Shown here: piece by piece, positions 1 to 64,000 of the stretch
Position numbering within the stretch: the stretch's first letter is position 1
How the letters are laid out: every line of letters begins with the position of its first letter
From: Bacteroidota bacterium
GTDB taxonomy: Bacteria; Bacteroidota; Ignavibacteria; Kryptoniales; JAKASW01
NCBI GenBank assembly: GCA_021812985.1
Contig: JAKAMG010000002.1
Coordinates: forward strand, 33,779-97,778
Length of the DNA: 64,000 nucleotides
Reading direction: 5' to 3'
The notes under the pieces: model-generated
Seen by the model: only the letters and a program-made list of their open reading frames with translations
Told to the model about the DNA's origin: nothing
Database searches by the model: none
Made by a program: the position numbers and the translations under genes

Positions 1-235
1 TGTATAGCTCTTCGGGAAAGCCGTAGTAATCCTGTATGCACGGGATTTCCTCGCGGGCCTCGATTTCGAATTGGCCCTGAGTGAAATAGTGCGGCGAAGA
101 AACGATAATCGTATCGACGCCGCGTTCGGTCAGCGTTTTGCCGATCTTCTCGTAAACGCCATGGATCGAAGTCCGCTCTACGAGTGAAGTGGGTGCGCCG
201 TGAGAGATATACGACGTGAATACTATCTTACCCAT
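1..235 (-). CDS. Extradiol ring-cleavage dioxygenase, class III (LigB/DODA-like), N-terminal part; runs off window edge
   Basis: Reverse-strand translation from ATG at 235: MGKIVFTSYISHGAPTSLVERTSIHG..., with SHGAP, SPHY and YGFPEELY motifs typical of DODA-type dioxygenases. Confidence 0.7.
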   Translation of the reverse strand, partial: MGKIVFTSYISHGAPTSLVERTSIHGVYEKIGKTLTERGVDTIIVSSPHYFTQGQFEIEAREEIPCIQDYYGFPEELY

Positions 236-297
236 TTGAATCCCGAAATCCTTTCGAATTAATTATCGAGCCGGAGGGAGATACTTTCTCTGCCGGC

Positions 298-672
298 TTA
301 ATGAAGGCCACCGCTATAGTACATGAACATCAGCGCCGCTCCCGCGAGAGACAGATTCTTCATGAACTGGACCTGCTGAAACTGCTTCATCATCGGATCA
401 CTTACCTTCCAGAAGGCGTGCATCATGAACGCCGTCGGGATCAGAAACAATACTATGAGCAGTGCCCCCAGAAACATATCGAAGTCAAAAAGCACAGATA
501 GACCCCCGGCAAGTATCATCAGTCCGGTCAGGAACGTCATGAACTGCGGAGCGGGCACACCCATGCTCGCGGCATATGCTCCCATCTCTTTGGTTTTGGT
601 CAGATGGCCAAACGCGCTGCTCAGAAAGAGAGCCGCAAAAAGGATTCTTCCTGCAATGAATACTGTTTCCAT
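298..672 (-). CDS. DoxX family membrane protein
   Basis: 124 aa, four hydrophobic helices, GRILFAALFLSSAFGHL... DoxX-like N-terminus. Confidence 0.75.
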   Translation of the reverse strand: METVFIAGRILFAALFLSSAFGHLTKTKEMGAYAASMGVPAPQFMTFLTGLMILAGGLSVLFDFDMFLGALLIVLFLIPTAFMMHAFWKVSDPMMKQFQQVQFMKNLSLAGAALMFMYYSGGLH

Positions 673-686
673 CTCTGTTTCTCCTT

Positions 687-977
687 CTATTTCTTTTTTA
701 GATGCGTATGTGCGAAGCCCGGGACGAAACGTTCCAGGACTGCCATGTTCGCCTTCATGTAATAATGGAGCCCTTTCTTGCGCACGTCGATGATCCCTGC
801 GTTCTCGAGTATTCGGTAATGATGGGACATGGCCGGCTTAGAAAGATCTATCCTGTCGTCGAAGTCCGCGCATGACAGCTCTCCTCTTTCAACAAGGGTA
901 GTCACTATCAAATATCTATTCGGGTCGCCGAGTGCCTTGAAGACTTTAACTGCCTGTTTTTCGAATTCACTCCTCAT
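687..977 (-). CDS. ArsR-family winged-helix transcriptional regulator
   Basis: 96 aa; LGDPNRYLIVTTLVERGELSCADFDDRIDLSKPAMSHHYRILENAGII is a canonical ArsR HTH. Confidence 0.85.
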   Translation of the reverse strand: MRSEFEKQAVKVFKALGDPNRYLIVTTLVERGELSCADFDDRIDLSKPAMSHHYRILENAGIIDVRKKGLHYYMKANMAVLERFVPGFAHTHLKKK

Positions 978-1095
978 TCACTTATCCTGTACGAATCACT
1001 CTCTCCAACGACGGCGTGTTCGTATTAGTTCCATAGTTTTGGAAATAGTTAAACGGAAGCGATCCCGGCTAGTGTGTGACCAACTGGCCCGAGGC

Positions 1096-1124
1096 AAAAA
1101 AAAGGGGCGCCTCTTGGGCGCCCC
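1096..1124 (-). terminator. Rho-independent terminator downstream of BON gene
   Basis: Perfect 8-bp inverted repeat 1104-1111/1117-1124 (GGGGCGCC/GGCGCCCC), 5-nt loop, followed on the minus strand by 8 T (1096-1103). Confidence 0.85.
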
Positions 1125-1153
1125 TGTCCTGAGAAACGAGACCGTGCGGGGTT

Positions 1154-1915
1154 TTAATCCGGCGAGACGTGGAGGTTGTTAACGACATCCATCGCGTCTG
1201 TTCGAAACCTCACCTGGCTTGCGAGATATCCACTCTCGCTCGGGGAGTTGACATAACCTTTCAGTATCACGTTATCGTTATTGACGATGACGTGAATCGG
1301 GGGATTGAGTTCCATGCCATACTGCCAGTAGAACGGGTCGTCGTAGATCAGCCGTGCCACCCTGTACCGCAGGGATCCCACGCTTCTCTCAGTGCGAAGG
1401 CGGTTTACGATTCCTGTAACGCCCGGCACTCTGGATGCCTCTGATTCGTATTGATTCACGTCCCAAGGGTTATCGACCCAGCCGCGAAGCGTCACCACGC
1501 CGTTCTTAGCATCCACCCTCAGCCAGTCAAAGACCGTGTAGAAGACGTGGTTCTCCACTCTCTTGGCGACCGCGGCGGCGAGCGGCCTGTCAGCAACGCG
1601 CGGCGCTGTTACGGATAGGTTGTTAATTACGCGGTAACTGTCGCAGACATCATGCGCCTCTGCAGACGCCTTTGTACGGTCGTACAGCGTCGGGACCGTT
1701 CCATCGAGGGTTATAGTCCCGCTCGCAACGCCAACCTTAACGTTGTTGTCGATGAGTATTCCGTCTTTGGCAAGTTTGTACTCGACGAATATTTTCAACG
1801 TGCCGTCCGATTTCCTGACGTTGCCGGCGAGGGCCGAGACAGTGCCGGAAGTGACCGAGAGCGCGCAAATCGCGAGGAACGCCATGAGCGCAGAGGTTAA
1901 ACGATACGTTCTCAT
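1154..1915 (-). CDS. Exported BON-domain (OsmY-like) protein
   Basis: Start set at ATG 1915 (GGAG upstream); signal peptide MRTYRLTSALMAFLAICALSV; about three BON repeats (GTITLDGTV, GVVTLRGWV, NVILKGYV). Confidence 0.8.
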   Translation of the reverse strand: MRTYRLTSALMAFLAICALSVTSGTVSALAGNVRKSDGTLKIFVEYKLAKDGILIDNNVKVGVASGTITLDGTVPTLYDRTKASAEAHDVCDSYRVINNLSVTAPRVADRPLAAAVAKRVENHVFYTVFDWLRVDAKNGVVTLRGWVDNPWDVNQYESEASRVPGVTGIVNRLRTERSVGSLRYRVARLIYDDPFYWQYGMELNPPIHVIVNNDNVILKGYVNSPSESGYLASQVRFRTDAMDVVNNLHVSPD

Positions 1916-2093
1916 GATCTTCTCCTTTTTCTTCACGCCGCCAATCCGTTGGCTAAGGCTCCGCTCTCCCGGCGGCTTGTTGCACCATGATAGACGCGCG
2001 CCTTCCAAGAAAGGTTTTCTCGGCCGTCCAACTTTACGGCGCAATTTGAACGAATGAAAGAAAATTAATCGGTGGAGAATCGGGCGTTCGTGC

Positions 2094-5000
2094 TCAGAAG
2101 AAAGCCCTGACCTCCGCAGTCATTGTGTGGACAGGCGAGCCGCCGGCCTCGGTCCGCCCAGAGTAATCAGCGTTCGCCTGTATGAAGGAGTTTATCCGGT
2201 ACTGGAATCCGACTTCCCAAATGTATGTTTGCCCCGGAAGAAAGCCCTGCGTCAGCTCGAAGGGCATGTAGACGTTCGGCTGGAGGTTACTGATCGAAAC
2301 CTCGTCCCGCTCCAGCTGTACCGTAACTCTCCCTTTGGTCAAAATTGAATATGCCACCTTGAGGACCTCGGAGTTGGAAGAAGCAGTCAAGTCGGCGCGC
2401 GAAGCATCGACGGACTTACTCAGTGCGAGCTTGAATGACGACTCCACATTCATGCTCGGACGGTAGGACAGCTCCGACGAGACCGTGTTTGAACTGATGA
2501 GGTGCGCCCGGTCGGTGTAAGTGGTATAGACGTTGTCGTCGTTCCATGATAGGTCGAGCTGCTCGTAGAAAGTGTCGGTTAATTTGGTCCTCAGCCTGAG
2601 ACTCTGTTCGCGCCGGTAACCCTGCTCGGTCGCTATGGAATACTGGCTGAGCGACCTGTTCTGCAGGAACCTCAGGCGGAGAGAGAAATCACGGTTGTTC
2701 TGGAGGACGTAGAGGTCCTGTTGAAAAATCTGGGCGCCGCTCAAGGTAAGGCTGTCGTTCAGGAATTTCGACAGGCGCATCAGGTATATATCGCTGACGT
2801 TAGAAGTCTGATTGCTTTCGGATATCTGCCAGAGCGTGACTGATGAGAGCGCTCTCATCAGCGAGCGGAACATTCCGCCATCCCCTTTTATGAACCGGTC
2901 CGGGGTAAGGGCGAGCCTGAAATTCGTCTTCAGGTCAACAACAGGATACAGCGTCGTCGTGGGCCGCGTCAGGACGATGTAATCACCGTTGAAGTTGACC
3001 TGCTGAAAGTCTGCTGGGTTCGTTATGTCCACCTGGCCGTTGTGATTTCCGTCGATCCACTTGTACTGTCCCTGTCCCGGCAGGACCTTCCAAAAGATTT
3101 GTTCGAGGCGTGCGGCGCGTTCGGTCGTCACCTGGTAAAACACGTTGGTCTCTATTCCGCGGTTGAGGGGAGAGTAATTCGTCTCCCACTTCGAGAGTAC
3201 CGATTCGTTATCGGAGTTACCGAGGTTTCTGAAGCTCTCAGTGTAACTCTTCCTGCGGTAGGTCAGTGTCAGAGCCGAAGTGAAGTTATTCCACTCGCTC
3301 AGCCGCATCGAAAGCTGGTCTGTTACTGAATTCGAGGAAGGCAGGAGGACTCCTCCAATTATCCCGCTCTCGTTTCTGAAGAGCATCTCGGCTGTCACGT
3401 CAATGTTGTACATCCTTGCCAGAGACAGGGTCGGGCCGAATTCGAAATAACGGTATGAGTTGGCCCAGAGCGAATCGGTCCCCGTCGTCGCGAGACGGCG
3501 ATCTTCGGATTGCAACCTGAATCCTGGCGTTATCTTCCAGAGGTTGAACGAAATGCTGCCCTCCTCCCTGAACCAGTTTCCGGAGTTGTCGAAGTTGTCG
3601 TCCCTGCTGTTCACCAGCGTAGCCTGATAAGTCATGGATGGAATCCAGGCGGAATCTCCGCCGAGGTTGAAGAATCCGGAGTACCTACCCGAGCCGAACC
3701 CTTGCCCGCGCGTAATCCTTCCGACATCTCCTCCCAGCGTGAGTCTTGCTCTCTTGAGCGAGGGGGAAAAATCTATATGCGCCTGATTCAGTAGCTCGTC
3801 CCCCGCCGTCAGAGTATCGATCCCCCACTCTCTGTTGAACTCGACGTCGTTGGTTCTGTCCATCGGATTAAAGCCACTGTTTTCATATCGCGTCATTTCA
3901 TTGAACGTCAGAGCCCCGATGTCGGCATCCCCGATGCGGAGGTGCTTCGGGGCGTAGTCGACACCAAACTTCAGTCCGTATCCATTGGTCGTGACGCCCG
4001 GTAGGGATGAGAGCCGGTTCACGTCTAGACTGCTCGCCGCGTATTCCAGGCTTACACCGCCGTCTCGACCGAACCTGTAATTCGTGGTGACATCAGCCAT
4101 CTGATGGAACTGTGGCATCGGCAGAATCACGATCGGCGCGTAACTCCCCTGATTCACGCCGACGAAGTTAAACTGGCCAAACCCGACAGACTGGTAATCT
4201 CCCTTGCCGCTTCCCACGAGCGAGAAGGCAACGCTGTAGACCGCCTTCACAAGGTCGATCGTGTCCGTCGGCTGCACGAAGGAGTAATAGTAATAGGGTC
4301 TGCCATTTACGGTGGTTGAGTCACGCATGTACTGTCCCTTGCCCATGCCGGTAACAGAGTCACGACCTACATATGTGACTCCGCTTCTGGAGGCGGCAAG
4401 CGGATTGTTCCCCGCCGCGCTCAGCAGCGCCCTGTCCGAATCCGCGAGCGAGACACCGAAGGCGGAGCTCGGGTCGTCGCCTTCCTGGTAGTATGACACT
4501 CCGATTTCCAGCCTGTCGCCGGCCAACTTCGTTCTCGCGGCCCCGCCCGCGAACGTCCTCTGAAACTGGCCGTCCGTGTACTCGAACTCCACGAATACCC
4601 GGCTGAGATTTGTTATCAGATGTCTCGGGGTGAATGTCACCTGCGCATTGGAGTAATCGATGACGTAATCGTTCATCTCTCCCCGAACCATCTGGACGCC
4701 GTCCAAATACACCTTCTCCGTCCCGGCAATCACGATTATGTTCGGGCTGCCGTCGTCTCCAACAAGCTGGTACGGTCCCTGGCTTCCGTCGATCGGCGCT
4801 ATCTGTTGAGTTCTGAACTTTCCCCGGCTGACCGCGCCGCTCAGCATCACCGTGGACTGACCGTAGTCGGCCACCCCCATCGCGCCCTGGAGTTTCCTGT
4901 GAATTATTCCGAACTCAGTTCCCGTCTCGGCCAGCTCGAAATCGCCCAGCGTCCCTGAAATGTGCTGCGAACGAATGTTCACGAATACCTTGTCGAACTC

Positions 5001-5615
5001 CTGAAGTGTCCTAGTGTTCCCTTCAGGCTGTATCGGGCTCGACTGGTCGGTGAGCGCCGCCGATACCTCGACGTCGTTGGTGAGCATCCCCTGAAGCTGC
5101 ATCCTGAATCCGGAGTTCACTGTGAGATCGCGATTAGACCCTATCGTGAACCCGCGCACGATGCTACCGCTCTTTTGAATGCTGCTCCCGAACATTTCCG
5201 ATGGCGTAATCGGCGCGCTTCGCTCAATCATCGTTATGTTTTGTTTGGCTGCGGTGTCGAACTTCGTTACGGTGATGTGCCGCTCATAATCTGTCGGCAA
5301 ATCAAACGGGAAATTCCTGTATGAGATGTCGATTGAATACGAAGAATCCTTGCGGCCACGAAAGAAATTCCCGGAAGGATTGAACCTTACCCTTCCCTTC
5401 GTGTAATCCATCGAGTAATCGACGCCCCTCAATAAGAGTGAGGCATCGCATGTGATCCGTTCCGAATTTTGTATGATGTATTTTGCGGGGAGGCTGACCG
5501 TCGTGTCGGGAGACGCGATGCGGACGACCAGAGAGTCAGAAGTTGTCTGCGCGAAAATATCGGACGACGCTACCAGGCATAGCAGAACGAGTAACGCGCA
5601 CTTGGCAGAAGACAT
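2094..5615 (-). CDS. Large outer-membrane beta-barrel-like protein, SprA-like
   Basis: 1173 aa, signal peptide, aromatic/polar alternation, segments resembling the SprA barrel (QGMLTNDVEVSAALTDQSSPIQPEGNTRTLQEFDKVFVNI...GTLGDFEL). Confidence 0.55.
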   Translation of the reverse strand: MSSAKCALLVLLCLVASSDIFAQTTSDSLVVRIASPDTTVSLPAKYIIQNSERITCDASLLLRGVDYSMDYTKGRVRFNPSGNFFRGRKDSSYSIDISYRNFPFDLPTDYERHITVTKFDTAAKQNITMIERSAPITPSEMFGSSIQKSGSIVRGFTIGSNRDLTVNSGFRMQLQGMLTNDVEVSAALTDQSSPIQPEGNTRTLQEFDKVFVNIRSQHISGTLGDFELAETGTEFGIIHRKLQGAMGVADYGQSTVMLSGAVSRGKFRTQQIAPIDGSQGPYQLVGDDGSPNIIVIAGTEKVYLDGVQMVRGEMNDYVIDYSNAQVTFTPRHLITNLSRVFVEFEYTDGQFQRTFAGGAARTKLAGDRLEIGVSYYQEGDDPSSAFGVSLADSDRALLSAAGNNPLAASRSGVTYVGRDSVTGMGKGQYMRDSTTVNGRPYYYYSFVQPTDTIDLVKAVYSVAFSLVGSGKGDYQSVGFGQFNFVGVNQGSYAPIVILPMPQFHQMADVTTNYRFGRDGGVSLEYAASSLDVNRLSSLPGVTTNGYGLKFGVDYAPKHLRIGDADIGALTFNEMTRYENSGFNPMDRTNDVEFNREWGIDTLTAGDELLNQAHIDFSPSLKRARLTLGGDVGRITRGQGFGSGRYSGFFNLGGDSAWIPSMTYQATLVNSRDDNFDNSGNWFREEGSISFNLWKITPGFRLQSEDRRLATTGTDSLWANSYRYFEFGPTLSLARMYNIDVTAEMLFRNESGIIGGVLLPSSNSVTDQLSMRLSEWNNFTSALTLTYRRKSYTESFRNLGNSDNESVLSKWETNYSPLNRGIETNVFYQVTTERAARLEQIFWKVLPGQGQYKWIDGNHNGQVDITNPADFQQVNFNGDYIVLTRPTTTLYPVVDLKTNFRLALTPDRFIKGDGGMFRSLMRALSSVTLWQISESNQTSNVSDIYLMRLSKFLNDSLTLSGAQIFQQDLYVLQNNRDFSLRLRFLQNRSLSQYSIATEQGYRREQSLRLRTKLTDTFYEQLDLSWNDDNVYTTYTDRAHLISSNTVSSELSYRPSMNVESSFKLALSKSVDASRADLTASSNSEVLKVAYSILTKGRVTVQLERDEVSISNLQPNVYMPFELTQGFLPGQTYIWEVGFQYRINSFIQANADYSGRTEAGGSPVHTMTAEVRAFF

Positions 5616-5786
5616 CGTCTCAATTGAGCGGACTTCACCTCGAGAAGTTGCCGGCGATATTCCTGTCGAATCCAGGAAAGCAGCCGAGCGCCGGGCCGGC
5701 TTCAGGGAAATGACGGATTCCCACGGAAGGCACTGCGCAGACTGTTTTCGCGGGAATCCGCCCTTTTTTCGTCATGATTAGATAGT

Positions 5787-6548
5787 TTACCTGGAAGAGC
5801 TCTTCACGATTTTGGCGAACGAATCCGCCTTGAGGCTTGCGCCACCGACGAGAGCGCCGTCGACGTCGGGCTGAGAAAGAAGCTCCGCAGCGTTTTCCGG
5901 CTTGACGCTTCCTCCGTACTGAATCGTAAGCGAGTCAGCCACCTCCTTACCGAACATCCCCGCCACTGTCCTTCTGATGAACGCGTGAGCGTCTTCGGCC
6001 TGCTGCGGCGTCGCGTTCCGGCCCGTCCCTATCGCCCAGATGGGTTCATACGCCACGACAAGCGAGGGAAGGTCTTTCGGGGTCAGGCCTTCGAGCGCGG
6101 CCTTTATCTGCCGCTCGAGCACCTTTTCCGTCACCCCGCCGTCCCGCTCCGCGAGCGATTCCCCGACGCAGAGTATAACATTGAGATCCGATGAGAGCGC
6201 CTTCTTCACTTTCTTCGCGACCACCTCATCAGTATCGCCGAAAAACTGACGGCGCTCCGAGTGACCCACAATGACGTAGCTTACGCCAACCGACTTTAAC
6301 ATCCTGGCTGACACTTCGCCAGTGAACGCGCCATCATTTTCGTAATGGAGGTTCTGCGCCCCGAGAATGAAAGGGCTCTCACGAAGGAGCTCGGCGGCCG
6401 CATCGAGCGCGATGAACGGCGGGCAGATTATAACCTCGGCCGTGCCATCATAGCTCTTCATTTCGTCGCGGAAAGCGTAGACGAATTCCGAAGTCTCGTT
6501 GATATCTTTGTTCATTTTCCAGTTTGCGGCGATGATCTTCTTTCTCAT
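5787..6548 (-). CDS. tpiA: Triosephosphate isomerase
   Basis: 253 aa; AANWKMNK, VIVGHSERR, VAYEPIWAIGTG, IQYGGSVKPEN motifs. Confidence 0.98.
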   Translation of the reverse strand: MRKKIIAANWKMNKDINETSEFVYAFRDEMKSYDGTAEVIICPPFIALDAAAELLRESPFILGAQNLHYENDGAFTGEVSARMLKSVGVSYVIVGHSERRQFFGDTDEVVAKKVKKALSSDLNVILCVGESLAERDGGVTEKVLERQIKAALEGLTPKDLPSLVVAYEPIWAIGTGRNATPQQAEDAHAFIRRTVAGMFGKEVADSLTIQYGGSVKPENAAELLSQPDVDGALVGGASLKADSFAKIVKSSSR

Positions 6549-6705
6549 ATCCCCTCTGTGTTAAGAGATTTCTTTGTTAAGTCAAATAGTTGCGCGGCCG
6601 GGATTCCATACCGATGGGGCCATTGGCCGGAAGGATCCGGGCATGCTGGTCCGGCATGATGACAGCCCTCCCGCGTTGAAAGCATCAACTGCGCTCCATG
6701 CTGGG

Positions 6706-8169
6706 TTAATTCTTTAGGCGGTCGAGCTTCTGCCGGAGAAGGTCGTTCAACATCTTCGGATTCGCCTTCCCTCGCGTCTTCTTCATGATTTCTCCGACGA
6801 AGAATCCGAACAGCTTCTCCTTGCCACCGATGTATTTTCCGACTTCATCAGGGTTTGCCTGAAGCACTTCCTCGACGACCTTGCCGATCTCCGATTCGTC
6901 CGACAGCTGCCTGAGCCCCTTCTTCTCGACGATCGAATCGGGCGATTCACCCGACCGCAGCATTTCGTCAAACACTTCCTTAGCCAACTTCGTCGAGATG
7001 GTACCCTCGTTTATCAGGTCGATCATCCTCGACAACTGCGAGGGACGGATGGTGAACTCGCCAATCTTTACCGATTTCTCGTTGACGACACGAAGGACGT
7101 CCGTCATCACGTAGTTGCTCGCCTGCTTATACGCGGCCTCGGTCTTGAGTTTCAGGCCTGAAACGATTTCCTCGTAGTAATCGGCGACCTCCTTCTCGGC
7201 CGTCAGTATTTCAGAATCGTACTTTGGGAGCGAAAACTCGCGCATGTACCTGTTTCGTCTTTCCATCGGAAGCTCGGGCTGTGACGCCCTTACCTTCTCT
7301 ATCCAGGCATCGTCTATCACGACTGGAACGAGGTCCGGATCGGGAAAATACCTGTAGTCGTTCGCCTCCTCCTTCGACCTCATCGGTCGCACCTCGTTTG
7401 TGTCAGCATCGTAGAGAAGCGTCTCCTGCTTGACGCGGTCGCCGGATTCGATGAGAAGATATTGCCTGTCGATTTCGACGTCCAGCGCCCGCTCGACGTT
7501 CCGGAAGGAATTCATGTTCTTGATTTCGGTCTTGGTGCCGAGTCGCGTCTCGCCCCGAAGGCGGATGGAAACGTTAGCATCGCATCTGAGCGAGCCCTCC
7601 TCCATATTCCCGTCGCAGATGCCGAGATAAGTGACTATCTGGCGGATCTGCTGGAGATAGAGATAGGCTTCTTCGCCCGAACGTATATCCGGTTTGCTCA
7701 CGATCTCGAGAAGCGGCACGCCGCACCTGTTCAGGTCAACGAGAGTCTCTTTGCCCTGGTCATGTATCGACTTGCCCGCGTCCTCCTCCATGTGGATTCT
7801 GACGAGACCGATCTTCTTCTGGGTACCATCCTTCTTCTCAATTTCAACGTAGCCGTCGACGCAGATCGGCTCTTCGAACTGCGAGATCTGGTATCCCTTT
7901 GGAAGGTCCGGGTAGAAATAGTTTTTCCTGGCAAAGATCGAGTAAGGGGTGATCCTGCAATTTGTGGCAAGTCCCATTTTTATGGCAAACTCAACCAGCC
8001 GCCTGTTAAGCACGGGTAGAACGCCCGGCATACCAAGGCACACCGGGCAGACGTTCGAGTTGGGCGGGTTCCCGAACTTAGTCGAACAACCACAGAAGGT
8101 CTTCGTCTCGGTAAGCATCTGGGAGTGAACTTCCAGACCAATTACGGCTTCGTATTTATTCCAATCCAA
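6706..8169 (-). CDS. gatB: Asp-tRNA(Asn)/Glu-tRNA(Gln) amidotransferase subunit B
   Basis: 487 aa; [11 protein letters not shown]..., [34 protein letters not shown]. Confidence 0.98.
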
Positions 8170-8199
8170 TCTGTGTTCAGAATTTTAGATTAAAGGTGG

Positions 8200-9363
8200 T
8201 CAGTTCCTCAGTGCCGCTACAACCTTCTCAGCCGCGTCTTTGAGTCCGTTCGCGACCGCGAAGTTCAGGCCGGAGTCCTTGAGAAGTTGGGCGCCTTCTT
8301 TCGCATTTGTACCTTCGAGGCGTACCACTACAGGAAGATTGACCGAAACTCTCTTCGCCGCTTCGATGACGCCCTGCGCCACGCGGTCGCAGCGCACTAT
8401 ACCCCCGAATATGTTGATGAGGATCGCCTTCACATTCGGGTCGGAGAGAATGATCTTGAAGCCGCTGGAGACCGTCTCGACATTTGCGCCGCCGCCGACA
8501 TCGAGGAAATTCGCCGGTTCACCGCCGGTCAGCTTTATGATGTCCATTGTCGCCATCGCGAGCCCCGCCCCGTTCACCATGCAGCCGACATTTCCGTCGA
8601 GCTTGATGTAGTTCAGGTGTGATTTCGATGCTTCGACTTCGAGGGGCGACTCCTCGTCGAGGTCCCTAAGTTCCATGATATCGGGATGGCGATAGAGCGC
8701 GTTGTCGTCGAAGTTCATCTTCGCGTCGAGAGCCATGACGTAACCCTCCTTCGTCAGGACAAGAGGATTGATTTCCGCGAGGCTCGCGTCAGACTCGACA
8801 TATGCCTTGTACAGCGCCGTAAGAAATCTCACGCCGTTCTTGTAAGCGTCTCCCGTCAGTCCGAGACCGAACGCGAGCTTCTTCGCCTGAAAAGGCATGA
8901 GGCCGAGCCCGGGATCGACGGTCTCTTTCAATATCTTCTCCGGCGATTCCGCCGCTACCTTCTCTATTTCTACTCCCCCTTCAGTAGACACCATGAAAAC
9001 ATTCTTCGAGGTGGTTCTGTCCAGGACTATTCCGGCGTAAAGCTCCTTCGCGATGTTTATCCCCTCTTCAATGAGGAGGCGCTTGACGACCTTCCCTTCC
9101 GGTCCGGTCTGGTGTGTCACGAGAGTCATGCCAAGTATCTGCGAAGCGAGCTGTCTGACTTCGTCGATGCTCTTCGCCACTTTCACGCCGCCTCCCTTTC
9201 CGCGACCGCCGGCATGAATCTGGGCCTTCACGACCCACACGCTCCCGCCAATTTCCTGCGCTGCCCGCACTGCTTCATCGACACTGAACGCGACCTTCCC
9301 CTTGGGAATCGCTACGTTGAATTTCTTAAGAATCTCTTTTGCCTGATACTCGTGGATTTTCAT
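8200..9363 (-). CDS. sucC: Succinyl-CoA synthetase (ADP-forming) beta subunit
   Basis: 387 aa; [15 protein letters not shown]..., [40 protein letters not shown]. Confidence 0.97.
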
Positions 9364-9683
9364 CTCAGAACCTTGTTTAATTTTGTGAAGTCAGGTAGGC
9401 CTGCACCAGAAATGTTTATTTCACTCGTTAAGGCCACCCATCCGAATGATGTTGAAACTCTTTTCGGCCTGAAACCTCTTTGTAGTCGGCTCAAAGGTCT
9501 TTGTCAATATAGGAAAGAGGGGATTGGACTTCAAGAAACGCCGCGGAAAGAGCGGCTGAATAAACCTCGTGAAGGCACGCCAATACCTCTCCGGTCTACT
9601 TAATCGATGCGATGCGCCCTAAACTGACGAAAGGATAACTACTTCCGACCTGCGCCAATGCCGACTTCGACCGGTTTTCTATT

Positions 9684-10988
9684 TCACCTTAAGACTACCG
9701 CCCTTTTTATCTGCGTTCCGGTACCGGTAGTCAGCTGGTAAAAATAGACGCCGGAAGCCACCTGCCTCCCCGTCAGAGTTGTACCATCCCACCTGACCAT
9801 ATGTCGTCCGGCAGACCGCATCTCGCCATCGACCAGCGTGGCGACTTCCCTGCCAACGATATCGAAGACCTTCAGAGTTACACAGCTTGCCGCCGAAAGC
9901 CCGTAGCTAATAGTCGTGCTCGGATTAAAAGGGTTGGGATAATTCTGTTCCAGTACAAAATCGCGTGCGATGGGCGGGTGCTGTTCATGAATTCCGGTCA
10001 GTCCGCCGTTTGAGGTATAAAGGATTGTTCCCGCATCGCCAACCGCGAACCCGTGCTTCTCATCTATGAAAGATATGGCGCGCAAAGTTGGCACCGGAAG
10101 AGGGGTAACGGGAGACGAATTGAGAGACCAGGTACTGCCGCCGTCCGTCGACTTCACTATCATACCCATCGCGCCGCAGGCGAAGATAACTTCAGCTGAG
10201 GGCGCGGACACGGCGTAGAGCGCGCCGGCGCCGGGAACGCCGGAAGGAACCATCGTCCATGATGTATCCAACGGCTCCTTCCAGAGTATCATCGGCGAAG
10301 CCCAGAGGTCACCCCCAACGCCCACTATGAAGCCCGTCCCTTCATTGGTGAACACCAGATCGTACGCTTCCGAGCCAAGCCCCTGCAGCGCGGGGATCAC
10401 GTTCTCCTTCCATCCGGACGACGGGAAAGACGACTTCGAACAGATGGAGTATGGGGTCAAGGCATAATTCTGACCTCCCGGGAAGAGAGGCGCGGTCGTC
10501 ACCAGCGCCCTGATCGGCCATTCGCTTATTTTCTCCGAAGTCCACGTTTGCCCGCTGTCGATTGAATGATAAACCCAGCCTGAGTCTCCCCCCACATAAA
10601 TCTCTGCTGCGCTCAGATGCAATGCTGAAAGACAATTCTGTCCGTATGGGATCTGTCGAGTGAAGTGTCTGCTCCCGCCGACTATGTTGAAGACCGAGCC
10701 GTGGTCGCCGACAGCTATCCCGTTTGCAGAGTCCAGAAATGATACCGCGTTCCACGGCATGACGGACGACAGCGGAGCGGCTAGATCCACCCAGGCTTCA
10801 CCGCAGTTAGTCGTCCATAGTATCGATCTACTGCGGCTCACGGCACACGTCTTCAGCGTGTCTACCATAACCACGCCGGTAATTGTCGAGTCTACACCGC
10901 TGTTCTGCCGAAACCACTGCCCCTGTGCCACGTCGCACCAGGCGAAACCGCACACCGTTAGAAACGAAGCAATCAGCGTATTCTTCAT
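9684..10988 (-). CDS. Secreted YCF48/BNR-like beta-propeller protein with T9SS type A C-terminal sorting domain
   Basis: 434 aa; signal peptide, repeated STDGGSTW/AVGDAGTILYTSNGG blades; C-terminus VLEQNYPNPFNPSTTISYGL...VASGVYFYQLTTG...KRAVVLR. Confidence 0.85.
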   Translation of the reverse strand: MKNTLIASFLTVCGFAWCDVAQGQWFRQNSGVDSTITGVVMVDTLKTCAVSRSRSILWTTNCGEAWVDLAAPLSSVMPWNAVSFLDSANGIAVGDHGSVFNIVGGSRHFTRQIPYGQNCLSALHLSAAEIYVGGDSGWVYHSIDSGQTWTSEKISEWPIRALVTTAPLFPGGQNYALTPYSICSKSSFPSSGWKENVIPALQGLGSEAYDLVFTNEGTGFIVGVGGDLWASPMILWKEPLDTSWTMVPSGVPGAGALYAVSAPSAEVIFACGAMGMIVKSTDGGSTWSLNSSPVTPLPVPTLRAISFIDEKHGFAVGDAGTILYTSNGGLTGIHEQHPPIARDFVLEQNYPNPFNPSTTISYGLSAASCVTLKVFDIVGREVATLVDGEMRSAGRHMVRWDGTTLTGRQVASGVYFYQLTTGTGTQIKRAVVLR

Positions 10989-11144
10989 AAATCCTCCGAT
11001 TTGAAAAATGTCGGTCTATGAAAAATTGTGCTGAGGAAAATTCAGATGATTAAGTCGACCTTCGGTATAACTCCGTCACAATAATCAGCTATAGTCTGTT
11101 GACTGTCAATACATATTGACACATCAGCCGTCGTGCCGTCACAC

Positions 11145-11840
11145 TCACCCTTTTTTGCTCCAATCTTCCCGCCTGGATGACACTTTTCTCATTTCCCGTT
11201 TTGGCAATCTCTTGTAGAATCCGCAGACACTGTTCACCACGCACTCATCGCATCTCGGGTTCTTCGGGCGGCAAATCTCCCTACCGAGGGAAGTCATCGC
11301 CATTCCCGCAATGTGCCAGTGCCTCCGATGAACTGAGGCCATAAGGTCGCGCTCTATCTTGTCCGCAATGCCGGACTTCGTGATGCCGAGCCTTGGTGCC
11401 ACGCGCGCAACGTGGAGATCGACGATGACCCCCTGCGGCTTTCCGCCCAGTTCTCCGATGATCACGTTTGCCGATTTTCTCCCGATGCCCGGAAGCCCCG
11501 TCAGCTCTTCCATCGTCACGGGTATCGTGGGCTCGGTCTTCAGCGCACTCGCGATGCCGACGAGCCACTGCGATTTCCTCCTGAAATTAGTTATCCCGCG
11601 CACGTAAGGGAAGAGCTCTTCCGGGGACGCTTCAGACAGCTTCTCCAATGACGGATACGCGCGGAACAGTTCGGGCGCGATCCTGTTTACGAAAGCGTCG
11701 CTGCTACGTGACGAAAGAACCACCATGACGGTGAGTTCATAGCCGCCCTTATATTGGAGAGGGTGCTTCCTTCTTCCGTATTTCCTGAATAAAGGGGACA
11801 GAGCTTCGTCCCAGTCGAATTTCCGCTTTTCCTCCGGCAT
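11145..11840 (-). CDS. nth: Endonuclease III-like DNA glycosylase/AP lyase
   Basis: 231 aa; HhH LTGLPGIGRKSANVI, catalytic VDLHVARVAPRLG, Fe-S cysteines CRPKNPRCDECVVNSVC. Confidence 0.9.
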   Translation of the reverse strand: MPEEKRKFDWDEALSPLFRKYGRRKHPLQYKGGYELTVMVVLSSRSSDAFVNRIAPELFRAYPSLEKLSEASPEELFPYVRGITNFRRKSQWLVGIASALKTEPTIPVTMEELTGLPGIGRKSANVIIGELGGKPQGVIVDLHVARVAPRLGITKSGIADKIERDLMASVHRRHWHIAGMAMTSLGREICRPKNPRCDECVVNSVCGFYKRLPKREMRKVSSRREDWSKKG

Positions 11841-12140
11841 ATGACGAACTTATGGACGTGTGCCCCAAAAAGCAACGATGGGAGATCGGGCTCGGGGCAT
11901 GACGCGGCACGGCGAAATCTTGATTCTCAGGAAGTGAGGTTATATTTTCAATTTCGATGAGGCAGATTCCAAGCGACAACCTTTCCGAAATCCGCTTTCC
12001 GGAATTTCAGGTCTCCGCGATTCCCGCGGGACAAAGCATCAATTGGTATTGAGATCTTCAAGGCTTTTCACGCATAGCTTCAAAAAGAGTTTCAGCATCT
12101 ATTACAACACCCGCATAGCGGGACACTATCAGGAGAGAGC

Positions 12141-12749
12141 ATGAGATACGAGGCAGGAGTCATTCGCGCGTTCGGGCCGTCGCAAACTCTTGAACTGGAG
12201 CAAATCAGGAACGCAGCGGTGTTTGCCGCTCTGACCGCGCTCGGCGCAAAGGTTTATATACCCCATGAGCCCATTCCCTTCACGCTTCAAACTCTTTTCG
12301 TCGTCCTCGCCGGAGCGTTCCTCGGGAAGAGGGGCGGGACGATGAGCATGCTTTTGTATCTCGTCCTCGGCGCAGCGGGCTTCCCGGTCTTTGCCGGACC
12401 GGAGGCGGGTTTGGCGGTCTTCGCGGGACCGACAGCCGGCTATCTCCTCGGCTTCGTCGCCGCAGCTGCTGTTGTCGGCGGCACGATAGGAAGAAGGAGC
12501 TCTTTCGCATGGACTGTCCTCTCCATCCTCACAGGTTTCACGCTCATCTTCGCGTGCGGCAGCGCCTGGCTCAATTTCTTCTTCATACACAATTGGAGTG
12601 TCTCGGTCACGCAGGGTTTTCTGATTTTTTCTTTTTGGGATTTGGTCAAGCTCGCCGCGGCCGTGGCCGTGTATCGCGCTCTCGTAGTCCGAAATACGCC
12701 TCGGACAAATCCCTCGATTGACACAAACCACAAGTCCGACACCTTCTGA
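12141..12749 (+). CDS. bioY: Biotin transporter BioY
   Basis: 202 aa; BioY signature GAFLGKRGGTMSMLLYLVLGAAGFPVFAG...AGPTAGYLLGF. Confidence 0.88.
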   Translation: MRYEAGVIRAFGPSQTLELEQIRNAAVFAALTALGAKVYIPHEPIPFTLQTLFVVLAGAFLGKRGGTMSMLLYLVLGAAGFPVFAGPEAGLAVFAGPTAGYLLGFVAAAAVVGGTIGRRSSFAWTVLSILTGFTLIFACGSAWLNFFFIHNWSVSVTQGFLIFSFWDLVKLAAAVAVYRALVVRNTPRTNPSIDTNHKSDTF

Positions 12750-12807
12750 ATCCTGAAGGGAGATAAGACTCCTTTCTGATGACGGCTCGGACGAAACCGG
12801 AGGAATA

Positions 12808-14274
12808 ATGGGTAATCCACTCTTCGCGACAAAATCACTGGAGGAGCTGACAAAGGAGGCCACTGATAGCGAACACGGCCTCAAGCGCACGCTCGGTCCT
12901 CTAAACCTGACGACGCTCGGCGTCGGCGCTATCATAGGCGCCGGGATATTTGTCCTGACCGGCCAGGCGGCCGCGCAGTATGCCGGCCCCGCTATCGTCC
13001 TTTCGTTCATCATCTCAGGATTGGGATGCGCCTTCGCCGGACTCTGCTACGCTGAATTCGCCTCTATGATTCCCATCGCCGGAAGCGCATACACCTACGC
13101 TTATGCGACGCTCGGCGAGCTATTTGCCTGGATTATAGGCTGGGATCTAATACTCGAATACCTGTTTGGAGCTTCGACCGTCGCCGTAGGCTGGTCAGGA
13201 TACGTGGTGAGCTTCTTCAGGGATTTCGGGATAGTCATCCCCTCCTGCCTTGCCAACGCCCCGATAAACTACGACGCTCATGCTGGTTGGATGATGACCG
13301 GAGCCGTCCTCAACTTCCCCGCCATGTTCATCGTCGCGGTGGTCACCACACTTCTCGTGGTCGGTATAAAAGAATCCGCAAACTTCAACAACCTGATCGT
13401 GATCGTGAAGGTCGCCGTCATTCTCCTTTTCGTGGGATTCGGCATCGCTTTCATCCACCACGCCAACTGGATACCCTTCATTCCACCCAACCAGGGACAC
13501 TTCGGTGAGTACGGATTCAGCGGCGTCCTCAGAGGAGCGGGGGTGATATTCTTCGCTTACATAGGTTTCGACGCGGTGTCTACTACAGCCCAGGAGGCGA
13601 AGAACCCGCAAAAGGACATGCCTATCGGGATCATGGGCTCACTCGGCATCTCGACCATTCTCTACATTGTCGTAGCCCTCGTGCTGACCGGAATGGTGAG
13701 CTACAAACAGCTTCTCGTGCCAGACCCGATCGCCGTCGGAATCGATGCTGCCGGCAAATCACTCTTCTGGCTCCGCCCGATAGTTAAGATAGGCGCGATC
13801 GCCGGCCTGAGCTCGGTGGTCCTCGTCATGCTTCTCGGACAACCGAGGATATTTTACAGCATGGCAAACGACGGGCTTCTTCCGAAAAAATTTGCCGCCG
13901 TCCATCCAAAGTTCAGGACCCCTTACGTCACCACCATCCTAACCGGGACAGTCGCGATGATAGTAGCGGGCCTTTTCCCAATCGGCATACTAGGAGAACT
14001 TGTCTCCATCGGCACACTTCTGGCGTTCGTTATCGTTTCGCTCGGAGTTCTTGTGATGCGCTACGCTAAGCCGGACGTCCACAGACCTTTCAAGACCCCG
14101 TGGGTACCGGTAGTACCGATTCTCGGTGCACTTCTCTCCGGGGCCCAGATGGTCGGGCTTCCGCTCGACACCTGGTACAGGCTTGTTATCTGGATGGGAA
14201 TCGGCTTCATCATTTACTTCTTCTACAGCCGCAAGCATAGCAAGGTCAGAGCGGCGGCCAGGGCAAACGGCTGA
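12808..14274 (+). CDS. APC-superfamily amino acid permease (cationic amino acid transporter type)
   Basis: 488 aa; [23 protein letters not shown]..., [28 protein letters not shown]. Confidence 0.9.
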
Positions 14275-14304
14275 GTCCCGTCATCCCGCAATAGTGAATT
14301 GATT

Positions 14305-14337
14305 CGGCTCCGTTCCTCACACAGGCGGAGCCGTTTT
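14305..14337 (+). terminator. Rho-independent terminator
   Basis: CGGCTCCG (14305-14312)/CGGAGCCG (14326-14333) perfect stem followed by TTTT. Confidence 0.75.
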
Positions 14338-14381
14338 AATTTGTGGGTTCCGGATTATCGAATGAATCTAAGGGAGACAAC

Positions 14382-15881
14382 ATGAGCAAGAGTTCTGAAG
14401 TTGATAGGCCGGAGGAAGGTTCGCAGTTCAAAAGGGAACTGAAGCTCCTTGACTCCACCATGATCGTCATCGGATCGATGATCGGGTCGGGGGTATTCAT
14501 AGTAAGCGCGGACATGGCACGCACTCTCGGGTCACCCGGATACCTCATCCTCACATGGCTCATAACCGGCGCGCTAACCGTGATAGGTGCGCTCAGTTAC
14601 GGCGAGCTTGCAGGAATGATGCCGCACGTTGGGGGACTTTACGCCTACCTGAAGGAGTCATACAATCCGCTCCTTGGCTTCCTTTACGGCTGGACATCTT
14701 TCCTTGTAATCCAGACGGGGACAATCGCCGCCGTCGCGGTCGCCTTCGCGAAGTTCACATCGGTCCTGATCCCGCCGCTCGGAGAAGGGAACGTTCTCTT
14801 CACAATCGTGGGATTGAAGATTTCGGCGGCGCAGATCGTCGCGATCGCGAGCATAGCCCTCCTGACATACGTGAACACCCGGGGGGTGCGGCACGGAAAG
14901 CTGGTTCAGAACATTTTCACGATCACGAAGACGGCCGCCCTGCTGGGTCTCATCGTACTCGGGATTCTCGTCGGGAGGAATGTCGCGGCGATGCACGTAA
15001 ACTTCGCCAATTTCTGGCAGGCAAGCTGGACGCATGTCGCGGACGGGAAGGTAGTGCTCATCGAATCACTCTCCGGGCCGATGCTCCTCGCGGCGATAGG
15101 GGTGGCTTCCGTAGGCTCTCTATTCTCAAGCGACGCCTGGTACGACATAACATTCGCAGCGGGTGAGGTGGTAAATCCCAGAAAGACGATACCGCTCAGC
15201 CTCCTCTTCGGAACCCTGACGGTCACCGTCCTTTACATCCTCGCAAACGTCGCCTACATAATGACGCTTCCGGTAGTGGGATCCCCCGCGGGACATGGCG
15301 TCGTGGCACAGGGGATTCAATTCGCGGCAGACGACAGGGTCGGAACCGCCGCCGCCGCGATGATATTCGGCACGCCAGCGGCAGTCATCATGGCCATTCT
15401 TATAATGATCTCGACATTCGGCTGCAATAACGGGCTCATCCTAGCGGGGCCGCGCGTTTATTACGCCATGGCAAAGGACAAGCTCTTCTTCAGGAGCACG
15501 GGAAAGCTTAACGACAAGTCTGTTCCCGGGACGGCTCTCGTCGTGCAGGGAGTCTGGGCAAGCCTCCTTTGTCTCTCCGGAACGTACAGCGATCTCCTTG
15601 ACTACGTTATATTCGCGGTCCTCGTCTTTTTTATACTCACGATTGCGGGAGTCTTTGTCTTGAGGAAGAAGCGCCCGGACGCAGAGCGCCCGTACAGGGT
15701 TTTCGGTTACCCGATTCTCCCCGCCCTCTACATTATAACGGCGGCGGCGATTGCACTCGACCTCCTCCTCTTCAAACCGGCGTACACCTGGCCCGGTATG
15801 ATTATCGTCCTGATAGGAATACCGGTTTACTATGCCTGGCGGAAGATCGGAAATCGGGGGGAGCAACAAGTTCAGCAGTGA
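14382..15881 (+). CDS. APC-superfamily amino acid permease
   Basis: Start set at ATG 14382 behind AAGGGAG; KLLDSTMIVIGSMIGSGVFIVSADMARTLGSPGY. Confidence 0.88.
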   Translation: MSKSSEVDRPEEGSQFKRELKLLDSTMIVIGSMIGSGVFIVSADMARTLGSPGYLILTWLITGALTVIGALSYGELAGMMPHVGGLYAYLKESYNPLLGFLYGWTSFLVIQTGTIAAVAVAFAKFTSVLIPPLGEGNVLFTIVGLKISAAQIVAIASIALLTYVNTRGVRHGKLVQNIFTITKTAALLGLIVLGILVGRNVAAMHVNFANFWQASWTHVADGKVVLIESLSGPMLLAAIGVASVGSLFSSDAWYDITFAAGEVVNPRKTIPLSLLFGTLTVTVLYILANVAYIMTLPVVGSPAGHGVVAQGIQFAADDRVGTAAAAMIFGTPAAVIMAILIMISTFGCNNGLILAGPRVYYAMAKDKLFFRSTGKLNDKSVPGTALVVQGVWASLLCLSGTYSDLLDYVIFAVLVFFILTIAGVFVLRKKRPDAERPYRVFGYPILPALYIITAAAIALDLLLFKPAYTWPGMIIVLIGIPVYYAWRKIGNRGEQQVQQ

Positions 15882-15943
15882 GTAGAGCGATTATCTGGAA
15901 GCCACGATAAACATGCGACAGGTTGGTCGGGCAGCGCTTGAAG

Positions 15944-15977
15944 AAAAAGGCCCGCCGGATTTCCGGCGGGCCTTTTT
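15944..15977. terminator. Bidirectional rho-independent terminator between convergent genes
   Basis: AAAAAGGCCCGCCGGA/TCCGGCGGGCCTTTTT 16-bp inverted repeat, A-tract and T-tract at the two ends. Confidence 0.9.
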
Positions 15978-15998
15978 CTGTCAGAGATCTTAGGCCTT

Positions 15999-16991
15999 CT
16001 AGTTCGCCTCCTTCGCCGGAGTAAATCTCACGACTTCGTTGTGCACTGGCTTCACAGTCCTGAGATAGGCGTAGATCGCGCCGAGGTCATAGTCTGTCAT
16101 TCCCGCCAATGAAACCATCGGCATTGGCGTGTTGAACTGGCTCGGGGTGACGGGGATCTTTCCTCCTGAGTCGCAGGCAAACGCCTTGAAGAAGTTTATA
16201 AAATCCTCCTTCGTCCACTTCCCGATCCCCGTCGAGGAATCCGGAGTAATATTAGCCGACCTGTCGATACCATTTCCCATATTGAAGGCAAAGCCCCCGG
16301 CGAATTCCATTCCTTTCATGTATTGACCATTTACCATCTGGGTATGGCAATCTATACAGGTAGCTGCGTTCGTCAGATATTTCCCGTATGCCACAGTGTC
16401 CGTTGTATCAGGCCCGGATGTTGGGGTGTAGGAATGGAGCGGAATCGTCTTGACGATCAGGTTCATCGGGAAATCGAGGCTTCTTTTCGGGATCTTGTTT
16501 TCTATCGGCTTGATGGATCTTATGTAAGCCACTATCGAGTACACATCCTCGAGCGAAAGCTTGTTGAAATGAAGGTAAGGCATCATCGGGAATAGAGCGT
16601 GTCCCTTGTTGTCCACACCGCAGGTAATTGCTCTTATGAGTTCTCCGTCCGTCCACTTCCCGATCCCAGCAGGGGTGATGTCGTAGGCGTAAACTGTTCC
16701 AGGGACTCCTGCCGTCGCCTGATCGAATTTCTCTCCTCCCCTTCCCTCCGTTCCCTGGACCACAGGCCCGGCGTATTTTGTCCAGTCTCTCTCGGAATGA
16801 CAGTCAAAACAACCGACGACATGCCTGACCAGGTACTCTCCGCGGGCAAGTCTTACGGGCGTAATCTCCACCTTCACATCCGGCGGCGGCGCCGTTCTTG
16901 GGTAGGTCATGTTGAAATATGCCAGCGCGGCGAGCGCGAGAAACACAAAGGCGCCGACGACATATCCGGCTATCTTGAAGAACTTTCTCAT
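15999..16991 (-). CDS. Membrane-anchored di-heme c-type cytochrome
   Basis: Start set at MRKFFKIAGY; N-terminal TM anchor; two CxxCH motifs (CFDCH, CIDCH). Confidence 0.85.
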   Translation of the reverse strand: MRKFFKIAGYVVGAFVFLALAALAYFNMTYPRTAPPPDVKVEITPVRLARGEYLVRHVVGCFDCHSERDWTKYAGPVVQGTEGRGGEKFDQATAGVPGTVYAYDITPAGIGKWTDGELIRAITCGVDNKGHALFPMMPYLHFNKLSLEDVYSIVAYIRSIKPIENKIPKRSLDFPMNLIVKTIPLHSYTPTSGPDTTDTVAYGKYLTNAATCIDCHTQMVNGQYMKGMEFAGGFAFNMGNGIDRSANITPDSSTGIGKWTKEDFINFFKAFACDSGGKIPVTPSQFNTPMPMVSLAGMTDYDLGAIYAYLRTVKPVHNEVVRFTPAKEAN

Positions 16992-17341
16992 CTCCACCTC
17001 TCTTGGGTTGAATGTAACATTGTATCCGCACACCGGAGTCAGGACGGCACGAGCATAGCATCCCTCCCCCGGCGAACGGCGAGGTTCGACATTTCAAATT
17101 CTAGTTTAGTTTCGTCCTCGGTTGAAGATACGCGTCCGGCGTGCACTAAAGCAATTTCAGTGGCCGCCCCGAGGCATGGGCAGCTTAGGATTTGTATGTT
17201 TCCGTTTCCTCGATTAAAATAGACATTCGAAACTGAGTCGTGTAGAATTCACAGTCCATCGGAGATGGGCGGAGGAACCGGGTGTCCAATTGTGCCTCTG
17301 TCGTACTCGGACTGAAATTTAACAAATCAGGGAGCTATCGA

Positions 17342-18163
17342 ATGGGCCACAGTCAGAGGGACAACACCGTCCTTTATTTCAGCATACCGACTGCCGCACT
17401 TGTGATCACGGCAAGCCTTTGCGGATTCCTTTGCGGGAACATCTACTCGCATGAAACCTCGGCTTGGGTCGCACAGGCCATTGGACAGGATCTGGTCAAC
17501 GTCGCCGTTATCGTCCCGACCATCCTGGTATCGGCATTCCTTCTGAGGTCCGGCAAAAGAGCGGCGCTCTTAGTCTGGCTCGGGACGATGATGTACACGG
17601 CATACACGTTTGTAATTTATTCCTTCAGCGTACACTTCAACCCTCTTTTCCTGGTCTACTGCTGGGCGCTCGGACTTTCGGCCTACGCATTCATTACCGT
17701 CGTTGTGAAGTCAGGTGCAGCCCCGGTCAAGGAATGGTTCGATGAAGCAAGGGGCGAGTATCTCGTCTCAACGGTCGTACTTCTGGCAGGCGTCTTGTTC
17801 TACCTCTTGTGGCTCAAGGAAGATCTTCCCGCAATGTTGGGCAACCGCACACCTGATAATCTACAGGCTTCGGGTCTGATGACGAACCCTGTTCATGTTC
17901 TCGACTACTCTTTGATTCTTCCGGGGTTCATAGTCTCTTCGATACTCCTTATGAAAAAACATGCGATCGGATACCTTCTCGCACCTGTGTTCCTTATCTT
18001 CGGGATACTGATGTATGTCACGATCGCGATACTCGTCGTTGTCATGCAGATGAAAGGGATAACCGACACAGCGGGAGCCGCCATCGTGTTTCTGCTCTTC
18101 GCGGTTGTCGGAACGTTGGTTCTTCTTCGATTTCTCAGGCATATGAAGAAGGCCACGCGCTAA
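17342..18163 (+). CDS. Uncharacterised polytopic membrane protein
   Basis: About 7-8 hydrophobic helices; start taken at MGHSQRD; no family recognised. Confidence 0.6.
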   Translation: MGHSQRDNTVLYFSIPTAALVITASLCGFLCGNIYSHETSAWVAQAIGQDLVNVAVIVPTILVSAFLLRSGKRAALLVWLGTMMYTAYTFVIYSFSVHFNPLFLVYCWALGLSAYAFITVVVKSGAAPVKEWFDEARGEYLVSTVVLLAGVLFYLLWLKEDLPAMLGNRTPDNLQASGLMTNPVHVLDYSLILPGFIVSSILLMKKHAIGYLLAPVFLIFGILMYVTIAILVVVMQMKGITDTAGAAIVFLLFAVVGTLVLLRFLRHMKKATR

Positions 18164-18178
18164 GTAAATTACGAATCA

Positions 18179-18775
18179 ATGAAGCGAGCTCAACCGGAAC
18201 GCCGCTTTTTCGAAGACGAGAATTTCGAAGGAATCGACTTCAAGGAAAAAGGCTTGAAGGGGCCGGAGTATGAACGGTGCACGTTCAATGACTGCGACTT
18301 CTCCGGCGCCGATCTTTCGGGGACCAAGTTCACCGAATGTACATTCACAGCGTGTAACTTTTCCTTGGCAAACCTGACCAGCACGTCTTTCAGAGAAGCG
18401 AAATTCATTGACTCTAAATTATGGGGGCTGAGGTTCGACAACTGCAACCAGTTCGGCCTCTCTTTCAGCTTCGACGGCTGTTCACTCAGGCACGCCATGT
18501 TCTACGGCACGAAGATCAGAAAGACGCTGTTCAGAAATTCACAACTGAACGAAGCGGACTTTACGGCGTGTGACCTCACATCATCGGTGTTCGACAACTG
18601 CGATATGGCAAACGCGACATTTGACAGTACCGTAATCGAGAAGGCCGACTTTAGAACCTCTTACAATTATTCGATCGATCCCGAACGGAACAGGATAAAG
18701 AAGGCAAGATTTTCCTCACCTCAGGTGGCGGGGCTCCTCGACAAATATGACATTGAGATCGACGATGCAAATTGA
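18179..18775 (+). CDS. Pentapeptide-repeat protein
   Basis: 198 aa of A(D/N)LXX-type repeats (CDFSGADLSGTKFTECTFTACNFSLANLTSTSF...), C-terminal RIKKARFSSPQVAGLLDKYDIEI. Confidence 0.92.
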   Translation: MKRAQPERRFFEDENFEGIDFKEKGLKGPEYERCTFNDCDFSGADLSGTKFTECTFTACNFSLANLTSTSFREAKFIDSKLWGLRFDNCNQFGLSFSFDGCSLRHAMFYGTKIRKTLFRNSQLNEADFTACDLTSSVFDNCDMANATFDSTVIEKADFRTSYNYSIDPERNRIKKARFSSPQVAGLLDKYDIEIDDAN

Positions 18776-19256
18776 GCGGCTCCCCAGGATTGAGCTCCCT
18801 AAGGGTATGAAGTTTGTCGGCAGGCACGCAAGAATGTCACTCGCAAACGACCGAACATTCGAGCTGTGGAACAGCTTCATGCCGCGGAGGAACGAGGTGG
18901 GTTTAAGAGCGGGGAGTGAATTGTTCTCTATCGGAGTGTATCCCCCTTTATACTTCGTCAACTTCGACCCCTCCGCTGAATTCGAGAAGTGGGCGGCCGT
19001 CCGGGTGACTGACGTTGTATCTATCCCTGATGGAATGGAGACGATTGCGTCGCCCGAAGGCGCGTATGCCGTATTCAAGTACACCGGCCTGCCTAGCGAT
19101 GGAGGAAAAGCGTTCGATTACATTTTCGGGACCTGGCTCCCTAATTCCGGATACGTGCTCGAGGAAAGGCCCCATTACGCCGTGATGGGAGAAAAGTACA
19201 GAAACGGCGATCCGGCGTCCGAAGAAGAGTTGTGGCTACCGGTTAGACTGAAGTAG
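18765..19256 (+). CDS. GyrI-like (AraC effector-binding/SOUL-type) domain protein
   Basis: Start ATG 18765 overlaps the preceding stop; GAYAVFKYTGLPSDGGKAFDYIFGTWLPNSGYVLEERPHYAVM is a GyrI-like signature. Confidence 0.8.
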   Translation: MQIERLPRIELPKGMKFVGRHARMSLANDRTFELWNSFMPRRNEVGLRAGSELFSIGVYPPLYFVNFDPSAEFEKWAAVRVTDVVSIPDGMETIASPEGAYAVFKYTGLPSDGGKAFDYIFGTWLPNSGYVLEERPHYAVMGEKYRNGDPASEEELWLPVRLK

Positions 19257-19380
19257 CCACTCGCAAGACGCCGGAGCATCTACGCCCCTTCACATTTATT
19301 TATCCGCACGTAACTCCACCTTCCCTTTCACTGTGTTTATTTCCATCGTCCTCATATATTGAAAAAAAAAGAATGGATGG

Positions 19381-20514
19381 ATGGAACGGCCCGGCAATTT
19401 GATTTTAAAGAGAAACACCGTCGTAGTAAAAATCGGCACGAACCTCCTCGCAGACAAGACGAGGGGGATCGACACTGGAAGAATTGAAGCCATCGCGAAG
19501 AGCGTATCTTCGCTACGCGGCAGGGGGACAGACGTTGCGATCGTCAGCTCCGGAGCAATCGGAGCCGGCGTGGCGGCGCTCGGATTGAAGGCAAGACCGA
19601 GGACAATTCCAGAGAAACAGGCAACGGCGGCCATCGGCCAGCCTCTGCTGATGGAAGCGTACGAGCACGCCTTCCGCAAGGTCAATCAGCCCATCGCCCA
19701 GCTTCTTCTGACCAGGGACGATTTTTCCAACCGCGGCAGATACGTCAACGCCAGAAATACATTCGCCGCCCTCTTCGAGAAAGGGGTCGTCCCGGTTATC
19801 AACGAAAACGACACTGTAGCTGTAGAAGAGATTAAGCTCGGCGACAACGACAACCTCTCCGCGATGGTGGCGACTCTTGTCGAGGCGGGGATGCTCTTAA
19901 TACTTTCTGACGTCGACGGACTATACACCGCCGCGCCGTCGGCCGACCCACGCGCGGAACTCATCAGGGTCGTGGAGAGAATTACCCCACAGGTGGAGCG
20001 TTATGCGAGGAAGAAAGTGAGCGAGCTGAGCACTGGTGGAATGGCCACGAAGATACAGGCGGCAAAGCTATGCGTCGGCTCGGGAATAACCGTCGTCATC
20101 GCCAACGGAAGGAAACCGGACGTTATCGAGTCCATATTCAGAGGCGACGTGCCAGGCACAATTTTCCTCCCATCGGACACAAGACTCTCGACCCGGAAAC
20201 AATGGATCGGTTTCGTCTCACACACAAGAGGGAGCATCGTCGTAGACGCCGGGGCCAGCGCTGCACTTTTGAAAAAACATAAGAGCCTCCTCCCTTCAGG
20301 CATCCTAGAAATCCGGGGCGAGTTCAGGGCAAGGGACATAGTGTCGATCGTCGGTCCGGACGGAAGGCAAATCGGAAAGGGGATCTGCGACTATTCATCC
20401 GCGGAGCTGAACAAGATCAAAGGGAAGAAGAGCTCAGAAGTGGAGGCGGTCCTCCACAGGAAAGCCCCGGCAGAAGTAGTCCACAGGGATAACCTTGCAC
20501 CTTTCGGCGAATGA
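19381..20514 (+). CDS. proB: Glutamate 5-kinase
   Basis: 377 aa; VVVKIGTNLL, VSSGAIGAG, NENDTVAVEEIKLGDNDNLSAMVA, C-terminal PUA domain. Confidence 0.97.
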   Translation: MERPGNLILKRNTVVVKIGTNLLADKTRGIDTGRIEAIAKSVSSLRGRGTDVAIVSSGAIGAGVAALGLKARPRTIPEKQATAAIGQPLLMEAYEHAFRKVNQPIAQLLLTRDDFSNRGRYVNARNTFAALFEKGVVPVINENDTVAVEEIKLGDNDNLSAMVATLVEAGMLLILSDVDGLYTAAPSADPRAELIRVVERITPQVERYARKKVSELSTGGMATKIQAAKLCVGSGITVVIANGRKPDVIESIFRGDVPGTIFLPSDTRLSTRKQWIGFVSHTRGSIVVDAGASAALLKKHKSLLPSGILEIRGEFRARDIVSIVGPDGRQIGKGICDYSSAELNKIKGKKSSEVEAVLHRKAPAEVVHRDNLAPFGE

Positions 20515-20606
20515 CACCTTCGGCGCGTCAGCAACAGATTAGGGAAGAGATAAGTCATCCGTCGCACGAAGACACAACGAAAGCAAAGAATTGTCAGTGA
20601 AGTGAT

Positions 20607-21863
20607 ATGAACAAGCCTAAGATAGTGGAAAGAAAAGCGGAAGCTGTCAAGGAGGCAAGCGCCGTTCTCTACACCGCGACTGCCGCGAAGAAGAACGCAC
20701 TCCTGCGCGCGATTGCAGGAAGACTCGAGAAGGAATCCACCTCGATACTGCGACAAAACGAAGCCGACCTCGCCGCCGCACGCGCCGCAGGAATCTCCGC
20801 CGTCCTTCTGGATCGACTCGCGCTCAACGAAAAGAGAATTTCGCAAATGGTCGCCGGGGTTCGGGATGTGATCTCGCTCCCCGATCCCGTGGGCGAAGTG
20901 TTGGACCGGCAGCGTCGCCCAAACGGTCTCGTAATTGAGAAGGTGCGCGTGCCACTAGGTGCCGTCGGAATTATATATGAGGCGCGGCCGAACGTCACGA
21001 TCGATGCCGCGGCCCTCTGTCTAAAGGCAGGCAACGCGGTTCTCCTTAAGGGTGGGTCTGAAGCTCTGAAGTCCAACAGCGCACTCGTCGCGGTTGTCAA
21101 AAGGGCGCTGAGGGATGTGGGACTCCCTGCAGGATGCGTGGAGTTTATAGACACAGCTGATCGCTCGGCTGTCGCTGAATTGATAAAGCTAGACAAATAT
21201 ATCGACATAATCATTCCGCGGGGGAGCCAGACCCTGATAAGATTCATACAGGAAAACTCAGCCGTCCCCGTTATAGCGCACGGGGAGGGAAACTGTCACG
21301 TCTACGTCGACGGCTCGGCCAACCTGCGCGACGCGGTTGAGATCGTCTTCAACGCGAAAGTCCAACGCCCGTCCGTCTGCAATGCCGCTGAAAAACTCTT
21401 GATAGACGAGAAAGTAGCAGTGAGATATCTTCCCCGGATCGCCGCGAGACTGAGAAAGGCCCGCGTCGAACTCCGCGGTGATAGGAAATCGCGGTCGATC
21501 GTGGCCGACATGCTCCCCGCCACCGAAGAAGACTGGCACAAAGAATATCTCGATCTCGTCATGGCAGTCAAAGTGGTCAAAGGGGTCGACGAGGCCATCG
21601 CCCACATAAACAGGTACGGTTCCCACCATTCAGATTCGATAGTGACTGCGAACAAGGCACGTGGCGAGAAATTCCTTCGAGAGGTGGACTCGGCGGCTGT
21701 CTACGTAAACGCTTCAACGCGGTTCACAGACGGTTTCGAGTTCGGACTCGGCGCGGAGATCGGAATAAGCACTCAGAAACTTCACGCGCGTGGTCCGATG
21801 GGATTGGCAGAGCTTACAAGCACAAAATTTGTCGTGCGCGGGAAGGGGCAGGTCAGGAAATAG
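20607..21863 (+). CDS. proA: Glutamate-5-semialdehyde dehydrogenase (gamma-glutamyl phosphate reductase)
   Basis: 418 aa; VPLGAVGIIYEARPNVTIDAAALCLKAGNAVLLKGG, TRFTDGFEFGLGAEIGISTQKLHARGPMG. Confidence 0.98.
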   Translation: MNKPKIVERKAEAVKEASAVLYTATAAKKNALLRAIAGRLEKESTSILRQNEADLAAARAAGISAVLLDRLALNEKRISQMVAGVRDVISLPDPVGEVLDRQRRPNGLVIEKVRVPLGAVGIIYEARPNVTIDAAALCLKAGNAVLLKGGSEALKSNSALVAVVKRALRDVGLPAGCVEFIDTADRSAVAELIKLDKYIDIIIPRGSQTLIRFIQENSAVPVIAHGEGNCHVYVDGSANLRDAVEIVFNAKVQRPSVCNAAEKLLIDEKVAVRYLPRIAARLRKARVELRGDRKSRSIVADMLPATEEDWHKEYLDLVMAVKVVKGVDEAIAHINRYGSHHSDSIVTANKARGEKFLREVDSAAVYVNASTRFTDGFEFGLGAEIGISTQKLHARGPMGLAELTSTKFVVRGKGQVRK

Positions 21864-21890
21864 CGTTCCGTGGTTTCCCCGGTGCCGCTT

Positions 21891-24800
21891 TCAACTTTCC
21901 CCGCTTCCTCCCAGGACACTGCTCACTTTTTCCAGTATCTCGCTCACCTGAAAGGGTTTATCAAGGAAGGCGATCACCCCTTCGCTAAGGAGCTCCTCTG
22001 AATCGACGCTGAGGTTATAGCCACTGGCGAGCAAAACCTTCACATCCCGATCTATAGCCTTGAGTCTTCTGAAAGCCTCCGCGCCATTGATTCCTGGCAT
22101 CATCATATCCATGATGACAAGACCTATTTCGCGTCCACCTTCAGTGTACGCTTTAACCGCGGCTTCGCCATCAGCGGCGGATAGCACCTTATAACCGCCC
22201 CCCTCAAGTGAATCGACCAGCAGCTCTCTCATCAAAGGCTCATCTTCGACGACGAGTATCGTCCTCCTCCGTCCGCCCGATGATAGGCCAGCGGTCGTGG
22301 CGGCGTCTCCTTCCGCGGCGGGGTAATAGATTCTGAACGTGGTTCCCTTACCGAGAGCGCTCTCGACATCTACAAAACCTCCGTGATTGCGCACTATTCC
22401 ATAAACCATAGAAAGCCCCATCCCCTTTCCCTTTTCCTTCGTAGTGAAAAAGGGTTCGAAGACTCTTCCTGCTGTCGTCTTCTCCATTCCTACGCCGGTA
22501 TCCGTCACATCTATTCGAACATAACGTCCCGGCCTGGCGTCGACATTCCCGGCGCAGTCGTCCCTGGAGAGTTCCACAGCGCTTGCGGAGATCTTCAGCC
22601 TCCCGCCGGACGGCATCGCCTCCAACGCGTTGGCGCAGAGATTCATAATCACCTGCTCCATTTGTCTCGGGTCCCCATTCACCGCAGGGAGATCGTCAGA
22701 CAGCCCGGCGTCTAAAGAAACCCTCCTGGGACTCGTCGGTCCCAGTTCTCGAACTGTTTTCCGTACAATATCACTGACGCTCAGCGGGACGACCTTGTAC
22801 TTTCCGCCGCGGGCGAAGGCGAGAAGTTGACTCGTCAACTCCGCCGCGCGAGCGGCGTTCGCTTCTATTGTCTCCACATATTTGCGGAACTCATGCCCCT
22901 CTGGCATTTTGCTCTTCATGAACGAGGCATATCCGAGTATCGCGCCGAGAATGTTGTTGAAGTCGTGGGCTATTCCCCCCGCCAGAAGGCCTACAGCCTC
23001 CATTTTTTGAGATTGAACAAGCTGCTCCTCGAGTGAAATCCGACTGGTCACGTCGCTTGAAATTTCCACGTAACCCGTAATATCTCCGCGAGAATCTATA
23101 ACTGGTCCGATTGTCTTGTCGAGAAAAATGATAGAACCATCTTTGCGAATGCTCTTGAATCTCGCACGGAAGACATTCCCGGCTCTCAAAGTATTCCAGA
23201 GCTTATCAAAGAATTCCGGCTCATGCTCGGTGCTCCTCAGAATCTCGGTGCTCTTCCCCACCACGTCTTCGTTCGTGAAACCTGTAAGCTTTGTGAAAGT
23301 GGAATTGACATACCTGATAATTCCTCCGGCGTCCGAGACAACAACACCTTCCGAAAGCCGCTCAAAAGCCGCGAGGAGATCGTCTCTCTCTTTTTCGAGG
23401 TCCAGCCTGACCTTGCGTTCCAATTGCCGCCTGATAACTCCAGAGAACATATCACCCGCGGTGACGAGAAAATCCGTTTCAGTCGCCCTCCAAACCCGAT
23501 TTGCCCTATTGCACAGAAAGACCAGGTACCCCCATTCCTGTCCTTCGACGGAAATCCGGGCGACCGCACACGATCTCATTTCGAACGCTCGGGAGATCTC
23601 GTCGCCTTCGCAAACTCTGAAGCGGGAGCCGTCCGCAAACAGGGCCTCCGTTTTTTCAAGGCTCAGATTGAATTCCCCTGAAGTGGAACGCCCCTCTCTC
23701 CACGACTCGAAGGCACATTTGGCACCCTGAGGCGCCTTTTGAACCAACACCGCTCCGGCTACGTCCAGCCTCGCGACGATTGCAGCTAGGGAAGCCTCAA
23801 TGATTTCTTTCAACTCCCCTCCCCGCAGGGCTGCCGTAAGTATTTCCCTCGATGCTTCGGAAGTAATGTTATGAAGCTCTACCTCCTTTTGAAGCGCGAT
23901 CAGCTCGGTGACATCCATGAGGGCTCCATGGATCACCTCCCTCCGATAGTTGGGATCATACCCGAGCTCAGCGTTCTCGTAGACGTAGATTGTAGAGCCA
24001 TCCGCTTTTCTACCGACGAGTAAGTTTCTCCTCACCTGTCCGTTTGTCTTAAGTTCATCAATGAACTTTCTTCTCTCGGACGGATCGGCGTATAGCGCTG
24101 ATGCGTTGATTGAACGGACAGTCTCTCCACTTTCGTATCCGAAGATCGCGGCAAATGTCCTATTTGCTTCTACTATTGTACCATCTTCCGTTGAAAGATA
24201 AATACCTGCGGGGCTGAGCCTGAAGAGTTCTGAGTACCGCTTGTCGGAGTCAAGAGCCGCCTTTCTTGCAGCCTGAGTGCCCGTCACGTCCTCGACAAAC
24301 CCCTCGTATCCCTTTGCCGCCCCTGATTCGTCGACGATCGTTCTGATCGACAGGTTGACGTAGACCGGCTTTCCCAAAGAATTCAGGAGACGTATCCCCT
24401 TCTGATTGACAGATGTCCCTCCTGCGCCGGACGCATATTTCAGGAAGTCCTGAAGCACATCCTTGTTTCCTGTAAGCTCCTTAGGCCCGGAGTATCCGAG
24501 CAATACCGCAAGGGACCGGTTCGCGGCAATGACTTCACCGTCCTTACCTGCTTCAAAAATTCCAATTGCCGCGTTCTCAAAAAGTCTCTCATATCGCCCG
24601 CCGGTTTCTCTGATGAGGTCCCCTTTCGTCTTGAGTTCGCGGGCGAGCGAACCAGACCTTCGATGGTAGAGGACAATCACAGAAACGGCAGCGCCTACGA
24701 GGAGGAGGGCCAGCAGAATCCAGAGTCCAAAACCACCCGTGGTGTCGTCCGGATAGGCACCGGCAGGCCCTGCGGGCCCATGGAACAGCCAGAACATTCC

Positions 24801-25052
24801 TGCCGGGCTCAGGGCAATTGGGACAGGATTAAACGTGAATGCTATCGCCGGCAGGGGAACAGTACGCCAGCGATGTGATCGTTGGGAGATAGCTGCGGCA
24901 GCAGGGAGACAAGCATATCCCGCGAATTGAAAGACACCGCCCCACCTCTCCACGCATGGAGATAGAATCATAGCAAGGCTATGAATAATGTAAGACGGAA
25001 CCATTCCCCGAGAATATATGAGCGTGGCTCCAGCCCGAAGCAGCTCTTTCAT
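21891..25052 (-). CDS. Multi-PAS hybrid sensor histidine kinase with C-terminal receiver domain
   Basis: 1053 aa; TM segment, PAS domains, HisKA GGIAHDFNNILGA, HATPase GVGMEKTTAGRVFEPFFTTKEKGKGMGLSMVYGIV, REC VIMDMMMPGING. Confidence 0.92.
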   Translation of the reverse strand: MKELLRAGATLIYSRGMVPSYIIHSLAMILSPCVERWGGVFQFAGYACLPAAAAISQRSHRWRTVPLPAIAFTFNPVPIALSPAGMFWLFHGPAGPAGAYPDDTTGGFGLWILLALLLVGAAVSVIVLYHRRSGSLARELKTKGDLIRETGGRYERLFENAAIGIFEAGKDGEVIAANRSLAVLLGYSGPKELTGNKDVLQDFLKYASGAGGTSVNQKGIRLLNSLGKPVYVNLSIRTIVDESGAAKGYEGFVEDVTGTQAARKAALDSDKRYSELFRLSPAGIYLSTEDGTIVEANRTFAAIFGYESGETVRSINASALYADPSERRKFIDELKTNGQVRRNLLVGRKADGSTIYVYENAELGYDPNYRREVIHGALMDVTELIALQKEVELHNITSEASREILTAALRGGELKEIIEASLAAIVARLDVAGAVLVQKAPQGAKCAFESWREGRSTSGEFNLSLEKTEALFADGSRFRVCEGDEISRAFEMRSCAVARISVEGQEWGYLVFLCNRANRVWRATETDFLVTAGDMFSGVIRRQLERKVRLDLEKERDDLLAAFERLSEGVVVSDAGGIIRYVNSTFTKLTGFTNEDVVGKSTEILRSTEHEPEFFDKLWNTLRAGNVFRARFKSIRKDGSIIFLDKTIGPVIDSRGDITGYVEISSDVTSRISLEEQLVQSQKMEAVGLLAGGIAHDFNNILGAILGYASFMKSKMPEGHEFRKYVETIEANAARAAELTSQLLAFARGGKYKVVPLSVSDIVRKTVRELGPTSPRRVSLDAGLSDDLPAVNGDPRQMEQVIMNLCANALEAMPSGGRLKISASAVELSRDDCAGNVDARPGRYVRIDVTDTGVGMEKTTAGRVFEPFFTTKEKGKGMGLSMVYGIVRNHGGFVDVESALGKGTTFRIYYPAAEGDAATTAGLSSGGRRRTILVVEDEPLMRELLVDSLEGGGYKVLSAADGEAAVKAYTEGGREIGLVIMDMMMPGINGAEAFRRLKAIDRDVKVLLASGYNLSVDSEELLSEGVIAFLDKPFQVSEILEKVSSVLGGSGES

Positions 25053-25312
25053 TCACTAATCTTCGTATCGGATGGAAAAATCAAAACTAAAGGGATAAGT
25101 AATGGAAATCCTGCAAAAAGGAGAAAAAGAACAGGATCGATGCTCCGGGTGCCGCAACTTCAAGGCACGCCTCGTTTGCTTGATATTTACTGTATGCTTT
25201 GATATTTTTTCGAGCAAACCAAGACTACAATTATGGAGATTTCATTATACAGATTGCTAATGTGTTAGAAGAAAAGACCTTTTGAACGAGTATTCTCCGA
25301 GCAATCTGCGTA

Positions 25313-28300
25313 GTGGAAAGATTTAGAAACCATAGCGGTCATTTCGCGTTTCAGACTCTTCTCGCTTTAATTATCGGGGCTGGCGCGTGGGCTTCTCTCG
25401 AATTCGTAAACGGCGGTCACGGCTTCAAGCCGGCGAGATTCAACGCTCGCGAGCGTTCCGACAGAAGGCCGTGGCGAATTCAGTCAGGTTCGCCGGCTGA
25501 TGCCGCTCTGATAAGACCGGCAGATTTTTCCCCCCAGCAGTTGCCGGCGTTCCATCCCCCCTCAGGGTTCCCCATTCAAATGGCTTCGATCTTCCAGTCT
25601 GATTCGACGAAGGAGATGAGAGGGGAAAGGGCGGCTGTTGACTCGACATCAACCACGGCCGTACTGAGCGACACCCTGTCAGCAAAGAAGAGCATTGACA
25701 CTACTGCAGCCAAGCCGGATTCCGTTTCCCTGGACAGTCTCAAGCTTTCTGCGTGGCTTCAGGGAATGCGCCCAACACAACCGCAGGCAGCAATCTTCAA
25801 GGGGTACCAGTACCCGCTGTTCTTATACTCAGGCGTCATACAGCAGTCCACTGCCATAGATTCAACCGGAAAGTTCGTCACAGTCAGGGAATCTCTCTTC
25901 GGCAAGGACGTCCGCGTGCCATTGCAGATACCTCTCGACGAATACATAAAACTGGAGGAACAGCATTATATAAGGAACACCTGGGAGGACCTCGCGCACT
26001 CTTACACTCCTGTCCAGACGAACGCGCTTGGCTCCTTCATGTCGGGAGTGACGAACATAGACATTCCGATACCGGCCAATCCGGTACTCAGCATATTCGG
26101 TCCGCCGAGAATCAACCTCAGGATATCTGGTGCAGTGGACATACACGGCGCCTGGCGCAATCAGAAGTTAAACGCGCAGACCCTCTCCCAGCTGGGCAAC
26201 GTCACGAATCAGCCCGACTTCAAGCAGGATGTGCAGATTAATGTGAGCGGCACGGTCGGCGACAAGCTGAACATCGGCGCGAACTGGGACACACAGAACC
26301 AGTTCGATTACGAAAACCAGTTGAAGATTAAGTACACCGGCTACGATGACGAGATAATAAAGAGCGTCGAGGCGGGAAACGTGGCGATGAGTACGCCCGC
26401 GTCGTTCGTAGGGAGCAACCAGGCGCTGTTCGGAATAAAGACCGAGATGCAGCTGGGTCCGCTCACTCTGACGGCCCTGGCCAGCCAGCAAAAAGCGCAG
26501 GGCAAGACCCTCAGCGTCAGCGGCGGTTCGTCAAGCCAGACATTCAGCCTACATGCGTACCAGTTCGCCACCAATCACTACTTCATTGATTCAAACTACA
26601 TCGCCGGATACGAAAAGTATCTGCAGTCGGCCGGGAACCAGTACAACCCGAACCTTCTCGTAACCGACTACGAAGTCTACGTCTCTCAGCCCACGACCGC
26701 GCCGAATCCCAACCTGAGGCAGGGTTACGCTGTGATGAACCTACCGACTCTGCAGACCGACAAGGCATACTACGATTCGCTCCGCACGGCACCAACTTTC
26801 ACGCCGCCGAATTGGACGGTCGAATTCGGAAGGTTCCAGCTTCTCGACAAGTCCCAGTACACGCTCGATCCAGTCACGGGTGTCCTTACTCTCAACACGT
26901 CGATACAGTCGAACCAGATTGTGGCAATTGCCTACAGCACGCAGGACGGCTCGACATACGGGACTTTCTCGTACGCGGACACATCCAAGCAGTACCCTCT
27001 CGTTTTGAACATGGTTGTCCCGGAGGATCCGCAGCCTTCCCGGGCTGACGCGTGGAGACTAATGCTCCGAAACATCTACCCCACGGGGGGATTGAATCTT
27101 GACCAGAACTCACTGAAGAACGTCCAGATTACCTATACTCCATCCGGCCAGCCGGCGCAGGACAACATAGACAACATAAACCTCCTTCAGGTTTTCGGGC
27201 TTGACAAGACCGGGGCTAACGGAGGCGCGCCTGACGGACAGATGGACTGGAATCCGCCGATAGACATAAACAAGGCGACGGGCGAAATAATATTCCCTTA
27301 TCTGCAGCCGTTCGTGGAAGCATTCAAGAGCTACGTCGGCCCGAACGGACAGACGATTGCCAATCCAGATTCGTTTTCTTACGCGGCCATATACGATACG
27401 ACGTATGACGCCGCCACCACCTCCTTCATTTCGAGAGACCGATTCCTGATAACGGGTTCATATACGAGTTCCGTCACCTCGCACTACAATCTCGGGTTTA
27501 ACCTCGTGGAGGGAAGCGTCAAGGTTCTCCTAAACGGGACACCGCTTACGTCCGGCGTCGATTACACAGTCGACTACGTCACCGGCGAAGTGGACATAAA
27601 GAACCAGACCGCTCTCCAGTCCGGATCGAACGTGCAAATCCAATACGAGACGAACGATATTTTTCAGATAGCTTCGAAATCCCTAATGGGTGCGAGGGCC
27701 GATTACAAAGTGAACGAGAACACCGACATCGGCTTCACTATAATGGGCTATTCCCGGCAGTCACCAAACGACAAGGTACGGCTCGGAGAGGAACCGATAA
27801 GCAACATGATCCTCGATGCGGACGCAGGTACAAGTCTTGACCTCCCATTCGTGACGAAGGCTCTCGACGCTCTCCCTCTCATTCAGACCGCCGCGCCATC
27901 GCGACTGAACGTCCACGGAGAGATTGCGTACATGCTCCCGAATCCGAACACACGGACGAGCGTAATTCCGGATGACCATGGACAGGGCATCGCCTACATC
28001 GACGACTTCGAAGGATCGAAGAAAACGATTCCGCTCCCGGTAACTTACTCGGGCTGGACGATATCGAGCCCCCCCGCAGTCTCCAGACTCGACACGCTCT
28101 ATCCGCAGATCGCCGATACGGCCAAAAACGACTACAGGTCGTGGCTGTTCTGGTACAACAGGATACCGCCGACCACGAGCGTGCGAGACATCTGGCCGAA
28201 CAAGAATGTTCCCGCGGATCAGCAGACGCAGACCGTGCTGACTATCGGCATGCTCGACACAGTGCGCGGCCAGTTCAATAGGGCCAGGAACCTGAACACG

Positions 28301-31300
28301 ACGCTGAAGAAGGACCCGGCCGAAGACTGGGGTGGCATGATGACGCTCCTATCCTCGAACGCCAGCGATCTCGTCTCGCAGAACATAAGCTACATCGAAA
28401 TCTGGATGCAGGTCCCGCAGGCCCCGGGGAACGGTCAGATGCACATCGACCTGGGACAGATCAGTGAGGATGTCGTGGGCGACAGGGTGCTTCACACGGA
28501 AGATATCTACGGCAACAACAGTCTCGCGAGCGACACTCTCGACTACGGTATTGACGGCCTCACGGACGCCAAGGAGCGACGCGACTTCCCCTGGATAATA
28601 GCCGATCCGGACAGGCCATGGGACCCGACAGGTCGCGACCCCGACGGTGACGACTATTCTTTCCAACTCGGACCGGCTGCGCCCGATTTGACTGCCGACA
28701 CATCTTATGCCAGGGTGAACGGAACAGAAGGAAACGGGGGCGGCGCCGGAACTGAGGCGGGCCGACTCCCCGACACGGAGGACCTGAACCACAATGGCAC
28801 CTTAGATCTGCTGAACAGCTATTTCGAGTACGACGTCAGCCTGGACACCACAAAGAACAAATTCATAGCCGGCGGTGGCAACAAGGGATGGTACCAGTAT
28901 GTTATTCCCCTGACAGATTTTCAGCGTGCCGTCGGGAATCCGACGCTCACGAACGTCCAGTACGCGAGGGTCTGGTTCAACGGTATGACCGGCCCCATGA
29001 CCGTGAAGATCGCCGAGATAAACCTCGTCGGAAACTACTGGAAGACTCCGAACACAGCCGACAGCACTTTGCAGGTCTCGGTCGTGAACATCGAGGACAC
29101 TCCAGGATACACGCCCCCGGCCCCCGGCCTGCAACCCGTCGACCACACGAACCCGACGCAGAATATACTACTGAACGAACAGTCCCTGGACCTTATACTA
29201 AACGGCCTCCAGGACGACAGCTCGAGATACGTTTACAAGACATTCCCGCAGCCGCAGGATTTCTTCAACTACCATACGATGAAGGTCTTCGTTCACGGCG
29301 ACACGAGATTCAATTATATCGACTCCACCAACTACGATGCAGACGTGTATCTCCGTTTCGGAAGCGATGCGAACAACTTCTACGAATATCGTCAGCCGAT
29401 CAAGAGAGGGTGGCAGGATCTGTCAGTCGACTTCGCCCGCCTGACCGCTCTAAAACAGACTCGCGATTCGGTGAAACAGTCGATTCCGAGCGTACCCGCC
29501 GAGAACGGGGTGCCAGGAGCGACATACTGGCTTCGCGGAAATCCTTCACTGCAGGGAGTCACGTACTTCGAGATCGGGATTGAAAACCCAGGCCACTGCG
29601 GCACCACCCTTCCCCTCGTGGGAGACGTGTGGGTGGATGAACTCCGCCTCACGAACGTGGACAATACGCCAGGCATGGCATACAGCTTCTCCAGCAGCGT
29701 CCAACTCGCGGACGTCGGCTCACTCTCTTTCAATTTCACGAGCATCGATCCGTACTTCCACGGCCTGACGACACAATTCGGGACCCGGAACAACCAGCGC
29801 AACTGGGGGATAAATGGTTCGTTCAGCCTCAACAAACTCCTCCCGCGTGAGTGGGTGGGAACGTCAATACCTTTTTCATACTCCCACACGGAGGCTTTCG
29901 CGAATCCGCTCTATCTCCCGAACAGCGATATACTCGTCAGCGAGGCGGTCCAGCAGAGAAGACTGTACCTCATCTCGAAGGGAATGTCGCCTGATTCCGC
30001 CACCATCATGGCGGACAGCCTTCTCACAAGCTCGCAGACCCTCACGGTGAACGACCAGTGGTCGATTTCGAACATGAGAATCGCCTTCCCGTCGACAAAG
30101 TGGTACGTGCGCGACATTCTTGACAACATCAGCATGGGCTACAACTGGACGGGGTCGAAATACAGGAACACACAGACCAGAACCGGGAACCAGTGGAGCT
30201 GGCAATACAACGCCGCGTACTCGGTGCAGTTCGACCCGATGGCTTACTTCACACCATTTCCTTCAAACTCTAAGAACGCCTCTCCAGGGCAGGGCGATTT
30301 CCAGATCAGGTACCTGCCAAGCTCCTTCAGCCTCACGATGAACGCGTCCCGTTCGCTATCAGTGAACAATCTCTGGACGCAGAGCAACCCGATAGTGACG
30401 CCAAACTTCACGACGCAGAGAAGCGGTTCGCTGAACTGGCGCCTTACCAACAACGGCATTCTGAATCCGACGATAGACTATCGCTTCAACGTCTCGAGCT
30501 CCCTGCTCGCCATGGAGACCGACACAACGGGGGGAAAGCTTCGTCTGCTTCCGAATTCATATGTCTTCCATCAGATTTTCCTTAACGGCGGCCTAATTAA
30601 TTTCGGAGATGACTACAACTTTACGGAGCAGTTTTCGCTTTCGACACAGCCGAAGCTCCCCTTCGACCTGCCAAAGTACCTCGACCTGCAGGCAGGATAT
30701 AACTCAGGCTACAACTGGAACAACTCCATACAACGAGGCGCCCTCGGAAAAGGATCGGGGGTGACCTCTTCGCTTCAACTTGGCACGACGCTGAGACTGA
30801 AGTCGCTGGCCGACCAGCTTTTCTCGAGCAACGCCGCCGCGCAGCCTGCGGCCGCCGCGCAGCCGGCCCCGGAGCGCGGGGCGCGCGGCAGAGGGCATGG
30901 AAGGGACGAGTTCGCCGCTCCTCAGGAGGACACCACCTCGACCGGTGGAGGAGTTAACAACCAAATCGGCAAACTTCTTAACGCGATCATAAAAGTCCCC
31001 TTCCTCGATTTCGAGTCGATCGGGATCAACTTCTCATCTACGAACACATCGTCCAACGGAGGTCTCCCGAGTCTCCGCCCGGGGATGGGTAACTTCTTCA
31101 GAATTCCGTTCATACAGGAGAGCAATCCGGTACTCGGACCGTCACAGCTGTACCAGCTCGGCCTCGTTTCAGATCCATACAGCGCGTTGTCCTTTGTCCC
31201 GAAGAAAGGATTCCCCTTCTTCGGTTTCGCGCTCGGGCCGACTCACAGAATCGGACTCGGCTCAGGCGTCAGCATAACGGACAACTACTCCAACAACAAC

Positions 31301-32308
31301 ACGCTCGATATTAGGACGTCACGGAATCTCTGGACGGGGGCCCGCATCGACCTGACATGGCATGTCGGTTGGACTTACAACCGCAACAGGACGTTCAGCA
31401 CCGATTCTGCCGGAATCGTAATTCCGAGCAGCATAACCCAGCAGGTTAGCGGACAAGTTACGAGGAGTTTCTTCACTCTTCCGCCAGTGTTCATCTTCTC
31501 GATGTTCAAGAGCGGGATCAACCAAGTAGCCGCAGATTATCAGGAGATGAAGAACGCCGACCCTTCCAACCTGCAGACATCGCCAAACGAGAAGGCTTCA
31601 CAGTCCTTCCTGAAGGGTTTCGAGACGCTTCCGGTGTTCGACAAACTGTTCGGTCAGTACATGCCTCGCATGAACTACTCTTTCACCTGGGGAGGGCTTG
31701 AGGGCCTTCCCATTTTCAAGAACTTTGCCTCTCAAGTGAGTCTTAACCACGCGTACCAGTCCACCTACACACAGAGCTGGCACGACGTATCCGGGTCGCA
31801 GGTCAGTGACGCTCAGACGATAGCCTACGGCTTCCAGCCGCTCATCGGACTGAACTTCACGCTGAAGAACATGGGTTCCGCAAATATTTCAGGCTCCGTC
31901 CTGTACAACACATCGGCACAGTACAGCCTCAGTCCGTCAGCGCGGTCCATCACCGAAGCGAAGACGGGACAGCTTTCCGTAACCGCCGACTACGCGAAGC
32001 GGGGGTTTTCGTTCCCGCTGTTCGGGCTCGACCTGAAGAACGACATTGATATAAGCGCGAGCTACTCACTCTCACAGACCAGCAGGAATTCCTACAGCCT
32101 CGACAATCTGGATAATGGTCAGACCCCGATTGACGGTACGAGCCAGACCTCGATCGAGCTCCGGTTTAAATACGACGTCAGCCAGCGCGTGACCGCTTCG
32201 GTATATTACAAGAACACCCGACTGGCTCCGACTGTACCCGGCTCGCCAATCCCGGGGACAACCACCAACGAGGCGGGTATCGACGTCCACGTTTCAATTT
32301 CAGGTTAA
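25313..32308 (+). CDS. sprA: Cell-surface/T9SS translocon protein SprA
   Basis: 2331 aa; SprA-type motifs (DDHGQGIAYIDDFEGSKKTIPL, WFNGMTGPMTVKIAEINLVGNYW, GDVWVDELRLTNV); starts at GTG. Confidence 0.92.
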   Translation: MERFRNHSGHFAFQTLLALIIGAGAWASLEFVNGGHGFKPARFNARERSDRRPWRIQSGSPADAALIRPADFSPQQLPAFHPPSGFPIQMASIFQSDSTKEMRGERAAVDSTSTTAVLSDTLSAKKSIDTTAAKPDSVSLDSLKLSAWLQGMRPTQPQAAIFKGYQYPLFLYSGVIQQSTAIDSTGKFVTVRESLFGKDVRVPLQIPLDEYIKLEEQHYIRNTWEDLAHSYTPVQTNALGSFMSGVTNIDIPIPANPVLSIFGPPRINLRISGAVDIHGAWRNQKLNAQTLSQLGNVTNQPDFKQDVQINVSGTVGDKLNIGANWDTQNQFDYENQLKIKYTGYDDEIIKSVEAGNVAMSTPASFVGSNQALFGIKTEMQLGPLTLTALASQQKAQGKTLSVSGGSSSQTFSLHAYQFATNHYFIDSNYIAGYEKYLQSAGNQYNPNLLVTDYEVYVSQPTTAPNPNLRQGYAVMNLPTLQTDKAYYDSLRTAPTFTPPNWTVEFGRFQLLDKSQYTLDPVTGVLTLNTSIQSNQIVAIAYSTQDGSTYGTFSYADTSKQYPLVLNMVVPEDPQPSRADAWRLMLRNIYPTGGLNLDQNSLKNVQITYTPSGQPAQDNIDNINLLQVFGLDKTGANGGAPDGQMDWNPPIDINKATGEIIFPYLQPFVEAFKSYVGPNGQTIANPDSFSYAAIYDTTYDAATTSFISRDRFLITGSYTSSVTSHYNLGFNLVEGSVKVLLNGTPLTSGVDYTVDYVTGEVDIKNQTALQSGSNVQIQYETNDIFQIASKSLMGARADYKVNENTDIGFTIMGYSRQSPNDKVRLGEEPISNMILDADAGTSLDLPFVTKALDALPLIQTAAPSRLNVHGEIAYMLPNPNTRTSVIPDDHGQGIAYIDDFEGSKKTIPLPVTYSGWTISSPPAVSRLDTLYPQIADTAKNDYRSWLFWYNRIPPTTSVRDIWPNKNVPADQQTQTVLTIGMLDTVRGQFNRARNLNTTLKKDPAEDWGGMMTLLSSNASDLVSQNISYIEIWMQVPQAPGNGQMHIDLGQISEDVVGDRVLHTEDIYGNNSLASDTLDYGIDGLTDAKERRDFPWIIADPDRPWDPTGRDPDGDDYSFQLGPAAPDLTADTSYARVNGTEGNGGGAGTEAGRLPDTEDLNHNGTLDLLNSYFEYDVSLDTTKNKFIAGGGNKGWYQYVIPLTDFQRAVGNPTLTNVQYARVWFNGMTGPMTVKIAEINLVGNYWKTPNTADSTLQVSVVNIEDTPGYTPPAPGLQPVDHTNPTQNILLNEQSLDLILNGLQDDSSRYVYKTFPQPQDFFNYHTMKVFVHGDTRFNYIDSTNYDADVYLRFGSDANNFYEYRQPIKRGWQDLSVDFARLTALKQTRDSVKQSIPSVPAENGVPGATYWLRGNPSLQGVTYFEIGIENPGHCGTTLPLVGDVWVDELRLTNVDNTPGMAYSFSSSVQLADVGSLSFNFTSIDPYFHGLTTQFGTRNNQRNWGINGSFSLNKLLPREWVGTSIPFSYSHTEAFANPLYLPNSDILVSEAVQQRRLYLISKGMSPDSATIMADSLLTSSQTLTVNDQWSISNMRIAFPSTKWYVRDILDNISMGYNWTGSKYRNTQTRTGNQWSWQYNAAYSVQFDPMAYFTPFPSNSKNASPGQGDFQIRYLPSSFSLTMNASRSLSVNNLWTQSNPIVTPNFTTQRSGSLNWRLTNNGILNPTIDYRFNVSSSLLAMETDTTGGKLRLLPNSYVFHQIFLNGGLINFGDDYNFTEQFSLSTQPKLPFDLPKYLDLQAGYNSGYNWNNSIQRGALGKGSGVTSSLQLGTTLRLKSLADQLFSSNAAAQPAAAAQPAPERGARGRGHGRDEFAAPQEDTTSTGGGVNNQIGKLLNAIIKVPFLDFESIGINFSSTNTSSNGGLPSLRPGMGNFFRIPFIQESNPVLGPSQLYQLGLVSDPYSALSFVPKKGFPFFGFALGPTHRIGLGSGVSITDNYSNNNTLDIRTSRNLWTGARIDLTWHVGWTYNRNRTFSTDSAGIVIPSSITQQVSGQVTRSFFTLPPVFIFSMFKSGINQVAADYQEMKNADPSNLQTSPNEKASQSFLKGFETLPVFDKLFGQYMPRMNYSFTWGGLEGLPIFKNFASQVSLNHAYQSTYTQSWHDVSGSQVSDAQTIAYGFQPLIGLNFTLKNMGSANISGSVLYNTSAQYSLSPSARSITEAKTGQLSVTADYAKRGFSFPLFGLDLKNDIDISASYSLSQTSRNSYSLDNLDNGQTPIDGTSQTSIELRFKYDVSQRVTASVYYKNTRLAPTVPGSPIPGTTTNEAGIDVHVSISG

Positions 32309-32322
32309 GGGATAAAAGCGGG

Positions 32323-32778
32323 ATGGAAGACAACCACGGCCGTTTCATGATACTCGCTCTCAAGGAGGCTGAGGCAGCCTTCTCAAGGAACGAGGTTCCA
32401 GTCGGAGCGGTCATAGTCAAAGATGGCGTCGTTATCGCCCGTGCTCACAACCAGGTCGAGATGCTCCAGGACCCGACTGCGCACGCAGAGGTCCTTGCCA
32501 TCGGCGCGGCAGCTAACCATGTCGGAACTTGGAGACTGAACGGCTGCACTCTGTACGTAACTCTCGAACCATGCCCCATGTGTGCGGGCGCCATAGTCCT
32601 CTCCAGGCTGGACAGAGTCGTTTTCGGTAGTTATGACCCGAAGATGGGCGCCTGCTCTACTCTCTACAACATCGCTCAGGATGAGAGGCTGAACCACCGG
32701 GTTGAAGTGATAGCCGGAGTGAAGGATGACGAATCGAAGCTCCTTCTGCGCGAGTTCTTCGCAAGAAAACGGGGATAG
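32323..32778 (+). CDS. tadA: tRNA adenosine(34) deaminase
   Basis: 151 aa; DPTAHAEVLAI and CTLYVTLEPCPMCAGAIVLSRLDRVVFG deaminase motifs. Confidence 0.95.
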   Translation: MEDNHGRFMILALKEAEAAFSRNEVPVGAVIVKDGVVIARAHNQVEMLQDPTAHAEVLAIGAAANHVGTWRLNGCTLYVTLEPCPMCAGAIVLSRLDRVVFGSYDPKMGACSTLYNIAQDERLNHRVEVIAGVKDDESKLLLREFFARKRG

Positions 32779-32802
32779 ACTCTCTCAAATAGCGCGGCAG
32801 GA

Positions 32803-34140
32803 TTAAACCGAGGGGCTACCCGCTTTATTCCTTTCAACAAAGTACATCTCAACCGCCTCCATGTTTTTTATGGCGAGCGCCCCCCTCGGCTCGAGTTCGT
32901 AGCGATCGGTTGAACTGAGAAAGTCGTAGACCTGCTGAGAGACATTTATTTTCTGAGGAAGCGAGGCCGCTTCGAGCCGAGAGGCGATGTTTACCGTCGG
33001 CCCCCAGACATCGTAGATAAACCGCCAGCTTCCAATGATACCGGTTATTGCGGGGCCCGTGTGTATTCCAATCCGTAGTGCCCAATCGTGTCCGGTTCTG
33101 GATTTGAGTTCATCAGAATATCTGAGGACCACTTCTCTGATCTCGAGCGCGGCCTCAACCGATTCCAGGAGCTGGTTGTCGTCCGTGAAGAGCCCGCCGG
33201 CGAACATGTAGCAGTCGCCGATCGTCTTCAGCTTCTCGAGGTTGTGCCGCCTCACGCAGTCGTCGAACGAGTTGAACATCTCCTCCAGCACTTTCAGCAC
33301 CTCACGGGCATCAGAGGTCTCGGCAATTTTGTAGAATGAGACAAAGTCGGCAAACACGATGGTGGTCGACGAGTTGTACTGAGGCGGCGGGTAACCTGAT
33401 CCGTTTATTTGTTTGACTATTGCCTCGGGCAGAATATTCTTCAGAATAGACTCGGTCTTTTCCTTGGCCGCCTCAATTTCGAGTTTCTGCCGCTCGATAG
33501 TCCTTGTATCGAGAAACGCCTTAACCCTCGTTGAAAAGACGAGCCTGGACAGCACCCATGCGATTATCACGAGGGCAGTCCCGTTTAAGTAGTGCCCCAG
33601 AAGTATCTTCTCGTTCTGCTGGGTGATTGTGATGCCGGCGAGGAAATACGCGTGAGCGAGCAGGTACATCATAAAGCTCATCGCTCCGCTCACGTAGAAG
33701 GCCGCCGCGATTCCGAACAGGGCTATCGTGTAAACCGTTATCATCCCGTGTATCATCTGGTCTACCGAGGAAACAGACGCGGACCACACCAGGACAAGGA
33801 GGATGAAGGACAGAACTATCGCAATATGTGAGGTACGGACGTCTTTCCGTTCAGACGGCTTCGCGATGGTCATCAGGACGATGAAGACAACCAGAAACGC
33901 TTCGAGGATGATGTGGAGGTAAAAAAGATATTCGTATCCCGGCATCGTAACCCAGTCGCCGGCCGCCTTGTGCCGGAAGTCAATGTAGATAACGAAGAGG
34001 TGTAAGACGAAGAGGACGACGGCGAAGATTCTCGCCCTGTAATAATTTGTGAAGTAGATCTCCTGAAGGAACGGATTGCGCTCCTCCGCGGGAATCGCCT
34101 TTAAACTGTTTTGCCAGAACCTGACTACCGGGTTAACCAA
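32803..34140 (-). CDS. Membrane-anchored class III adenylate cyclase
   Basis: 445 aa; about six TM helices then cyclase domain with FADFVSFYKIAE, KTIGDCYM, YDVWGPTVNIASRLE. Confidence 0.9.
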   Translation of the reverse strand: MVNPVVRFWQNSLKAIPAEERNPFLQEIYFTNYYRARIFAVVLFVLHLFVIYIDFRHKAAGDWVTMPGYEYLFYLHIILEAFLVVFIVLMTIAKPSERKDVRTSHIAIVLSFILLVLVWSASVSSVDQMIHGMITVYTIALFGIAAAFYVSGAMSFMMYLLAHAYFLAGITITQQNEKILLGHYLNGTALVIIAWVLSRLVFSTRVKAFLDTRTIERQKLEIEAAKEKTESILKNILPEAIVKQINGSGYPPPQYNSSTTIVFADFVSFYKIAETSDAREVLKVLEEMFNSFDDCVRRHNLEKLKTIGDCYMFAGGLFTDDNQLLESVEAALEIREVVLRYSDELKSRTGHDWALRIGIHTGPAITGIIGSWRFIYDVWGPTVNIASRLEAASLPQKINVSQQVYDFLSSTDRYELEPRGALAIKNMEAVEMYFVERNKAGSPSV

Positions 34141-34278
34141 CGGTCAGGTCCGCGCCGTTATAGTCCGGCGGTGATATCGTGCTTGGGTAGCCAGCCATTT
34201 GCCCTCGCATAAAAATAAGACGCTTTCACGTAAGTAGCCAATCTTATAAATTTTTCGGACGACAGAATCAACAACCAT

Positions 34279-35085
34279 ATGGAGGATGCCATGTTCCTGA
34301 AAACGGGTGAGGGACAAATCGCATATGAAACAAATGGGACGGACAAGAAGAGGGCAATAGTGTTCATCCATGGATTCCCTTTCAACAGGTCGATGTGGAA
34401 CGACCAGGTCAGGCTCTTGTCACGAAACCATCTTGCGGTGACTTTCGACGTCCGCGGCCACGGCGAGAGCAGTGAGGGAACCGGACTGATAGACTTATAC
34501 GTCGACGATCTTTTCGCGCTCCTCGACCATCTCGGACTTCCTGCCGTCACGGTATGCGGTCTTTCAATGGGAGGATACATCGCTCTCCGGGGAATCGAAA
34601 GGGATCCATCGAGGTTCAAAGGGATTGTATTGTGCGACACGAAGAGCCCGGCAGACACGAACGCCGCGAAGCTCAATCGCGCAAATCAAATCAGGACGAT
34701 CCTCGCGGGTCAGAAGAACCAGTTTGCCGATGCCCAGGTCAAGACCTTATTCGCGCCTGAAAGCTTTGAGGGGAGAAAGGCCGCAGTTGAGAAGATCAGA
34801 AAAATAATTGAGTCGACGAGTGAACGAGGTCTGGTGGACGCCCTTATCGCTCTGGCGGCGCGGATGGACATGACAGAGAGTCTCGAAAAGATCAGCGCAC
34901 CGACTCTGATAATTGTCGGAGACAAGGACAAGGTCACTCCCCCCGCAGAAGCGGAGGCTATGCGGTCAAGGATACACAGTGCCAGGATGGTAGTAGTCAA
35001 AGGGGCGGGACACCTTTCGAATCTGGAGAACCCCGAAGAATTCAATTCCGCGCTGGAGACATTCTTGTCCGATAATTCTCTCTGA
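34279..35085 (+). CDS. Alpha/beta hydrolase
   Basis: 268 aa; FIHGFPFNRSMW, CGLSMGGYIAL nucleophile elbow, catalytic Asp/His region GDKDKVTP...GAGHLSNLE. Confidence 0.9.
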   Translation: MEDAMFLKTGEGQIAYETNGTDKKRAIVFIHGFPFNRSMWNDQVRLLSRNHLAVTFDVRGHGESSEGTGLIDLYVDDLFALLDHLGLPAVTVCGLSMGGYIALRGIERDPSRFKGIVLCDTKSPADTNAAKLNRANQIRTILAGQKNQFADAQVKTLFAPESFEGRKAAVEKIRKIIESTSERGLVDALIALAARMDMTESLEKISAPTLIIVGDKDKVTPPAEAEAMRSRIHSARMVVVKGAGHLSNLENPEEFNSALETFLSDNSL

Positions 35086-35172
35086 TACGGAGGGAAGGTT
35101 GTACCACGCACCGATTTGATCCAGGCCCGGACCGGGGTCGACCCACAGGAGGCGCCGCCTGCGGCTCGGAAG

Positions 35173-36324
35173 TCAATACGGCCTGCTGATGAAGAGGTAG
35201 AGCGCGACCGTTATGAATCCGTACTGAACCTGTCTCGAAATCTGATAGTTCTCACGCTTCAGATCGTTCCAGAGCCGTGCGACCAAATACATGACTCCGG
35301 ACAGAACGACAAAAATGAGGATGCACTCGGCATAGCCAAGAGTCGGCCCGATCCACATCACCAGCGAGGGAAAGTTTGCGCTTGAGCCGTAGACTATCAC
35401 AAGATGGAGAACGTAGATAAAGAACGACTCCCTCCCGAACAGCTTGACTCCCGAGAAATCAGATTTCCTCACCCCCTCGTAAGTCGCGACGCCATAAAGA
35501 ATTACGAGAAGAAGACCAAACCTCAATAGGAACCAGAATGGCGAGTAGTCCGCAAAGTGGGGCTCGTTATAGAGATTCTTTTCTACCGCCGAAAGCGCCG
35601 CCCCCGCAATCACCAAACCTCCGCCCACCCGGAGGATCCTTCGAAGAGCAGGCTTGTCGACGCCGCCGGGAGAGGACGGATCAGAACGCGAGGTGAGAAA
35701 CTGGGAAGCGATAGTCCCACCGATGAGAAAGCTCGCCCACGGGAAGAGCGGGAAAAGAGAGCCGCTCCCTCTGCTGAAGTATTGTGCCAGCGTGAGGGGA
35801 AGAGTCCGTGTGAAGTCGACACCGCCGGCAAAAGGAGCCGCAAGTATGAAGAACAGGAAAAGGAAATAGACGACGACGTTGAATTTCCTGTCGTCCTTTA
35901 CAAGGACCCGGAGAAGGTGGAGTATTATCAGCGTAACTGCGATGCACTGGAGAATGTCTACTGCCGTGAATGCGATGACACCGGCGGGAGAGATCTCATA
36001 TACAGACTTTCTCAAAGAGAAGAACGGGACGTGCAGCGCGTAGCCTGTCACCCAGATGAACAGGAGACGTCTCATGTGTCTGAAGAGCTCGGGTGAAAAT
36101 CTCCGGTAGGCGTCGCCCTTTCTGCTGAGGGCGAGGGTAAAAGAAAACCCGGCGACGAAAAGAAATGACGGCGCGACCAGTCCGTTCAGAAAATCGACTG
36201 CCTTAAATGTGAAATCGCCGCGTAGGGATGTCAGGAGAAGCGCGTTGAGGACGTGCGTCTCTATCATGAAAATGGTCGCGAGCCCCCTGAACTGGTCGAT
36301 GTAGCCCAGTCTGCGTTGCGCCAT
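35173..36324 (-). CDS. DUF1624/heparan-alpha-glucosaminide N-acetyltransferase-like membrane acyltransferase
   Basis: Start set at MAQRRLGYIDQFRGLATIFMI; multi-TM; GYIDxFRG motif; 1-nt overlap with aroC stop. Confidence 0.75.
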   Translation of the reverse strand: MAQRRLGYIDQFRGLATIFMIETHVLNALLLTSLRGDFTFKAVDFLNGLVAPSFLFVAGFSFTLALSRKGDAYRRFSPELFRHMRRLLFIWVTGYALHVPFFSLRKSVYEISPAGVIAFTAVDILQCIAVTLIILHLLRVLVKDDRKFNVVVYFLFLFFILAAPFAGGVDFTRTLPLTLAQYFSRGSGSLFPLFPWASFLIGGTIASQFLTSRSDPSSPGGVDKPALRRILRVGGGLVIAGAALSAVEKNLYNEPHFADYSPFWFLLRFGLLLVILYGVATYEGVRKSDFSGVKLFGRESFFIYVLHLVIVYGSSANFPSLVMWIGPTLGYAECILIFVVLSGVMYLVARLWNDLKRENYQISRQVQYGFITVALYLFISRPY

Positions 36325-37508
36325 TAACCGAAGAAAGCCTCCTTCGAATAACGATCCCTCAGCTCTACGATGTTGTCTCCGCCGAATTTCTCGAGCACGG
36401 CATTCGCGAGGACGGGAGCGACCGCGTTCTCCGCAACAACCGCCGCTGCGGGCACGGCACAAAAGTCGGATCTTTCCCGCCTCGCCTCGACTTGCTTCAT
36501 AGACGAAAGATCTATGCTTCTCAGCGGTTTCATGAGAGTCGAGATGGGTTTCATCGCAGCGCGGACCCATAACGGTTGTCCGTTTGTGACTCCTCCCTCC
36601 AGCCCCCCAGCCCTGTTTGTCGGCCTGAAGATCCTTTTCTTTCTCACAAGGATCTCGTCATGGACCTCGGAACCGAATCTCGTCGCATTCCTGAATCCTT
36701 CCCCGATTTCGACTCCCTTGATCGCCTGTACTGACATGAGTGCCTGAGCGAGCTGACCATCCAGTTTCCTGTCAAACTCCACATAGCTTCCGAGGCCGAT
36801 CGGCAGGCCCGTCACGAAGACCTCGACGACGCCCCCGAGCGTGTCGCCCAGCTTCTTCGCTCGCCTTATCTGCTGCACCATCTTCTCAGCAAGCACCTCA
36901 TCCAGGCACCGCACTTCGGACTCATCCGTGGCATCGGAAATTTCCTCGGCGCCGTTCTTCCGCCCCATCAGCTTTGCCAACATCCGGTCCAGGCTATCTC
37001 TGTCTCTGAACCCGACCGCGCCTATCGAAAGGACGTGGCCGCCGATTCTGATGCCGAGATCAGCGAGTAGTTTTCTGGCGATGGCGCTTAAGGCGACACG
37101 CATCGCAGTCTCGCGGGCGCTGGCGCGCTCTATCACATTCCTGACGTCGTCAAAGGCGTACTTGTATTTTCCCACCATGTCAGCGTGGCCTGGCCGTGCC
37201 ACGACGACCTTTTCTATCTCGGCCGCCACCGGGTCCGCAGACATCTTCTCCCCCCAGTTGGCAAAGTCGCGGTTCCACACAACGAGCGAAATCGGCGAGC
37301 CGAGCGTCCTTCCATGCCGCACGCCGCTAAGTATTTCAACCTTGTCCGTTTCTATCTTCATTCTCCCGCCGCGCCCGTAACCCTGCTGTCTCCTGTAGAG
37401 CTGGCGATTTATGTAGTCTGCGCTGATCTCGAGATTGGCCGGGACTCCTTCGATAATTCCGACGAGCCCGCGTCCGTGCGATTCTCCTGCTGTAATTAGT
37501 CTCAACAT
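36324..37508 (-). CDS. aroC: Chorismate synthase
   Basis: 394 aa; TAGESHGRGLVGIIEGVPA, GRGGRMKIE, RASARETAMRVA, GGLEGGVTNGQ. Confidence 0.98.
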   Translation of the reverse strand: MLRLITAGESHGRGLVGIIEGVPANLEISADYINRQLYRRQQGYGRGGRMKIETDKVEILSGVRHGRTLGSPISLVVWNRDFANWGEKMSADPVAAEIEKVVVARPGHADMVGKYKYAFDDVRNVIERASARETAMRVALSAIARKLLADLGIRIGGHVLSIGAVGFRDRDSLDRMLAKLMGRKNGAEEISDATDESEVRCLDEVLAEKMVQQIRRAKKLGDTLGGVVEVFVTGLPIGLGSYVEFDRKLDGQLAQALMSVQAIKGVEIGEGFRNATRFGSEVHDEILVRKKRIFRPTNRAGGLEGGVTNGQPLWVRAAMKPISTLMKPLRSIDLSSMKQVEARRERSDFCAVPAAAVVAENAVAPVLANAVLEKFGGDNIVELRDRYSKEAFFG

Positions 37509-37733
37509 AGTGGTTTAAATATAAGTAAAGTCCGGAAGGAGTGCCAAAGGCCGCCTTCCTACGGAGGCCGTCCTTTCGCTCTAGCTGGTCACGAAACCTT
37601 ATTCACAAAATCAGGCGCCACGCAACAAGGGGAGAAACCTATACGGGGGATACGATGTTAACATTCTTAGCGTCCAATATTATTCATGTGTACCATGAAA
37701 TGTTCAGACAGATATGAAAGAGGATTAAACAAG

Positions 37734-38336
37734 ATGAGAATAATAGTAATAGGGGCTTCCGGATTGATAGGCAAGGAAGTGGTCAAGTCGCTATCTCCCA
37801 GACATGAGGTTGTAAGAGTCGGACATAAGAGCGGCGACCTAAGGGTTGATATAACCTCAAAGGACTCGATCGAGGAGCTTTTCAGATCAGCAGGTTCTTT
37901 CGACGCCCTTGTCAGCGTGGCGGGTGGGGCGGCCTTCGGCGAACTTGGGAAGCTCACCGACGAGAACTTCGCCTGGAGCCTGAGCGACAAGCTCATGGGA
38001 CAAGTAAACCTCGTGAGGGCCGGGCTCGCACACGCGCGGGACAACGGTTCGTTCACTCTGACAAGCGGCGTGCTGGCACGTGAGCCAATTCCGGGGAGCG
38101 CGGCAATAAGCCTCGTAAATTCCGCAATTGAGGGCTTTGTCGGCGCCGCAGCCCTTGAGATGAAGCGAGGCATCCGCGTCAACGTCGTCAGCCCTCCCTT
38201 CGCCACTGAGACACTTAAGGCACTCGGCATGGACACTTCGTTTGGAATACCGGCCGAAAAATTCGCCGCTGCTTACGTCGAAAGCGTCGAGGGAAAACGG
38301 AGCGGAGAAATCATAGACGTCCGGAAGTTCATCTGA
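37734..38336 (+). CDS. Short-chain dehydrogenase/reductase
   Basis: MRIIVIGASGLIGKEVV nucleotide-binding motif; SFTLTSGVL...AISLVNSAIEGFVGAAALEM. Confidence 0.85.
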   Translation: MRIIVIGASGLIGKEVVKSLSPRHEVVRVGHKSGDLRVDITSKDSIEELFRSAGSFDALVSVAGGAAFGELGKLTDENFAWSLSDKLMGQVNLVRAGLAHARDNGSFTLTSGVLAREPIPGSAAISLVNSAIEGFVGAAALEMKRGIRVNVVSPPFATETLKALGMDTSFGIPAEKFAAAYVESVEGKRSGEIIDVRKFI

Positions 38337-38587
38337 CACGCAACTGACTGCAGTTTGGATTGCAGAGTCGGGGTGTGGAGGGAGCTCCCTCCCGCCCCCG
38401 CTCGTCGCCGGAGTAAATGCCGCGGACCGAACATGGAAGAACCATTCCCCCGCCGCAGCAACCATCATCGATACCCCTATCTTCACTATTTCGATAATGC
38501 CTCTCCACGGTTCAACTTTTGAATTCGTCGGGAAAATTGATAACTTCAACGAGGTAATTTTTCCAACAACAGCCGCAGTATCTGATA

Positions 38588-40411
38588 ATGAAAAAACCAT
38601 TCCGTGAGAGACTCAGGGACGGCGTCATCGTGTGTGACGGCGCGATGGGTACTCTCCTCGAATTGTACGAGTACGGTGAGAAGCCGCCCGAAATACACAA
38701 CATAAAGAATCCCGAAATCATCGAGCGGGCGCACAGGGAATACATAGAGGCGGGCGCCGAAATAATCGAGACCAATACTTTCTCCGGGAACAGAATCCGC
38801 CTGGAATCATATCGGCTCGACGACAAGACGAAAGAGATAAACGAAGCAGCTGTTCGAATAGCAAAAAAAGCGGCTGGTGAGGAGGTTTATGTCGCAGGGG
38901 CGGTCGGACCAAGCGGAAGGCTCCTCGAACCGCTCGGGAAGACCAGTCTGGCCGATGTGAAGGAGGCTTTCAAGGAGCAGGTTGGATACCTCGTGGGGGC
39001 GGGAGTCGATCTCCTCATACTCGAGACTTTTCTCGACCTTGGCGAGCTGGACGCCGCCATTGACGCCGCAAAGGAAGTCTCCGCAGACATCCCCATTATC
39101 GCTCAAAAGACTTTTTCCGAAGATGGCGCGATTCTAGCCAGCGACTTCCCTCTCGAAGTAGTTAGGCATCTGAAGTCAAAGGGAGTGGACGTCGTCGGTT
39201 CGAACTGTACCGTGGGTCCCCAGAGGATGTACGGGATAATCAAATCCGTTTACTCCGGTGACGTGGTACTGTCCGCGCAGCCGGCGGCAGGCATTCCCAC
39301 CCTTGTGGACGGAAGGTCAATATACCACGCGACGCCAGAGTACCTAGCGACCTACGCGAAGCAGCTGGTCGAGGCTGGCGTAACGGTCATCGGCGCGTGC
39401 TGCGGTTCGACGCCGCAACACATACGCTCGATAGCCGAGGCTGTCCGAGGAGTGAAGATAGAACCCAAGCCCGTGGTATTGAAATCGCGTACGATCGTTG
39501 AGGCGGAACAGGCCGCGGGCCAGGTTTCAGAACGATCGGAACTCTCGAAGAAGCTGAAGGAGAAATTCGTTACCACGGTCGAACTAGATATACCTCGTGG
39601 TCTCGATATATCAGAAGTGCTCGAAGGAGCGAAGTACTGCAGGGACAACGGGTTCGACGCCGTAAACATTACAGATGGCGCGAGGGCGCGCATAAGGATG
39701 AGCCCGATAGCAATCTCACACCTTGTCCAGAGAGAGGTTGGCATAGAGGCGATAACCCACCTGACGACACGGGACAGGAACATGATAGGGCTTCAGTCCG
39801 AGCTCCTTGGCGGACACGCCCTCGGACTGAGAAACGTTCTCATCGTCACCGGCGACCCGGCTAAGATCGGCGATCTGCCTCAGGCGCAGTCTGTGTTCGA
39901 TGTCGATTCCGTCGGACTCGTGAGGATAGTCAGGAGCATGAACGGTGGCCGCGATTCGATGGGGAACCAAATGGGGGGACCCACCTCTTATCTCATAGCC
40001 TGCGCGGCAAATCCGTCGGCAGAGCGATTCGATTACGAAATTGAGAAGCTTGTGCGCAAGGTCGAGGCCGGAGCCGAGGTCATATTTACACAACCCATTT
40101 ACGAAAACAATACGTTCATCAAGTTCCTGAAGGCAATTGAACCGCTCAGGACACCCGTGGTCCTCGGCATCCTCCCTCTCCGCGGACACCGGCACGCAGA
40201 GTTCTTGCATCACGAGATTCCCGGCATAAACATCCCCGCCCGGATCCGTGAGAAGATGTTCAGGGCAGGAAAGGAGGCGGCGGATGTCGGCATAGACATA
40301 TCGGCCGAATTTCTGCGCGAGGTAAAATCCGCGGTACAGGGGGCTTACCTCCTACCCCCGTTCAAAAAGTACGATGTTGCGGTCAGGGTGCTCGAGAAGG
40401 CAGGTATATAG
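38588..40411 (+). CDS. Bifunctional homocysteine S-methyltransferase / methylenetetrahydrofolate reductase
   Basis: 607 aa; N-terminal CDGAMGTLLE, ETNTFSGNR, GACCGSTPQHI; C-terminal MTHFR VTTVELDIPRG...VNITDGARARIRMSPIA...ITHLTTRDRN. Confidence 0.93.
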   Translation: MKKPFRERLRDGVIVCDGAMGTLLELYEYGEKPPEIHNIKNPEIIERAHREYIEAGAEIIETNTFSGNRIRLESYRLDDKTKEINEAAVRIAKKAAGEEVYVAGAVGPSGRLLEPLGKTSLADVKEAFKEQVGYLVGAGVDLLILETFLDLGELDAAIDAAKEVSADIPIIAQKTFSEDGAILASDFPLEVVRHLKSKGVDVVGSNCTVGPQRMYGIIKSVYSGDVVLSAQPAAGIPTLVDGRSIYHATPEYLATYAKQLVEAGVTVIGACCGSTPQHIRSIAEAVRGVKIEPKPVVLKSRTIVEAEQAAGQVSERSELSKKLKEKFVTTVELDIPRGLDISEVLEGAKYCRDNGFDAVNITDGARARIRMSPIAISHLVQREVGIEAITHLTTRDRNMIGLQSELLGGHALGLRNVLIVTGDPAKIGDLPQAQSVFDVDSVGLVRIVRSMNGGRDSMGNQMGGPTSYLIACAANPSAERFDYEIEKLVRKVEAGAEVIFTQPIYENNTFIKFLKAIEPLRTPVVLGILPLRGHRHAEFLHHEIPGINIPARIREKMFRAGKEAADVGIDISAEFLREVKSAVQGAYLLPPFKKYDVAVRVLEKAGI

Positions 40412-40600
40412 CCGCGGATCCAGGCCTCCGGCGCACATCGGCGGCTGTGGATAAGATGGAAGGGAAGCTTTTTATATAATCAGGGGTCGGTTCGAGGTTA
40501 CCTTTTCTTGATTGGGAACGTCAAATTGGTTAGATTATTCCACAATATCGGTGGTTAAGACCGCAGGTTCTTTGGAAAACTTCCAATTTTGAGGCTTTTC

Positions 40601-40706
40601 GGACTCTTAGCTCAGTCCCCCAAGCGGGATTTCGTTCCGCTGATATTCGCGGAACTCAACTGGTTCAGAGCATCCGGATTCGAATGCTGTTCGATTTGGC
40701 AAGTCC
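40601..40706 (+). pseudogene. Decayed tRNA gene (partial tandem copy of downstream tRNA-Val, D-loop insertion)
   Basis: GGACTCTTAGCTCAG (40601-40615) and CTGGTTCAGAGC (40660-40671) match the 5' half of tRNA-Val, split by 44 nt; AAGTCC at 40701 can pair with GGACT; no normal anticodon or T arm. Confidence 0.5.
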
Positions 40707-40742
40707 TGGTTCTTTTGGAAATTTTGTTCTTATAATTCATCA

Positions 40743-40817
40743 GGGCTCTTAGCTCAGCTGGTTCAGAGCGCTTGCTTCACACGCAAGAGGTCACTGGTTC
40801 GAGTCCAGTAGAGCCCA
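40743..40817 (+). tRNA. tRNA-Val (anticodon CAC)
   Basis: 75 nt cloverleaf: GGGCTCT/AGAGCCC acceptor, GCTC/GAGC D stem, CTTGC-TTCACAC-GCAAG anticodon arm, ACTGG-TTCGAGT-CCAGT T arm; CCA not encoded. Confidence 0.96.
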
Positions 40818-40933
40818 CGGACTGAAGTGAAGTTTACATCTATGAAAAATCAAGAAGCGACACTAACGGAGGGGAAAGGGAGACTTTGATATTGGTTGCA
40901 ACAAAAAAGTCTCACTAGAAAGACGAGGATTAC

Positions 40934-41221
40934 ATGGAGAAGCTAAGTGGAATCCCCTCTGAGAAGAAGAGGATTCAGAAGAAACAGATCGAGAACCCGC
41001 TGAGTGACCTTCTCAGCGACGATATCTACGAAAAGCTAATCGAAAACAGCCTTCTGGATTACAAGGCAGTAAGAGACTATCAGATCAAGCGGCGCTTCAA
41101 GGACCTGCGGAACTACATGAGCGTCGGGGACGCGATAGAGAAAATCCAGGACGAGTACCCGTACCTGCGATTCGACACTATCAGGAAGATAGTCTACAAC
41201 GCTAAAGCAGAGAAAGAATAG
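40934..41221 (+). CDS. Small uncharacterised charged protein
   Basis: 95 aa ORF between tRNA-Val and a strong hairpin; Lys/Glu-rich helical sequence with MSVGDAIEKIQDEYPYLRFDTIRKIVYN (possible HTH). Confidence 0.6.
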   Translation: MEKLSGIPSEKKRIQKKQIENPLSDLLSDDIYEKLIENSLLDYKAVRDYQIKRRFKDLRNYMSVGDAIEKIQDEYPYLRFDTIRKIVYNAKAEKE

Positions 41222-41232
41222 GAAAATTTGAG

Positions 41233-41269
41233 TTAAGTCCTTCCGGTCCGGTTCGCCGGAAGGGCTTAA
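41233..41269 (+). terminator. Hairpin, probable terminator of the 95-aa ORF
   Basis: 14-bp stem TTAAGTCCTTCCGG/CCGGAAGGGCTTAA with one T-G wobble, 9-nt loop; T-rich GTTCGTTTTT follows after about 8 nt. Confidence 0.65.
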
Positions 41270-41402
41270 CCGTTGTTCGTTTTTGGGTGCGATTGGGGAA
41301 TTTCTAAGGAACAGTTCGGGTTCAGAGGATAGTAGCCGCCGTGTAGCTTATCGAGGCGACCTTCAATTTTGCGAAGACTGAGATGAGAGAAGGAGTTTTG
41401 CC

Positions 41403-42044
41403 ATGAAGTTATACGTTTCGAACAGTGATGAGTCCGTCCGTATGTTCAAGAACGATATCCTCGAGTTCTTTTCGCACGTCCATCCGTCTGTACCAGCCAT
41501 ACTTTATCTCCCCGTTGTTGGGTACATGTTCTACCGATCAGCCATCACCGGCATCAGCCTATACTACGTGTTCGCCCTTTTCGTCCTTGGCGTCATAGTG
41601 TGGAGTTTCACAGAGTACACGCTTCACCGCTTCGTGTTCCACCTGGTGCCGAAGAACGAATTCGGAAAGAAGATTCATTTCATGTTCCATGGCGTTCACC
41701 ATGATTACCCGAACGACTCAACGCGGCTAGTAATGCCCCCCGCCGTGAGCATACCTCTCGCGCTTCTTTTCTATTTTCTATTCATGAAGATACTCGGCGC
41801 GCACTATGTCCCCCCATTCTTCGCGGGATTCATAGGCGGATACCTCACGTATGACCTGACCCACTACGCGGTTCACCATTTTGGCCTGAAGGGGAAGGTC
41901 ACCCTTTACCTCAAACAGCACCACATGCGTCACCACTACATGGCCCCGGACACAAACTACGGAGTCAGCTCCCCGGCTTGGGACTTCATATTCGGTACTT
42001 ACCTGAAGCGGCAGAAGCAGGAGAGCGCCACGGCCCAAAGATGA
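41403..42044 (+). CDS. Fatty acid hydroxylase/sterol desaturase superfamily membrane protein
   Basis: 213 aa; His-box motifs HRFVFH, HFMFHGVHHDYP, HYAVHH, KQHHMRHHY. Confidence 0.9.
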   Translation: MKLYVSNSDESVRMFKNDILEFFSHVHPSVPAILYLPVVGYMFYRSAITGISLYYVFALFVLGVIVWSFTEYTLHRFVFHLVPKNEFGKKIHFMFHGVHHDYPNDSTRLVMPPAVSIPLALLFYFLFMKILGAHYVPPFFAGFIGGYLTYDLTHYAVHHFGLKGKVTLYLKQHHMRHHYMAPDTNYGVSSPAWDFIFGTYLKRQKQESATAQR

Positions 42045-42072
42045 TTAACCCATAAAAGTCATTTGAAAAGAG

Positions 42073-42097
42073 CGGCGCCATCAGCGCCGTTTTTTTC
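42073..42097 (+). terminator. Rho-independent terminator
   Basis: CGGCGC-CATCA-GCGCCG followed by a T run (42090-42096). Confidence 0.85.
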
Positions 42098-42123
42098 GCA
42101 GACGACGCACCGAGCTCCCTTCA

Positions 42124-42837
42124 TTACACGTATCCGGCGTTCTTCATGCTGAGATATCCGCCGGGGCCGACGATGATGTGATCGTGGACCGGGATGTCCA
42201 GGAACTCGCCTGAGTAAACGAGGTCCTTCGTGATCTGAATATCCTCCTTGCTCGGGTCGAGTTTTCCGCTCGGATGGTTGTGCACAACAATCACGCTCGC
42301 GGCTTCCTCGAGGATCGCGAACTTGAAGACCGCTCTTGCATCAACCAGGCTGGCGCTCAACGTCCCTTCCGTCATTGTCTTTACGCGCTTCACTCTACCG
42401 GAAGTGCTGAGTGCTATCACCTTGAAGATTTCCCTTTTCTCGCCTGCAAAGTCGGCCATGATGAATCTGTATACCGCTTCAGGATTGTTCAGTAGAGGAG
42501 TGTCCGTCACCGGCGTTTTCTGTACCCTCCTTCCAACTTCAAATGCCGCGGAAAGCGTAACCGCCTTCACAATGCCAATGCCGGAGATGCTGGAGAGTTC
42601 GAGAGCGTCTCTCATCGAAAGAAGAGAAAGTGAATTATCGAAGGCCATGAGGAGATCCCGCGCCACGTCGATGGCGGTGCGCGAACTCGTCTTCATTCGG
42701 GCGCCTGTCCTGAGGAGAATCGCAAGAAGTTCTACGTCTGTGAGCTTTGTGGCACCGCGCGAGAGAAGTTTTTCCCTCGGTTTTTCGCTCTCGGGCCATT
42801 CGCGGAGAGTTCGCGTGGTCGTGGATTTGTCAGACAT
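42124..42837 (-). CDS. radC: RadC-family JAB/MPN domain protein
   Basis: 237 aa; REKLLSRGATKLTDVELLAILLRTG, HNHPSGKLDPSKEDIQITKDL. Confidence 0.95.
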   Translation of the reverse strand: MSDKSTTTRTLREWPESEKPREKLLSRGATKLTDVELLAILLRTGARMKTSSRTAIDVARDLLMAFDNSLSLLSMRDALELSSISGIGIVKAVTLSAAFEVGRRVQKTPVTDTPLLNNPEAVYRFIMADFAGEKREIFKVIALSTSGRVKRVKTMTEGTLSASLVDARAVFKFAILEEAASVIVVHNHPSGKLDPSKEDIQITKDLVYSGEFLDIPVHDHIIVGPGGYLSMKNAGYV

Positions 42838-42883
42838 CGCAGCCCCCTGCTTTTGTTGAAAATCCGTTGTATCGCGTTGAAGT

Positions 42884-44821
42884 CTATTTCGGATTGACTT
42901 CGCCTAGATCGACTACGGCTCCTTTCGTGAACTGAAGAATATGGAGAAAGCGGTTGGAATTGTCGTCGCCAAACGAAATAGTCGAGTGGAGTCCCTGATA
43001 GACTTCGCCTTTCAACGACGACTGGATGGAGGAGCGTGTCAGGTTGCCGGTCCTAATCAGATTTAGAATCGCGTTCGTGACATCGTAACCATAGGCAATT
43101 GTCCTGTCCAATTCCGCATCGGAAATCTGGGAGAGAGAATCCGTCACCGCGGCATATCCTCCATCCGACGTATTCAGATAAGTGTCGCTGCAGAATATGA
43201 CGCCGTCAATATACGCGTCGTTGGTGGAGAGCTGGTTCAGGTCATACCAGTCATCAGTGCCGATGAGTTGAGTCTTGATGTTGTAGTATGCCAGCTGTGC
43301 ACCCAGGACTCCGATGTCTTTCGACGACGTGAGCGGGACAAAAATCGCATCGAGCGATCTCAGCGCGTCGAAATCGCCAAGAGACTTGACGATAGTCACC
43401 GGTACGCCGAGCGAGTCCGCGACCCGGACAGGATCTTTCCCGAAAAGATCGTAAGCATCCACGGCGGCTGTCGAATGGCCCAGCGAGTCAACATACGCCG
43501 GCGGGAGGAGAGGTCTGATCTTTTGTTGAACGGCAGGTGTAATTCTGCCGATGTTCACGTACGGTTCGCCTTCGAGTGCGGCGGCCGATTTTATTTCCTC
43601 TATAGGGAGGGAAAGATCCGTCGACCCGCTCTCGAAATACGCCACCGCCAAAGGAGGCACGCCGAGTGAATCAAGCCTATTCGTAAAGTATTCGGAGATC
43701 GTCTTACCGTACGCGTCCGTAGGCGCAAGGATAGCGATCCGCTTCGCGTGGAGAACGTTCACGGCGTAGTCGGCCATCGCCTCGGCTCTCGTTTTGAAAT
43801 CCGGATTCGCCTGAAAAACATAAGGATGGTTTTTTGTGAGCCCAACCTGAGTCGCGGTCGGCGAAATCATGGCAATCTTCTGCTGGTCGGCCACCTTCGC
43901 CAGGGCGGAAACATCGCCGCTGTAGACAGGACCCACGATTGCCTTGATTGTTGTATCAGACGTGATGGATAGCATGTCCGAATAAAGGTTCTGTATTACT
44001 CCGCCGTAGTTTTTGAGCACAAGCCCAACCTTTGTTGACGCATTGGCGTTGTAATCGTCCAGCGCTAGCTGTATTCCAAGCAGAAGTCTGTCCCCCACGC
44101 CGTTGCCATACTCCAACGGAAGGAGCGCGGCAATCTTCACTTCGGCTTTGCCGAGTGAACTGTCGGCCGATATTCTTGACATCCATCTGTTGATTTCAGC
44201 GCTTCCGATTCCCGGAGTCGGGTAACGATCGAGGAACTCCTGCAGCATCGCCCGAACATTGGGAAGCTTGTCTGAGAAGTATGCTCGTCTGGCAAATCCG
44301 ATGGCCACGGTCATCGATGAGAGCCTGGAGTGGCAGGTTTCGAACAGCTGTTCTATGTCCGCAAATCCTAGATTGTTTGACACGAGTGAATGGAGGCTGG
44401 CGGCGGCCTGATCCCTCGTCACCTGATTCCCGGAGGAATCGACAGCGAGTATGAATTCCGAGGCTGCAGCCTGGTATTGGCCGAGCTCATAGTAATCAGC
44501 GCCGAGTATGTAAACCATATCAAATCTGTGCTCGTCGCCTGGAAGGCGTGAGAGAAATGTGTCGACCGTCGCCGCCGATTCCGAATATTCCCTCAGGTTG
44601 AAGAGACTCCGCGCTCCGTAATAATACGCCTCGGCTGAACGCTGGTTGAGCGAATCTTGCATCACCTGCCTGAAATAAAGGAGTGCCGTGGAATAGTCTC
44701 CCTGCCTATAGCTCTGCAGTCCCAGAGTGTAGCCCGTCTCGGCAGACTGGCTGAACTGCACCTGTGACATTGCGGAGGAGGAGAAGAGGAGAACGAGTGA
44801 TACGGCGAGCGATTTAATCAT
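42884..44821 (-). CDS. TPR plus periplasmic-binding-protein (Leu/Ile/Val-binding-like) fusion
   Basis: 645 aa; signal peptide, N-terminal TPR-like helices, then KAIVGPVYSGDVSALAKVADQQKIAMISPTATQVGLTKNHPYVFQANPDFKTRAEAMADYAV. Confidence 0.8.
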   Translation of the reverse strand: MIKSLAVSLVLLFSSSAMSQVQFSQSAETGYTLGLQSYRQGDYSTALLYFRQVMQDSLNQRSAEAYYYGARSLFNLREYSESAATVDTFLSRLPGDEHRFDMVYILGADYYELGQYQAAASEFILAVDSSGNQVTRDQAAASLHSLVSNNLGFADIEQLFETCHSRLSSMTVAIGFARRAYFSDKLPNVRAMLQEFLDRYPTPGIGSAEINRWMSRISADSSLGKAEVKIAALLPLEYGNGVGDRLLLGIQLALDDYNANASTKVGLVLKNYGGVIQNLYSDMLSITSDTTIKAIVGPVYSGDVSALAKVADQQKIAMISPTATQVGLTKNHPYVFQANPDFKTRAEAMADYAVNVLHAKRIAILAPTDAYGKTISEYFTNRLDSLGVPPLAVAYFESGSTDLSLPIEEIKSAAALEGEPYVNIGRITPAVQQKIRPLLPPAYVDSLGHSTAAVDAYDLFGKDPVRVADSLGVPVTIVKSLGDFDALRSLDAIFVPLTSSKDIGVLGAQLAYYNIKTQLIGTDDWYDLNQLSTNDAYIDGVIFCSDTYLNTSDGGYAAVTDSLSQISDAELDRTIAYGYDVTNAILNLIRTGNLTRSSIQSSLKGEVYQGLHSTISFGDDNSNRFLHILQFTKGAVVDLGEVNPK

Positions 44822-45723
44822 GAGCGTCGTTTTCGCTTTCTCGTGTACTTCGACATTTTTTCGAGCGTCTCGCCATCGTCCTCGACTATGGCATCGGCAC
44901 CGGCGAGCTCGTCAAAAATATTTCGCGCCTTCTCAATCTCGCCGATTGTGCTGTAGAGATTCGCCAGCGATTGTAGGACTTCCGCGCTCCTGGGATTGAG
45001 GTTGAGTGCGCGGGTGAGGTAAAACTCGGACTCGTCCGCCTTTCCGAGCTCGAGGAGTATCTTGCCGCACATAAGCCAGCCCGGATAGAAATCAGGATCC
45101 GTGTCTATCAGCAGAGTGAATTCCTCGAGGGCTTCGCGGAGATCACCGAGGAGATAGTAGGCTGTCGCCAGATCGAGCCGGAACTCGACGGACGCTTCGT
45201 TAACGCCCAGCTCTCTCTTGAAATATTTTATCGCGGCGGGAAAGTTTTTCTGCTTGAGGTAGATCCTCCCGAGAAGCCCGTTAGCGTCAGGGTACTTTGC
45301 GTCGTTTCGGAGTACCTGCTTCACTTCGGAAGCAGCGTCATCGAACGCGTTTTCGTCGAGGAATATTGTGGCGAGGGCGAGGTGAACGCTCGGATTCCGC
45401 CATGAGTCGAGTCTGCGTAGAAGAGGAAACGCCTTCTCCGTCTCTCCAAGATTGAAGTAGAGGCTCCCGAGGGCGTATACCAGCTTGTTGTTTTCAGGCA
45501 TCCTCTCGAGACCGCTGACGAGAAGTCGTTCCGCGGCCGTGTAACTGTGGAGTCCAATGTAGACTTCCGCAAGTTTCAGGTACGCGTCGGCATTGGCCGG
45601 ATCGTTCGCGATCACCCTTCTCAGGATCTGAATCGCGTGGAGCGGCTTGTCTTCACCGAGGAACCCCACCGCCTCATCAATGAGGAGCTTTAACGATTCG
45701 CCGGACCTTTCCGATAATCCCAT
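44818..45723 (-). CDS. Tetratricopeptide-repeat protein
   Basis: 301 aa, consecutive TPRs (ANADAYLKLAEVYIGLHSYTAAERLLVSGLERMPEN...). Confidence 0.9.
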   Translation of the reverse strand: MGLSERSGESLKLLIDEAVGFLGEDKPLHAIQILRRVIANDPANADAYLKLAEVYIGLHSYTAAERLLVSGLERMPENNKLVYALGSLYFNLGETEKAFPLLRRLDSWRNPSVHLALATIFLDENAFDDAASEVKQVLRNDAKYPDANGLLGRIYLKQKNFPAAIKYFKRELGVNEASVEFRLDLATAYYLLGDLREALEEFTLLIDTDPDFYPGWLMCGKILLELGKADESEFYLTRALNLNPRSAEVLQSLANLYSTIGEIEKARNIFDELAGADAIVEDDGETLEKMSKYTRKRKRRS

Positions 45724-45773
45724 TCGTTCAGACCTCGGTTCTCACCGGAAAATAAACCCGCGTGTCCAAAGAA

Positions 45774-47306
45774 TCACTCCCATTCGATCGTGGCGGGAGG
45801 CTTGCTGCTAATGTCGTATACCACGCGGTTAACGCCGCGGACCTCGTTTATAATACGCCCCGAAACCTTAGCGAGAAGATCATACGGCATCTGGGCCCAA
45901 TCAGCAGTCATCCCGTCCTCGCTTGTGACTGCGCGTAGTGCAATGGTATACTCGTAAGTCCGCTCGTCACCCATCACTCCGACAGACTGTACCGGGAGAA
46001 GGACCGCAAACGCCTGCCAGATGTCGGTGTAAATCCCGTGCTTTTTGATCTCATCAATGAATATTTCATCCGCATCGCGGAGTATCTCAAGCTTTTCAGG
46101 TGTGATGTCGCTCAGTATTCTCACTGCAAGTCCCGGCCCCGGGAACGGATGGCGCGTTATAACCTCTTCCGAGATGCCGAGCGCGCGCCCGACTTGCCTG
46201 ACTTCGTCCTTGAACAAGAGTCGGAAAGGTTCGATAAGCTTCAGCTTCATAACTTCGGGAAGCCCGCCGACATTGTGGTGAGTCTTGATTTTCGCCGAGG
46301 GTCCTTTGTGCGACTGCGATTCTATCACGTCAGGATAGAGAGTGCCCTGTGCCAGGAACTTCACGTCGCTGATCTCGTGCGCCACCTTCTCGAACACCTC
46401 GATGAATGTGTTTCCGATGATCTTCCTCTTCTTCTCGGGATCGGTGACGCCGCGGAGCTTCTCAAGGAACGTGCTCGTCGCGTCAACGTAATGAAGATTG
46501 ATATCGAACGTCTTCCTGAAGTATTCGACGACCTTCCTGCTCTCGTCCTTTCTCATGACGCCGTTGTCGATGTGGACGGCATGAAGCTGCGTCCCGATTG
46601 CCTTGTGAAGGAGAACTGCCGCTACGGCAGAGTCAACCCCGCCGCTCATCGCGCAAATGACCTTATCGTTACCGACCGCGGCTCTGACGTTCCGCACGGT
46701 GTCCTCGATGAAATTTCCCGGTTCCCAGTCCGCTTTGCAGCCGCAGACCTTGAAAACGAAATTTCCGAGTATCTCCTTCCCCTTCGAGGTGTGTACCACC
46801 TCAGGATGGAACTGCACGCCAAATGTCTTTCGCTCTTCAGACCTAACGGCGGCTATCGGCGAGTTATCCGTATGAGCGATCGGAACAAAGCCGGCAGGGA
46901 GTTTCGTAACCTTGTCTGCATGGCTCATCCACACCTTCGATACATCACCTATGCCATGGAAGATGTCCTTCGAATCGTCAACGACGAGCATGGCCTTGCC
47001 AAATTCCTGGTGTGCCGACCTGTCCACTTCGCCACCGAGAAGGTGAGCGATGACCTGAAGCCCGTAGCAGATGCCGAAGATAGGTATCCCTGTTTCGAAG
47101 ATCCGCTTGTCCGGGAGTGGTGCCCCTGTCTGATATACGCTTGACGGACCGCCGGATAGTATTACCCCCTTCGGGGCAAGTTCAACAATCTTTTCGTATG
47201 GGTAGTCGAAATTCTCGACAAGGCTGAGGACATTCAATTCGCGTACACGGCGGGCAATTAACTGCGTGTACTGCGCACCGAAATCCAAAATTAGAATTTT
47301 ATCCAT
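45774..47306 (-). CDS. guaA: GMP synthase (glutamine-hydrolysing)
   Basis: 510 aa; [67 protein letters not shown]. Confidence 0.98.
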
Positions 47307-47406
47307 TTCTCAAGGGACCTACAAGTCTAAAACGGGAAACCACAAAAAGGATTCAAACAAGCGCCAAACAAATCGATGCTTTGATCGGGACATCTCACCG
47401 AGAGCT

Positions 47407-48747
47407 TCACTTCCCAAACTGCTTCAGAAATTCCACGTACGAGTCGAGCTCGGCGCGAGTGCGCTTCTCTGTAACGGCCACGAGCAGGCCCTTCTCAGAT
47501 GGGTTAAGCTTCTCGACATCGACACCAGCAAGGATATTCTTGGGCAGCCCCGCTTCCACTATCGTCTTAGCCGGAACAGGGGTCGAGACAAGAAACTCGT
47601 TAAAAAAGGGCTGCGAGTATTTAAGTTTGAAACCGGGTATCCTGGCGATCTGCGCGGCGAGATAATGCGCCTTGGCGCTCGACTGCTCCGCCACCTCACG
47701 TACGCCCTGCTTTCCCATAAGAGACATGTAAATCGTGGAGGCAAGCATCATCAGACCTTCGTTCGTACAAATGTTTGACGTCGCCTTTTCGCGCCTGATC
47801 TGCTGCTCGCGTGTCTGAAGGGTCAGCACGAAACCGCGGTTACCTTCCGCGTCGACTGTCACACCGGCGAGTCTTCCAGGGAGCCTGCGGATGAGCGCGT
47901 CTTTAACTGCAAAGATGCCGAGGAAGGGCCCGCCAAAACTTTGTGAAATACCTAGAGACTGCCCCTCACCTACGACGACATCAGCGCCGTAATCACCCGG
48001 TGCGGCAAGGAGACCAAGCGAGATGGGAGAAGCGTCAACCACGTAAAGGGCGCCCTTCGCGTGCGCTATCTCACCCAGCGCGTAAACGTCGCTTAGTGTC
48101 CCGACGAAAGAAGGCTGCTGAACCAGAACCGCCGCAGTCGTCTCGTCCACTGATTTTCTTAGAGCGTCAAGGTCGGCTACCCCATCCTTCGAAGGTATCT
48201 CGACAATTTCAAAGCCCTGGCCATGCACGTATGTTCTCACCACCTGCAGATACAGGGGGTTTATCGGATCAGCTGCGATAATTTTCTTCCTTCCGGTATA
48301 TGCGACGGCCAGGAGAGCCGCTTCCGCGAGCCCGCTCCCCGCATCGTAAAGGGACGCGTTAGAGACGTCCATTCCCGTGAGCCTGCAGATCATCGTCTGA
48401 TACTCGTAGATCGATTGAAGAGTTCCCTGACTTACCTCCGCCTGATACGGGGTGTAGGCAGTGTAGAACTCGGATCTTCCGAGAAGGGCACCGATTGCAG
48501 AGGGAATAAAATGATCGTATGCCCCCGCGCCGAGAAACGAAACGGCTTCGGCGGTGTTTATGTTTTTGCCCGCGAGGGTAGAGACATGCTTCGTAACCTC
48601 AAGCTCGCTCATCGCGGAAGGAATCTTCAGGTCGGCTTTGAGCCTTATCTCCTGAGGTATATCCTTAATAAGTTCTTCAAAATCTCTGACCCCGATTGCC
48701 GCAAGCATCTCCCGACGGTCATCGTCGGTATTCGGATAATACGCCAC
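47407..48747 (-). CDS. gcvPA: Glycine dehydrogenase (decarboxylating) subunit 1
   Basis: 446 aa; FLGAGAYDHFIPSAIGALLGRSEFYTAYTPYQAEVSQGTLQSIYEYQTMICRLTGMDVSNASLYD. Confidence 0.97.
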   Translation of the reverse strand: MAYYPNTDDDRREMLAAIGVRDFEELIKDIPQEIRLKADLKIPSAMSELEVTKHVSTLAGKNINTAEAVSFLGAGAYDHFIPSAIGALLGRSEFYTAYTPYQAEVSQGTLQSIYEYQTMICRLTGMDVSNASLYDAGSGLAEAALLAVAYTGRKKIIAADPINPLYLQVVRTYVHGQGFEIVEIPSKDGVADLDALRKSVDETTAAVLVQQPSFVGTLSDVYALGEIAHAKGALYVVDASPISLGLLAAPGDYGADVVVGEGQSLGISQSFGGPFLGIFAVKDALIRRLPGRLAGVTVDAEGNRGFVLTLQTREQQIRREKATSNICTNEGLMMLASTIYMSLMGKQGVREVAEQSSAKAHYLAAQIARIPGFKLKYSQPFFNEFLVSTPVPAKTIVEAGLPKNILAGVDVEKLNPSEKGLLVAVTEKRTRAELDSYVEFLKQFGK

Positions 48748-48849
48748 TTTTTTCTCCGTTATGTAACAGAAATGGATTCAGGAGCCGGCCGGGCAGATCT
48801 TACCGCGACGGACTTCTTCTCGCTTCAAATTACTCACTTCAATTTCAAA

Positions 48850-49230
48850 TTAATGTCCGACCATCTCGCCATACTTGGCCGCGTCAAGGAGAGTGTTCAC
48901 CTCAGAAGCGTCCGCCATCCTTACTTTGATCATCCAGCCGCCTTCATAAGGTTCCTTGTTTACCACTTCGGGGGAGTCTTTCAACGTCTCGTTTATCTCG
49001 ACAACCTCTCCGCTTACAGGCGCAAACAAATCGGATACGGTCTTGACTGCTTCTATCGTTCCGAATTGCTTCCCCTGCTGCAGCTTCGTTCCGACCGCCG
49101 GAAGCTCGACGAAGACCACGTCGCCAAGTTCGCCCTGGGCATATTCAGTTATGCCGACCACGCCGGTGCCTGCTTCGACACGAACCCACTCGTGATCCTT
49201 TGTGTACTTCAGATTTGACGGGAATTCCAT
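48850..49230 (-). CDS. gcvH: Glycine cleavage system H protein
   Basis: 126 aa; YTKDHEWVRVE, lipoyl-lysine region FGTIEAVKTVSDLFAPVSGEV. Confidence 0.97.
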   Translation of the reverse strand: MEFPSNLKYTKDHEWVRVEAGTGVVGITEYAQGELGDVVFVELPAVGTKLQQGKQFGTIEAVKTVSDLFAPVSGEVVEINETLKDSPEVVNKEPYEGGWMIKVRMADASEVNTLLDAAKYGEMVGH

Positions 49231-49409
49231 TTTTTCTCCTTAGACAGATTAGATCGTAGATGGCGGACTACACTTCGGCCGACATTAGAGGGTCACGCCG
49301 CACAAACCGCCCGGACAAATGTTAAAGGAACTTACTCAGAAACTCAAACCGATGGAGGCCGCGAAACACGCCCGTGCATGTAAGTCACGAGCGAACCAGC
49401 CCGGGGTCC

Positions 49410-50750
49410 TCAGTCGGCAAAATTGAAGGACTCCAGGAAGTGCGTGTCGAAGTCTCCCTTCCTGAAGCGCTCGTCTTTCATAACTTTCATGTGGAATGGG
49501 ATCGTGGTCGCCACGCCCTCCACGATAAACTCTTCGAGAGCCCTGGACATCCTGTCGATAGCCTCCTCGCGGCTCGATCCGAACGCAATCAGCTTGGCGA
49601 GAAGCGAATCGTAATACGGCGGGACCCTGTAGCCGACATAGATATGCGAGTCGGTCCTCACTCCGTAACCTCCGGGCACGTGCAAACCGGTTATCGTACC
49701 GGGATTGGGACGAAAGTCCTTGAACGGATCCTCGGCGTTGATACGGCACTCTATAGCGTGGCCGGTCTGCTTCAGTTTCTTCTTCCCTACCTTTGCTCCG
49801 GCGGCAACGTGTATCTGCTCTTTCACGAGGTCGAGACCGGTCACCTGCTCTGTCACAGGATGCTCCACCTGTATCCTCGTGTTCATTTCCATGAAATAAA
49901 AATTCTTGTGCTTGTCGACCAGGAACTCAATAGTTCCTGCGCCTTCGTACCTGACGCTCTTGGCCCCCTTCACCGCAGCAGCGCCCATTCTCTCGCGCAG
50001 GTCGGGGTCCACTACCGGGGAGGGCGACTCCTCGATCAGTTTCTGGTGCCTCCGCTGTATGGAACACTCGCGTTCACCGAGATGTATCACTTCTCCATGC
50101 TGGTCGCCGAGCACCTGGAACTCCACATGGCGTGGTCCCTCGACGTATTTCTCTATATAGACGCCGCCGTTGCCGAAGGCCGACTCGGCTTCCGTACGCG
50201 CCATGTTGAACTGTCTTTCAAACTCATCCTCGTTCCAGGCGAGCCTCATTCCCTTTCCGCCGCCGCCTGCGGTAGCTTTTATGATTACGGGGTATCCAAT
50301 CGAACCCGCAACTTCCCTGGCGGCCTTCACGTCATCGATTATGCCGTCGCTTCCCGGCACGACGGGCACACCGGCCTTCCGCATCGTGTCTTTGGCCGAC
50401 GCCTTGTCACCCATCATGGTTATCATGTCCGGCTTCGGACCGATGAATTTTATTCCGCTGCTCTCGCAGATTTCAGAGAACTTTGCGTTCTCGGAAAGAA
50501 ATCCATAGCCAGGATGGACAGCGTCGGCGTTGGTTATTTCCGCGGCAGCGATAATACGTGGGATGTTGAGGTAGCTCTCACGGCCCGGAGGGGGGCCTAT
50601 GCATACCGCCTCGTCGGCGAAACGAACATGCAGCGAATCACGATCTGCTTCCGAGTAAACGGCTACCGTCTTTATGCCGAGCTCTCTGCAGCTTCGTATC
50701 ACCCTAAGGGCGATTTCGCCTCTATTTGCAATCAGTATCTTATTGAACAA
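49410..50750 (-). CDS. accC: Acetyl-CoA carboxylase biotin carboxylase subunit
   Basis: 446 aa; [60 protein letters not shown]. Confidence 0.98.
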
Positions 50751-50843
50751 TGGGACTCCCAGATTTCGGATTTCGAATGTCGAATATCGGATTCATGATT
50801 CACAATGCGCGAACCGAAATTCGAAATAAGGACAAACTGCTCA

Positions 50844-51338
50844 TCAGGCAGGTTCGATCAGAAAGAGGGGCTGGTTGTATTCGACCGGCTGCCCGTTCTC
50901 GGCAAGGATCTGGACAACCCTGCCCGCCATATCGGACTCGATCTCGTTCATGAGCTTCATTGCCTCGATGATGCAGAGGACGGTTCCCTGCTGAACGACG
51001 CCACCGACCTGTACGTACGGGTCGGCGTTGGGAGCCGGTGCGCTGTAGAACGTCCCGACTATCGGGGAACGCACCTCGTGATATTTTTTTCCCTCGGCCT
51101 TCTGGGGTGTGGCCGGTTCAGTCGGGGCCGCGGCAGCCGCCTTCGGTTCAGGGGCGGGCTGGGGCTGGTACTGGTACTGAGGCTGTGGAATGTATTGAGG
51201 GACATAGGCCGGGGCGGGAGATGAGTTGTGACGGGATTTCGTCACCCTTATCTTGGCACCCTCCTCCTCAATCTCTATTTCGTCTACGCCGCTCTCGTCG
51301 ACAAGCTTGACGAGTTTTTTGATGTAGTTAAGGTCCAT
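50844..51338 (-). CDS. accB: Acetyl-CoA carboxylase biotin carboxyl carrier protein
   Basis: 164 aa; Pro/Ala/Gln linker then biotinyl motif [15 protein letters not shown]. Confidence 0.97.
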
Positions 51339-51457
51339 TTGTTCTCCGATGCTAAGATGTCAGGAAACAAACCAGCTCAGTGGAACTCTTCAATTGACAG
51401 GAAAAGGCTCGAGAGTTCGCGCGGCAAGGAGTGTTCTCCCAATGCGCTCCGAGCAAT

Positions 51458-52018
51458 TTACTTTACGCGCTCTACGTATGCTCCGTTGCGCGTGTCGATT
51501 TTAAGAACTTCTCCTTCGTCAATGAATAGCGGAACGTTCACTGTCGCTCCGGTCTCCATCTTCGCCGGCTTCATCACGTTGTTGACGCTATCGCCTTTTA
51601 TGCCTGGCTCGGTCTCGACCACTTTAAGGTTGACAAAAATCGGAATCTCAACTGCCGTTATCTCGGTACCGTTGAACGAGATCTGCACGTTCTCGTTCTC
51701 CTTGAGGAACTTGCTCCCCTCACCAACCACCTCTTCGGGTACGTGCATTTGGTCGTAGGTGTCGTTATCCATGAAAACAAGCATGTCGCCGTCTCTGTAG
51801 AGGTACTGGAACGTGCGCTGCTCAATTCGGACGATTTCAATATCCTGACCCGCGCGGAATCTATTCTCAATCACCTGTCCGGTCTTGATATTCTTCATCT
51901 TCGCGCGGACAAATGCCCGCCAGTTGCCCGGGTTAACGTGTTGAAACTCTACGATGGTCCACAAGTCATTGTTGAAACGAATCGTCAACCCTGGTCTGAA
52001 TTCAGAGGTAGTAGCCAT
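51458..52018 (-). CDS. efp: Elongation factor P
   Basis: 186 aa; three-domain EF-P; YDQMHVPEEVVGEGSKFLKEN, GIKGDSVNNVMKPAKMETGATVNVPLFI. Confidence 0.97.
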   Translation of the reverse strand: MATTSEFRPGLTIRFNNDLWTIVEFQHVNPGNWRAFVRAKMKNIKTGQVIENRFRAGQDIEIVRIEQRTFQYLYRDGDMLVFMDNDTYDQMHVPEEVVGEGSKFLKENENVQISFNGTEITAVEIPIFVNLKVVETEPGIKGDSVNNVMKPAKMETGATVNVPLFIDEGEVLKIDTRNGAYVERVK

Positions 52019-52283
52019 AATCTCCCATAAATCTAGGTGTTTCGTGAATTTTGCCTAAAAATATAGTTTTAGGAGCCCCAAGAATCAAGGATGCGCCGAC
52101 AGCACACCCCTCCCCGCGGGCCTGACCACCCGCGCGGTATAAACCACATTTAATCCGTTATTTACGAGCAGAAAGCGAACTCACGAGCCAGCCACCTGCC
52201 ATGCTCTATCCTTGTCAGCCGCCGACTATCCACCGAGGAGCACGCCTGCTCAAAACGGATCAGCCCTTATACACTAAACCCCC

Positions 52284-52631
52284 TCATCCCTTTGCGATCC
52301 TCGAAACCTCCGCGGCCATGTTCACGTTGCACTCGAATGCGAGTCGCCTGTAGTTCACCAAATCAACTATCGTACCTATAAAGCACAGGCCGCCGGTCAG
52401 AAGGTAGAGGAGTCCCATCCCAATTTGACCTAGCACGAACCGATGCACACCCGCAATCCCGATGAACCCGAGTATCGCGAGGAGGAGAACGAGCTGGGGG
52501 TCCTTTCTCCGGGCGTTATAAATGTTCGCGAACAATCTGGCCTGTTCATCCGTCAACCCTTTCAGGATGTTCTGGATGTAAATCAGCTCGTCGCCCTGGA
52601 CGAGCGGCATAAGCTCATAAATGTTAGCCAT
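52284..52631 (-). CDS. TM2-domain membrane protein
   Basis: 115 aa; LAILGFIGIAGVHRFVLGQIGMGLLYLLTGGLCFIGTIVDLV = TM2 domain. Confidence 0.9.
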   Translation of the reverse strand: MANIYELMPLVQGDELIYIQNILKGLTDEQARLFANIYNARRKDPQLVLLLAILGFIGIAGVHRFVLGQIGMGLLYLLTGGLCFIGTIVDLVNYRRLAFECNVNMAAEVSRIAKG

Positions 52632-52632
52632 T

Positions 52633-52989
52633 TCAACTCCCCTGATTTATGATAAGATGCCTGGACCCCGCATGCCTCCTGAAGACATCAACCAGTAGAT
52701 TAATCGTACGGTAGACGACAAGAACAGATGCGGGGATCCCCAGAATGTGAGTCTCAAACGATCGGGACACTGCTCCGTGTATGAAAAACGATATGGACCT
52801 CCCAAGCCCGCATCCCGGACAGTAATGGAATCCAATGCTCTCCAAAGGGCAGAAGGAGAAGGATGATACCATCCAGGGGTTGTGAATCGCCAGGTAGGCC
52901 AGGCCCGATGTCCAGAAGATTACTTCGAGGCCGACTTGCCAATAAATGAAATGCCACAATCTCATGATCCATGACCTGCTTCGCTTCAT
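52633..52989 (-). CDS. DUF2752 membrane protein
   Basis: 118 aa; FCPLESIGFHYCPGCGLGRSISFFIHG is the DUF2752 signature. Confidence 0.85.
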   Translation of the reverse strand: MKRSRSWIMRLWHFIYWQVGLEVIFWTSGLAYLAIHNPWMVSSFSFCPLESIGFHYCPGCGLGRSISFFIHGAVSRSFETHILGIPASVLVVYRTINLLVDVFRRHAGSRHLIINQGS

Positions 52990-53074
52990 GCCATCACCGG
53001 CGCCTTCGGCAATCCCAGACCGGCTCGCAGATGACGCCCCCTCTCTCCGTCATTCGCAGATTCGAAGAAAGGAT

Positions 53075-53404
53075 TCAATCGAAGATTACCACCCTGGCGC
53101 CATTCCTGGAGCTTACCTTATGCCGGACGACGTTGTCGCCGACCTGCATGCTCATGTCCTCCTTGAGATGGTACTTACTTCCGTCTTCGAGTTCGACCGT
53201 GAGCTCTCCCTCTATGACCAGCGCGATATGTCCCTTCCCGCACCAGTCGCCAGAACGATAGTCGGGCGAATACTCGACAATCCTGATTCTTACTTCCCCT
53301 TGATCCAACTCTCTTGAGACGGCTTTCCCTGTCTCTCCCCTTACACCTATCGGGCTTAGCTTGCTCCAGTCCCCGACAGAGAACGGTATGTTTTCGAGTT
53401 TCAT
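53075..53404 (-). CDS. Small cupin (DHCW-motif cupin-like)
   Basis: 109 aa; SGDWCGKGHIALVIEGELTVELEDGSKYHLKEDMSMQVGD. Confidence 0.8.
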   Translation of the reverse strand: MKLENIPFSVGDWSKLSPIGVRGETGKAVSRELDQGEVRIRIVEYSPDYRSGDWCGKGHIALVIEGELTVELEDGSKYHLKEDMSMQVGDNVVRHKVSSRNGARVVIFD

Positions 53405-53487
53405 AACAGCCTCCCTCTGACTTGAGATGAAACATCCTGGCTCGCGGCGGGGAACCGGTTATCCCGTCAGGCTCCGCCGCCACAAGA

Positions 53488-54330
53488 TCAATTCTTCAAG
53501 CCGACCATCCTTTCGCTCAACTCCCAAAGGCGGGCCTGAGCGGCTACATCCATCGAAGTCTTCGAGGACGCGATCATCTTCTTGTCCTTGAAGTATCGCC
53601 CAGTGATTGAGCTGACATCGGGGGATGTGGCGAGATAAACCACGGTCTCCGCGCCCTTCTCCGGCGAGCGCAAAGCCCATCCGAACAGAGTGGAAGAGAA
53701 GCTGAGCAGGCTTCCCGAGTTATTGTAGAAGTTCGACTTGATGGCTCCGGGATGAAGTGCGTTTACTGTCACTCGAGTGCCGTCTAGCCGGCGCGCGAGT
53801 TCGTACGTGAAAAGAAGGTTCGCGAGTTTCGAAAGCGCGTACGCCTGGAACTGTGAATAATTCCTCTCCCCCTGCAGGTTGCCAAAGTCGAGCCTCGCGA
53901 CGCGGTGCATGTCTGAAGATACGTTCACAATCCTGGCCGGCGCCGATTTCTTCAACAAATCCAGGAGAAGATTCGTGAAGAGGAAATAGCCGAGGTGATT
54001 CGTGGCGAATGTTTTTTCGACTCCGTCAGGGGTTACTTGCCTCGTCGGGATGAGTCCTCCGGCGTTGTTCACGAGGACATGAAGCGCGCCAAACTTCTCC
54101 CTGAATTCCCCGGCGATGTCGCGTATCTCGTCCTGCGAGGAGAGATCTCCGACGAGAAGCTGCACCGATTGGTTTCCCGAGGCTCGCCTGATTTCCGATG
54201 CCGCCGATTCCCCTTTGTCCCTGTTGCGGCAGACCATCACAACGCTGGCCCCCGTTTTCGCCAATTCAAGTGCGGTGACCCTTCCTATTCCGACGTTCGC
54301 TCCAGTCACGATGCAAACCTTATCTTTCAA
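53488..54330 (-). CDS. Short-chain dehydrogenase (retinol-dehydrogenase-like)
   Basis: 280 aa; CIVTGANVGIGRVTALELA, LVNNAGG, YALSKLANLLFTYELARRL. Confidence 0.92.
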   Translation of the reverse strand: MKDKVCIVTGANVGIGRVTALELAKTGASVVMVCRNRDKGESAASEIRRASGNQSVQLLVGDLSSQDEIRDIAGEFREKFGALHVLVNNAGGLIPTRQVTPDGVEKTFATNHLGYFLFTNLLLDLLKKSAPARIVNVSSDMHRVARLDFGNLQGERNYSQFQAYALSKLANLLFTYELARRLDGTRVTVNALHPGAIKSNFYNNSGSLLSFSSTLFGWALRSPEKGAETVVYLATSPDVSSITGRYFKDKKMIASSKTSMDVAAQARLWELSERMVGLKN

Positions 54331-54461
54331 CTTGTGCTTCTCCTTCTCAGCTCCGCTGCTGTTTCAGTCTCCAAAATGTGAACGGTGACGGTTCGCTAAA
54401 AATTTAGGACATTTGCGGTTTTCATACATCTCAGCCATGAAGAAAGCCGGAGTGAATCTGA

Positions 54462-57400
54462 TTACGATTTCGCGAGCGCCCGCTGTACGGTCTGCAGGAG
54501 AGCCTCAGACGTGAACGGCTTTGTCAGAGAAAATTCCATCTCTCCGATACCGGGGATGTTTCCCGACTGGGGGAGTCCGCTCATCACGATAATGCGCATC
54601 TTCGGATTGATTCTCCTCATCGACCTGATTGTGGCTGCTCCGTCCAGACGCGGCATCATCATGTCCGTTATGACGAGCGCTATTTCGTCCTTGCGTTCGA
54701 CAAACTGTTCCATTCCGTTCTGACCGTCGACAGCGACAATTGTCCGGTAGCCATAGGCATCGAGTATCGTCTTGGCAATCGTCCTGACGGCAGCCTCGTC
54801 ATCGACGACGAGTATCAGCTCACCATTCCCGACATATTTTTCACTCTCGGCTTCCTCGTTAAGCGGCTGAGCGGGACTCACCTGAGCAGGGAGATATATC
54901 TTGAACGTGGTTCCTTTCCCTTCTTCGCTGTAGACATACACGGCACCGCCGTGGCTCCTGACAATAGTCAACACGGTGGAAAGTCCCAGCCCGGTCCCTT
55001 TTCCCGGCTCTTTTGTCGTAAAGAACGGCTCGAATATCCGATCTATCATGTGACGAGGAATGCCGGTGCCGGTGTCGGTGATGCTCAAGAGAACGTTCGG
55101 ACCCGCAGTAGACTCGAAATGAGATCTGACGAATTGTTCATCGAGGATCACGTTCTCGGCGGATATATCTATGTTGCCTCCGTTTGGCATCGCGTCTCTT
55201 GCGTTCACGCACAGGTTCATCAGCACCTGATGGAGTTGTGTAGCGTCGCCGAGAATCGTCCACAAATTCTTGGGGAGATTCGTGGAGATAGAGATCGACC
55301 TGGGGAACGTGGCCTTTATGATTTTCACAACCTCTTCAGCGAGATGTCTCATTTGGATAAGGGCTCTTTCTCCCTCCATCCCTCGTGCGAAGGAAAGCAC
55401 CTGCTTTATGAGGTCAGCCCCTCTCCTGGCGCTCGTCTCAATCGTGTCGAGAATCGCTGTACCACTCTCGTCAAGAGCCATTCGACGCAGCATACCGAAC
55501 GAGAGGATGATTGGCGCCAGGACGTTGTTGAGATCGTGAGCGATCCCTCCGGCGAGCGTGCCGATGCTTTCGAGCCTCTGGGCCCGGAGAAACTGTGCCT
55601 CGAGTCTTTTCTTCTCTGTGACATCGCGGGAGTTGACTACGATCCCGCGTATCTCGGGAACGTCCAGCATGTTTAGGACCACCGATTCAGAGTCCCGCCA
55701 CGAGCCGTCCCGACGCCTGAAGCGCATCGAAAACGTCTGCACTACAGACGAGGATCCGACGATCATTCTCAGCGCCTCGATGAGCTTTTTCGAATCGTCG
55801 GGATGGACCAGGTCAAAGGCGGTTTTCCCCGTGAGTTCTTCGGCGGTAAATCCCATACGTGAAACCGCCGGACTCATGTAAACGATCCTTCCCCCCGCGT
55901 CTATGATCGAAAATATGTCCGAAGAGCGCTCTATTAATGAGCGGAAACGAACCTCGCTTTGGGTCAGCCTCCGCTCTACCTCCTTGCGTTTTGTAATGTC
56001 CTGCGCCATGACGAGCGCCGCCCTGCGCCCCATGAATTCCAGCGCATGTGAGTCGATCTGAACATCGATGGTTGAGCCGTCCTTCCTGCGGTGCCTCCAC
56101 TCGCCGGAATGCTGAAGGACCGGACGCCTCTCGGAAAGATTCTTCATCAGCCGCGGCACATCCTCACGTGGGTGGATATCCGTCAGCGTCATCTCGAGCA
56201 GTTCGCCGCGCGAATACCCCAGCGACTCGGTCAGTGCCTCGTTAACTTCCAGAAAACGGAGCGTCTCTAGATCGTACGTGAACATAGGGTACGGGTTGTT
56301 CGCGAAGGAGAGTCTGAAGGAGGATTCGCTCTCGGCGAGTTTCCGCTCAGACATCTTCTTTTCAGTTATGTCCCTGGCCGCTCCTACAATTCTTACCGGC
56401 CTCCGCTCGGCATCATAAACGATGTATGCCCGGTCGAGAATATCTGAATAAGATCCGTCAGACCTCCTCAGCCGGTACTCCACTGACCAGGAATCTCCGC
56501 CGGAGCGCATAACTGCATCGGTGACGGAGATAACGCGCGAGACGTCCTCCGGATGAATATGTTTACGCCAGAACTCAACAGTGGGATTGACATCTTTCGG
56601 GCTGTAGCCAAGGAAACTCCAGAGTGTCTCGCTCCACTCGGACGTCCCCATCAGCAGGTTTGCTTCCCAAATCATATCGTGAGACGCGAGCGTCAGGAGG
56701 CGCGTTCTGACCTCGCTCTCCCTGAGCTCGGCCACGTTACGCTCGACTTCCTCCTTCGATACTTTGAGGTCTGCAGCCATTCGGTTGAAGGCTCGGCCAA
56801 GCGAGGCAAGCTCGTCGCTCCCCTTCTCCTCTATTCTGTAGTCGAGGTTCCCGCGTCCCAATTGACGCGCTCCCTCTTCCAGACCGCTTATCTGTCCGGC
56901 GACTCTCCTGGAAAGCCACCGCGCCAGAAGGAGGGAGAATATGATTGTGAGGAGCACGGTCGCAGTTATCGTCGCGTTCACCTCGAAGATGAACTGTCTC
57001 TGAATGAGGAGAGACCCGTAGGAGTTCAGCAGGACGGCTCCTCCTATATTTCCGGCCGCGTCCCTGACAGGAACAACCACCCATGTCATAGGTTTGCCGC
57101 CACCGGGTTCGGGTACTTGGAATTTCCGATGATATCCGTCGCGCAGGGTCTTCTCAACCTCATTGCTCATATCGTAGTCGTACCTCTGCCCGATGCTTTC
57201 CCGGCGAATGTCCGCCACGACTCGTTTCTGCGCGTTGACGACAACTACGTTGTAGCCGTCTTCGGTGCTAAGCCGCTGAATTAGCGTGTCCAGTTCCCTC
57301 GAACCCGCAAGGCCCTCCTTCGAGCCGGGTTTCAGTTGAAGTGACATTATAGCCGCGACAGCATTAGCGGTCCTGGTCGCGTTCCTCTCAGCCCTCCTCA

Positions 57401-57500
57401 GCCCTTCAAGTATCTGCTCATAGGCAAGCACGCCGCCGGCTATGAAAACTATAACCGGGAAAATCAGGAATGACGCCGCAAGTTTTCTCGACAGTGTAAT
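54462..57500 (-). CDS. Membrane hybrid sensor histidine kinase (extracytoplasmic sensor-TM-HAMP-PAS x3-HisKA-HATPase-REC); start extended here to ATT at 57500
   Basis: ORF track gives 989 aa from GTG 57431; in-frame upstream codons encode a TM helix (ITLSRKLAASFLIFPVIVFIAGGVLAYEQI) behind SD GGGAGGG; HisKA GGIAHDLNNVLAP, REC VITDMMMPRLDG. Confidence 0.85.
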   Translation of the reverse strand: MTLSRKLAASFLIFPVIVFIAGGVLAYEQILEGLRRAERNATRTANAVAAIMSLQLKPGSKEGLAGSRELDTLIQRLSTEDGYNVVVVNAQKRVVADIRRESIGQRYDYDMSNEVEKTLRDGYHRKFQVPEPGGGKPMTWVVVPVRDAAGNIGGAVLLNSYGSLLIQRQFIFEVNATITATVLLTIIFSLLLARWLSRRVAGQISGLEEGARQLGRGNLDYRIEEKGSDELASLGRAFNRMAADLKVSKEEVERNVAELRESEVRTRLLTLASHDMIWEANLLMGTSEWSETLWSFLGYSPKDVNPTVEFWRKHIHPEDVSRVISVTDAVMRSGGDSWSVEYRLRRSDGSYSDILDRAYIVYDAERRPVRIVGAARDITEKKMSERKLAESESSFRLSFANNPYPMFTYDLETLRFLEVNEALTESLGYSRGELLEMTLTDIHPREDVPRLMKNLSERRPVLQHSGEWRHRRKDGSTIDVQIDSHALEFMGRRAALVMAQDITKRKEVERRLTQSEVRFRSLIERSSDIFSIIDAGGRIVYMSPAVSRMGFTAEELTGKTAFDLVHPDDSKKLIEALRMIVGSSSVVQTFSMRFRRRDGSWRDSESVVLNMLDVPEIRGIVVNSRDVTEKKRLEAQFLRAQRLESIGTLAGGIAHDLNNVLAPIILSFGMLRRMALDESGTAILDTIETSARRGADLIKQVLSFARGMEGERALIQMRHLAEEVVKIIKATFPRSISISTNLPKNLWTILGDATQLHQVLMNLCVNARDAMPNGGNIDISAENVILDEQFVRSHFESTAGPNVLLSITDTGTGIPRHMIDRIFEPFFTTKEPGKGTGLGLSTVLTIVRSHGGAVYVYSEEGKGTTFKIYLPAQVSPAQPLNEEAESEKYVGNGELILVVDDEAAVRTIAKTILDAYGYRTIVAVDGQNGMEQFVERKDEIALVITDMMMPRLDGAATIRSMRRINPKMRIIVMSGLPQSGNIPGIGEMEFSLTKPFTSEALLQTVQRALAKS

Positions 57501-57967
57501 TGCTCAGCCCTCCCATAAGACTTTATTTATGAAGTGGCGGGAAAAATTCAGGACCAAGACAGATGGTACTCCACCGGAGCCAATTAACCTGACCTCCCCT
57601 CTCGAGCGGATACAGTACACCCCGAACTTGTCTGGTGAAGATGAATCCATACTCCCATCCCTGACTTAATCGCGCAACGCGAACCTTGCCCTCCAAGGGC
57701 CGCCTTGCTTCGAAGCTTCGATGCAGCCGTTGCCTAACGCCGCCGGAAGAAAAACATTCCCGAAAGCATACTATTCAGGAATCCGGCAAGAGCATCATTC
57801 TGAGTGCCCGGCGTCCTGTTCAAAATTACATCTTCCCCCTTCAGAATCAAGATACACGCCGTTCGACTGGAGTACGTGAAAGAGACCTCGAATTGCCGGT
57901 TCTTCGAGCCGTCTTATCTCCTATATAGAACGGAGACGAACAACCGGAAAAACCGGCAAGCGTCTCC

Positions 57968-58338
57968 TAATGATTGTGCGAGTGGCCGCCGTGCTCGTGA
58001 TGATGATGAAAGGTCGGTCCGTTTGTGACCGGAAGCTTCCCCTCTGATGCGAGTCTCACGGCTTCTTCGACAGGGATGCCGGCCACTACATTCACCTCGA
58101 CCTTAAATTTCTCAGCGACCTGGTACGCGTGGGGACCGATAGCGCCACAGATCATTTTCTGTACACCGGACTTCGCAGTGTCACGAATCACGAGATGCGG
58201 ATCGACACCATCACCGTTCACCATGACGTCGAGAGACTTGCTCTCGTCATCGTATATCAGAAAATACGGCGACCTGCCGAAATGGTCGCTCACACCGCTT
58301 TTCAGTGTATTACCTACAGATGCAACTAGATATTTCAT
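57968..58338 (-). CDS. NifB/NifX-type (dinitrogenase Fe-Mo cofactor biosynthesis family) small protein with His-rich tail (the ORF track ends this frame at 57967)
   Basis: MKYLVASVGNTLKSGVSDHFGRSPYFLIYD...MICGAIGPHAYQVAEKFKVEVNVVAGIPVEEAV; tail HHHHEHGGHSHNH. Confidence 0.88.
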
Positions 58339-58401
58339 TTTACCCTCAATGATATAGCTTTTTAGAATTGGCCGGGGCAACCCGCCCACGGCCGTTAATT
58401 T

Positions 58402-58626
58402 TCATCCCTTGCTGAACGAGATGAAGTAATGCGTTCCAAGCCCGACGAAGGACTCTTCACTGAAACCGAACGCCCCCGCCTTGGCCTTTAGCACGCTCTT
58501 GGAGAACCTGATCGATCTCAGAGGACCGGACGGCGTCTCCGTATGAAACTCGATCATATTCAGGCGGGCAGCATGGGGGAGCGTCTCCCATAGAGCCGGT
58601 TCTTTCAGCTTCATCCGGCCTTTCAT
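58402..58626 (-). CDS. Small uncharacterised protein, overlapping the upstream Cys-module gene
   Basis: Start set at MKGRMKLKEPALW; start codon overlaps the preceding gene's stop; no family recognised. Confidence 0.6.
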   Translation of the reverse strand: MKGRMKLKEPALWETLPHAARLNMIEFHTETPSGPLRSIRFSKSVLKAKAGAFGFSEESFVGLGTHYFISFSKG

Positions 58627-59612
58627 CAGCCCATCATAGCCATGTTCATCGGTGCCTCGCCTGAGAGACAATCTACCTCCTCATCGGTCAGGCCTATCTG
58701 GGCGGCTACGCAACTCAATCCTTTCTTCATGACGTCGAATTTCCATTCGTCTCTCAGAATCGTCGCGAGATATTCCTGCCATCCTTCCTTCAGCGGGAAG
58801 GCTTTGATGAATCTCTTGTATATGTCAGGAGTGTGATCGTAAACGGAAATCAGTTGCTTGAGCGAATACTTGACCTTATCCAGCGCGTGAGGGACCGCCA
58901 CGCATTTCTGCGGCATAAGAGGACAGGTGATGGATTCCCTCTGAGAGGAGAACTCGAAGAACTTGGAGCACATCGAGCAAAAATACTTTCCCGTATCTGC
59001 CTTGCCAATTATATCCATCTCATCCAGAAAGATTTCCTTTTCTATCCCGAGTTCATCCTTCAGAACTTCGATGGCCGCTCCGAGGATCGGAAAAAGCTTC
59101 TTCTTCTCCCAGACTTTGCCCAGATCTGTAATGACGAAGACAATGCCTGCCTCGGTGACGCGCTGTGCCGTTTCGCTCCCGCTGACCGTGATCAGGAAGC
59201 TCTTGAGAGTCTGAAGAGGTTCGTTCTTATACTCGAAGCGCCACTCCTTCAGAAACTCCAGGTATGCCTCCGCCCACTTTCTGCCGACACTGCGCGGATC
59301 GTCCCCCGCGAGAAAATTCATCATCTTCTGGGGCACCTTCGGATAAAAAAGTCCGAACTTCTCTATGCTTACGGTGGATTCGGGGCGCATGACTTCCACC
59401 GGGACCGGGGTATTGATGCACATCTTCGGCATGTACGGGCAAACAGGCTTGTCCATGTCAAAAAGGAGTTTGCACGTCACGCACCAGTATTTGTTCGACG
59501 CGGAGTAAACGCCTGGCGGCATTTTGCCCACCCGCTCCATCATCGCTTGCTTATCCATCATCATAATATTCTTCAGCTCCCGCTTCGTTGTCGAGTATCG
59601 GCCCGACTTCAT
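58626..59612 (-). CDS. Uncharacterised protein with two copies of a four-cysteine module
   Basis: 328 aa; KYWCVTCKLLFDMDKPVCPYMPKMC and KYFCSMCSKFFEFSSQRESITCPLMPQKC. Confidence 0.75.
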   Translation of the reverse strand: MKSGRYSTTKRELKNIMMMDKQAMMERVGKMPPGVYSASNKYWCVTCKLLFDMDKPVCPYMPKMCINTPVPVEVMRPESTVSIEKFGLFYPKVPQKMMNFLAGDDPRSVGRKWAEAYLEFLKEWRFEYKNEPLQTLKSFLITVSGSETAQRVTEAGIVFVITDLGKVWEKKKLFPILGAAIEVLKDELGIEKEIFLDEMDIIGKADTGKYFCSMCSKFFEFSSQRESITCPLMPQKCVAVPHALDKVKYSLKQLISVYDHTPDIYKRFIKAFPLKEGWQEYLATILRDEWKFDVMKKGLSCVAAQIGLTDEEVDCLSGEAPMNMAMMG

Positions 59613-59904
59613 CCCATTCCGGTATCCGCCGTCGGCCGGTTGAATTCGTCAGTATGATGCCGAAAGCGGCCAAAAGATGCGGCTATTATCAAGACGGTCG
59701 AGCCTCCGGTTTTATTGTAACCAGATAACCCCAGGCCATGGAAGTTCACTCCCGGCCGTGTCACGACTTTCATTATCACATATTAAATTCAGAGGAAGGG
59801 TATGCGCGGGAAAGACCCGGCCACCGTGTCGATCGGGTCAGGCGCAATAAGTGAGCGGTCCCGTCTGTGACGGAAATATATTTCGCGTTGCGGGAGGCAA
59901 ATCT

Positions 59905-60594
59905 ATGGAAGCGAATCTGCTGGATGTCAGGGATTTCTCCGTGAGCCTGGAGAAAGTGCCTGTAATATCGAACCTCAGTTTCGCCGTTCAGTCCGGCGAA
60001 TTTCTCACCATACTTGGTCCCAACGGGTCCGGTAAAACCGTCTTGCTGAAGGCGCTTCTCGGGCTCCTGCCTCACACCGGCGAGTTGAAGTGGCGTGGGA
60101 AACCGAGGATCGGATACCTGCCGCAGGGGTTCAACCAAATATCTGTGAGGGACCTCCCTCTTACCGTAACGGATTTCTTTGGCTTGAAGAAGATTGGAGC
60201 AGCGAAGATACCCGCTTTGCTCGAGCTTGTAGGTATAGACGGTTCCGTGATCGGCAGGAAGGCCGGACACCTTTCCGGCGGAGAATTTCAGAGGATGCTC
60301 GTCGCGTGGGTCCTGGCCTCGAATCCGGACGTGCTGTTCCTGGACGAGCCGACTACCGCCATCGACGCCGCCGGCGGTGAGACAATTTATTCCCTGCTAA
60401 AAAAGAACTGGCAGAATCAGAGCCTGACAATACTGAACGTGACGCACGATCTCAACATCGTTTACGCCCACTCCACGCACGTCCTCTGCCTTTCAAGATT
60501 CGGACACAAGTGTTTCGGTGTTCCCAAAGACGTCCTGACCCCGGATGTCCTTCACGACCTATACGGGACAGAAGTGAAACTTTATTCGCATTGA
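59905..60594 (+). CDS. Metal-type ABC transporter ATP-binding protein (ZnuC/MntB-like)
   Basis: Start ATG 59905 behind GGGAGG; Walker A GPNGSGKT, LSGGEFQRM, Walker B VLFLDEPTTAID. Confidence 0.88.
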   Translation: MEANLLDVRDFSVSLEKVPVISNLSFAVQSGEFLTILGPNGSGKTVLLKALLGLLPHTGELKWRGKPRIGYLPQGFNQISVRDLPLTVTDFFGLKKIGAAKIPALLELVGIDGSVIGRKAGHLSGGEFQRMLVAWVLASNPDVLFLDEPTTAIDAAGGETIYSLLKKNWQNQSLTILNVTHDLNIVYAHSTHVLCLSRFGHKCFGVPKDVLTPDVLHDLYGTEVKLYSH

Positions 60595-60608
60595 GGAGGG
60601 TCAAAGAG

Positions 60609-61376
60609 ATGTCAGAGCAGTTACTACTTAGTTTGATCAGCGGCATTTCGATCGCCGGTTCGGCGGCATACCTGGGAACGCTAATGCTATCGAGAAAGAT
60701 GGCCGTCATAGCCGGACCGCTCGGCCACCTCGCCCTTCCGGGCGCGGCGCTCGCCATCGTTTACGGTTTCAGCATCTCGCTCGGCGCGTTCCCATTCGTC
60801 GTGCTCGGAATAATCGTGATCTGGCTCCTCGAGATCAGGACGAAGCTTGCGATGGAAGCATTGACCGCAATCGTATTCGCCACTGGCGTGGCAACCGCTT
60901 TCCTCTTCCTCCCGATAGACAAGGCGGAGGCGGCGCTGGTGGGAGATATTTCAAGAGTCGGTGTTCATGAAACTGTCGCGTCGCTGATATTAGGTTCGAT
61001 CGTCGTTGCGACGACACGCCGCAGCTACTCGAGGATAATGCTCATAAACATACATGAAGATGTCGCGAGGAGCGAGGGAGTAAATGTGAAGTTGTATAAC
61101 CTGGTTTATCTTTCAGCCATAGCGATAGTCGTGGCTCTTGGTGTAGACCTCGTGGGTGGCCTGATGACCGCGGCCCTCGTGGCGATCCCGGCGGCGGCGG
61201 CCAGGAACGTGAGCCGCACCCTCAGTCAGTTTGGCACGGCGGCAGGATTGTTCGGAGTCATTTCGTCAACGCTGGGGATAATCGTATCGGCAATGACGCA
61301 GCTTCCAGCCGGCCCGCTCGTCATACTCACAAGCGCGGTTATATTTCTCGTCACCGTGCCGCTAGCGAAGGCCTGA
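60609..61376 (+). CDS. Metal-type ABC transporter permease (ZnuB family)
   Basis: Start MSEQLLLSLISGISIAGSAAYLG; FLGTLMLSRKMAVIAGPLGHLALPGAALAIVYG; GVDLVGGLMTAALVAIPAAAARNVSRTL. Confidence 0.85.
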   Translation: MSEQLLLSLISGISIAGSAAYLGTLMLSRKMAVIAGPLGHLALPGAALAIVYGFSISLGAFPFVVLGIIVIWLLEIRTKLAMEALTAIVFATGVATAFLFLPIDKAEAALVGDISRVGVHETVASLILGSIVVATTRRSYSRIMLINIHEDVARSEGVNVKLYNLVYLSAIAIVVALGVDLVGGLMTAALVAIPAAAARNVSRTLSQFGTAAGLFGVISSTLGIIVSAMTQLPAGPLVILTSAVIFLVTVPLAKA

Positions 61377-61381
61377 ATCCG

Positions 61382-61711
61382 TTATTCTTCGCCCGAGTGT
61401 GGGTGCTCATGAGGGTTGAATTCCGGATGTTCCTCTCGCCACCTCTTCCACCGTTCAAACTGGCGGCGGCGCGAAAAGTAAGTCCGCGGTCCCCGTCCCA
61501 GGTTGCCGAAGAGAATCCTCGCCAGCACGAGCAGACCCAGCGCCTGCCAGTAACCTATTGCCTTCAGCCCGAATATCGCGGGCACGAGCCCGTTCCACAA
61601 CAGCATAAGGATCAGGCTCGCCAGCGCCAGGAACACCAGCATGAACGGCAGTCCGAAGACGAACCACAATCCCTTTCTATGCTTGAACTCATGATTATGC
61701 ATGCTACACAT
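61382..61711 (-). CDS. Small His-rich membrane protein, downstream of and overlapping an ECF sigma gene
   Basis: 109 aa; two TM helices, LWNGLVPAIFGLKAIGYWQALGLLVLARILFG; His at both ends (MCSMHNHEFKH; HPEFNPHEHPHSGEE). Confidence 0.75.
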   Translation of the reverse strand: MCSMHNHEFKHRKGLWFVFGLPFMLVFLALASLILMLLWNGLVPAIFGLKAIGYWQALGLLVLARILFGNLGRGPRTYFSRRRQFERWKRWREEHPEFNPHEHPHSGEE

Positions 61712-62273
61712 TTTCTTTTAACTCCTCGTATAGAATTTTCAATCGTTTTCTCAGAAACAGAACCGCGTACCGCTTTCTTGAGATGAGCGTGTTGATCGGC
61801 TCGCCCTTCATTTCAGCAATTTCTTTGAAACTCATGCCTTCGAACTCATTCATCTCGAATACTTCCCGCTGCTCATTAGGCAACTCGTCGAGCGCGTCTT
61901 CGATCTCGTCCCAGAACTCGTTTTGCCAGTAGACCTCGTCCGGCAGTCCGCCGAGGTCCGGGATCATCTCCTCAAGAGACAGCGCATCCCCCGATTCGTC
62001 CCCCTTCGATCTCAACTTCACGTCGCTGAATGCAGCTGGCTTCTTCTTCCTGCGGGAATCGATGATCCTGTTCTTCGCGACGCGCATCAGCCACGCCGAC
62101 ACTCGATCTATGAACTCGATGCTCTCGAACGAACTGGCAAACTGCAAAAGGACATCCTGCAGTATATCTTCAGCATCATCCCTGTTGGGCACATTTCGCC
62201 GGATAAAACCGAGAAGCTTTCCCTTCTCCTTGTCTATCGTGGCTTCAATTTGCCTTGAGGCAGCTGCTGTCAA
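61704..62273 (-). CDS. ECF-type RNA polymerase sigma factor
   Basis: 189 aa; RRNVPNRDDAEDILQDVLLQFASSF (sigma region 2), ALDELPNEQREVFEMNEFEGMSFKEIAEMKGEPINTLISRKRYA (region 4). Confidence 0.93.
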   Translation of the reverse strand: MTAAASRQIEATIDKEKGKLLGFIRRNVPNRDDAEDILQDVLLQFASSFESIEFIDRVSAWLMRVAKNRIIDSRRKKKPAAFSDVKLRSKGDESGDALSLEEMIPDLGGLPDEVYWQNEFWDEIEDALDELPNEQREVFEMNEFEGMSFKEIAEMKGEPINTLISRKRYAVLFLRKRLKILYEELKENV

Positions 62274-62455
62274 TTCTGTCTTTGTCTTTAATAGTACTGA
62301 CGGTTGGCGAGTGAGAATATTGTATCCTCTCCCCCGTCATGGAGATGATACTAATCAGAACACCACGCGCTGTCGCTGACCATACCGCGCATCACTTCTC
62401 CGGCGCGAAAGCAAGATTCATTTCATGTCCGTGCTACGCATCCGCGGGTCAAGAT

Positions 62456-63484
62456 CTACTTCCCGTTTTTGAGAAATTCCTCCACGACCTGAAAATACTC
62501 CTTCGTCTCCTCTACGAAAGGGAGGTGCCCGCTCTTTTCGAACATGACGAACTGTGCCTGAGGGCAGTACTCCCTGAACTTTTCCGAGAACCGCGGGACC
62601 GAAACGCGGTCGAAGCGCCCGGCAATAATCAGGACCGGCACCTTGATCGTCTTAAGCGAATTTCTGAAATCAAGCCTGGCGATGTCCCCCCCGATAAGGA
62701 AGTCCCCGTCGGCGCCAGTTATTTGATAATAGACCTGAGCGTTGAAACTCTGAGGGTCCTTCCTGACTTTCTCCGCATTTGCCGGGTTGTAATAGTAGAG
62801 AAGTCCGGACGGCACCTCACCGTACAGCTCGCTGCACACGGGAGAGCTCGAGACGTATCCAGAATCCCTAAGCTGAATCAGCTTGTCCCACAGATCGGGA
62901 TACTGGTTCTTGATTTCGCGGTTCGAGTTGTCGTCGTTCTCCTGCCACATCTCGCCATCGTAGAATGTATCCGAAAGTATAAGCTTGTCTATCGAGTTCG
63001 GGTATTTCAGGGCATACGCCTGTGCCACCATGCCTCCGTAAGAGTGGCCTATCACCGACCACTTCTCTATGCCAAGGTCCTTTCTCAGTCCCTCGAGGTC
63101 CCTGACGTCGCGGTCGAACGAATATTCCTTGGGGTCCTTCGCCCTGTCCGATTTTCCCCGTCCGAAGGCGTCGTAGTAGATCAGCCTGTGGTGTTTCGCA
63201 AGCTCATCGAACCATGGAGTCAGGTAGACATGAGAATCGCCGGGTCCGCCGGGAATAACCACGACGGGATCGCCTTGTCCTTTCGACTGGAACCACAGGT
63301 GGGCGCCGTTCACCCAAGCATAGGCGCCACTCTCCTTTGATACCTGCGCCTCAGCCGCACGTGAAGAAAAGTGCACCGCGAGCACGAGGACGGCGATAAG
63401 AAGGGTCAATTTACGCACAGCGGCACCAGTGGGCCGAGCACACGTTTCTCTCTGGTTCATTCGATTCCTCCGTCGGATTATCAT
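62456..63484 (-). CDS. Exported alpha/beta hydrolase (proline iminopeptidase-like)
   Basis: 342 aa; signal peptide; VIPGGPGDSH, IGHSYGGMVAQAYALKYP, GRFDRVSVP, FEKSGHLPFVEE. Confidence 0.88.
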   Translation of the reverse strand: MIIRRRNRMNQRETCARPTGAAVRKLTLLIAVLVLAVHFSSRAAEAQVSKESGAYAWVNGAHLWFQSKGQGDPVVVIPGGPGDSHVYLTPWFDELAKHHRLIYYDAFGRGKSDRAKDPKEYSFDRDVRDLEGLRKDLGIEKWSVIGHSYGGMVAQAYALKYPNSIDKLILSDTFYDGEMWQENDDNSNREIKNQYPDLWDKLIQLRDSGYVSSSPVCSELYGEVPSGLLYYYNPANAEKVRKDPQSFNAQVYYQITGADGDFLIGGDIARLDFRNSLKTIKVPVLIIAGRFDRVSVPRFSEKFREYCPQAQFVMFEKSGHLPFVEETKEYFQVVEEFLKNGK

Positions 63485-63996
63485 CTTGTTTTATCCAGCG
63501 TGTAGAAGAGTTGTGCGAGTCCGGTCGGGTAGGTCCTCGCATTCTTGAGCTTCAGATGGATGCGCTCGCCGAGACTCCCGAACAAGGATTTACCTCCGCC
63601 GAGTATGACAGGGTGCACTGAAAGGAGTAACTCGTCGACGAGTCCAAGCCCGAGGAGCGTGTTCGTCAATTCAGCCCCGCCGAATAGCCAAATGTTCTTT
63701 CCCTTTTCCCGCTTAAGCTTCTCGACGGTTCCCTTTACGTCGCTGCTGATGATGAAGGCGCCTTCGGCCTCTGTCAGCGTTCTGGAGAAGACGTATCGCT
63801 TGAGCCCAGGGTAAGCATTGGGCCCCATTGGCGAGACAAGGTCGAAGCTTTTCCTCCCAAAGAACACGGCGTCCACGCTTTTCAGAAACGCCGACATCCC
63901 ATAATCCTGATCCGTGAAGCACCAGTCGTACTCCCCCTTCGGGCCCTCGATAAAACCATCGAGGCTCAGCGCAAGATTCAGGATTACCTTTCTCAA
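63481..63996 (-). CDS. Dihydrofolate reductase/RibD C-terminal domain family protein
   Basis: 171 aa; MRKVILNLALSLDGFIEGPKGEYDWCFTDQDYG, FFGRKSFDLV, IWLFGGAELTNTLLGLGLVDELLLSVHPVILGGGKSLF. Confidence 0.92.
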   Translation of the reverse strand: MRKVILNLALSLDGFIEGPKGEYDWCFTDQDYGMSAFLKSVDAVFFGRKSFDLVSPMGPNAYPGLKRYVFSRTLTEAEGAFIISSDVKGTVEKLKREKGKNIWLFGGAELTNTLLGLGLVDELLLSVHPVILGGGKSLFGSLGERIHLKLKNARTYPTGLAQLFYTLDKTR

Positions 63997-64000
63997 TTGA

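Follow-up and report, generated by a model that had tools for sequence, protein, structure and literature searches.

The window, a stretch of 64,000 nucleotides from a genome of 3.5 Mb (G000), carries a run of genes for a NifX/ORP-like protein, a two-module cysteine protein (CysP), an ABC transporter pair, a small two-TM protein (HisMem), and an ECF sigma factor. These features are listed in Table 1 and were compared across a genus sample of 13 genomes, comprising G000 and its relatives. The original prediction had united the genes of this region (57967 to 62273) in a single metal-handling module. The genes it listed are present, except that the small partner it assigned to CysP is the relic of a methyltransferase gene.

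Table 1. Genes and other features of the locus, in window coordinates
Feature	Position	Strand	Basis and remarks
NifX/ORP-like small protein	57967..58338	-	PF02579; 123 aa; His-rich C-terminal tail HHHHEHGGHSHNH
Relic: C-terminal ~63 aa of class I SAM methyltransferase	58402..58647	-	Partial match to intact relatives
CysP, two-module cysteine protein	58626..59564	-	312 aa from conserved MMMD start; ORF reaches 59612
Promoter-like element GCATCT-N14-GCATCATA	59653..59680	-	Conserved upstream of CysP-NifX
ZnuC-like ABC ATPase	59905..60594	+	ABC_tran above Pfam cut-off
ZnuB-like ABC-3 permease	60609..61376	+	PF00950 above Pfam cut-off
Small two-TM protein (HisMem), MCS[WM]N start	61382..61711	-	Overlaps ECF gene; no family
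ECF sigma factor	61704..62273	-	Sigma70_r2 + r4_2

The NifX-like protein passes the Pfam profile PF02579 with 50.4 bits (cut-off, 26.3 bits), and a genome search found exactly one gene of this family in G000. Its sequence relatives in the structural database are 1rdu, MTH1175 (1eo1), a "probable NifB protein" (1o13), and ORP (2wfb). The His-rich end noted originally is kept in 12/12 genus orthologues, with a variable tail sequence. The protein resembles MTH1175, 1o13, and the Desulfovibrio ORP as a single-domain member of the PF02579 family with solved orphan relatives, but it is set apart by its His-rich tail and its linkage to the CysP and ECF genes. In comparison with MrpORP, it gives only a weak, partial NCBIfam match, and no nif context was seen. 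NifX/ORP-like proteins are present also in organisms that do not fix nitrogen, where their role is, to our knowledge, largely open. In relatives, additional genes that look NifX-like by eye are arranged in tandem beside a peptide-deformylase-like gene (L012:17342-18147 and L104:1425-2243). Downstream of NifX in the window (54462-57431) lies a gene for a predicted 989-aa multi-PAS hybrid histidine kinase with a receiver domain; its orthologue is whole in G012, gives a partial match in G009, and has no match in the examined stretches of several other relatives.

The small ORF beside CysP matched no Pfam or NCBIfam family. Its translation is 51 to 57% identical to residues ~117 to 181 of methyltransferases (180 to 184 aa) that are intact in G012, G002, and G010, and the N-terminal, SAM-binding part was not found in the window. 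Because the ORF covers only the last ~63 residues of proteins that are whole in relatives, it was rejected as a functional partner of CysP.

The two modules of CysP comprise ~90 residues each, with the cysteine patterns C-x2-C-x10-C-x6-C and C-x2-C-x14-C-x6-C. The two-module architecture proposed originally was confirmed by hhalign, which relates the modules to each other with a probability of 96.5%, and all eight cysteines are invariant among 12 homologues with 51 to 85% identity to the window protein. No Pfam or NCBIfam family matched CysP above its cut-off. Membership in a known zinc-ribbon or Fe-S family was considered and rejected, the best E value over 12 members being 0.046, under the curated cut-off. 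The best E value of the sequence against the PDB was 0.26, and two predicted structures (mean pLDDT, 52.7 and 59.4) gave no PDB match at E ≤ 0.001 with Foldseek; given the low pLDDT and these Foldseek results, no fold is claimed for CysP.

CysP has a narrow distribution. It is encoded in 8/13 genus genomes, always adjoining the NifX-like gene, and was not found in any genome of another genus among 61 relatives; a 396-genome sample of the phylum yielded only chance-level matches apart from the window's own genome. A scan of genome contigs returned seven Bacteroidetes metagenome-assembled genomes (MAGs), taken as the genus genomes, and one Ca. Edwardsbacteria MAG. The only finds outside the genus came from the phylum of this MAG, where CysP is present in 4 of the 10 genomes searched. 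Its neighbors there include a putative lipoprotein, a nitroreductase, and a putative cation-exchanger-type membrane protein, and the NifX, ABC, and ECF genes of the window locus were not detected among them. The conserved metal-related neighborhood that was expected of the locus is thus not seen outside the genus. In Edwardsbacteria, a conserved nitroreductase-family gene lies two genes after CysP (L067:8908-9828).

The ECF sigma factor (189 aa) matches PF04542 and PF08281 above cut-off and shows no region 3 match. Orthologues are present in 11/13 genus genomes; neither ECF nor NifX was found in G006, and ECF was not detected in G008, an assembly of 370 contigs. The ECF gene overlaps the start of HisMem by 8 bp, as originally described. 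The "His-rich" label of the membrane protein does not hold as a family trait: the two-TM core is conserved and the His clusters vary. HisMem matched no Pfam or NCBIfam family and is, judging from its adjacency and the 8-bp overlap, a candidate anti-sigma factor or sensor. The nickel/cobalt-responsive CnrYXH system of Cupriavidus (PMC4803752) likewise pairs an ECF gene with that of a small membrane protein in the vicinity of metal genes, but neither a CnrX-type sensor nor CnrCBAT efflux genes are among the neighbors of the window locus, and the membrane protein of the window locus apparently has two TM segments and a very short N-terminus.

Within the genus, several of the adjacencies of the window recur, namely, CysP-NifX, ECF-HisMem-NifX, and ZnuCB-CysP, and the lack of conserved neighbors that was originally named as a refutation of the module was not observed there. 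In all seven genomes whose contig covers both genes, CysP and NifX are direct neighbors on the same strand; in G008, a contig break splits CysP, and its C-terminal end adjoins NifX on another contig. Divergent ZnuC-ZnuB genes lie beside CysP in six genomes (G000, G002, G008, G009, G012, and G001), with NikR and a TonB receptor inserted between them and CysP in G001. The transporter genes are at other positions in G010 and G011, and in G004 the search gave only a 37-residue partial match. The ECF-HisMem genes are close to CysP-NifX in G000, G001, G004, G009, and G011. They are also near NifX in G005 and G007, both of which lack CysP and ZnuCB, and the linkage of ECF-HisMem to NifX therefore appears to predate the insertion of the other two. 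Within the CysP-NifX unit, NifX is the more widespread part. Since these adjacencies recur in different combinations, the evidence favors three units over the single metal module of the original prediction. We interpret the locus as a genus-level synteny block assembled from separable units, namely, ECF with the two-TM protein, CysP-NifX, and the ZnuC/ZnuB-like ABC importer, and assign this explanation, taken as a whole, a probability of about 0.5.

Alignment of the regions upstream of CysP revealed one block conserved in 8/8 genomes, one of them with a variant, from which the pattern GCAWCY-N14-GCATCAWA was derived. In the 13 genomes searched, exact matches are confined to the CysP-NifX loci and to a site 147 bp ahead of NifX in G010, a genome without CysP. 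Altogether, the element precedes NifX in three genomes without CysP (G003, G007, and G010), in G003 and G007 in the relaxed form GCAACC-N14-GCATCATA; the CysP gene of G011 has the variant GCGACT-N14-GCATCAAA. The element was present in 11/11 upstream regions and in 0/22000 shuffled upstream regions, a comparison that overstates independence because the pattern was built from the same regions, the G010 match being the independent one. Within the window there is a single zero-mismatch match, and two-mismatch matches are at chance level. One-mismatch matches in G000, G001, and G005 fall inside predicted ORFs and were taken as chance. In G005, NifX lacks the element and follows ECF-HisMem and one further gene in the same orientation, and its transcription by read-through from the upstream ECF-HisMem genes is possible. 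The search of the intergenic region (59613 to 59904) for an operator thus yielded a conserved promoter-like element, which was found neither upstream of the ECF gene nor in the direction of ZnuC, and comparison of the upstream regions revealed no operator common to CysP, ZnuC, and ECF.

Both transporter proteins pass their Pfam cut-offs (ABC_tran and ABC-3), although they score far under the NCBIfam equivalog cut-offs, with 130 of 306 bits for the ZnuC-like and 83 of 284 bits for the ZnuB-like protein. The divergent gene pair of the original prediction is thus upheld at the superfamily level, at which the two components of an ABC-3 metal importer, a PF00950 permease and an adjacent ABC ATPase, are both present, and it is likely, by family, that the pair imports a transition metal. 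No ZnuA-type binding protein (PF01297) was found in the whole genome of G000 at E ≤ 0.001, and no binding protein was seen beside the pair. In G001 and G010, NikR and a TonB-dependent receptor lie beside ZnuC-ZnuB, in clusters at L015:6879-9198 and L053:7095-11677, the latter with a gap of ~0.7 kb between the receptor and ZnuC. A NikR-box-like palindrome, GTGYTAC-N13-GTGSCAC, is located upstream of 6/6 NikR genes found. The combination expected of NikR-controlled nickel uptake, NikR with a box at the transporter, is therefore seen at the cluster level in G001 and G010 and not in G000, where NikR is absent and no box was found near ZnuC. One site with a single mismatch to the box, at 42729 of the window, was discarded because it did not exceed the shuffled controls and lies a long way from the transporter genes. 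Pairs of NikR and TonB-dependent receptor genes without ZnuCB are found in L055, L056, L057, and L058. G000 also contains a full-length match to the [NiFe]-hydrogenase large subunit, which indicates a need for nickel.

The present analysis adds four points to the original prediction: the promoter-like element, the recognition of the small ORF as a relic, the restricted distribution of CysP, and the nickel linkage in relatives. The layout of the element, with a variable first hexamer, a fixed spacer, and GCATCAWA, resembles that of an ECF promoter. We infer that the ECF sigma factor of the window locus reads the element and controls CysP-NifX. The element could instead be the operator of a DNA-binding regulator or the promoter of another sigma factor, a reading that we place somewhat short of an even chance. 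In most genomes it contains a GCATC...GCATC direct repeat with a 20-bp period, equal to two helical turns, and it is absent upstream of the ECF gene. Autoregulation is common among ECF genes. Moreover, a first look at G000 gave ~15 ECF-like candidates, so that another sigma factor could read the element. However, the first half varies (GCATC, GCAAC, and GCGAC), as a -35 element could, while the spacing is fixed, ECF promoters require rigid spacing (15 to 19 bp tested for Mycobacterium tuberculosis SigH; PMC6411747), and the ECF gene is syntenic with NifX. It may also be that a slowly rearranging genus simply inherited the gene order, with CysP-NifX, ECF-HisMem, and ZnuCB doing separate jobs. 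The unrelated flanking genes, for an SDR oxidoreductase and for 411-aa and 115-aa proteins, hold their relative order in relatives, ZnuCB is elsewhere in G010 and G011, and CysP of Edwardsbacteria is without the neighbors of the window locus. Nevertheless, one conserved element lies upstream of CysP-NifX and is retained at NifX where CysP is absent, and ECF-HisMem remains near NifX in G005 and G007 despite the absence of CysP and ZnuCB; we consider separate functions possible and lean against them.

As for the cargo of the transporter, NikR and the TonB receptor beside the pair in two relatives point to nickel. A published precedent comes from Caldithrix abyssi, in which NikR-motif loci that combine NikR with TonB receptors and genes for Nik transporters have been described as nickel uptake loci (PMC5317091). 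The clusters of G001 and G010 resemble these NikMNQO loci in combining NikR, the palindrome, a TonB receptor, and a transporter, but their transporter is of the ABC-3 type, and G000 itself is without NikR. The zinc importers ZnuABC and AztABC share with the window locus an ATPase and a permease of the same families. That the pair imports zinc (or Mn/Fe), with a nickel link at most in the two NikR-adjacent relatives, is given nearly balanced but unfavorable odds: among named families, ZnuC and ZnuB match the two proteins best, and the closest solved permease is ZnuB, followed by Mn permeases, yet the scores are far below the equivalog cut-offs, the genome has no ZnuA-type protein, and NikR and the receptor adjoin the pair in two genomes. 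On balance, nickel would be slightly favored over zinc. Judging from the clusters of G001 and G010, nickel may be the cargo of ZnuCB-like transporters in this group even where annotation would make them zinc importers.

Under the proposed three-unit arrangement, an envelope or metal signal would release the ECF sigma factor, with HisMem perhaps acting as its anti-sigma factor, and the freed sigma factor would transcribe CysP-NifX from the conserved ECF-like element. The two Cys4 sites of CysP may hold a soft metal or an Fe-S center, the NifX-like protein may carry or buffer a metal or metal-sulfur cluster, with its His tail as a metal store, and the ABC pair could provide metal to CysP-NifX. 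It is the protein family and the cysteines that suggest a metal or cluster role for CysP-NifX; a chaperone function and a functional link of the importer to the other two units are conceivable. We regard as unlikely the most specific version, in which CysP and the His-tailed NifX would form an undescribed metal/cluster pair with its own ECF sigma factor acting through GCAWCY-N14-GCATCAWA, coupled to an ABC-3 nickel importer that lacks a classical binding protein. Because this NifX-like protein comes with a conserved promoter element, a partner whose cysteines are invariant, and a sigma factor as candidate regulator, its regulation and its partner are directly testable.

Two further sequences were noted in connection with the element. 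Just downstream of it, several genomes (L012-L017), though not G000, carry another short conserved block, GTCAGGGGAG, which is possibly a leader element. A near copy, GAATCC-N14-GCATCAWA, occupies a conserved intergenic position in G002 (L108:3977-4004) and G012 (L109:4867-4894), ~0.6 kb ahead of genes in an operon-like arrangement that encode a solute-binding protein (SBP_bac_11), a SoxA/TsdA-type cytochrome, and a DsrE-like protein; in G002, a sigma-70-like TTGACA-N17-TAAAAT lies between the near copy and these genes.
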